From Pseudorhodobacter sp. PARRP1 (GTDB lineage Bacteria; Pseudomonadota; Alphaproteobacteria; Rhodobacterales; Rhodobacteraceae): 32,884 nucleotides of DNA. Made by a program: the position numbers and the translations under genes. Below are positions 1 to 32,884 of the stretch, in pieces. The notes under the pieces were generated by a model. The model was not told the origin of the DNA. It made no database searches and saw nothing but the letters and a program-made list of their open reading frames with translations. Location of the stretch: assembly GCA_002256245.1 (NCBI GenBank), contig NKIU01000008.1, positions 117,333 through 150,216 of the forward strand. Reading direction: 5' to 3'. Position 1 is the first letter of the stretch. Each line of letters opens with the position of its first letter.

Positions 1-125
1 ATATGCTGTCGATGGGCGTGCGGGTGGTGGGCGAAGGCTTGGCGCTGGATATTGTCGATGCGTTCCTGAGCGCCGAATTCGAGGGTGGTCGCCATGCCAC
101 GCGGGTGGAGATGATCGAGCGTTAG
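1..125 (+). CDS. rpiB: Ribose-5-phosphate isomerase B, 3' end only
   Basis: Only the last 40 codons are present; the gene enters from the left edge and ends at a TAG at 123-125. The translated tail reads MGVRVVGEGLALDIVDAF, then FEGGRHATRVEMIER, which matches the conserved C-terminus of RpiB/LacAB-type sugar-phosphate isomerases (GARVVG, IVDAWL and FEGGRHxxRV signatures). The family interconverts ribose-5-phosphate and ribulose-5-phosphate in the cytoplasm. The active-site residues lie upstream of the window and cannot be checked. Assignment rests on the C-terminal signature alone. It is followed by the structured repeat at 151-364 and a convergent MORN-repeat gene. Confidence 0.85.
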   Translation, partial: MLSMGVRVVGEGLALDIVDAFLSAEFEGGRHATRVEMIER

Positions 126-150
126 GGCGAAGCGCTTATGCGTGGTGATA

Positions 151-364
151 TGTGGGCGGAAACAGGAAACGCATTGCGTTTCCCCGCCCAAGGGTGCGGT
201 TTGGCTCTGAAGTCCCGTCAGCGAGAAACCCTGTTAGGCCAGTGCCCGACCCGGCGGGCGAGAAGCGCCCGCCATTGGCGGGTCGGGCGCTGGCCGGGCC
301 TTAGGGGCCCGGCGGTTACAGAGGCACCCGCACCGTGTGGCGAAGGCGATGGCCTTCGCCAGAT
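151..364 (+). repeat. 214-bp structured intergenic repeat, copy A
   Basis: This stretch aligns without gaps to the reverse complement of 6884-7097, with about 30 mismatches in 214 bp (about 86% identity by hand count). It contains four stem-loops: GAAACGC/GCGTTTC near 166-182; GGCGGGCG/CGCCCGCC around loop AGAAG near 253-273, enclosed by CCCGACC/GGTCGGG; GCCGGGCC/GGCCCGGC near 293-313; and GGCGAAGGC/GCCTTCGCC at 339-360. Mismatches between the copies fall mainly in loops and linkers. It sits between rpiB and the convergent MORN gene, where it could also act as a transcription end. No convincing protein is encoded. I do not recognise it as a named family. Confidence 0.85.
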
Positions 365-420
365 GGCTCAGCGGATTTGCGCAAGCGCCGATTAGCGGCC
401 CGCCCCATGTAGATTGCGAC

Positions 421-1905
421 CTATGGATTGGCCACAGGCGCGGGCGCAGGGCTTTGCGGCGCTGCACCTTCTGGCGCTGCGGTGCCATCGGCGGGTGCAA
501 CGCTCGCCCCCGGCAGCGGGCCAACCAGCACCCCGGCTTTCCACATGCCTTCCGACACCTCGCCGCCCTTATAAACCAGCTTGCCCGCGCCCTCGCGCTT
601 GCCTGCGACAAAGCCGCCCTCATAGCCATCGCCGGTGGGATAGGTGGCAATGCCATTGCCCTGCATCGCGCCCGCCACCCAATCGCCGGAATAGGTGAAG
701 CCATCGGGCTGCGACAGCGCGCCCTTGCCATCGCGCAGACCAGCTTTGAAATTGCCTTTATACACCGTGCCATCGGCCCAGGTCGCGGTGCCGACACCTT
801 CGCGCACACCGGCTTTCCATGCGCCTTCATAGCGGAAACCATCGGGATAGGTCATGGTGCCGATGCCGTCGGGTTTCTCGGCAACCAAGGCCCCGGTATA
901 GGTCGCCCCGTTGGCGTAGGTGGCGGTGCCTTGGCCGGTGATGTCGCCCTTCACCCACTGGCCGGTATAGCTGGAGCCATCGGCATAGCTGATCTTGCCG
1001 GTGCCGTCGGGCTGATCGGCCTTGAAGCCGCCCTCGTAGGTAGAGCGGTCGGCATAGACCATGCGGCCCTGACCCTGCATCTGGCCCGCAACCCAATCGC
1101 CGTCGTAGCTGCTGCCATCCTTGCCGGTGAACTTGCCCTTGCCGTCGCGCTTGTCGGCCTTGAAACTGCCCTTGTAGATATCGCCATTGGCATAGGTTTC
1201 GGTGCCTTTGCCAACGCGCAGGCCCTCGACGAAATCGCCCTCATAGACATCGCCATTCGGCTGGGTCAACTTGCCCAAGCCGTTGATCTGGCCGTCTTTC
1301 CACGCGCCGACATAGGTGGTCTTGTTGGGCATGGTCAGGGTGCCGGTGCCTTGGCGCGCGCCTTTCACCAGCATTCCGGTGTAGGTGGTGCCGTCGGGAT
1401 AACGGATCACCCCCTCGCCCTGCTTTTCGCCCATCGTCCAGTTGCCGGCATAGCTGTAGCCGTTGGCATCGGTCAGCTTGCCCTTGCCGTCATGCTTGCC
1501 ATCGCTGAAGCTGCCGACATAGACCGAGCCATTGGCATAAGCGGCGCGGCCTTGGCCTGTCATCTTGCCGCCGCGCCAATCGCCCTCATAGGTGCCGCCG
1601 TCGGCGAAGGTGATCTTGCCCTTGCCCTCGGGCTTGCCTGCGGCAAAGCGCCCCTCATAGACCGAGCCGTTGGGATAGCGCGCGATGCCGGTGCCGCGGA
1701 TTTCCCCGCCCACCCACTCGCCCGAGTATTCGTAGCCGCTGGGCAGTTTGTAGGTGCCGGTGCCGTCTTGCAGGCCGTTGACGAAGGTGCCCTCATAGAC
1801 CGAGCCGTCGTCATACTGCTTGGTGATGACCTCGCCCGCGTTTTGTGCGAGGGCTGCCCCTGCCAGAGCCACCAACATTGCCGCCGCCAAGCCTGTGTTC
1901 CGCAT
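421..1905 (-). CDS. Exported MORN-repeat protein (about 19 repeats)
   Basis: The 494-residue product starts with a typical signal peptide (MRNTGLAAAMLVALAGAALA, then Q), so it is probably exported to the periplasm or surface. From about residue 30 to 450 it is one run of about nineteen 23-residue MORN units with the pattern YxGxWxxGxxxGxGxxxxxdG; units alternate between types ending in F and W after the YxG core. The tail after about residue 465 is rich in Ala and Pro, suggesting a flexible linker. MORN repeats form elongated beta-hairpin stacks used in protein or membrane contacts; no catalytic domain is visible, so the role is unknown. An AAGGGA ribosome site lies about 10 bases before the ATG. 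The gene is divergent from nadE with 124 bp between starts, and convergent with rpiB. Confidence 0.9.
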   Translation of the reverse strand: MRNTGLAAAMLVALAGAALAQNAGEVITKQYDDGSVYEGTFVNGLQDGTGTYKLPSGYEYSGEWVGGEIRGTGIARYPNGSVYEGRFAAGKPEGKGKITFADGGTYEGDWRGGKMTGQGRAAYANGSVYVGSFSDGKHDGKGKLTDANGYSYAGNWTMGEKQGEGVIRYPDGTTYTGMLVKGARQGTGTLTMPNKTTYVGAWKDGQINGLGKLTQPNGDVYEGDFVEGLRVGKGTETYANGDIYKGSFKADKRDGKGKFTGKDGSSYDGDWVAGQMQGQGRMVYADRSTYEGGFKADQPDGTGKISYADGSSYTGQWVKGDITGQGTATYANGATYTGALVAEKPDGIGTMTYPDGFRYEGAWKAGVREGVGTATWADGTVYKGNFKAGLRDGKGALSQPDGFTYSGDWVAGAMQGNGIATYPTGDGYEGGFVAGKREGAGKLVYKGGEVSEGMWKAGVLVGPLPGASVAPADGTAAPEGAAPQSPAPAPVANP

Positions 1906-2029
1906 TGCATCATCCCTTGTATCGCCACGACCCTAGCTTAGGCCGCGACCTGCTGACAAGTCGCCCGCTTGGCCTTTCGCTTGGGTGTGAACGTGCTAGA
2001 ACCGTGCAAACCCTAGCCCGGAGTATGAT

Positions 2030-3688
2030 ATGGCCGCGACGTTCCGCCTGACCTTGGCACAGTTGAACCCCACCTTGGGCGCCATCGAGGCCAATGTGGC
2101 GCAGGCCTATGACGCCTGGGTGCAGGGCCGCGATGCGGGCGCGCAGATGGTGGCGCTGACCGAGATGTTTATCACCGGCTATCAGACACAAGATCTGGTG
2201 ATGAAACCGGCGTTCTGGCGCGCTGCGATGCAAGCGGTAGAGGCTTTGGCCCTGCGGATCACCGATGGTCCGGCGCTGGGGATCGGTGGGCCGTGCTGGC
2301 GCGACGGGCAGTTGTATAACGCCTATTACGTGCTGGAGGCGGGCAAGATTGCCGCCACCGTGCTGAAGCACGAGTTGCCCAACAGCGATGTATTTGACGA
2401 AAAGCGGGTGTTCGCCTCGGCCCCGCCGCAGGGGCCGTATCGCGTGGGGCCGTTGCGCATCGGCTCGCCGATTTGTGAAGATGCTTGGCATTCCGAGGTC
2501 TGTGAGACGCTGGCCGAGACCGGGGCGCAGATTTTGCTGGTGCCGAATGGCTCGCCCTATCACCGGGGCAAACCATCGGTGCGCACCAATCTGATGGTGG
2601 CGCGGGTGGTTGAGACGGGGCTGCCGCTGGTTTACCTCAATATGATCGGGGGCCAGGATGATCAGGTGTTTGATGGCGCGTCGTTTGTGCTGAACCCCGG
2701 TGGGGTGTTGGTGGCACAACTGCCGCAGTTTGACACCTGCATCACCCATGTCGATTTTGAGGAAACCGACGACGGCTGGCGCGCGCTGCCCGGCATGATG
2801 GAGAAGATGCCGATTTCCTACGAGGCCGATTACCGCGCCATGGTGATGTCTTTGCGGGATTATCTGGGCAAGACCGGGTTCAAGAAAGTGCTGCTGGGGC
2901 TTTCGGGCGGCATCGACAGCGCCATCGTGGCGGCGGTGGCTGCCGATGCGATTGGCCCCCAGAACGTGCGCTGCGTGATGCTGCCGTCGCGCTATACCTC
3001 GGCCCATTCGCTGGAGGATGCAGCACAGGTGGCGCGGGCGTTGGGGTGCCGGCTCGATACCGTGTCGATCTCGGGCGCGCAGGAATCCGTCTCGCGCGCG
3101 CTGGAACATCTGTTTGAGGGCACCGCAGAGGATGTCACCGAAGAAAACGTCCAGTCACGCCTGCGCGGGCTGTTGTTGATGGCGATGTCGAACAAGTTTG
3201 GCGAGATGTTGCTGACCACCGGCAATAAATCGGAAATGGCGGTCGGGTATTGCACGATCTACGGCGATATGAATGGCGGCTATAACCCGCTGAAAGACCT
3301 GTATAAAACCCGCGTGTTTGACACTTGTCGGTGGCGCAATGACAACCATCGTGCGTGGATGCTGGCCCCCGCAGGCGTGGTCATTCCGCCGCGCGTGATC
3401 GACAAGCCGCCAAGTGCCGAGTTGCGCCCCGATCAGAAAGACGAAGACAGCCTGCCGCCCTATCCGGTGCTGGATGCGATCCTTGATGGGTTGGTGGAAC
3501 AGGAATTGTCGGTGGCCGATCTGGTCGCACGCGGCTTTGACCGCGCCACGGTGAAGAAGGTCGAGCATTTGCTTTTTATCAGCGAATACAAACGCTACCA
3601 ATCCGCCCCCGGCACCCGGCTGACGCGGCGCGCATTTGCCGGGGATCGGCGCTATCCGATTGCCAACCGCTGGCGCGATAACGCCTGA
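2030..3688 (+). CDS. nadE: Glutamine-dependent NAD+ synthetase
   Basis: This 552-residue enzyme makes NAD+ from deamido-NAD+ (nicotinate adenine dinucleotide), ATP and glutamine in the cytoplasm. The N-terminal half (about 1-265) is a nitrilase-type glutaminase with the expected triad: Glu45 in ALTEMF, Lys113 in LKHELPN and Cys149 in GSPICEDAW. The C-terminal half is the ATP-pyrophosphatase synthetase domain with SGGIDS at 292-297 and [12 protein letters not shown] further on. Length is normal for bacterial two-domain NadE. The ATG at 2030 has GGAG six bases upstream. The stop codon shares its final A with the start of the YnfA-type gene, so the two are probably translated together. Confidence 0.96.
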
Positions 3689-3999
3689 TGCCGCTTTATA
3701 TCCTTGCCGCCGCGTTAGAAATCGCCGGCTGCTTTGCGGTGTTCAGTTGGTGGCGCGGCGCGTCTGCGCTGTGGTTGCTTCCGGCGGGATTGGCGCTGGC
3801 GGGGTTTGCGTTTGTGTTGGCACTCGCCCCGGCGACCCATGCGGGGCGGTCCTATGCGGCCTATGGTGGCGTCTATATCGCGGCGTCATTGCTGTGGCTT
3901 TGGCTGGCCGAGGGCACGCGGCCCGATTGGGCGGATGTGGCCGGGGCCGGACTGGCACTGGCCGGGGCGGCGGTGATCCTGTTCGCGCCGCGCGGATGA
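3688..3999 (+). CDS. YnfA/UPF0060 family small membrane protein
   Basis: The 103-residue protein is almost entirely hydrophobic, with about four predicted membrane helices (roughly 3-20, 28-47, 58-73, 84-100). It carries the family signatures [13 protein letters not shown] and [15 protein letters not shown]. The YnfA/UPF0060 family resembles half of a drug/metabolite-transporter protein and has been linked to small multidrug resistance-like export. Its substrate here is unknown. The start ATG overlaps the nadE TGA by one base, so it is likely a second gene of a nadE operon. It is followed by a 311-bp structured non-coding region. Confidence 0.88.
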
Positions 4000-4310
4000 T
4001 GGCAGGGCGCGGGCGGTTGTTTTTTGCCCGATTTGGCCCGCGACAAATCGGGCCGCGCCTGCCTGCCCCTTGGCAGGCGCGTTGCCGCGCCCGCCCAGGC
4101 AGGCGCGCCCCGATTTTCAGACCGACGGTTTGTGGCACCACCCCCCTTGCTCAACGCCTTTCAGGCTTATGAGCAACGAACCGGAAAACGCTCCACCGGA
4201 GCGTTTTCTTTCGGTTCGGGGAAGAAAGATGCCACTCTGACCTCTCCGGCAGCCCGCGCTGTTCCTGCTTTTACTCGCTCGCCTCAGGCTGTGCCTCGGC
4301 CAGATCTGAC
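4000..4310. other. 311-bp non-coding region rich in inverted repeats
   Basis: No convincing gene is seen between the convergent YnfA-type gene and the exported protein gene at 4311. The stretch contains stacked inverted repeats: GCCCGATTT (4026-4034) with AAATCGGGC (4045-4053); GCCTGCC (4061-4067) with GGCAGGC (4072-4078); CGCGCCTGCCTG (4054-4065) with CAGGCAGGCGCG (4096-4107), which competes with the previous stem; and TTGCTCA/TGAGCAA (about 4147-4176) around GCCT/AGGC. It ends in a strong terminator hairpin. It could be the structured 3' end of the nadE transcript or a small RNA; the sequence does not decide. Confidence 0.5.
4177..4218. terminator. Nested terminator hairpin between convergent genes
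   Basis: GAAAACGCTCC (4184-4194) pairs perfectly with GGAGCGTTTTC (4198-4208) around a three-base ACC loop. An outer CGAACCG/CGGTTCG pair encloses it. The arms carry A-rich and T-rich outer ends, so RNA from either strand ends in a run of U. This fits a bidirectional Rho-independent terminator for the nadE-ynfA transcript (+) and the 4311-4901 gene (-). Confidence 0.75.
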
Positions 4311-4901
4311 CTATTCGATGATTTCGACGGTGTTCTCAAACTTGCCCAGTTTTTCCGAATTCTTGTCGCGCAGGGTGGTTTCCAGAATGTAGCGTCCCGG
4401 CGTGATGCCATCCAAAGTATAGGTCAGATTGGCGTTGAATTCGTGCATCTTGCGGCGCGAGGTCAGGTCAAGATTGGTCACCGAGGGGATTTCGCCCAAA
4501 ACCTCGCCAGCCTCGGTCATCACCTTCAGATCGACGATGAAGCCGATGGTGTAAAGCCCGTCACCGCCCGAGCCAAAGCCATAGCCGTAGGGCTCGGCAT
4601 AAATCAGGATGGGTTCGCCGATCTTGTATGTCTCATTCGGGCGCGGATTGTAGATGCCGACACCTGCGGCGGGCTCTGCCACCAGCAATGCCTCGCGGAT
4701 CCCGATATCGGCGCCCGAATCCCAGACCGTTGCCATCAGGCTGTCTGCGGCCTCTAACGCGCCAGGGGTGTCGCCTGCGGCCATCAGGGTTTCAATCTCG
4801 GTGGCCTTGTCTGCGACCGGCCCCGCCACAGCGCCGCCCGCAAGGCTTGTGGCAAGAATTGCCCCGCACAGGGCAATCCGGGTGACGGTAGATGCAAACA
4901 T
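4311..4901 (-). CDS. Exported protein of unknown function
   Basis: I do not recognise this 196-residue protein. It has a clear signal peptide (charged start, hydrophobic core IALCGAILATSLAGGAVAG, cleavage about residue 27). A helical stretch of about 45 residues (ADKATEIETLMAAGDTPGAL...) follows. From about residue 80 onwards the sequence looks like an all-beta domain (YNPRPNETYKIGEPILIY, Gly/Tyr-rich turn YGYGFGSGGDGLY, ending TPGRYILETTLRDKNS). Such an ending resembles secreted beta-sandwich domains, but this is only a resemblance. The start has GAGGAG at good distance. It lies 116 bp downstream of the metallopeptidase gene on the same strand and probably has its own promoter. Confidence 0.75.
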   Translation of the reverse strand: MFASTVTRIALCGAILATSLAGGAVAGPVADKATEIETLMAAGDTPGALEAADSLMATVWDSGADIGIREALLVAEPAAGVGIYNPRPNETYKIGEPILIYAEPYGYGFGSGGDGLYTIGFIVDLKVMTEAGEVLGEIPSVTNLDLTSRRKMHEFNANLTYTLDGITPGRYILETTLRDKNSEKLGKFENTVEIIE

Positions 4902-5017
4902 GGCTCAACTCCTCAATTTCAGATCAAAATCAGCACTCTGGCGGTGATGATAGAAAGATACGTCCCCCGCTCCAAGCGCACAAGCGGTGCGGGCGTGCGA
5001 TTGTTCACGCGCACCAG

Positions 5018-5428
5018 TCACTCCCACCACGGATCAATCGCTGCGATGTCCGCGTCGCTCCAGCCAAAGTGATGCGCAAGTTCGTGCACCAGAACGTGGC
5101 TCACCAGCTCTTGCAGGGTGACATTGCCGCGCTCGATCCATTCATCCAGGATCGGGCGACGGAACAGCCAGATCAGATCGGGGTGCAGCGGCTGATCCGA
5201 GACGGATTTCTCAGGCAGCGGCGTGCCTTCGTAAAGCCCGGTCAACTCAAACGGGTTCTCCAGCCCAAGTTCGGCCAGCATGGCGTCGCTGGCAAAATCC
5301 TCGATGCGCAGCGCCACCTGCCGGGCGGCGGCGCGGTAGGGCGGCGGCAGGCCTGCGATGGCCGCCTCGGCAAGCGCCGCGATGTGATCGGCATCCGGCG
5401 CGGTCAGATCGGCATAAGGTGTTGTCAT
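5018..5428 (-). CDS. Zincin-like metallopeptidase family protein
   Basis: The 136-residue protein ends with the zinc-binding motif HELAH (residues 115-119) followed by HFGWSDADI. This is the arrangement of the small bacterial 'metallopeptidase family' (Zincin_1/DUF1025-like), in which an acidic residue a few positions after HExxH may complete the site. The N-terminal part contains FELTGLYEGTPLPEKS and DLIWLFRRPILDEW, also typical of that family. Its substrate is unknown and there is no signal peptide, so it is probably cytoplasmic. No strong ribosome site precedes the ATG. The gene is divergent from gltX with 95 bp between starts. Confidence 0.82.
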   Translation of the reverse strand: MTTPYADLTAPDADHIAALAEAAIAGLPPPYRAAARQVALRIEDFASDAMLAELGLENPFELTGLYEGTPLPEKSVSDQPLHPDLIWLFRRPILDEWIERGNVTLQELVSHVLVHELAHHFGWSDADIAAIDPWWE

Positions 5429-5523
5429 GGCGGCAGACTAGCCAAGCGTGCGAAAGCCGCAAGGCGATAACTGGACAAACAGCAAGCCATATGACAGGGA
5501 AGGGCGGTTGCAGGAGAGCTGAG

Positions 5524-6858
5524 ATGACCGATCGCCCCACCATTACCCGTTTCGCCCCGTCGCCCACCGGATATATCCATGTCGGCAACCTGCGCACGGC
5601 GCTGATGAACTATCTGATCACCCGCAAGGCGGGCGGCACGTTCATTCTGCGGCTGGACGATACCGATCAGGAACGCTCGAAACAGGAGTATATTGACGGG
5701 CTGCTCTACGATCTGGAATGGCTGGGCCTGCATTGGGACCGGATCGAGCAGCAATCGCTGCGCTTTGACCGCTACCGCGAGGCGGCCGATCAGTTGCGCA
5801 GCGCAGGCCGGTTCTATGAATGCTTCGAGTCGCCGGTCGAGTTGGACCTGAAGCGCAAGAAGCAGCTGAACATGCACAAACCGCCGGTCTATGACCGCGC
5901 CTCGCTGCGCATGACCGATGCCGAAAAGGCCCGCGCGCGCGAAGAAGGCCGGGCGGGCTATTGGCGCTTCCTGCTCGATCAACAGCGGATTGAATGGAAC
6001 GACGGCATCCTCGGGCCGATCTCGATTGACGCGGCTTCGGTGTCCGATCCGGTGCTGATCCGCGCCGATGGGCAGATCCTTTACACCTTCGCCTCGTCGG
6101 TCGATGATATCGACATGGGCGTGACCTCGATCGTGCGCGGGGCGGATCATGTCACCAACACCGCGACGCAAATCCAGATCATGCAGGCGATGGGCGGTGT
6201 GCCCCCCAGCTTTGCGCACCATTCGCTGCTGACCGGACCGCAGGGCGAGGAATTGTCGAAACGCTTGGGCACCCTCAGCCTGCGCGATCTGCGCGCGCGC
6301 GGGGTCGAGCCGATGGCGTTGCTGTCGCTGATGGCACGGCTGGGCTCGTCCAAGCCGGTGGAACTCGCGTCCTCGATGCAGGATCTGATCGACGGCTTTG
6401 ACATCGGCAGCTTTGGCGCCGCCCCCACGAAATTCGACGCCGAAGACCTGTTCCCGCTGACCCGCGCGCATGTGCAATCGCTGCCGCTGGCGAATGTAGC
6501 CGAGAAAATCGCAAGCTTGGGCGTGCCTGCCGACAAGGCCGAGTTGTTCTGGAACGTCGCCAAAGCCAACATCACCGTTCTCGCCGATCTTGAGGGCTGG
6601 TGGGTGCTGTTCCGCGATGGTGCCACCCCGCTGGTCGATGACGAAGACCGCGAGTTTGTGGCGCAAGCCTTTGATCTGCTGCCCGAAGGCCCGTGGACCA
6701 CAGCGACGTGGAGCGCATGGACCAACGCGGTGAAAGAGGCGACGGGCCGCAAAGGCAAGGCGCTGTTCCGCCCCCTGCGCCGCGCCGTCACCGGCCTTGA
6801 TGCAGGGCCAGAGATGGCCGACGTGATGCCGCTGTTGCAGAAACGACCAAGTCTTTAA
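5524..6858 (+). CDS. gltX: Glutamyl-tRNA synthetase
   Basis: The product (444 residues) charges tRNA-Glu with glutamate; Glu-tRNA is also the first precursor of tetrapyrroles, and so of the corrin ring made by the downstream genes. Class I signatures are present: HVGN (19-22) in FAPSPTGYIHVGNLRTAL, and the KMSKS-equivalent LSKR (244-247) in GEELSKRLGT. The anticodon-binding half is compact, so the protein is slightly shorter than the E. coli enzyme (about 470). The frame is open to 5419, but the ATG at 5524 is chosen because AGGAGA sits six bases upstream and family homology begins there. Alphaproteobacteria often carry two gltX paralogues; which one this is cannot be told here. Confidence 0.95.
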   Translation: MTDRPTITRFAPSPTGYIHVGNLRTALMNYLITRKAGGTFILRLDDTDQERSKQEYIDGLLYDLEWLGLHWDRIEQQSLRFDRYREAADQLRSAGRFYECFESPVELDLKRKKQLNMHKPPVYDRASLRMTDAEKARAREEGRAGYWRFLLDQQRIEWNDGILGPISIDAASVSDPVLIRADGQILYTFASSVDDIDMGVTSIVRGADHVTNTATQIQIMQAMGGVPPSFAHHSLLTGPQGEELSKRLGTLSLRDLRARGVEPMALLSLMARLGSSKPVELASSMQDLIDGFDIGSFGAAPTKFDAEDLFPLTRAHVQSLPLANVAEKIASLGVPADKAELFWNVAKANITVLADLEGWWVLFRDGATPLVDDEDREFVAQAFDLLPEGPWTTATWSAWTNAVKEATGRKGKALFRPLRRAVTGLDAGPEMADVMPLLQKRPSL

Positions 6859-6883
6859 GGCTGATCGACACTCACCTTTGATA

Positions 6884-7097
6884 ATCTGGCGAAGGCCATC
6901 GCCTTCGCCATGCGGTGCAGTGGCCGCTGAAACCGCCGGGCCTCAAAGGCCCGGCCAGCGCCCGACCTAGCCTTGGCGGGCGCTTCTCGCCCGCCGGGTC
7001 GGGCACTGGCCTCAATGGGTTTCTCACTGACGTGACTTCAGGGGCAGGCCGCTCACGCGGTCGGGGAAACGCCATGCGTTTCCTGTTTCCGCCCGCA
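6884..7097 (-). repeat. 214-bp structured intergenic repeat, copy B (inverted)
   Basis: Read on the minus strand this is the second copy of the repeat at 151-364: same 214-bp length, no gaps, about 86% identical. A block of more than 30 identical bases covers the CCCGACCCGGCGGGCG...CGCCCGCC stem. All four hairpins are kept, including GGCGAAGGC/GCCTTCGCC and GCCGGGCC/GGCCCGGC, whose loops differ (TTAGG in A, TTTGA in B). It fills most of the 335-bp gap between the convergent gltX and cobS genes. The remaining bases, 6859-6883 and 7098-7193, show nothing recognisable. Confidence 0.85.
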
Positions 7098-7193
7098 CCG
7101 GGGCGCGTGCGTGTCGCGCGCGCTCGCCGCTTGGACTCGCCATTGGTCCCAGAATTCAATGGTTTGGTAGGCTAGCCCCCGGCTTTGGCCTGC

Positions 7194-7949
7194 TTAGCGC
7201 GCCAAAACCAGCCAGCCTGCAATCTCGGCCAGTTGCTGCATCGCGCCCAGAACATCCCCGCTTTGCCCGCCGATTTGCCGCAAAGCGACGCGGGCGAAGA
7301 TCAGTTGCGTGGCGGCCATTGCGACAAAGACCCAAAGGGCCACGGGCCAAGGCAGCAAAACCACCAAGCCAACACCCGCCAGCGCCAGCCCCGCCATTGC
7401 CCGCGCAAAACTGGTTCCTGCGGCGGATTTCCCCATGCCGTCTTGCCGCGCGGCGGGCATCCACAGCAGGGCCAACCCCAACCCGGCGCGGCTTGCCATT
7501 GCCAAGCCGACCAGCGCCAGCGGGGCAAGGCCGGGCTGCTGCGCGGCCAAAATCGCCAGTGCCTGCCAGCGCAGGCCCAGCGACAGGATCAGCGCCAGAC
7601 CGCCATAGCTGCCAATCCGGCTGTCGCGCATGATCTCCAGCTTGCGGGCGCGGTCGCGGCCGCCGCCAAAGCCATCGGCACAGTCGGCGAGACCGTCTTC
7701 ATGCAGGCCGCCCGTCGCCAAAATGCTGGCCGTCAGAGCCAATCCCGCCGCCAGCGCAGGCGCGACACCCAACGCCAAGGCCCCGGCCAGAACCGCCGCC
7801 GCAATGCCGCCCACCAGCGCGCCCGCAATGGGAAACGCCCAGACCGCAGCACCAATCGGCGGCGCTTCGGCCATCTGCCCCGCAGGCAGGCGGGTCAGCA
7901 GCATCACCGCCAACTGCACCTCTGCCACGCGGGCGCGAAAGGGGGTCAT
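7194..7949 (-). CDS. cobS: Adenosylcobinamide-GDP ribazoletransferase (cobalamin synthase)
   Basis: This 251-residue integral membrane enzyme joins adenosylcobinamide-GDP to alpha-ribazole (or its phosphate), the last assembly step of adenosylcobalamin. The acidic signature GGLHEDGLADCADGFGGG lies at 80-97 and RDSRIGSYG at 108-116; both are diagnostic of the CobS/CobV family. The rest is alternating hydrophobic helices. The name follows the Salmonella scheme; the Pseudomonas denitrificans name is cobV, and it is unrelated to the chelatase subunit CobS. It is the last gene of a minus-strand cobU-cobT-cobS operon, and its ATG overlaps the cobT stop by four bases. Confidence 0.95.
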   Translation of the reverse strand: MTPFRARVAEVQLAVMLLTRLPAGQMAEAPPIGAAVWAFPIAGALVGGIAAAVLAGALALGVAPALAAGLALTASILATGGLHEDGLADCADGFGGGRDRARKLEIMRDSRIGSYGGLALILSLGLRWQALAILAAQQPGLAPLALVGLAMASRAGLGLALLWMPAARQDGMGKSAAGTSFARAMAGLALAGVGLVVLLPWPVALWVFVAMAATQLIFARVALRQIGGQSGDVLGAMQQLAEIAGWLVLAR

Positions 7950-8968
7950 GCCCCAGCATTCTCAGATTCAGAAACTCCGGCCTCGCCGAAGGTGGCCATG
8001 CCGTTGTGGCAGGCCAGCGCGCTGCGCAAGATACCCAAAGCCAGCGCCGCACCCGAGCCTTCGCCAAGCCGCATGTCAAACTCCAGCACCGCGCGTTTGT
8101 TGAGGTTCGTCAACAGCTTGCGGTGCCCCGGCTCGGCGCTTTGGTGGCCGACAAGGCAATGATCCAGCAGCGCAGGGTCGGCTGCATAAAGCGCAGACGC
8201 GGCGGCGGTGCAGATGAACCCGTCCAGAATAACCGGGATGCGCGCGGCACGCGCGGCCAGAACCGCACCACAAATCGCCGCCTGCTCGCGCCCGCCAAGT
8301 GCTGCCAAAACGCCCATTGCGGACAGGCCCTTGTGCCGTGCAAGCCCGGTTTCAATCGCTGCAATCTTGCGCGCAATCCCCTCAGAATCAGACCCCGTTC
8401 CCGCCCCAACCCAACCCGCCACCTCACCGCCAAACAGCGCCGAGGCCATCGCGGCGGCGATGGTGGAATTGCCGATGCCCATTTCGCCCAAGATCAGCAC
8501 ATCGGCCAAGGTGTCCACCGCATCCGCGCCGGTCTGCATGGCGGCCAAAGTCTCGGCCTCGGTCATCGCGGGGCCGGTGGTGAAATCGGCGGTGGGGCGG
8601 TCAAGATCAAGGGCGATCACCGACAACTCCGCCCCATTGGCGCGGCAAAGCTGGTTGATGGCCGCACCGCCTGCCTGAAAGTTGCCAACCATCTGCGCCG
8701 TCACCGCCTGCGGATAGGGGTTCACCCCCTGCGCGCAGATGCCGTGATTGCCTGCAAAAACAAGCGCCTGCGCGCGGGCGATCTGCGGGCGGGCAACCCC
8801 GCGCCAGCCTGCCATGAACACCGCCAACTCCTCCAGCCGCCCCAGCGATCCCGGCGGTTTGGTCAGGCTGTTTTGCCGCGCGAGGGCGGCTTCGGCGGCT
8901 TTGGCATCGGCTTGCGGCAGGCTTGCGGCCAGACCTGCGACAGCGGCGAGCGTGGTCAGCTTCATCAT
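7946..8968 (-). CDS. cobT: Nicotinate-nucleotide--dimethylbenzimidazole phosphoribosyltransferase
   Basis: The enzyme (340 residues) activates the lower ligand, transferring phosphoribose from nicotinate mononucleotide to 5,6-dimethylbenzimidazole to give alpha-ribazole-5'-phosphate. Family signatures are NSLTKPPGSLGRLE (33-46), FAGNHGI (about 70-76) and GEMGIGNST (160-168), and length is normal (about 335-355). It starts at the first of two adjacent ATG codons, which overlaps the cobU TGA in an ATGA arrangement. The benzimidazole substrate is probably supplied by BluB, encoded at 12841. P. denitrificans nomenclature calls this gene cobU. Confidence 0.95.
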   Translation of the reverse strand: MMKLTTLAAVAGLAASLPQADAKAAEAALARQNSLTKPPGSLGRLEELAVFMAGWRGVARPQIARAQALVFAGNHGICAQGVNPYPQAVTAQMVGNFQAGGAAINQLCRANGAELSVIALDLDRPTADFTTGPAMTEAETLAAMQTGADAVDTLADVLILGEMGIGNSTIAAAMASALFGGEVAGWVGAGTGSDSEGIARKIAAIETGLARHKGLSAMGVLAALGGREQAAICGAVLAARAARIPVILDGFICTAAASALYAADPALLDHCLVGHQSAEPGHRKLLTNLNKRAVLEFDMRLGEGSGAALALGILRSALACHNGMATFGEAGVSESENAGA

Positions 8969-9471
8969 TTCACCTTCATTGGCAGGCCAGAGACGGCGAA
9001 GATCACCTCATCCGCCTCGGCTGCGATCCATTGGTTCAGCGTGCCAGCCGCATCGCGAAACGCGCGGGCGAGGGCGTTTTCCGGCACGATCCCCATGCCG
9101 ACTTCGTTGGTCACAAACACCACCGGGCTGGTCTGCGCGGGCAGGGCGGCCAGCAAGGCCTGCCCTGCGGCGCGCCAATCGTGATCGCCCAGCATCAGAT
9201 TGGTAAGCCACAGCGTCAGGCAATCGACCAAGCGCGGGCCTTTGCCGTCGGTGGCGGTCAGGGCTGCGATCAGATCCAAAGGTTCGGCATGGGTGATCCA
9301 TTCCGGCCCGCGCCGGGCTTGGTGTTCGGCGATGCGGGCGCGCATCTCGTCATCCCAGGCTTGCGCCGTGGCAATGTAGTGGGCGGGCTGGCCCATCTGC
9401 AACGCGCGCGCCTCTGCGATCCGGCTTTTGCCAGAGCGCGCGCCGCCAGTGATCAGGATGGTTTTGTGCAT
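8965..9471 (-). CDS. cobU: Adenosylcobinamide kinase / adenosylcobinamide-phosphate guanylyltransferase
   Basis: The 168-residue bifunctional enzyme phosphorylates adenosylcobinamide and then transfers GMP to it. It has the P-loop GGARSGKS (9-16), the RIAEHQARR region that carries the guanylylated histidine in the family, LVDCLTLWLTNLML, and the C-terminal signature NEVGMGIVPENALARAFRD. It is the first gene of the cobU-cobT-cobS operon. AAGGG precedes the ATG at suitable distance. Its start lies only 67 bp from the GTG start of the divergent phosphatase gene, so the two promoters must be back to back. P. denitrificans name: cobP. Confidence 0.95.
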   Translation of the reverse strand: MHKTILITGGARSGKSRIAEARALQMGQPAHYIATAQAWDDEMRARIAEHQARRGPEWITHAEPLDLIAALTATDGKGPRLVDCLTLWLTNLMLGDHDWRAAGQALLAALPAQTSPVVFVTNEVGMGIVPENALARAFRDAAGTLNQWIAAEADEVIFAVSGLPMKVK

Positions 9472-9538
9472 ATCGGCCCTTGCCCCTTCGCCGTTGTCAA
9501 AGCAGAAACGGGGCCAGCGCGAAAGGAGAAATGCGACC

Positions 9539-10117
9539 GTGCCTGCTGATACCCCGACAGAGCTGCTGTTGATCCGCCACGCCCCCGCGCTGACCGAGGG
9601 GCGGATGGCCGGGCGGCGCGATGTCGATGCCGATTGCAGCGATGCGCTGGCGTTTGCGGCGGTGCGCGGTGCGGTGGGGGGGGCGGATCACTGGCGGATC
9701 AGCCCGGCGCGGCGCTGTGTGCAGACGGCGGCGGTGCTGTGGCCGGATGCCGAACCGCCGCAAGACCCGCGGCTGTGGGAGCAGGATTTTGGCGCTTGGG
9801 AAGATATGCCCTATGCCGATCTGCCCGATCTGGGCGCGCTGTCGTTGGCCGATCTGGCGGCGCACCGCCCGCCGCTGGGCGAGAGTTTTCTCGATCTGTC
9901 GGCGCGGGTGGTGCCTGCCTTGCGGGAAGCCTGCGCATTGGGCGGGCGCGTGGGGGTCGTGGCCCACGCCGGGGTGATCCGCGCGGCGTTGGGGATGGCG
10001 CTGGGCGCTGCGGAACGGGGGCTGGCGTTTCAGGTCGCCCCCCTGTCGCTGACGACGATTGTGGCGCTGCCGGGGGGGGCGTTTTCCATCGCGGGCGTCA
10101 ATCGGATGCGGCGATGA
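9539..10117 (+). CDS. Histidine phosphatase family protein, probable alpha-ribazole phosphatase
   Basis: The 192-residue protein has the phosphoglycerate-mutase-like RHAP motif (13-16) with catalytic His14, a following RRCVQTAAVL, the acidic EQDFGAWED, GESFLDL, and the second catalytic histidine in VVAHAGVIRAALG. In this setting it most likely removes the 5'-phosphate from alpha-ribazole-5'-phosphate (or from cobalamin-5'-phosphate), as Salmonella CobC does. The reading frame is open further upstream, but the GTG at 9539 is preferred: AAGGAGA sits eight bases before it, and an out-of-frame ATG at 9531 is excluded. It opens a five-gene nucleotide-loop operon and overlaps bluE by ATGA. I leave the symbol blank to avoid confusion with the aminotransferase cobC. 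Confidence 0.85.
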   Translation: MPADTPTELLLIRHAPALTEGRMAGRRDVDADCSDALAFAAVRGAVGGADHWRISPARRCVQTAAVLWPDAEPPQDPRLWEQDFGAWEDMPYADLPDLGALSLADLAAHRPPLGESFLDLSARVVPALREACALGGRVGVVAHAGVIRAALGMALGAAERGLAFQVAPLSLTTIVALPGGAFSIAGVNRMRR

Positions 10118-10935
10118 GCGCCCGCAACGTCCGGGTGGCAGGGCATTTTGGCGAGGTGATGCAGGGGCGCATTGGCCCGGGTGGCCCGGTCGCGCTGATC
10201 ACGCTGCCCTGCCCGGTGCTGGGGGTGACGGCGCGGCTGCTGCCCGGGGCGGGTCTGACGCTCAGCAAGGCCAGTGCTGGCATCATGCCGAAGGCGCGGG
10301 CGGTCAAGCTGCTGGCAGGGTTGGGGATTTCGCTGACAGGGCAGGTGGATTTCAGCGCCGAGATGCCGCCCGGTGGCGGTGCCGGAGTATCGACGGCCGC
10401 GCTGGTGGCGCTGGCGCGGCTGGCAGGGTGGCAGGGCGATCCGCTGGCCTTGGCGCGGACTTGCGTGGCTGTCGAGGGCGCGTCAGACCCGTTGATGCTG
10501 CCTGCGCCTATGCAGCTTCTGTGGGCCTCGCGTCGCGCTGAGGTGCTGGAAACCCTGTCGCCGCCGCCCCTGATGGAGGTGATCGGCGGGTTTTACGGCC
10601 CGCCGCGCCGCACCGATCCGGGCGATACCGATTTTCCCGACATCGCCGATCTGATCCCGCTGTGGCGCGCGGCCTGTGCGGCGGGTGATCTTGCGGCGGT
10701 GGCGGAACTCGCCAGCCGCTCGGCGCAGCGGCGTTTGGCGCAGACCAAGGCGCAATCCGACCCCACCTTGTCGCTGGCGGCAGACCTTGGCGCGTTGGGC
10801 CATGTCATTGCCCATACCGGGGCTGCGCGCGGGTTGATCTTTGCGCCCGGTGCGGTGCCCGCGCGCGCGCGTGCCGCCTTGCAAGCGGCGGGCTTGCGCG
10901 GTGTGGTGCAGTTTCTGGCCGGGGGGCGCGTATGA
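10114..10935 (+). CDS. bluE: GHMP-family L-threonine kinase (BluE type)
   Basis: The 273-residue product has GHMP-kinase features: GHFGEVMQGRIG near the N-terminus and the ATP-binding glycine loop PPGGGAGVSTAA at 85-96. In cobalamin synthesis, L-threonine kinases (PduX in Salmonella, BluE in Rhodobacter sphaeroides) make L-threonine phosphate. The decarboxylase CobC then turns this into (R)-1-amino-2-propanol phosphate. The gene's position between the phosphatase and cobD/cobC fits BluE exactly. The ATG at 10114 overlaps the upstream stop (ATGA); longer upstream readings cover the phosphatase in another frame and are rejected. Kinase specificity is inferred from family and context. Confidence 0.85.
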   Translation: MSARNVRVAGHFGEVMQGRIGPGGPVALITLPCPVLGVTARLLPGAGLTLSKASAGIMPKARAVKLLAGLGISLTGQVDFSAEMPPGGGAGVSTAALVALARLAGWQGDPLALARTCVAVEGASDPLMLPAPMQLLWASRRAEVLETLSPPPLMEVIGGFYGPPRRTDPGDTDFPDIADLIPLWRAACAAGDLAAVAELASRSAQRRLAQTKAQSDPTLSLAADLGALGHVIAHTGAARGLIFAPGAVPARARAALQAAGLRGVVQFLAGGRV

Positions 10936-11873
10936 GTTTTGCCGCAATGATGCTGGTCGCAATGGCCATCGACAGCGCCATCGGCTGGCCCGCGCGCCTT
11001 TACGCCGCAATCGGCCATCCGGTGACGTGGATCGGCGCGCTGATCCGCAGGCTGGACCTTGCGCTGAACCACGACACCGCCGCCGATCTGCCGCGCCGCA
11101 TCGCCGGAGTTTGTGCGGCGGCGCTGGTGATTGGCGGCACGGCGGCGCTGGCTTGGGCGGTGCAGGCGGCGTTGCCCGCAGGGTGGCTTGGCATTGTGAT
11201 CGGCGGCGTGCTGGCGTGGCCGTTTCTGGCGGTCCGCTCGATGTATGCCCATGTCGCGGCGGTTGTGGTGCCGTTGCAGCGGGGCGATCTGGACGATGCA
11301 CGCTTTCAGGTCTCGATGATCGTCGGGCGCAATACCAAGGTGCTGGACAGCGCCGGCGTGGCGCGGGCGGCGATGGAGAGCTTGGCCGAAAACACCTCGG
11401 ACGGCATCGTGGCGCCGCTGTTCTGGGGCGCGGTGCTCGGCCTGCCGGGAATTGCCGTCTACAAGGCGATCAACACGCTGGATTCGATGATCGGCCACCG
11501 CACGCCGCGCTTTGAGGCGTTTGGCTGGGCCTCGGCCCGCATCGACGATCTGGTCAACCTGATCCCGGCGCGGCTGACCGGGCTGGTGTTTGCGCTGGTG
11601 TCGTCTGCACCCCGCCGCGCACTTGCGGTGATGTGGCGCGATGCGGGCCTGCACCGCTCGCCCAACGCAGGCTGGCCCGAGGCCGCGATGGCCGCAGGCC
11701 TTGGCGTGCGGCTGTCCGGCCCCCGCGTCTATGACGGCCACGTCGCGGATGAGCCTTGGGTCAACGCAGGCACGCCCGACCCGACGCCTGCCGATCTGCA
11801 ACGGGGCCTTGCGCTTTACGTGCGGGCGATGTTTGTGCTGGCGGCAGCGCTGCTGGTCTTGGCGCTGGTCTGA
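10932..11873 (+). CDS. cobD: Adenosylcobinamide-phosphate synthase
   Basis: This is the P. denitrificans-type CobD (CbiB in Salmonella), an integral membrane protein of 313 residues. It attaches the aminopropanol phosphate to adenosylcobyric acid through an amide bond. The signature SLAENTSDG lies at 150-158, followed by LFWGAVLGLPGIAVYKAINT and LDSMIGHRTPRFEAFGWAS. Hydrophobic segments occur at about 1-20, 58-80, 84-100 and at the C-terminus. It overlaps bluE by ATGA and is followed eight bases later by cobC, so enzyme and linker supply are co-expressed. Confidence 0.95.
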   Translation: MSFAAMMLVAMAIDSAIGWPARLYAAIGHPVTWIGALIRRLDLALNHDTAADLPRRIAGVCAAALVIGGTAALAWAVQAALPAGWLGIVIGGVLAWPFLAVRSMYAHVAAVVVPLQRGDLDDARFQVSMIVGRNTKVLDSAGVARAAMESLAENTSDGIVAPLFWGAVLGLPGIAVYKAINTLDSMIGHRTPRFEAFGWASARIDDLVNLIPARLTGLVFALVSSAPRRALAVMWRDAGLHRSPNAGWPEAAMAAGLGVRLSGPRVYDGHVADEPWVNAGTPDPTPADLQRGLALYVRAMFVLAAALLVLALV

Positions 11874-11881
11874 GGGGGCAG

Positions 11882-12841
11882 ATGCGCGATCATGGCGGCA
11901 ATATCGACGGCGCAATCGCCCGCTTTGGCGGCAGCGATTGGATAGACCTGTCGACGGGCATCAACCGGGTGCCCTATCCGGTGCCCGCACTTTTGCCGGA
12001 AGACTGGACGATGCTGCCGACCCACAGCGCCAAACAGGCCCTGCTGGACGTGGCGGCACGCGCCTACCGCACAACCGCGCCGATGCTGGCGGTGGCGGGC
12101 GCGCAGGCGGCGATCCAGATGATCCCCCGATTGGCCAAACCGGGCCGCGCCCGCGTGCTGGGGCCGACCTATAACGAACACGCAGCGGCCCTGCGCGCGG
12201 CAGGCTGGAAAGTGGACCAAGTCAGCCAGTTCGGCCAGTTGGCGGGGGCTGATCTGGCGGTGGTGGTCAACCCCAACAACCCCGATGGCCGCAGCTATGC
12301 GCCCGCCGATCTGCTGGCGCTGGCCGGGCAGGTGGGCCGCTTGGTGGTGGATGAAAGCTTTGCCGATGCCCAACCCGCGCTGTCGCTCGCCCCGCAGGCC
12401 GGGCAGGCAGGGCTGCTGGTTTTGCGGTCGTTCGGCAAGTTCTACGGGCTGGCGGGCGTGCGGTTGGGCTTTGTGATCGGCTGCCCCGACGACATCGCTG
12501 CCTTGCGCGAGATGTCAGGCCCGTGGCCGGTGAACGGCGCGGCCCTGCGCATCGGCGCTGCGGCTTTGGCCGATGAGGCTTGGGCTGCGGCCACGGTGCA
12601 GCGGTTGCAGGCCGAGGCCGCGCAGGCCGATGACTTGGCTGTGGCGGCAGGCTGGCAACTGGTTGGCGGCTGCGAACTCTTCCGCACCTACGAGACGCCC
12701 GATGCAGAAACCGCACAAAACCGGCTGGCAAAGGCCCGGATATGGAGCAGGATCTTTCCCTATTCGAACCGTTGGCTGCGTTTGGGCCTGCCCGGATCGC
12801 CAGATGAATGGGCGCGGCTGACCCGCGCATTGGAGGGCTGA
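11882..12841 (+). CDS. cobC: Threonine-phosphate decarboxylase, PLP-dependent
   Basis: The 319-residue protein is a fold-type I PLP enzyme of the CobC (P. denitrificans name; Salmonella CobD) group. It decarboxylates L-threonine phosphate to (R)-1-amino-2-propanol phosphate. Visible signatures are DHGGNIDGAIARFG and DLSTGINRVPYPVP near the start, NPNNPDGR (130-137), the PLP-binding aspartate in DES (157-159), and the Schiff-base lysine, probably Lys186, in SFGKFYGLAGVRLG. An in-frame extension to 11756 is possible, but the ATG at 11882 has GAGGGGG upstream and matches homologous N-termini. Its stop shares a base with the bluB start. Confidence 0.93.
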   Translation: MRDHGGNIDGAIARFGGSDWIDLSTGINRVPYPVPALLPEDWTMLPTHSAKQALLDVAARAYRTTAPMLAVAGAQAAIQMIPRLAKPGRARVLGPTYNEHAAALRAAGWKVDQVSQFGQLAGADLAVVVNPNNPDGRSYAPADLLALAGQVGRLVVDESFADAQPALSLAPQAGQAGLLVLRSFGKFYGLAGVRLGFVIGCPDDIAALREMSGPWPVNGAALRIGAAALADEAWAAATVQRLQAEAAQADDLAVAAGWQLVGGCELFRTYETPDAETAQNRLAKARIWSRIFPYSNRWLRLGLPGSPDEWARLTRALEG

Positions 12842-13464
12842 TGCAGTTTAGCGCTGACGAATCCGCAACCCTGCTGAGCATCCTGCGCTGGCGTCGCGAT
12901 GTGCGCCACTTCCGCCCCGACCCGGTGGATGAGGCCGCACTCGAGCGGTTGCGTGCCACGATGGACTGCGCGCCCTCGGTCGGCAATGCGCGGCCTTGGC
13001 GGGTGATCCGGGTGGACGACCCGACCCTGCGCGCTGGCGTGCGTGCCAACTTCAACCGCTGCAATTCCGAGGCGGCGAAGCTCTATCGTGGCGATAAACA
13101 CGCGGAATATCTGGCCCTGAAACTGGCCGGTCTGGATATGGCCCCGGTGCAATTGGCGGTGTTCAACGAGATCGACCCCGAGGCGGGGCATGGCCTTGGC
13201 CGCCAGACCCTGCCCGAAACCCTGCGCCAATCCACCGCGATGGCGATCTATACGCTGTGGCTGGCGGCACGGGCCGAGAATCTGGGGCTGGGCATGGTCT
13301 CGATCCTCGATCCGCACGATATCGAGGCTTTGCTGGATGTGCCGCAGGGCTGGGAATTTGCCGCTTATCTCTGCATCGGCCACCCTGAGTTCATGGACGA
13401 CACCCCACTTTTGCACCGCACCGGCTGGCAGGAAAACGCCCAGACCGAATGGCTGCGGCGCTGA
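12841..13464 (+). CDS. bluB: 5,6-dimethylbenzimidazole synthase
   Basis: BluB (207 residues) cleaves reduced flavin mononucleotide with oxygen to give 5,6-dimethylbenzimidazole, the lower ligand of B12. The flavin nitroreductase-like fold is seen in RRDVRHFRPDPV near the N-terminus, SVGNARPWRVI in the middle and LAARAENLGLGMVSILDP. The ATG at 12841 overlaps the cobC stop by one base; an earlier in-frame ATG at 12808 falls within cobC and is rejected. It is the last gene of the nucleotide-loop operon, and a long palindrome follows at 13473-13546. Its product feeds CobT, encoded divergently at 7946-8968. The oxygen requirement fits the aerobic pathway of the rest of the locus. Confidence 0.95.
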   Translation: MQFSADESATLLSILRWRRDVRHFRPDPVDEAALERLRATMDCAPSVGNARPWRVIRVDDPTLRAGVRANFNRCNSEAAKLYRGDKHAEYLALKLAGLDMAPVQLAVFNEIDPEAGHGLGRQTLPETLRQSTAMAIYTLWLAARAENLGLGMVSILDPHDIEALLDVPQGWEFAAYLCIGHPEFMDDTPLLHRTGWQENAQTEWLRR

Positions 13465-13472
13465 TATCTGCG

Positions 13473-13546
13473 CCACGCCGCCCCGGACCTGATCCGGGGC
13501 CTCGTGGGCGGGGGTGAGGCCCCGGATCAAGTCCGGGGCGGCGTGG
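13473..13546. repeat. Long palindrome (REP-like element / bidirectional terminator)
   Basis: A 31-base arm at 13473-13503 pairs with 13516-13546 with a single mismatch, around a 12-base loop. The core CCCCGGACCTGATCCGGGG lies in the left arm; its partner reads CCCCGGATCAAGTCCGGGG. It occupies the gap between the convergent bluB and cobQ genes and could stop transcription in both directions, although it has no T run. From general knowledge, CCCCGGATCAAGTCCGGGG-like palindromes are abundant between genes in many alphaproteobacteria, so this is probably one copy of a genome-wide repeat. No other copy is present in the window. Confidence 0.8.
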
Positions 13547-13557
13547 GAATGCGGCGA

Positions 13558-15003
13558 TCACCGCGCCAGGCCGAGCAGCCCCGCCACATCGACATGCGCT
13601 TCCAGATGCGCGGCCAAAGCGTCCAGCGTCGCCTCCACCCCCGCGCCATACGACAGCTTCGACGCCTGCGCGCCGATCTGGCGCAAAAAGCCCGCCCGGA
13701 ACGCATCATTCGCGAACATGCCGTGCAGATAGCTGCCCATCACCCGGCCATCGGCGGAAACCGCGCCCTCTGGCTGGCCACCCGCAAAGGCAAAAGGCCG
13801 CGCGCGGTCGGGGCCGTGGGTGCGGCCGATGTGAATCTCATAGCCCTGCATGGCAAGGCCGGTCGCAGCATGCACCGCCTCGGTGCGGGTCAGGCGCTTG
13901 TCGGGGGTCATCTCGGTTTCAACGTCTAGCGCGGCAAGGCCAGCCGTCTCGCCCGCCGGGCCTTCGATGCCGCCTGCGTCGCGCACGATCCGGCCCAGCA
14001 TCTGATAGCCACCGCAAATCCCCAAAACGCGCCCACCCCGGCGCAGATGTGCAGCCAGATCAATATCCCAGCCCTGCGCACGCAGAAAAGCCAGATCGCC
14101 GCGGGTGGATTTGCTGCCGGGGATGATCACCAGATCGGTGTCGCCGGGCAGCGCCTCGCCCGCGCGGATCATCGACAGGCTGACGCCCGGTTCCTGCGCC
14201 AAGGGATCGAGATCATCGAAATTCGCAATCCGCGACAGGGTGAGTGCGGCGATCTTGTAGGCCCCCGCGCCGCCGCCCTTCGGCAGGTCCAACGCATCCT
14301 CGGCGGGCAGTTTATGGGCATCCGCAAAAAACGGCACCACGCCAAAGCCGCGCCAACCGGTGCGGGCCTCGATCAGCCGATAGCCGTCATCAAACAAGCG
14401 CGGATCGCCGCGAAACTTGTTGATCAGAAATCCCGCGATCATCGCGTTATCACCATCCTCCAGCACCGCCTGCGTGCCCACGATCTGCGCAATCACCCCG
14501 CCGCGATCAATGTCGCCGGTCAGGATCACCGGGCAATCGGCGGCACGGGCAAAGCCCATGTTGGCAATGTCCCCGGCCCGCAGATTGACCTCGGCAGGGC
14601 TGCCCGCACCTTCCACGATCACCAGATCATGCTGCGCTTTCAACCGGTTAAAGCTGTCGAGCACCGGCGCCATCAGGCTGGGCTTCAGCGCCGCATAGTC
14701 GCGCGCGCGCACCGTGGCGATGCGCTTGCCCTGCACCACCACCTGACTGCCAGTCTCGGACTCGGGCTTCAAGAGCACCGGGTTCATATCGGTATGCGGT
14801 TCCAACCCGCAGGCCAAAGCCTGCAACGCCTGCGCGCGACCAATCTCGCCGCCATCCGCCGTCACGGCAGCATTGTTGGACATGTTCTGCGGCTTGAACG
14901 GCGCGACCGAAAGCCCCCGCAACCGTGCCGCCCGACACAGCCCCGCCACCAGCAAGGATTTACCGACATTCGAGCCCGCGCCTTGGATCATCAGGGCCTT
15001 CAT
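13558..15003 (-). CDS. cobQ: Cobyric acid synthase
   Basis: CobQ (481 residues) amidates four side chains of adenosylcobyrinic acid a,c-diamide using glutamine and ATP. The N-terminal synthetase domain has a P-loop-like [10 protein letters not shown] (7-16) and [14 protein letters not shown] (35-48). The C-terminal glutaminase domain has the nucleophile Cys330 in [12 protein letters not shown] and a late histidine in GSYLHGMF. Length is normal. It lies downstream of cobO on the same strand, but with a 240-bp gap that contains a terminator-like hairpin, so it may have its own promoter or depend on readthrough. It is convergent with bluB. Confidence 0.96.
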
Positions 15004-15040
15004 GCCTGACCCCGATGGTGCGCGCGGATCATGCGGAAGC

Positions 15041-15170
15041 CTCCGGCGGGAGTATTTTTTGCCAAGATGAAGTCAACGGATTGGACTTTCGCGCGATGCG
15101 CTTGGTCGCTGACAGCGTTCGGTATCGCGGTTCTGCCAACTTCATCTTGGCGAAAATACTCCGGGGGTAG
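15041..15170. repeat. Inverted pair of a short intergenic repeat
   Basis: The sequence GGAGTATTTT..GCCAAGATGAAGT occurs at about 15041-15073 on the plus strand and again, on the minus strand, at about 15139-15170. The arms differ by small changes just after the T run and by their C/G-rich outer ends, and are separated by about 65 bases with no gene. Similar CGGGAGTATTTT...AGATGAAG sequences are, to my recollection, frequent between genes in Rhodobacteraceae. It lies in the cobO-cobQ gap. No promoter could be assigned with confidence. Confidence 0.6.
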
Positions 15171-15216
15171 GCTTGTGTTTTCCAGCGGAAAACACAAGCC
15201 TGGGGGCTGGCCCCCA
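15169..15216 (-). terminator. Hairpin downstream of cobO
   Basis: AGGCTTGTGTTTTCC (15169-15183) pairs perfectly with GGAAAACACAAGCCT (15187-15201) around loop AGC. A second stem, TGGGGG/CCCCCA at 15201-15216, sits next to it, nearer to cobO. Read on the minus strand, the two stems follow the cobO stop codon by about 30 bases. The perfect 15-bp stem makes it a likely transcription end or RNA-stabilising structure, although the expected T run directly after it is missing. Confidence 0.55.
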
Positions 15217-15243
15217 ATCTGACCAATCACCCTGCGCACGGCA

Positions 15244-15903
15244 TCAGAACTCCACCCCCGGCTGCGCCTTGATGCCGGAACGGAACGGATGCTTGATCAG
15301 CGTCATCTCGGTGACAAGATCGGCGGCTTCGATCAACTCGGGTTTCGCATTACGCCCGGTCATCACCACATGCGTCAGGGGCGGTTTTTCGGCGGCCAGA
15401 AACGCCAGCACCTCGGCGATATCAAGGTAGTCATAGCGCAGGGCGATGTTGATTTCATCGAGCAGCACCAAACGGTTATCCGGGTCGCGGATCAGCTCCT
15501 TGGCCTTCTCCCAGCCCTTCTGCGCCATCGCGATATCGCGGGCGCGGTCTTGGGTTTCCCAGGTGAAACCTTCACCCATGGCGTGAAACTCGCACAGGTC
15601 GGGGAAATGCGTCTCGATGATCCGCCGCTCGCCGGTATCCCATGCGCCCTTGATGAACTGCACCACGGCGCAGGGCATCTCATGCGCGATGCAGCGCAGA
15701 ATCATGCCAAACCCGCTGGACGACTTGCCCTTGCCCGCCCCGGTATGCACGATCAGCAGGCCCTTGTCGCCCGCCTTGCCCGCCATTATCTTGTCGCGCG
15801 CGGCCTTCTTCTTGGCCATTTTCCGCGCGTGGCGGGCGTTTTCGTCACCCAACAGGTCGGTATCAGATGTGGGGGTGATCACGGGAAGCTCTGCGTCGGC
15901 CAT
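15244..15903 (-). CDS. cobO: Cob(I)yrinic acid a,c-diamide adenosyltransferase
   Basis: CobO (219 residues from the chosen start) transfers the adenosyl group of ATP to the cobalt of cob(I)yrinic acid a,c-diamide, forming the cobalt-carbon bond. It has the P-loop TGAGKGKS (54-61) followed by SSGFGMILR, VQFIKGAWDTGERR and VLLDEINIALRYDYL. An in-frame ATG at 15945 would add 14 residues, but the bases before it show no ribosome site. The ATG at 15903 gives the usual family length. The gene faces away from the riboswitch-led operon; that operon's predicted promoter starts only 18 bases from this ATG. This means cobO's own promoter must overlap the riboswitch DNA. Confidence 0.94.
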   Translation of the reverse strand: MADAELPVITPTSDTDLLGDENARHARKMAKKKAARDKIMAGKAGDKGLLIVHTGAGKGKSSSGFGMILRCIAHEMPCAVVQFIKGAWDTGERRIIETHFPDLCEFHAMGEGFTWETQDRARDIAMAQKGWEKAKELIRDPDNRLVLLDEINIALRYDYLDIAEVLAFLAAEKPPLTHVVMTGRNAKPELIEAADLVTEMTLIKHPFRSGIKAQPGVEF

Positions 15904-15920
15904 CGGGTGTTTTCCGTTGC

Positions 15921-15949
15921 TTGACAAGGGGCGCGGTTGTGCCATGAGG
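15921..15949 (+). promoter_or_regulatory. Predicted promoter of riboswitch-led cob operon
   Basis: A perfect -35 hexamer TTGACA (15921-15926) is followed, after 17 bases, by a weak -10 at 15944-15949 (ATGAGG). The expected start of transcription, about 15955, coincides with the first base of the riboswitch P1 stem. The position supports the call more than the -10 sequence does. Confidence 0.55.
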
Positions 15950-15954
15950 TGGGT

Positions 15955-16130
15955 TGCGCTGGTTCCTGTTTATGACAGGCGAAGAGGGAATGTGAAAGGG
16001 GGCGACCCCGAAAGCTGCCGCCCCCGCGACCGTGACCGGAGAGGTTGCCCGAGGCCACTGGAGCAATCCGGGAAGGCGGGCCGCCGTGGGGGAAACCCCG
16101 GATCCGCAAGCCGGGAGACCTGCCAGCGCA
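15955..16130 (+). ncRNA. Cobalamin riboswitch 1
   Basis: The element carries the conserved blocks of the AdoCbl-type riboswitch in order: GGTTCC, GAAGAGGGAAT, GCTGCCGCCCCCGCGACCG, GCCACTGG, GGGAAGGCGGG, and the B12 box AGCCGGGAGACCTGCC at 16109-16124. A perfect 8-bp P1 stem closes it: TGCGCTGG (15955-15962) with CCAGCGCA (16123-16130). It precedes the DUF1636-cobW-cobN operon, which should therefore be shut down when adenosylcobalamin is plentiful. A terminator-like hairpin lies 40 bases downstream. Confidence 0.95.
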
Positions 16131-16170
16131 TGTGACTGAACGGGCGAACGGGGTGTTTCGCAACCAGCAG

Positions 16171-16193
16171 GCAAGGCCCTTGGCCGTGCTTTT
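16171..16193 (+). terminator. Riboswitch-controlled terminator candidate
   Basis: GCAAGGCC (16171-16178) pairs with GGCCGTGC (16182-16189), with one mismatch, around loop CTT and is followed directly by TTTT. It lies between riboswitch 1 and the first start codon, the usual place for an expression platform. It could stop transcription in the ligand-bound state. The stem is short, so control at translation remains possible. Confidence 0.55.
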
Positions 16194-16226
16194 CTGGCCA
16201 TCCCATTGCCAAGCATGGATAGGCTG

Positions 16227-16595
16227 ATGACTGTAACGCTGCATGTCTGCACCACCTGTAAGGCCGGCGAAATTCTGGACGACGGCCAGCCCGTTGCCGG
16301 TGCGCGCTTGCTTGCGGCCTTGCAGGCGGGTGAGGCCCCGCAAGGTTTGCGGATTGTCGGCGTCGAATGTCTGTCGGCCTGCAATGCGGGCGCTGCCGTG
16401 GCGCTTTCCGCGCCGGGCCGCTGGTCTTATGTTTACGGTCGCCTGACCCCCGCCGATGCGCCCGATATTCTGCTGGGTGCCGCCGCCTATCTGGATGCCC
16501 CCGATGGCATCGTGCCGTGGCGGTCGCGCCCGGTGATTTTCCGCAAGCAAAGTCTTGCCCGTATTCCCCCGATTACTCTGCCTTTGGAGGCTTAA
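16227..16595 (+). CDS. DUF1636 family cysteine-motif protein
   Basis: The 122-residue protein matches the DUF1636 family, whose function is not established. Four cysteines stand out: C8 and C11 in HVCTTCKAGE, and C48 and C52 in VECLSACNAGA. The pattern resembles thioredoxin-fold [2Fe-2S] ferredoxins, so it probably binds an Fe-S cluster or a metal ion; this is inference. It is the first gene after riboswitch 1 and directly precedes cobW without a gap, pointing to a role in cobalt handling or in electron supply for corrin synthesis. Upstream in-frame ATGs at 16206 and 16215 exist; the ATG at 16227 is preferred because the family begins with this MTVTLHVCTTC stretch. Confidence 0.85.
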   Translation: MTVTLHVCTTCKAGEILDDGQPVAGARLLAALQAGEAPQGLRIVGVECLSACNAGAAVALSAPGRWSYVYGRLTPADAPDILLGAAAYLDAPDGIVPWRSRPVIFRKQSLARIPPITLPLEA

Positions 16596-17630
16596 ATGTC
16601 TGATCTGTCAAAAATCCCCGTCACCGTGATCACCGGCTTTCTGGGTGCGGGCAAAACCACGCTGATCCGGCATCTGATGCAAAATCCGCAGGGCAAGCGC
16701 TTGGCGATTTTGGTCAATGAATTCGGCACCGTCGGCGTTGATGGCGATATTCTGAAATCCTGCGCCGATGACAATTGCCCGGTGGAAAACATCGTCGAGC
16801 TTGCCAATGGCTGCATCTGCTGCACCGTCGCCGATGATTTCATCCCGACGATCGAGGCTTTGATGGCGCTGCCCGTCCGCCCCGATCACATCATCATCGA
16901 AACCTCGGGTCTGGCGCTGCCGAAGCCGTTGCTGAAGGCGTTCGACTGGCCTGCGATCCGTTCTAAAATCACCGTTGATGGCGTGATTGCTTTGGCCGAT
17001 GCCGAGGCGGTGGCCGCTGGCCGTTTCGCCCCGAATGTCGAGGCGGTGGATGCGCAGCGCATGGCTGACCCGTCGCTGGATCATGAAACGCCGCTTTCGG
17101 AAGTGTTCGAGGATCAGATCGCCTGTGCCGACATTATCCTGATGAGCAAAGCCGATCTCGCGGGCGAGGCTGGTTTGGCCGCCGCGCGCGCCGTCATCAC
17201 CGCAGAATCTCCGCGCCCGATTCCGATCCTGTCGATGGCGGAAGGCATCATTGATCCGGCGCTGATCCTTGGCCTGAACGCCCGCGCCGAGGATGATCTG
17301 GCCGCGCGCCCGTCGCATCACGATGGCCATGATGACCACGAGCATGACGACTTTGACACCGTGGTGATTGATCTGCCGGAAATCAGCGACATTGATGCAC
17401 TTGTGGCATCCATCCAACGCCTTGCCGAAGAACAGCACATCCTGCGCGTCAAAGGTTATGTGGCTGTCACTGGCAAGCCGATGCGCCTGCTGGTGCAGGC
17501 GGTGGGCGCGCGGGTGCGGCATCAGTTTGACCGCCCGTGGGGTGCGTCCCCGCGTCAGGGCCAGTTGGTGGTGATTGCCGAGCATCACGACATTGATCTG
17601 GCCGCAATCCGCAGCGTGCTGGGGGCCTGA
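16596..17630 (+). CDS. cobW: CobW GTPase metallochaperone
   Basis: CobW (344 residues) belongs to the COG0523 G3E GTPases. It is thought to deliver cobalt to the CobN chelatase complex using GTP. The P-loop GFLGAGKT lies at 14-21 and the metal-binding CxCC motif in NGCICC at 71-76. A histidine/aspartate-rich stretch, HHDGHDDHEHDD, separates the GTPase domain from the C-terminal CobW_C domain. The gene starts immediately after the DUF1636 stop and ends three bases before cobN, matching its expected partnership with both. Confidence 0.96.
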   Translation: MSDLSKIPVTVITGFLGAGKTTLIRHLMQNPQGKRLAILVNEFGTVGVDGDILKSCADDNCPVENIVELANGCICCTVADDFIPTIEALMALPVRPDHIIIETSGLALPKPLLKAFDWPAIRSKITVDGVIALADAEAVAAGRFAPNVEAVDAQRMADPSLDHETPLSEVFEDQIACADIILMSKADLAGEAGLAAARAVITAESPRPIPILSMAEGIIDPALILGLNARAEDDLAARPSHHDGHDDHEHDDFDTVVIDLPEISDIDALVASIQRLAEEQHILRVKGYVAVTGKPMRLLVQAVGARVRHQFDRPWGASPRQGQLVVIAEHHDIDLAAIRSVLGA

Positions 17631-17633
17631 GCC

Positions 17634-20600
17634 ATGCATGTCGTCTTCCGCGAAAGCCATGGGCTGGAGGATACGCAAACGCCGTTCGATCTGGGTCAGA
17701 CCCCGGCCGATCTGGTGGTTTTGTCGTTTTCCGACAGTGACTTGGGCGCTTTCGCGGCGGGCTGGCATCGCGCCAATCAGAAAGAGGGCAAGCTGCCAAC
17801 GCTGCGGCTGGCCAATCTGGTGGCGTTGCAGCATCCGATGTCGGTCGATACCTATGTGCAGCAGACGCTGGCCGGGGTGAAGGGTATTCTGGTGCGCCTG
17901 ATCGGCGGCGAGAATTACTGGCCTTACGGGTTGATGCAGTTGCAGGATCTGGCGCGGCGTCAAGGCATCGCCTTGGCGGTGCTGCCCGCCGATGGCCGCG
18001 ACGATCCGGCGCTCGATGCCCATTCGACCTTGCCGATCAGCACTCTGCGCCGCTTGCAGGCCTTGTGTGATGCTGGTGGGGCGGTGGCCGCGCAGGCGGC
18101 TTTGGCGCAGCTTGCCTTGGCGGCGGGGCTTTATGCCGGGCCGGTGATGGGCGACAAGACCGTGCCCGATTGCGGCTGGTATGACCCCGATCTGGGCGTG
18201 ATCGCGCAGCCCGTGGTGGAAGGCCCTGCGATTGCCGTCACCTTCTACCGCAGCTACGTCACCGCCGCCGACACCGCTCCGGTGGATGCCCTGATCCGCG
18301 CATTTCGCGCCAAGGGCTTTGCGGCTTATGGGTTGTTCGCGCCCTCACTCAAAGCCCCCGGTGCGCCTGCGTTTCTGCACCAAGCCCTTGCGCATCTGGC
18401 CCCCGCGGCCATCCTGAACGCCACCGCCTTTTCGGCGAAGGCCGCAGATGGTGCCACCCCGTTGGACGCATCCGGCTGCCCGATCTTCCAAGTGGCATTG
18501 TCCACCGCCCGCAAACGCGACTGGGCAGGGTCCGAGCGTGGCCTGTCGCCCGCCGATCTGGCCATGCATGTGGTGCTGCCCGAAGTCGATGGCCGCATCT
18601 TCGCAGGCGTCGTCAGCTTCAAATCGCCCGGCAAACGCGACCCCGATCTGCAATTCTCGCGCTTTGCCCATCGCGCCGATCCGGGCCGCGTGCAGGCGGT
18701 GGTGGACCGCGTGCTGGCTTGGGTCCACCTTGCCGAGACAACCGCCGATCAGCGCAAACTGGCGGTGATCCTGTCCACCTATCCCGGCAGGCCCGACCAG
18801 ATCGCCCATGCCGTCGGCCTTGATGCTTTGGCCAGCACCGAAGCCCTGACCGCCACTTTGGCCGCCCAAGGCTACGCCGTGCAACCGGCTGAAAACCTTG
18901 CCGCCGCTTTGACGCGCGAAAGCCAAAGCTGGCCGCTTGCTGCCTACAAAGCCGCGCTGAAAACCCTGCCAGAACCGCTGCAAGCAGCACTGCAAGCCGC
19001 TTGGGGCGCGCCCGAATGCGACCCTGCCGCCCAGAACGGCCAGTTCCATTTTGCCGCCACCCGCGCAGGCCACGCGCTGATCGCCCTGCAACCCGAACGC
19101 GGCACCGTGGCCCATCGAGAAACCGACTACCACGACCTCGCCCGCACCCCGCGCCACGCCTATGTCGCCTTCTACCTGTGGTTGCGCGCCCAAGGTCTGC
19201 ACGCGCTGGTGCATATCGGCGCGCATGGCACCCTCGAATGGCTGCCCGGCAAATCGGTGGCGCTTTCCACCGATTGCTGGCCCGAGGCGCTGACCGGCCC
19301 GCTTCCCGTGATCTATCCGTTCATCGTCAACGATCCGGGCGAGGCCGCCCAAGCCAAACGCCGCATCGCAGCCGTCACGCTTGGCCACGTCCCGCCGCCC
19401 CTCGCACAATCCGCCACCCCCGAAAACCTGCTGCGGCTGGAGCGTTTGCTGGACGAATACTCCACCGCCGACGGCCTCGATCCCTCGCGCCGCAACCGCC
19501 TGATTGCCACCATCCGCGATGAGGCGCAGGCCTCGGGCGTTGAGGCCGACCTTGGCCTTGACGCCAGCGCCAGCCCTGCCGAGGCGATCACCCGGATTGA
19601 CCGATTTGTCTGCGATATCAAGGAAAGCCAGTTCGGCGACGGGTTGCATATCTACGGCCAAGCCCCCGGCGAAACCGATGGCTTGCTGGCCGCTTTGTCG
19701 GGGCGGCGGGTGCAGGCTGGCCCCTCAGGCAGCCCATGGCGGGGCCGCACCGATGTGCTGCCGACCGGGCGCAACCTCTATTCCGTGGACCCGCGCGCGG
19801 TGCCCAGCCGCGCCGCCCATGCCCAAGGCGTCAAGCTGGCCGAGGAGCTTTTGCGCCGCCATCTGCAAGACAAGGGCGACTGGCCGCGCGGCTTGGTGAT
19901 TGACCTGTGGGGTTCGGCCACGATGCGCACCGCCGGGGAAGAACTGGCGATGGCCATGCATCTGGCCGGGCTTGCGCCGAAATGGGATGCCGGGTCGGAA
20001 CGCGTTTCGGGCTTTGAAATCCTGCCGCTGGCGCTGCTCGACCGCCCCCGCATCGACGTCACCCTGCGCGTCTCGGGCCTGTTCCGCGATGTGTTCGGCG
20101 GGCTTTCCCAACTGTTCGACGCAGGCGCGGCAGCCCTGTCGCAGCGCGACGAAGCCGCCGATATGAACCCCTACATCACCGCAGGCCCGCGCGTGTTTGG
20201 CCCGAAACCGGGGCTGTATGGCATGGGCATGGAACCCAGCCTGGAAGATTACAGCCCCGAAGGCCGTGCGGCGGCGGGCGAGGCGTGGCTGTCCGGCTCT
20301 GACTGGACGGTCGATGCCAAGGGCGAAACCCAGCACAACCGCGCCGCGTTGGAAGACCGTTTGCGCCAAGCCGATGGCTATGCCCATGTGCAGGATCTGG
20401 TGGAAACCGACATCCTGCTGGCCCCCGACTATGCCGCCCATGAGGGCGGTTTCGCCGCCGCCATGGCCGCGATTGGGGCGGCAGAGCCTGCACTTTACCA
20501 CATCGACGCCACCCGTCCCGATGCGCCCAAAGCACGTCTGGTGGCCGAGGAAATCGGCCGCGTCGTGCGCGCCCGCGCCGCCAACCCCGATTGGGCTACT

Positions 20601-20876
20601 GGCATGATGCGGCACGGCTTCCGGGGGGCCGCCGAGGTGACCGCGACCTTGGATAACCTTGCGGCCTACGCGCATCTGACCCGCAAGGTGCCTGCGCATC
20701 TGTTTGATCTATATCATGAAGTCACCTTGGGCCGCGCCGATCTGGTGGCCTTCATGGAGGCCGAAAACCCCGCCGCCCTTGCCGCCCTGCGCGCCCGGTT
20801 TCAGGCCTTGGCGGACGCAGGCCTGTGGATCACCCGCCGCAATTCCATCGCCGCGATGATGGGGGCAGGGGAATGA
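17634..20876 (+). CDS. cobN: Aerobic cobaltochelatase subunit CobN
   Basis: CobN (1080 residues) is the large porphyrin-binding subunit of the ATP-dependent enzyme that inserts cobalt into hydrogenobyrinic acid a,c-diamide. It shows the CobN/magnesium-chelatase H-subunit signature HIGAHGTLEWLPGKSVALS in the middle, and typical C-terminal blocks such as VIDLWGSATMRTAGEEL, NPYITAGPRVFGPKPGLYG and LARADLVAFMEAENP-like ends. It is shorter than the roughly 1270-residue P. denitrificans protein, with no visible break. The chelatase partners CobS and CobT (an AAA+ pair, not the same-named synthases at 7194-8968) are absent from the window and must be encoded elsewhere. Its stop overlaps cobG by ATGA. 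Confidence 0.96.
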   Translation: MHVVFRESHGLEDTQTPFDLGQTPADLVVLSFSDSDLGAFAAGWHRANQKEGKLPTLRLANLVALQHPMSVDTYVQQTLAGVKGILVRLIGGENYWPYGLMQLQDLARRQGIALAVLPADGRDDPALDAHSTLPISTLRRLQALCDAGGAVAAQAALAQLALAAGLYAGPVMGDKTVPDCGWYDPDLGVIAQPVVEGPAIAVTFYRSYVTAADTAPVDALIRAFRAKGFAAYGLFAPSLKAPGAPAFLHQALAHLAPAAILNATAFSAKAADGATPLDASGCPIFQVALSTARKRDWAGSERGLSPADLAMHVVLPEVDGRIFAGVVSFKSPGKRDPDLQFSRFAHRADPGRVQAVVDRVLAWVHLAETTADQRKLAVILSTYPGRPDQIAHAVGLDALASTEALTATLAAQGYAVQPAENLAAALTRESQSWPLAAYKAALKTLPEPLQAALQAAWGAPECDPAAQNGQFHFAATRAGHALIALQPERGTVAHRETDYHDLARTPRHAYVAFYLWLRAQGLHALVHIGAHGTLEWLPGKSVALSTDCWPEALTGPLPVIYPFIVNDPGEAAQAKRRIAAVTLGHVPPPLAQSATPENLLRLERLLDEYSTADGLDPSRRNRLIATIRDEAQASGVEADLGLDASASPAEAITRIDRFVCDIKESQFGDGLHIYGQAPGETDGLLAALSGRRVQAGPSGSPWRGRTDVLPTGRNLYSVDPRAVPSRAAHAQGVKLAEELLRRHLQDKGDWPRGLVIDLWGSATMRTAGEELAMAMHLAGLAPKWDAGSERVSGFEILPLALLDRPRIDVTLRVSGLFRDVFGGLSQLFDAGAAALSQRDEAADMNPYITAGPRVFGPKPGLYGMGMEPSLEDYSPEGRAAAGEAWLSGSDWTVDAKGETQHNRAALEDRLRQADGYAHVQDLVETDILLAPDYAAHEGGFAAAMAAIGAAEPALYHIDATRPDAPKARLVAEEIGRVVRARAANPDWATGMMRHGFRGAAEVTATLDNLAAYAHLTRKVPAHLFDLYHEVTLGRADLVAFMEAENPAALAALRARFQALADAGLWITRRNSIAAMMGAGE

Positions 20877-22099
20877 CCACTTCGATTGTCCAAGGTCCAA
20901 TCGTTCAGGGCCCAATCGTTCAGGGCCCAATCGTTCAGGGCTGGTGCCCCGGTGCGCTGCGCCCGATGCAATCGGGTGACGGCCTTGTCGTGCGCATCCG
21001 CCCCCGCGCGGGCCGCCTGACCGCCGATCAGGCGCGTGGCATTGCGCGGCTGGCACGCCTGCACGGCAGCGGCCTGATTGATCTGTCGAACCGCGCCAAT
21101 GTGCAGTTGCGTGGCGTGACCGAGGCCAGCCACCCCGCGCTGATCGAAGGCCTGCGCGCGCTGGACCTGATCGACACCGACGCCGCAGACGAGGCCCGGC
21201 GCAACATCATCGTCTCGCCGTTTTGGACGGAGGGAGACGGCACGCAAGAGATAGCCCTCGTGCTGGCCAAGGTTTTGACCTCGCCAGAGGCCCCGGTTCT
21301 TCCGGGAAAGTTCGGTTACTCGATTGACCTTGCCAAATTGTCCACCCTAAGAACCACTTCGGTCGATATTCGCATTGAGTGGCACCTTTCGGGCTGGTTG
21401 GTGCGGGGTGAAAGTTTCGTAACCGGAGCGATGGTCAATACTGCCGACGCTGCGGCATCCGCTGTTGTTGAATTGGCGGAGTGGTTCGTTGCGAATGGCG
21501 GTGTCGAGGGCGGACGTGGGCGCATGGCGCGGCTTTGGCAGAGTGAGTCCCTGAATGCCCGACATAATCGTCTGCCGCAGCGCTTCCAGGAAGGCGGCGC
21601 AATGTCTGTCTTCGCGCAGCAGCCAACACCGGGGACGCATACCCAAGGCCAGCTTGTCGGCTTCGAGTTCGGCCAGATGCAGGCGGAAACGCTTGCTGCG
21701 CTTGCCGATCTTGGCCCGCTGCGCGTCACCCCTTGGCGGATGCTGCTGATCGAAGGCGCGACCGACGCCCCGCAGATCCCCGGACTGATCACCCGTGCCG
21801 ATGATCCGATGCTGCGGGTGATCGCCTGCACAGGTGCCCCCGGTTGCTTGCAAGCCCATGCCGCCACCCGTCCGCTGGCCCGCGCCTTGGCCGCCAAACT
21901 GGCCGCGAAACTGACCGAAACCCTGCATGTCTCGGGCTGCGCCAAAGGTTGCGCGCATCCCGGCCCGGCAGCTTTGACCCTGACCGCCACGCCCGCAGGC
22001 TTTGCCCTGATCCGGGGTGGCACCGCCTCTGGCACTCCAGCCCGCTCCGGGTTATCCGCCAGCGATCTGACCGAAACCTTGTTCCGCGAGTTGCCCTGA
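20873..22099 (+). CDS. cobG: Precorrin-3B synthase
   Basis: CobG (408 residues) is the siroheme/[4Fe-4S] mono-oxygenase that converts precorrin-3A to precorrin-3B with oxygen. It resembles sulfite and nitrite reductases: LSNRANVQLRG at 71-81, and cluster cysteines C319 and C325 (ACTGAPGC) with C356 and C360 (SGCAKGC). The start ATG overlaps the cobN stop. Two oddities are present. Residues 4-23 are four tandem IVQG-type units just before the normal family start GWCPG, and the segment from about 21240 to 21600 has lower GC and different codon choice. Some Rhodobacter species use CobZ in place of CobG; here CobG is present. Confidence 0.93.
   Translation: MTTSIVQGPIVQGPIVQGPIVQGWCPGALRPMQSGDGLVVRIRPRAGRLTADQARGIARLARLHGSGLIDLSNRANVQLRGVTEASHPALIEGLRALDLIDTDAADEARRNIIVSPFWTEGDGTQEIALVLAKVLTSPEAPVLPGKFGYSIDLAKLSTLRTTSVDIRIEWHLSGWLVRGESFVTGAMVNTADAAASAVVELAEWFVANGGVEGGRGRMARLWQSESLNARHNRLPQRFQEGGAMSVFAQQPTPGTHTQGQLVGFEFGQMQAETLAALADLGPLRVTPWRMLLIEGATDAPQIPGLITRADDPMLRVIACTGAPGCLQAHAATRPLARALAAKLAAKLTETLHVSGCAKGCAHPGPAALTLTATPAGFALIRGGTASGTPARSGLSASDLTETLFRELP
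20882..20941 (+). repeat. 15-bp tandem repeat at the 5' end of cobG
   Basis: Three identical copies of CCAATCGTTCAGGGC fill 20897-20941, preceded by one diverged copy at 20882-20896. Units are in frame and encode PIVQG three times after SIVQG. Unit number could change by slippage without disrupting the frame. Confidence 0.95.
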
Positions 22100-22728
22100 T
22101 GCCGCATACCTACATCACCGATGGCGCCGAGATTTACCGCCAATCCTTCGCGATGATCCGCGCCGAGGCGGATTTGGCGCGCTTTACGCCCGAGGAAGAA
22201 ATCGTCGCGGTGCGGATGATCCACGCTGCCGGGATGGTTGGGCTTGAGGCTTATGTCGAATTTTCTGCAGGCATGGCGATTGCCGCACGCGCGGCCTTGG
22301 AAGCAGGCGCCCCGATCCTGTGCGATGCGCGGATGGTGTCCGAAGGTGTCACGCGCGGCCGCTTGCCTGCGGGCAACGCGGTGATCTGCACCCTGCATGA
22401 TCCTGCGGTGGCGGGCTTGGCGAAGAAGATGGGCAACACACGTTCCGCAGCAGCACTAGAGATGTGGCGGCCACATCTGGTGGGGGCTGTGGTGGCCATC
22501 GGCAACGCGCCAACCGCGCTGTTTCACCTCTTGAACATGCTCGAAGACCCCACCTGCCCACGCCCTGCCGCGATCATCGGTTGCCCTGTCGGTTTTATCG
22601 GTGCGGCAGAATCGAAAGCGGCGCTGATGGAGGTGCTGCCGGTGCCGTCGCTGATCGTGCGCGGGCGGCTTGGCGGCTCGGCGATCACCGTCGCCGCAAT
22701 CAACGCGCTTGCAAGCCGGGTGGAGTGA
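22099..22728 (+). CDS. cobH: Precorrin-8X methylmutase
   Basis: CobH (209 residues) moves the C11 methyl group of precorrin-8X to C12, giving hydrogenobyrinic acid. The proposed catalytic histidine is His42 in RMIHAAGM, matching the family position. The ADLARFTPEEE, NAPTALFHLLNML and IIGCPVGFIGAAESK blocks are characteristic. The ATG at 22099 shares a base with the cobG stop; a longer in-frame reading into cobG is rejected. cobI follows with no gap. Confidence 0.96.
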   Translation: MPHTYITDGAEIYRQSFAMIRAEADLARFTPEEEIVAVRMIHAAGMVGLEAYVEFSAGMAIAARAALEAGAPILCDARMVSEGVTRGRLPAGNAVICTLHDPAVAGLAKKMGNTRSAAALEMWRPHLVGAVVAIGNAPTALFHLLNMLEDPTCPRPAAIIGCPVGFIGAAESKAALMEVLPVPSLIVRGRLGGSAITVAAINALASRVE

Positions 22729-23466
22729 ATGGGCAAGATCATCTGCACGGGCCTTGGCCCCGGCGACCCTGACCTGATCTCGGTGAAATCCGATCGGCTG
22801 ATCCGGGGTGCGCAGCATGTGGCCTATTTCCGCAAGGCAGGCCGCAATGGGCAAGCCCGCGCCATCGTCAACGGTATGCTGCGCGACGATGCCATTGAAT
22901 ACGCAATGGAATATCCCGTCACCACCGAAATGCACTTCGACAGCCCCGAGTATAACGACGCCCTCGCCCGGTTCTACGATGATTGGGCGGATCGCTTGGC
23001 GCAGGTGGCAAGTGCCGAGGATGTGGTGGTGCTGTGCGAGGGCGATCCGTTCTTCTACGGCTCGTTCATGCACCTGCACACCCGCCTTCAGGGGCGCGCC
23101 GAGGTTGAGGTGATCCCCGGCATCACCGGCATGACCGGCTGCTGGAATGCCGTGGGCACCCCGTTCACATGGGGCGATGATGTGCTGTCGGTGCTGATGG
23201 CGACTTTGCCCGAGGCCGAACTGGTGCATCACATGCAACGCTCGGATGCGATGGTGATCATGAAAACCGGGCGCAACCTGCCGAAAGTGCGCAACGCCCT
23301 GCAAGCCACCGGCCGCCTGCAAGATGCCTGGCTGGTTGAACGCGGCACCATGCCAACCCAGCGCATCGCCCGCCTGTCAGACGTTGATGCCGCCGATTGC
23401 CCGTATTTCGCCATCGTTCTCGTCCACGGCCAAGGCCGCCGCCCTGAAATCGGGGGCCTCGAATGA
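22729..23466 (+). CDS. cobI: Precorrin-2 C20-methyltransferase
   Basis: CobI (245 residues) methylates precorrin-2 at C20 with S-adenosylmethionine to give precorrin-3A. It has the tetrapyrrole-methylase fold: GLGPGDPDLISVKS at the start, VVLCEGDPFFYGSFMHL in the middle and EVIPGITGMTGCWNAVG. It begins directly after the cobH stop and overlaps cobJ by four bases. Length is normal for the family. Confidence 0.95.
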   Translation: MGKIICTGLGPGDPDLISVKSDRLIRGAQHVAYFRKAGRNGQARAIVNGMLRDDAIEYAMEYPVTTEMHFDSPEYNDALARFYDDWADRLAQVASAEDVVVLCEGDPFFYGSFMHLHTRLQGRAEVEVIPGITGMTGCWNAVGTPFTWGDDVLSVLMATLPEAELVHHMQRSDAMVIMKTGRNLPKVRNALQATGRLQDAWLVERGTMPTQRIARLSDVDAADCPYFAIVLVHGQGRRPEIGGLE

Positions 23467-24194
23467 CCGGCTGGCTGGCCGTCGCGGGCCTTGGCCCCGG
23501 CGATGAAGCGATGGTCACACCCGAAGTCCGCGCCGCCTTGGCCGAGGCCACCGATGTGATCGGCTATTTCCCCTACGTCGCCCGCGTCGCCCCCCGCGCT
23601 GGCCTTAACCTGCACGGTTCAGACAACCGGGTAGAGGTTGACCGCGCCGACCATGCCCTGCGATTGGCCTCCGAAGGCGCAAAGGTGGTGATCGTCTCCT
23701 CTGGCGATCCCGGCGTGTTCGCCATGGCTTCGGCCTTGTTCGAGGCGCTGGAGAAACGCCCCGACCTGCATCACTTGGATATCAAGATCCTGCCCGGCAT
23801 CACCGCCATGCTTGCCGCCGCCGCCCATGCCGGCGCGCCCTTGGGCCATGATTTCTGCGCCATCAACCTGTCCGATAACCTCAAACCGTGGGAGTTGGTC
23901 GAACACCGCCTGCGCCTTGCCGCCCAAGCCGATTTCGCGATGGGCTTCTACAACCCGCGCTCGGCCAGCCGCCCGCATCAATTCGCCCGCGCGCTGGAGA
24001 TTTTGCGCGAGGAATGTGGCCCGACCCGCCTGATCACCTTCGCCCGCGCCGTCAGCACCCCGGAAGAACGCATCCAGACCGTGACCTTGGGCGAGGCCAC
24101 ACCAGAAATGGCCGATATGCGCACGGTGGTTCTGGTTGGCAATTCTGCCACCCGCCGCGTGGGGCGGTTCATCTACACACCAAGGTCGGCATGA
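23463..24194 (+). CDS. cobJ: Precorrin-3B C17-methyltransferase
   Basis: CobJ (243 residues) methylates C17 and contracts the ring of precorrin-3B, giving precorrin-4. Tetrapyrrole-methylase blocks include GLGPGDEAMVTPEVRAAL, VSSGDPGVFAMASALFEAL, LPGITAMLAAAAHAGAPLGHDF and FYNPRSASRPHQF, the last typical of CobJ/CbiH. Its 3' end overlaps the 3' end of the opposite-strand cobK by 22 bp. It takes the CobG product as substrate, and the two genes are close in the same operon. Confidence 0.95.
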   Translation: MTGWLAVAGLGPGDEAMVTPEVRAALAEATDVIGYFPYVARVAPRAGLNLHGSDNRVEVDRADHALRLASEGAKVVIVSSGDPGVFAMASALFEALEKRPDLHHLDIKILPGITAMLAAAAHAGAPLGHDFCAINLSDNLKPWELVEHRLRLAAQADFAMGFYNPRSASRPHQFARALEILREECGPTRLITFARAVSTPEERIQTVTLGEATPEMADMRTVVLVGNSATRRVGRFIYTPRSA

Positions 24195-24913
24195 GAAATC
24201 CACGCCATCACCTCGGCCACCGATGCCACCACGCGGCGCGCAGGCAGCACGGGGCGGTCGATCAGCACCACCGGAATACCCAAGTCGCGCGCAGCAGTCA
24301 GCTTGGCCGCAGCCCCCGCGCCGCCTGCATTCTTGGCGACGATATGGCTGATTTTATGCTGGATCATCAGGGCCTTGTCGCCCGCCACCTCAAACGGCCC
24401 GCGCGCCAGAACCACCGTGCAATCGGGCAGCGGCGGGCTGTGGGGCGCATCGACCAGCCGCAACAAATAGTGGTGCGGCTTTGCGGCAAAACCGCTCAGG
24501 TTCTGCTTGCCGATGGCCAGAAACACCCGCGCGGGCGCATCGGGCAGGGCGACAACTGCCGCCTCGATGCTGGCAACGTGCTGCCAATCGTCACCCGCTT
24601 CCGCCGCCCAAGCCGCGCGTTCCAAGCCCACCAGCGGCACGCCTGCCAAACCACACGCCTCCACCGCATTGCGGCTCATCTGGGCGGCAAACGGATGCGT
24701 GGCATCGACCACAGCACCAATATTTTCGGCCCGCAGATAGCCCACCAAGCCGCCCACACCGCCAAAACCGCCGACCCGCATCGGCAAGGGCTGCGCCACC
24801 GGGTTGTCGGTGCGGCCCGCATAGGAAAACACCGCATCCGCCCCGGCTTCGGCCAAGGCGCGGGCCAGAAGACTGGCCTCGGTGGTGCCGCCCAGCAGAA
24901 GAATGCGCGTCAT
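24173..24913 (-). CDS. cobK: Precorrin-6A reductase
   Basis: CobK (246 residues) reduces precorrin-6A with NADPH to precorrin-6B. The N-terminal Rossmann-like LLLGGTTEASLLARAL, DATHPFAAQMSRNA and the C-terminal IVAKNAGGAGAAAKLTAARDLGIPVVLIDRP are diagnostic. The gene is on the opposite strand to all its neighbours. Its start codon shares two bases with the start of cobL, and its end overlaps cobJ by 22 bp. An AAGGG ribosome site lies inside cobL. A longer in-frame reading to 25219 runs antisense to cobL and is rejected. It must have a promoter inside cobL. Confidence 0.95.
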   Translation of the reverse strand: MTRILLLGGTTEASLLARALAEAGADAVFSYAGRTDNPVAQPLPMRVGGFGGVGGLVGYLRAENIGAVVDATHPFAAQMSRNAVEACGLAGVPLVGLERAAWAAEAGDDWQHVASIEAAVVALPDAPARVFLAIGKQNLSGFAAKPHHYLLRLVDAPHSPPLPDCTVVLARGPFEVAGDKALMIQHKISHIVAKNAGGAGAAAKLTAARDLGIPVVLIDRPVLPARRVVASVAEVMAWISHADLGV

Positions 24914-26090
24914 GGATAGCCCTTGGGTCTCGATCATCGGTCTGGGGGAAGATGGCCTGCCGGGGCTGTCCGATGCAAGCCGTGCCGCGCTGGCGCAGGC
25001 CGAAATCATCTTTGGCGGCCCGCGCCATCTGGCTTTGGTCGGCGCGGGCGACAAGGGCCGCGCTTGGCCAGTGCCGTTTTCCGTGGGTCCGGTGCTGGCG
25101 CTGCGGGGGCAACGCGTGGCCATCCTCGCCTCGGGCGATCCGTTCTGGTTTGGCGCAGGCAGCAGCCTGACCGCGCATCTTGCGCGCGATGAATGGCAAG
25201 CCTTTCCCGCGCCCTCCACCTTTCAACTGGCCGCCGCACAACTTGGCTGGCGGATGGAAGAAATTACCTGCCACGGCCTGCACGCCGCCGCCTTCGCCCG
25301 CCTGCGCCCCGTTTTGGCCAAAGGCGCGCGCGCGATCTGCCTTTTGCGCGATGGTGACGCCCCGCAAGCCCTTGCCAAATGGCTGACAGATCAAGGCTTT
25401 ACCGCCGATCTGTGGGTGATGGAAAAGCTTGGCGGCCCGCAGCAGCGCATCCGCCAAACCACCGCCGCCACCTTCGCGCTGCACGACATGCAGGCCCCCG
25501 TTGCCGTCGCCCTTCAGATCACCGCAGGCCAAGGTCTGCCGCGCGCCCCTGGCCTTGACGATGCTTTGTTTGCCAGCGACGGCCAGATCACCAAACGCCC
25601 GGTGCGCGCGCTGACCCTTTCGGCGCTGGCCCCCCGCGCCGGGGAATTGCTGTGGGATATCGGCGCAGGGTCGGGTTCGATCTCGGTGGAATGGTGCCTC
25701 GCCGGTGGCCGCGCCGTCGCGTTTGAACTGCGCGCTGACCGCGCCGTGAACATCCGCGCCAATGCCGCCAGCTTTGGCGTCGATCACCGCCTGACCTGCA
25801 TCGAAGGCCCCGCCGCCCAGACCCTTACCGCCCATCCAATGCCCGATGCCGTGTTCATCGGCGGCGGCGGCAATACAGCCCTGATCGACCAACTTTGGCA
25901 GATCCTGCCCGAAGGCACGCGGCTGGTTGCCAATGGCGTGACGCTGGAAACCGAAAGCCTGCTTGCCCACCAACACGCCCTGCGCGGCGGCAGCCTGCTG
26001 CGGATTGATCTGGCGCACTCCGCCCCCTTGGGCCGGATGCGCGGCTGGGAGGCATCCCGACCGGTGGTGCAATGGAGTGTCATCCGATGA
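24912..26090 (+). CDS. cobL: Precorrin-6Y C5,15-methyltransferase (decarboxylating)
   Basis: CobL (392 residues) is the two-domain enzyme that methylates C5 and C15 and removes the C12 acetate carboxyl, forming precorrin-8X. The N-terminal part (about 1-195) is a CbiE-like tetrapyrrole methylase (IIGLGEDGLPGLS, LASGDPFWFGAGSSL). The C-terminal part (about 200-392) is a CbiT-like SAM methyltransferase (LLWDIGAGSGSISVEW, DAVFIGGGGNTALID). The ATG at 24912 is used; an in-frame ATG at 24903 (MRVMDSPW) is also possible, with AGAAG just upstream. It overlaps cobE by ATGA. Confidence 0.95.
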   Translation: MDSPWVSIIGLGEDGLPGLSDASRAALAQAEIIFGGPRHLALVGAGDKGRAWPVPFSVGPVLALRGQRVAILASGDPFWFGAGSSLTAHLARDEWQAFPAPSTFQLAAAQLGWRMEEITCHGLHAAAFARLRPVLAKGARAICLLRDGDAPQALAKWLTDQGFTADLWVMEKLGGPQQRIRQTTAATFALHDMQAPVAVALQITAGQGLPRAPGLDDALFASDGQITKRPVRALTLSALAPRAGELLWDIGAGSGSISVEWCLAGGRAVAFELRADRAVNIRANAASFGVDHRLTCIEGPAAQTLTAHPMPDAVFIGGGGNTALIDQLWQILPEGTRLVANGVTLETESLLAHQHALRGGSLLRIDLAHSAPLGRMRGWEASRPVVQWSVIR

Positions 26091-26452
26091 TCGTCGCAGG
26101 TCTGGGCTTTCGCAAAGATGCCGGGATCGACAGCCTGCGCGACGCTTTGGCGCGGGCTGGCGGGTTGGTGATTAACGCCCTCGCCACTGCCGAGGATAAG
26201 GCAGACGCCCCCCAAATCCGCGCGCTTGCTGCAGAACTGGCGCTGCCGCTGCACGCCATCCCCTTGAAAGTGCTGCAAAATCAACCGACCCTGACCCAAT
26301 CGCCCCGCGTCCATGCCCGCTATGGCACAGGCAGCCTTGCCGAAGCCGCAGCTCTCGCCGCCGCAGGCCCCGGCGCGCGGCTGCTTGGGGCGCGTGTCAC
26401 CTCGCAAGACGGCCGCGCCACCGCAGCCCTCGCCGAAAGGAGCCCAGAATGA
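26087..26452 (+). CDS. cobE: Cobalamin biosynthesis protein CobE (CbiG C-terminal-like)
   Basis: The 121-residue protein resembles CobE and the C-terminal domain of Cbi[21 protein letters not shown] at the start, [17 protein letters not shown], and [19 protein letters not shown], ending in [14 protein letters not shown]. Its exact role is not settled; CbiG opens the delta-lactone in the anaerobic pathway, and CobE is found with aerobic operons. The ATG overlaps the cobL stop (ATGA), and its own stop overlaps cobM in the same way. An upstream in-frame ATG at 26072 lies within cobL and is not needed. Confidence 0.88.
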
Positions 26453-27231
26453 CCGTCCATTTCATCGGCGCAGGCCCCGGTGCTGCCGATCTGATCACCC
26501 TGCGCGGGCGTGATCTGATCGCCTCCAGCCCGGTCTGCCTTTACGCAGGCTCCTTGGTGCCGCAAGCCCTGCTGGCCCATTGTCCCCCCGGCGCGCGCAT
26601 CGTCAACACCGCGCCCCTGTCGCTGGACGAGATCATGGCCGAGATCAGCACCGCTCACGGCGCAGGGCAGGATGTGGCGCGGCTGCATTCCGGCGATCTG
26701 TCGGTATGGTCTGCGATGGGCGAGCAACTCCGCCGCCTGCGCGCCCTGAACATCCCCTATGATGTCACCCCCGGCGTGCCGTCCTTCGCCGCCGCCGCCG
26801 CCGCTTTGGCCACCGAACTGACCCTGCCGGGTCTGACCCAATCGGTGGTCCTCACCCGCACCTCGGGCCGCGCCACCGCGATGCCCGCGGCTGAAAACCT
26901 GCCCGCCTTTGCCGCCACGGGTGCGACCCTTGCGATCCACCTGTCGGTGCATGTGCTGGACAAGGTTGTCGCCGACCTTACCCCCCACTACGGCCCCGAT
27001 TGCCCCGTCGCCGTGGTCTGGCGTGCCACATGGCCGGATGAGCGGATCGTGCGCGCCACACTCGCCACCCTGCAGACCGCCATCGGCGCGGAGATGGAGC
27101 GCACGGCGCTGATCCTCGTCGGTCCTGCGCTGGCCGCCGAAGGGTTCGAGGAAAGCCGCCTTTACGCCGGTGACTACGACCGCCGCTTCCGCCCCGTCGG
27201 CACTGATCCCCGTTTCCCGGACGCCACATGA
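26449..27231 (+). CDS. cobM: Precorrin-4 C11-methyltransferase
   Basis: CobM (260 residues) methylates precorrin-4 at C11 to give precorrin-5. Typical blocks are [53 protein letters not shown] and [20 protein letters not shown]. Length is normal. It overlaps cobE upstream and cobB downstream by four bases each. Confidence 0.96.
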
Positions 27232-28565
27232 TCCCCCCCCTCCTTAAAGTTCCGGGCCTGCTCATATCTGCCCCCGCATCCGGCACCGGCAAGACCACGC
27301 TGATGCTGGGGCTGCTCGCCGCCTTCCGCGCGCAGGGCGTCATCGTGCAGCCGTTCAAATCCGGCCCCGACTACATCGACCCCGCCTTCCATGCCGCAGC
27401 CTCTGGCCGCGCCTCGGTCAATCTCGATAGCTGGGCGATGTCGCCCGATCGCATCGCCGGGCTGGTGTCGGTGGCAGCGGATGCCGATCTGATCCTGGCC
27501 GAAGGCTCGATGGGCCTGTTCGACGGCGTCGCCAAACCGGGCGCTTTCGGCACCGGGGCCAGTGCCGACGTGGCGCAGATGATGGGCTGGCCGGTGGTTC
27601 TGGTGCTGGATGTGTCGGGCCAAGCGCAATCCGCCGCCGCCGTCGCGATGGGCTTTCGCGCCATGCGCCCCGAGATGCCCTTCGCAGGCGTGGTGCTGAA
27701 CCGCGTCGCCTCACCCCGCCACGAAGCCTTGGTGCGGGTGGGGATGGACGCCGCCGGCATCCCGGTGCTGGGCGCTTTGCCCCGCCGTGCCAGCATCGCG
27801 CTGCCCGAGCGTCACCTCGGCCTTGTCCAAGCCGAGGAACAACCGCATCTGCAAGCCCTGCTGGCCGAAGCGGGCGCGTTCATCGCCGAACATCTCGATA
27901 TGCCCGCCCTGCGCGCCGCCGCCCGTGGCACGCTTGCCCCCCATCAGCCCCTCGCCATCACCCCCCCGGCAGGCCGCATCGCCTTGGCGCGGGATGCGGC
28001 GTTTTCCTTTGTATATCCGCATCTTATCGCCGGATGGCGCGCAGCAGGCGCAACCATCCTGCCATTCTCACCGCTGGAAGACGAAGCCCCCGATCCAACG
28101 GCCGAGGCCTGCTGGCTGCCCGGCGGCTACCCTGAACTGCACGCAGGCAAACTCGCCGCAGCACAGAATTTCCGCACCAAACTGCGCGCCTTTGCCGAAA
28201 CCAAACCCGTGCATGGCGAGTGCGGTGGCTATATGGCGATGGGCGCGGGCCTGATTGATGCGCAAGGGGTGCGGCATGAAATGGCGGGCCTGCTGGGCCT
28301 CGAGACCAGCTTTGCCAAGCGCCGGATGCACTTGGGCTATCGCCTCGCCGCCACCCATGCGCCGTTTGCGGGCCATGGCGCGGGCGCGCGCCTGCGCGGC
28401 CACGAATTTCACTACGCCACCATTGCAGCACAACCCGACGCCCCCCTTGCAGAAGTCCGCGATGCCACCGATACAGCAGTGCCCGAAACCGGCTCGATGC
28501 GGGTTCAATCGGGGGGGGGCCAATCCTCTGGCACCTTCTTTCATCTGATCGCAGAGGCGACATGA
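27228..28565 (+). CDS. cobB: Hydrogenobyrinic/cobyrinic acid a,c-diamide synthase
   Basis: CobB (445 residues) amidates the a and c side chains of hydrogenobyrinic acid with glutamine and ATP, giving the CobN substrate. The synthetase domain has the P-loop ASGTGKTT (17-24), [13 protein letters not shown] and [10 protein letters not shown]. The C-terminal glutaminase domain has the nucleophile in [11 protein letters not shown] and a late histidine in [10 protein letters not shown]. Two homopolymers occur: a C run just after the start codon, and nine G at 28511-28519 close to the 3' end, where a frame slip would alter only the last 15 or so residues. It overlaps cobM and cobA by ATGA. Confidence 0.96.
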
Positions 28566-29284
28566 CCGGCTTTGTATCCTTCGTTTCCTCTGGCCCCGGC
28601 GACCCCGAGTTGCTGACGGTCAAGGCTGTCAACCGACTGGCTGCGGCGCAGGTGGTGCTGTTTGACGATCTGTCCTCGGGGCCGATCCTTGGCCATGCGC
28701 CGCAAGCCGATCTGATCGCGGTGGGCAAACGGGCGGGGCGACCCTCGCCCAAGCAAGATCACGTCAGCCGCCTGCTGGTCGATCACGCTTTGGCCGGGCA
28801 AAAGGTGGTGCGGCTGAAATCCGGCGACAGCGGCATGTTCGGGCGGCTGGAGGAGGAGATTGTGGCCGTGCAAGCCGCTGGTATTGCTTACGAAATCATT
28901 CCGGGTGTCACCTCGGCCTCTGCCGCTGCCGCAGCCTACGGCATCCCGCTGACTCGTCGTTTGACCGCGCGGCGCGTGCAGTTCATCACCGGGGCCGATG
29001 TGACTGGTGGCCTGCCGGAAAATACCAACATGGCGGCTTTGGCCGATCCGATGGCCACCACGGTGGTCTATATGGGGCGGCGCACCTTTGCCGCCTTGGC
29101 CGCCAAGCTGATCGCCCACGGCCTGCCCGCCGACACGCCCGCGCTGCTGGCCGAGGCCGTCTCCACCCCCGATCAGCAGATCACCCGGCATACCGTCGAA
29201 AGCCTAGCCACGCATCTGCAAGACGCCCAAAGCCCGCATCCGGCGCTGATCTTTTATGGCCCCTTGGCCGACTTCCCCGCATAG
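28562..29284 (+). CDS. cobA: Uroporphyrinogen-III C-methyltransferase
   Basis: CobA (240 residues) methylates uroporphyrinogen III at C2 and C7 to precorrin-2, the entry step of the pathway. It has SSGPGDPELLTVKAVNRL near the N-terminus, LKSGDSGMFGRLEEE, IIPGVTSASAAAAAYGIPLT and TTVVYMGRRTF. It is a stand-alone methylase, not the CysG fusion. It is the last gene of the riboswitch-led operon although it acts first. It overlaps cobB by four bases. A palindrome, GGCCTGCGCAGGCC, at 29313-29326 follows but has no T run. Confidence 0.95.
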   Translation: MTGFVSFVSSGPGDPELLTVKAVNRLAAAQVVLFDDLSSGPILGHAPQADLIAVGKRAGRPSPKQDHVSRLLVDHALAGQKVVRLKSGDSGMFGRLEEEIVAVQAAGIAYEIIPGVTSASAAAAAYGIPLTRRLTARRVQFITGADVTGGLPENTNMAALADPMATTVVYMGRRTFAALAAKLIAHGLPADTPALLAEAVSTPDQQITRHTVESLATHLQDAQSPHPALIFYGPLADFPA

Positions 29285-29598
29285 CGCTGAACATCGGCAC
29301 CTTGTGCCATTGGGCCTGCGCAGGCCTTGCCCAGACATCGCGCGCAGCCGACCCCACCGGCGTCGCGGTGCCCGACATCGCCCGTGCGCTCGGGCGGCAC
29401 GCGTGATCAGACAGTGGCCCGCCGCGCCTGTTGCAAAACCTGACCCGCACCCGCCTCTATGCAGTCTCACCCAACGGTTTTTTGCCCGACGCCCGCGTTC
29501 CGCGTAATCTGCGAAATAGCCAGCTAGGCGGCGCGAACATCTCTGATGCAACTATATGTTGTGGTTAAATTCTCATAAATCACATCCCATATACTTTC

Positions 29599-29637
29599 GT
29601 CCCCGCGGGGACAAAAAAACGCTGTCCCCGCGGGGAC
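29599..29637. promoter_or_regulatory. Two identical 14-bp palindromes, 25 bp apart
   Basis: GTCCCCGCGGGGAC occurs at 29599-29612 and 29624-29637, both perfect palindromes, each followed by ACAAA-type A-rich sequence. Their centres are 25 bp apart. This looks like a double operator for a dimeric regulator, lying about 125 bp before the putative promoter of riboswitch 2. I do not know a regulator with this site. A pair of short minus-strand hairpins is the alternative. Confidence 0.5.
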
Positions 29638-29759
29638 AAATCCAACGCAAAAAACCTGCGCGCGCCACCGCCTTCTGGCCCGCAAGCACACGCCAACGCT
29701 GCCACTATTCAAACCCGCCAAAAATGTCGGGGCCGTGCCCGCATCCGCCGCATTTCTGG

Positions 29760-29788
29760 TTGACCGGGGGCGGGTATTGGTCAACTGA
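29760..29788 (+). promoter_or_regulatory. Possible promoter of riboswitch 2
   Basis: TTGACC (29760-29765) is a good -35 match. A -10 at about 29783-29789 (AACTGA or ACTGAT) is weak. The implied start near 29795 matches the left end of the riboswitch, which is the main support. Confidence 0.35.
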
Positions 29789-29795
29789 TAAAGGC

Positions 29796-29984
29796 GCATG
29801 GTGTCCTGAAAACGCAAAGCGTCTGGACTGAAACGAGAATGGGGAACGGGTGGACCAATCGGCACCCCAAGCCTCAGCCGCCCCCGCGACTGTATGCGGC
29901 GAGCGTGCTTCCAAACTGCCACTGGCCGCAAGGCTGGGAAGGCGGAAGCCCGCACCGACCCGCAAGCCAGGAGACCGGCCCTGC
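29796..29984 (+). ncRNA. Cobalamin riboswitch 2
   Basis: Conserved AdoCbl-riboswitch blocks are found in order: GTCCTG, GAAACGAGAATGGGGAAC, CCTCAGCCGCCCCCGCGACTG, GCCACTGG, GGGAAGGCGG, and the B12 box AGCCAGGAGACCGGCC at 29965-29980. The closing P1 stem is weak, unlike riboswitch 1. It precedes the CbiM-like permease gene. After it, CCGTC (30001-30005) can pair with GACGG (30012-30016) beside the GGAG ribosome site, so translational control is plausible. Confidence 0.94.
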
Positions 29985-30029
29985 AAAGAAACGCAAACAA
30001 CCGTCGGGTGTGACGGGATGGAGACTAAC

Positions 30030-30695
30030 ATGCATATCGAACCGGGCCTCGTTTCCGAGGCCAAAATGGCGTTGTCCTACGCCACCGCCGCCACCGCCGC
30101 CGCCTATGCGGGCAAGCTGGCTTTTGACGATCTGAAACAGCGCGGTCTGGTGTCCTTGTCAGCGCGCGTGGCGCTTTGCACGATGCTGGTGTTCGTGTTC
30201 TTCGAAGTGCTGCCGCACTTCCCGATCGGGGTATCCGAGGTGCATCTTATCCTCGGCTCGACCCTGTTTCTGGTGTTTGGCGCCGCCCCTGCGGCCCTTG
30301 GCCTGATGATGGGCCTGCTGATCCAAGGCCTGTTCTTCGCCCCGCAAGACGTGCCGCAATATGGCATGAACATCACCACCCTGCTGGTGCCGCTGTTCGC
30401 GCTGCAAGCTCTGGCCGCCAAGGTCATCCCGACGAAAATGGCCTATGTCGATCTGCAATACCGTCAGGCCCTGATGCTCTCGACCGCCTATCAGGGTGGC
30501 ATCGTGGCATGGGTGGCGTTCTGGGCGATCTACGGCCAAGGCTTTGGCGCGGCCAATCTGGCGGCGATCGGCAGCTTCGGCGTCTCGTATATGCTGGTCA
30601 TTCTGATCGAACCTGTGGTCGATCTGGGCGTGCTGGCGCTGGCGAAACTGGGCCGGGCCTCCAGCCTCACCACCCCGCGCCTGCACACGGCCTGA
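30030..30695 (+). CDS. CbiM-like energy-coupling-factor transporter permease (cobalt uptake, probable)
   Basis: The 221-residue membrane protein starts MHIEPGLVSEAKMALSYATA. An N-terminal Met-His-Ile is the metal-binding start of CbiM/NikM proteins. Hydrophobic segments are at about 40-60, 70-102, 113-128, 150-170 and 178-205, and the blocks VSEVHLILGSTLFLVFGAAP and YGMNITTLLVPLFA fit the family. CbiM is the substrate-binding membrane part of cobalt/nickel ECF transporters. No CbiN, CbiQ or CbiO genes are seen next to it, so it stands alone. Control by riboswitch 2 supports cobalt or corrinoid uptake. The ATG at 30030 is preferred over an in-frame ATG at 29850 inside the riboswitch. Confidence 0.82.
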   Translation: MHIEPGLVSEAKMALSYATAATAAAYAGKLAFDDLKQRGLVSLSARVALCTMLVFVFFEVLPHFPIGVSEVHLILGSTLFLVFGAAPAALGLMMGLLIQGLFFAPQDVPQYGMNITTLLVPLFALQALAAKVIPTKMAYVDLQYRQALMLSTAYQGGIVAWVAFWAIYGQGFGAANLAAIGSFGVSYMLVILIEPVVDLGVLALAKLGRASSLTTPRLHTA

Positions 30696-30745
30696 TCGGG
30701 CGCGATGGCTCTGGCAGCACGCCGCATTAGGCTTTAGAGATCAGC

Positions 30746-30774
30746 GCGCCGGTCCTTGGGATCGGCGCGTTTTC
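30746..30774 (+). terminator. Rho-independent terminator between permease and cobF
   Basis: CGCGCCGGTCC (30746-30756) pairs with GGATCGGCGCG (30760-30770), with one G-U pair, around loop TTG, followed by TTTT. It should end the riboswitch 2 transcript, leaving only 14 bases before the cobF ATG. cobF would then rely on readthrough or on a promoter upstream of the hairpin. Confidence 0.8.
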
Positions 30775-30788
30775 ATTGGGGGCCCGCG

Positions 30789-31520
30789 ATGTTTGACCTG
30801 ACCTTGATCGGTATCGGCACCGGCAACCCCGACCATCTGACCCTGCAAGCGATCAAGGCGATCAATCAGGCGGATGTGATCCTGATCCCCCGCAAGGGCG
30901 AGGGCAAAGCCGATCTGGCCGAGCTGCGCCATGCGATCTGCCGCGATGTGCTGACCAACCCTGCGACCCGGATCGTCGAGTTTGATCTGCCGGTCCGGGA
31001 TGAAACCATCCTTGATTACAAAGCCCGGGTCGAGGATTGGCACGACCGGATTGCGGCGGTGTGGAAGGCGGCGATTGGTGATCAGGCCCGCGTGGCGCTG
31101 CTGGTCTGGGGCGACCCTAGCCTTTACGACTCCACCCTGCGGATCGCGGCGCGGCTGGCGCCGGATCGGGTGCAAGTCGTGCCGGGGGTAACGTCTATGC
31201 ATGCGCTGACGGCGGCGCATGGCATTGCTTTGAATGAGATCGGCGCGCCTTTTGTGGTGACGACCGGGCGAAGGCTGCGGGATGAGGGGTTTCCTGCGGG
31301 CGTCGATACGGCGGTGGTGATGCTGGACGGGGAGTGTTCGTTTCAGGCGCTGGACCCGGCGGGGCTGCATATCTGGTGGGGGGGGTATGTGGGCATGGCT
31401 GAGGAGGTGATCGTGGCGGGCAAGCTATCCGAAGTGGGCGCGCAAATTGTGAGCCTGCGGGCGGCCGAGCGGGCGCGGCATGGCTGGATCATGGATATCT
31501 ATCTGCTGCGGCGGGGGTAG
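30789..31520 (+). CDS. cobF: Precorrin-6A synthase (deacetylating)
   Basis: CobF (243 residues) methylates precorrin-5 at C1 and removes the acetyl group extruded earlier, giving precorrin-6A. It is specific to the aerobic pathway. Blocks seen are LIGIGTGNPDHLTLQAIKAI, VILIPRKGEGKADLAELR, LLVWGDPSLYDSTLRIA and VVPGVTSMHALTAAHGIALN. The ATG at 30789 has a G-rich ribosome site; an upstream in-frame ATG at 30756 falls in the terminator hairpin. It is separated from the other methylase genes by the permease gene and riboswitch 2. Confidence 0.95.
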   Translation: MFDLTLIGIGTGNPDHLTLQAIKAINQADVILIPRKGEGKADLAELRHAICRDVLTNPATRIVEFDLPVRDETILDYKARVEDWHDRIAAVWKAAIGDQARVALLVWGDPSLYDSTLRIAARLAPDRVQVVPGVTSMHALTAAHGIALNEIGAPFVVTTGRRLRDEGFPAGVDTAVVMLDGECSFQALDPAGLHIWWGGYVGMAEEVIVAGKLSEVGAQIVSLRAAERARHGWIMDIYLLRRG

Positions 31521-31529
31521 GATTTGGCC

Positions 31530-31552
31530 GGTCCCAACTCGGGACCTTTTTT
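31530..31552 (+). terminator. Rho-independent terminator of cobF
   Basis: GGTCCC (31530-31535) pairs with GGGACC (31541-31546) around AACTC, followed by six T. It lies ten bases after the cobF stop and marks the right end of the cobalamin locus. Confidence 0.85.
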
Positions 31553-31625
31553 GTTTGATTTATATCAATGGCTTAGGGGTGTGGATTTAAGGTTTTCTTA
31601 ACCTTTGCCGCGTTTTCCGCCCCGC

Positions 31626-31901
31626 CTACAAACCCAAAGCCTTGCGCAAAGCGGCGTTGGCGCGGGTCTGCCACCCCTTGCCGCCCTGCTTCAACTGCGC
31701 CAGCACGTCGGGGTCGAGATAGAGGCTGACACGCTGCTTTTTCGCGGCCTGATCCAACGGCGGGCGACCGAGTTTGCCGTGATGTTGCAGCACGGCCACG
31801 AGTTCGGGGAAGGCCCAGACGGGCTTGGCGCGGGCCGAGGTTTCGGCTGTCCATTCCGGGTTTTCTTCGTCTGGTTCAGATTCTCTCAGCGATTTTCCCA
31901 T
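31626..31901 (-). CDS. brnA: BrnA-type antitoxin
   Basis: The 91-residue protein ends in a ribbon-helix-helix-like segment, QRVSLYLDPDVLAQLKQ then GKGWQTRANAALRKALGL, the typical BrnA C-terminus. The N-terminal half is variable, acidic and probably the toxin-binding part. BrnA neutralises BrnT and represses the shared promoter as a complex. Its start overlaps the brnT end by 16 bases, so toxin and antitoxin are coupled in the usual toxin-first order of BrnTA. Confidence 0.88.
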   Translation of the reverse strand: MGKSLRESEPDEENPEWTAETSARAKPVWAFPELVAVLQHHGKLGRPPLDQAAKKQRVSLYLDPDVLAQLKQGGKGWQTRANAALRKALGL

Positions 31902-32149
31902 AGCACCTGCTCCCTTTTGTTGGCCTTGCGCAGACTGATCAGACGCAAGTTTTCACCGCGCTGGGTGAAGGCGATAACGTAAAGGCGACCGTCGATAAGG
32001 CCCCTCGCCTGAAGCCGAACCTCGCCATAGTCCTTCCGGTCGTCAAGGCTGACCTCGGCCAAATCGAGGTCTAACCTTTCGACCATAGCAAAATCCAGCC
32101 CCCGAAGAAGCAGCGTCGCTTGGCGCTTTGGCTCGTCCCAGTCCCACAT
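31886..32149 (-). CDS. brnT: BrnT-type ribonuclease toxin
   Basis: The 87-residue product aligns with BrnT toxins, RelE-fold ribonucleases. It begins WDWDEPKRQATLLLRGLDFA, matching the family start WDxxKxxxNxxKHGxxF, and ends RLISLRKANKREQVLWE, matching the conserved ISxRKAxxxE tail. Several usual residues are changed: the KHG position reads LRG. The ATG at 32149 follows an AT-rich stretch with a TATGCATA palindrome at 32153-32160 and no clear ribosome site. Such a palindrome so close to the start could be the BrnA operator. Activity cannot be judged from the sequence. Confidence 0.85.
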   Translation of the reverse strand: MWDWDEPKRQATLLLRGLDFAMVERLDLDLAEVSLDDRKDYGEVRLQARGLIDGRLYVIAFTQRGENLRLISLRKANKREQVLWENR

Positions 32150-32175
32150 TTATATGCATACATTAAAGGGAAATG
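32150..32175 (-). promoter_or_regulatory. Putative brnTA promoter/operator
   Basis: Directly upstream of brnT on the minus strand is an AT-rich stretch containing the palindrome TATGCATA (32153-32160), with a TTGCAT box further upstream (about 32170-32175). No ribosome site is seen before the ATG, so the message may have a very short leader. Palindromic BrnA binding is known for the family; this site is inferred. Confidence 0.4.
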
Positions 32176-32264
32176 CAAGGGTGAGGATAGGGGAGGGATG
32201 GTTAAGGAAGGGTGAAGGGAAGTGCGCAGGGTCGCGGCTAGCCCCGACCTAATTTGCTTCGGCA

Positions 32265-32758
32265 TCAAAGCTTAAATCTATTCCTATAGAATTTCGATGC
32301 AAGAATTCCTCGCTCACTCCTCTTGATGCTGACTGGCAGAAAGAATAGGATAAAATAAAATACTGGAAAAATTATTATGAGAATAGCGCAAGTTGCAGCG
32401 GCGTTTTCTAAAAAAAATCCATAGTCTATTCCGAACTGGCCGAAGGCGGAATTTAGGAAGAGCGCAACACAGGCTAAGATTGGAAAAAACAGAATCAAGA
32501 GAAATAAGAAAAACAACAGCCCTAGAGTATTCTGTTGCCATGAGTTCAATCGAAAATAGTGTCCAACTCTCAGGGGGGAAATTAAGTCGGATGCTTCAAG
32601 ACCACTTATCGCGACATCAGCGGCCAAAAATCGACCCGGATTTCGAGAGAAATCTCTGATTTTAATTTGAAAAGTTTGCAGCTGAATTATAGATAGCGTC
32701 CCGACAACAAAAGATGCCCAAGCCATAGCGCCTGCGAAAATTAAGTATACTTTTGGCA
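32265..32758 (-). pseudogene. AT-rich membrane-protein gene, 5' end removed by an insertion sequence
   Basis: The frame ends at 32265 and has an ATG at 32726 (153 residues), but it stays open upstream through PKVYLIFAGA right up to the insertion-sequence boundary at 32758. Those residues extend the first hydrophobic segment (VYLIFAGAMAWASFVVGTLS), so the real start has been cut off. Two more membrane segments follow: LGLLFFLFLLILFFPILACV, and CAILIIIFPVFYFILFFLPV. I do not recognise the family. GC falls to about 28% in places (32341-32400), far below the rest, indicating acquired DNA. A shortened product from the internal ATG is possible. Confidence 0.65.
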
Positions 32759-32884
32759 GGCTCTGTTGCAGAAATCGTGAGGGATTCCCTTCGTGACTCC
32801 AAGGTGTTAGTCGGCTTGGATGAGCAGGCCCACACCCCCGACCTACCGCACTACGAACTGGCGCTCCTACAACGCCGCCCTGAA
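32759..32884 (+). mobile_element. Insertion sequence of the IS5 family (probably IS903 group), left end
   Basis: From 32759 the sequence begins GGCTCTGTTGCAGAAATCG, resembling IS903-group terminal repeats (GGCTTTGTTGAATAAATC type), followed 42 bases later by a transposase start. The element continues beyond the window, so its right end and target duplication are unseen. The nine flanking bases at 32750-32758 should recur at the other end if this is an IS903-type insertion. Confidence 0.85.
32820..32884 (+). CDS. IS5-family transposase, N-terminus only
   Basis: The first 21 codons read MSRPTPPTYRTTNWRSYNAAL, then K. The TNWxxYNxAL motif marks the N-terminus of IS5-family DDE transposases. The catalytic domain lies beyond the right edge. 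The gene reads away from the disrupted membrane-protein gene. Confidence 0.85.
   Translation, partial: MSRPTPPTYRTTNWRSYNAAL

Follow-up and report, generated by a model that had tools for sequence, protein, structure and literature searches.

The stretch of DNA analyzed here (the window; 32,884 nucleotides of contig NKIU01000008.1 from Pseudorhodobacter sp. PARRP1) contains two copies of a 214-nt unit in inverted orientation. The first copy, on the plus strand at 151-364 (core G000:C5:117485-117693), lies between a gene with the stop codon TAG at 122-124 and the MORN gene (421-1905), which ends at 421. The second copy, on the minus strand at 6884-7097, lies between gltX (stop codon at 6856-6858) and cobS (7194-7949). 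Both copies are thus flanked by convergent genes, as had been stated in the preliminary description of this DNA, from which the names MORN, nadE, ynfA, and gltX were adopted; cobS was named in the follow-up analysis. Genes were called with a codon-usage script, and the gene names RpiB, FabA, and FabB are presumed assignments made from the sequence. In a pairwise alignment, 151-364 and the reverse complement of 6884-7097 were identical at 184 of 214 positions (86%) without any gap, in agreement with the inverted repeat originally reported, and the best identity obtained by shuffling one arm 2000 times was 83/214. The arms differ at 4 of 106 stem positions and at 26 of the 108 remaining positions, and the earlier statement that the differences fall mainly in loops and linkers was therefore correct. 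When folding was compared with dinucleotide shuffles, the arms reached z values of -7.56 and -6.13, and none of 200 shuffles was as good for either of them.

The hairpins were located using RNAalifold and an alignment of copies from the same genome (A1). In copy 1, they are found on the plus strand at 153-190 (P1), 237-295 (P3, a long central hairpin with an internal loop), 296-310 (P4), and 338-361 (P5), and in copy 2 on the minus strand at 6887-6910 (P5), 6938-6952 (P4), 6953-7011 (P3), and 7058-7095 (P1). Copy 2 extends beyond 6884-7097 as far as the stop codon of gltX at 6856, where a terminal repeat (6856-6875, plus strand) begins with the TA of the stop codon TAA (6856-6858), followed by AGGCT and GATCGACACTCAC; 12 of its 13 repeat letters match, with TA at position -7.

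The two copies are not special, as they are two among about 60 in the PARRP1 genome, for which we curated 58 places and obtained 63 model matches, a few of them possibly antisense or short. The preliminary description would have been refuted by a lack of further copies or of covariation, and neither outcome occurred; more copies were also present in other Rhodobacteraceae. With the best 150 candidates per genome scored for copy counts (the best 17 or 6 in others) and rough E-values from a short calibration, the model matched 42 times in Rhodobacter capsulatus SP108, 31 times in R. viridis, 49 times in Frigidibacter albus (G243), and at least 150 times in each of the genomes G311 and G334, one of which is Rhodobacter sp. 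SGA-6-6; G311 also contains tandem arrays of the element. In a class-wide sample of 142 genomes, matches occurred only in the PARRP1 genome and, partially, in one genome of the same family. Spread via plasmids or phages was not supported, as only partial P3-like matches were found in plasmids (24 records) and none in phages. It had also been proposed that the two copies recombine and thereby flip the MORN-nadE-ynfA-gltX block. Although an inverted repeat of 86% identity would suit such an inversion module, the block (365-6883) is colinear with cobS in all seven relatives that have all segments (the genus mates G001, G002, G004, G005, G007, G009, and G014), and about 60 copies exist elsewhere in the genome, which makes inversion extremely improbable.

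The family core of ~210 nt consists of four covarying hairpins, P1, P3, P4, and P5, that are joined by fast-changing linkers. Covariation was examined in 52 sequences (alignment A4) out of a set of 111, which comprised 16 own copies, 58 rows of 98, and 37 of 80, the last from a listing of which 53 of 80 loci were searched. Here, 276 cells had changed on both sides, compared to 81.5 +/- 7.3 in shuffles (0/500) and at most 76 when the pairing was slid. Changes were also counted by parsimony on one FastTree tree for the own copies in A1, which covers 34 of 41 places after 7 partial or odd ones had been dropped. On terminal branches, 60 changes fell on 106 stem sites and 266 on 74 linker sites, and on internal branches the numbers were 5 and 96, respectively. 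The compensatory changes far above both controls, which the preliminary description had named as a check on the matches, and the fewer changes in stems than in linkers support the view that the four-hairpin shape is kept under selection.

A conserved covarying 210-nt fold, like the tandem arrays, could also be expected of a multi-copy small RNA gene, with every element making its own trans-acting RNA. However, a scan of positions 1-7300 for sigma-70-like promoters, the only type searched, gave a single match at 6080-6108 (1.7 expected) and thus none at either copy, the copies hug stop codons, and their halves favor opposite strands (see below), so that we consider this explanation unlikely.

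The copies are positioned behind stop codons and, for the most part, in the gap between two convergent genes. The 58 own copies comprised 36 in convergent, 20 in tandem, and 2 in divergent contexts, compared to 15, 96, and 36 among the 147 other gene pairs at these loci. In other genomes, 34 of 70 copies were convergent, 28 tandem, and 8 divergent, with 39, 137, and 62 among 238 other gene pairs. Ten of the 58 own copies start 37-39 nt past a stop codon, and ten end 28-29 nt before one. A position behind stop codons and between convergent genes would also fit a classical intrinsic terminator that is repeated by chance, but no hairpin with a U-tract was predicted as a terminator at 151-364 or 6884-7097, and four hairpins in 210 nt far exceed what a terminator needs; we regard this explanation as quite improbable.

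The gltX-cobS site is empty in all seven genus mates compared, and the element of the L020 locus is absent in 5 of 5 relatives; at both loci, the empty sites are too diverged for a target duplication to be readable. Among 34 copies, a terminal inverted repeat with at least 8 of 13 letters was found at the left end of 26 and the right end of 25 (at both ends in 20), with 8 left and 9 right ends below this threshold, which was also reached in 145 of 680 shuffled flanks. TA was present at position -7 in 13 of the 26 left and 8 of the 25 right repeats, often within a stop codon. These repeats are imperfect and were found only in subfamily 1 of the own genome, none being seen by eye in other genera. 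The own genome has 37 sites with the terminal-repeat motif versus 3 for the reversed pattern, and about 8 are beside known copies. Taken together, the dispersed copies, the sites empty in relatives, and the imperfect terminal inverted repeats with TA support the view that the copies are mobile. A structure under selection and a non-autonomous mobile element, which had been put forward as alternatives, thus appear to apply at once, and of the three original suggestions only the block inversion was not supported.

Three sites shared between G007 and the own genome were compared. At two of them, different subfamily members are present in opposite orientation, and each G007 copy has nearer matches among the own copies at other sites, the copy at the same site ranking only 17 and 3 of 54. 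Separate insertion or replacement is therefore likelier than in-place inversion of single elements. At the third site, the orientation is the same, and the G007 copy is closest to its own counterpart.

The two halves of the element differ in the mismatches that they tolerate. Changes from Watson-Crick pairs to G.U versus A.C were 26:9 in P1 and 55:14 in P3, and 3:13 in P4 and 4:20 in P5, which means that G.U is tolerated on one strand in P1 and P3, with P4 and P5 as the mirror image. Linker transitions were balanced between the strands (239:224 and 144:138), which argues against a mutational strand bias as the cause. The contrast was weaker when columns were counted instead of pairs (P1 50:34, P3 75:49, P4 8:17, P5 41:47), and looser pair borders gave 10:11 for P4 in the largest group. 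It did not follow the direction of neighboring genes, as 22 copies with only minus-strand neighbors still showed 31 G.U versus 2 A.C in P1 and P3. G.T is also the favored mismatch in DNA hairpins.

That the element is a purely selfish miniature transposon, with hairpins serving transposition only, in the form of DNA or of single-stranded DNA, and with gene ends as harmless insertion spots, is possible but not probable. The terminal repeats with TA and the stop-codon spacing in the own genome, the empty sites, copy numbers that differ widely between species, the arrays in G311, the oppositely oriented subfamily members at two G007-shared sites, and a strand preference independent of gene context would all be in line with it. 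However, change in stems is roughly sixfold lower than in linkers, terminal branches included, the halves differ in G.U tolerance even though the linkers are unbiased, and a Y1 transposase was absent from all seven copy-rich genomes besides the own, which has one weak match.

We give about an even chance to the reading that a mobile REP-like element provides, with its two halves, mRNA 3'-end structures in converging transcripts. The 214-nt unit would be one copy of a structured, non-coding, mobile intergenic family in some Rhodobacteraceae. Copies in the own genome, with their observed repeats, spacing, and empty sites, would have inserted at TA dinucleotides, frequently the one within a stop codon, which would leave the adjacent gene intact; transposition would have relied on a putative TA-targeting transposase acting in trans. 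P1 and P3 may act in transcripts of one strand and P5, less surely P4, in those of the other, where the hairpins could block exonucleases as 3'-end structures and limit read-through between converging genes. The unit would then be retained behind stop codons because its hairpins act in RNA. Several observations count against this reading: copies inside co-directional gene pairs, a G.U contrast that is independent of gene orientation and weaker in column-wise counts, G.T as the favored mismatch in DNA hairpins, no predicted U-tract terminator in either copy, and terminal repeats that fall short at some ends, were not seen in other genera, and are also reached by shuffled flanks. Its more specific form, a two-faced element in which selection acts on P1/P3 in RNA from one strand and on P4/P5 in RNA from the other, is a tentative suggestion from the substitution pattern, and we would be equally cautious in proposing that one insertion of the mobile unit supplies each of two converging genes with a structured 3' end for its mRNA. 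If the two-faced element is real, the 3' ends of a sizeable share of the convergent gene pairs in a genome would be re-tailored, with a spread of tens to hundreds of copies.

The preliminary description knew of no named family with this layout, and our searches agree. In the window, an Rfam scan gave only two cobalamin riboswitches above the gathering threshold and none at the element, with the best sub-threshold matches at copy 1 far below the cut-off; membership in an Rfam family was thus rejected. No description was found among the open-licence papers searched, and the family is apparently unnamed. REP/BIME sequences are palindromic, with many intergenic copies mainly downstream of genes, in convergent or co-directional pairs, and a suspected RNA role; REPs measure 20-40 bp and carry GTAG or CGTC tags, with RAYT transposases for GTAG (PMC3733652). 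Our element is likewise intergenic, present in many copies, and downstream of genes, but it is ~210 nt long and has four different covarying hairpins without a constant tag. Among 132 cores, GTAG occurred in 32 and CGTC in 55, both without a fixed position, and most of the GTAG occurrences lie centrally in linker 1. Unlike for REPs with RAYT, the element-richest genomes contain no Y1 transposase: PF01797 was missing in 7 of the 8 genomes with the element that were searched, and the one weak match (22.7 bits), in the own genome, lies tens of kb away from the copies of its contig. With neither GTAG nor CGTC as a tag bordering its hairpins and, in these 7 of 8 genomes, no PF01797, the element was not assigned to REP/RAYT.

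RUP, an IS630-linked MITE, is short, non-autonomous, and dispersed, with terminal inverted repeats and TA ends (PMC2229807). Our element resembles such TA-target MITEs, being short, non-autonomous, and dispersed with terminal inverted repeats and TA at its ends, but its interior appears to be under structural selection, insertion into stop codons is prominent, its repeats were found only in subfamily 1 of the own genome, and its parent element is putative. CIR elements of Caulobacter were reportedly described by Chen and Shapiro in 2003. They share with our element that they are long intergenic repeats of alphaproteobacteria, but their definition rests on the GANTC methylation site, which is rare in our cores (7 in 132 versus 59 in shuffled copies), and membership was rejected on this basis. 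Other Rhodobacteraceae, Phaeobacter plasmids among them, carry short P3(-P4) hairpins that have the central hairpin in common with the element but lack P1 and P5; among 20 loci scanned, none received an Rfam name. R1 matches occurred in 97 of 295 family genomes, many of these with partial model matches.

Repeats dispersed in bacterial genomes tend to be short palindromes or decaying MITEs. The element described here, in contrast, is long and multi-hairpin, its covarying stems are maintained across genera, it is found behind stop codons, and its copy number reaches 150 or more in some genomes. As it occurs in the laboratory organism R. capsulatus, a parasitic nature versus use as mRNA 3' ends is directly testable, and the opposite G.U preference of the halves would be a sequence-only sign of two-strand function that is applicable to other repeats.

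RNAalifold also drew a weak long-range stem, P2, between linkers. The two linkers of a copy paired scarcely better than linkers exchanged between copies (10 of 132 ranked within the best 5%, p = 0.09), and P2 was not supported. In copies L182-L185, the linkers appear paired by eye.

The two arms (151-364 on the forward strand, between the gene ending at 122-124 and the MORN gene ending at 421, and 6884-7097 on the reverse strand, between gltX and cobS) form an inverted repeat just as the preliminary description had it: 214 nt align without gaps, 184 of them identical, both arms fold strongly, and the differences lie mainly outside the stems (4 of 106 stem positions, 26 of 108 elsewhere). They are not a mere pair, however, as the Pseudorhodobacter sp. 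PARRP1 genome holds many more copies. A DNA search gave 79 matching pieces; the covariance model R1, built from an alignment of 34 copies (A1), gave 84 matches at E <= 0.01, antisense and short ones included, and the broader model R2 gave 63 at E <= 1e-5. At least two subfamilies can be distinguished. In the same genome, three copies cluster within approximately 800 bp (L057, 3504-4316), and two copies, one of them truncated, stand head-to-head (L066, 3007-3298).

The element begins with hairpin P1, made up of an outer stem, a bulge of five bases, and an inner hairpin, followed by linker 1 (~45 nt), the long hairpin P3 with its 3' internal loop, P4 immediately 3' of P3, linker 2 (~25 nt), and P5 as the last hairpin. 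A candidate long-range stem joining the two linkers was overall without support. In most subfamily-1 copies of this genome, imperfect inverted repeats, TA-R-NNNN-GATCGACATTCAC, bound the extended unit. The motif occurs at 37 places in the genome versus 3 for the reversed pattern; about eight adjoin known copies, and the sites away from them may be isolated element ends, belong to a parent transposon, or be matches within coding sequence.

The structure is under selection, as had been suspected. In 52 diverse sequences, 91.3% of the cells were paired, and changes on both sides of a pair affected 276 cells, compared with 81.5 +/- 7.3 in 500 shuffles, none of which reached this value, and with 33 to 76 in the partner-slid control. 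At least two Watson-Crick types were found at 27 of 57 pairs (111 sequences), and entire stems have been exchanged between subfamilies. Stems also change less than linkers: the 34 own copies showed 60 terminal-branch and 5 internal stem changes on 106 sites versus 266 and 96 linker changes on 74 sites, which corresponds to stem/linker ratios of about 0.16 and 0.04. Constraint on the stems thus extends to the terminal branches, where it is weaker than on the internal ones, so that some decay after insertion is visible.

A stem acting as RNA should tolerate G.U and not A.C, and reading the opposite strand swaps them. In the own copies, P1 and P3 together had 21 G.U and 2 A.C cells, P4 and P5 together 1 and 10 (Fisher p = 5e-6). 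The G.U:A.C events on the tree of 111 sequences were 26:9 for P1, 55:14 for P3, 3:13 for P4, and 4:20 for P5 (binomial p = 0.006, 7e-7, 0.02, and 0.0015). As linker transitions were balanced (239:224 and 144:138; own copies 46:62 and 30:32), mutational strand bias is an unlikely cause. Three observations weigh against a strand reading: column-by-column counting weakens the contrast (P5 41:47), that of P4 varies with the pairs counted (10:11 in one grouping), and the pattern is unchanged by the direction of the neighboring genes. We read these patterns as a putative constraint at the RNA level, in which P1 and P3 would be used on one strand and P4 and P5 on the other.

The claim of a mobile element was borne out by dispersed copies and by sites that are empty in relatives. 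At the gltX-cobS site, the element was absent in all seven relatives compared, with another short hairpin there instead, and at the L020 locus in all five, where the genus mate G001 carries a different insert of ~240 bp. Conversely, in the genomes G010, G011, and G013 a copy or remnant lies between two co-directional genes, presumably fabA and fabB, where PARRP1 has none. The genus mate G007 shares three sites with PARRP1: at one, the orientation is the same and the G007 copy is closest to its counterpart, whereas at the other two the orientation is opposite and the closest relative is another copy. In window 1-364, the gene to the left of copy 1, which we take to be RpiB-like, did not neighbor the MORN gene in any listed genus-mate match; among these only G012 has it, on another contig, and judging from this gene order, copy 1 may lie at a synteny break.

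The long form of the element (E <= 1e-15) was found in 11 of the 394 genomes searched from the family, which included roughly one genome for each genus and of which up to 6 candidates each were scored, and at E <= 1e-3, R1 matched 97 of 295 genomes, many by the P3 part alone. In the Alphaproteobacteria sample, 2 of 142 genomes matched (up to 17 candidates per genome), namely PARRP1 and, partially, one of the same family. Carriers include R. capsulatus SP108 and DSM 1710, R. viridis JA737, Rhodobacter sp. SGA-6-6, Frigidibacter albus SP32, and several MAGs. The L198 copy is orthologous in the two R. capsulatus strains, and R. viridis has only a P1-like hairpin at this site (L198 6225-6433; L345) versus the whole element in R. 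capsulatus. The genome G311 contains tandem arrays (L113 3-889, 3.7 copies, period 239; L114 1762-2500, 3.1 copies, period 238). Several Rhodobacter MAG contigs stop inside or close to copies.

The 58 curated places in PARRP1 lie between 36 convergent, 20 co-directional, and 2 divergent gene pairs, compared with 15, 96, and 36 among the 147 other adjacent pairs of the same loci (convergent excess p = 1e-13; divergent deficit p = 2e-4). In other genera, 74 places, less 4 without a gene on one side, gave 34, 28, and 8 (n=70) versus 39, 137, and 62 in the control (n=238). At several R. capsulatus loci (L198, L209, L227, and L246), the core begins and ends ~10 nt from both stop codons. We give an even chance to the favored reading, namely that a mobile unit would insert at TA, often within a stop codon, and would then be retained as its hairpins shape the mRNA 3' ends of both neighboring genes. 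The main rival, in which the element is purely selfish and its hairpins are there for transposition, seems less likely. If the hairpins do shape mRNA ends, they would more likely do so by blocking 3' exonucleases, perhaps together with Rho, an action that has been proposed for REPs, since no U-tract terminator was predicted in copy 1 or copy 2.

The element thus resembles REPs/BIMEs in position and suspected function, and TA-type MITEs in its ends. It differs from REPs in that the 132 cores have no REP tag at a constant position and that the REP transposase (PF01797) is absent in 7 of 8 element-bearing genomes, with one weak match in PARRP1, and from CIRs in that GANTC sites are scarce in the cores (7 in 132 cores, 59 in shuffled ones). 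No Rfam model matched above its threshold at the element in the window or at the sampled loci.

The window contains a second, unrelated dispersed repeat of ~200 bp (4017-4225), also present elsewhere in PARRP1 and in many genus mates (G001, G004, G005, G007, G009, and G012). A near-perfect hairpin with 31-bp arms (97%) lies at 13473-13546; palindromes of this GCCCCGGACTTGATCCGGGGC type adjoin several element copies and occur at many places in genus mates. Rfam models place two cobalamin riboswitches at 15943-16141 and 29782-29997.
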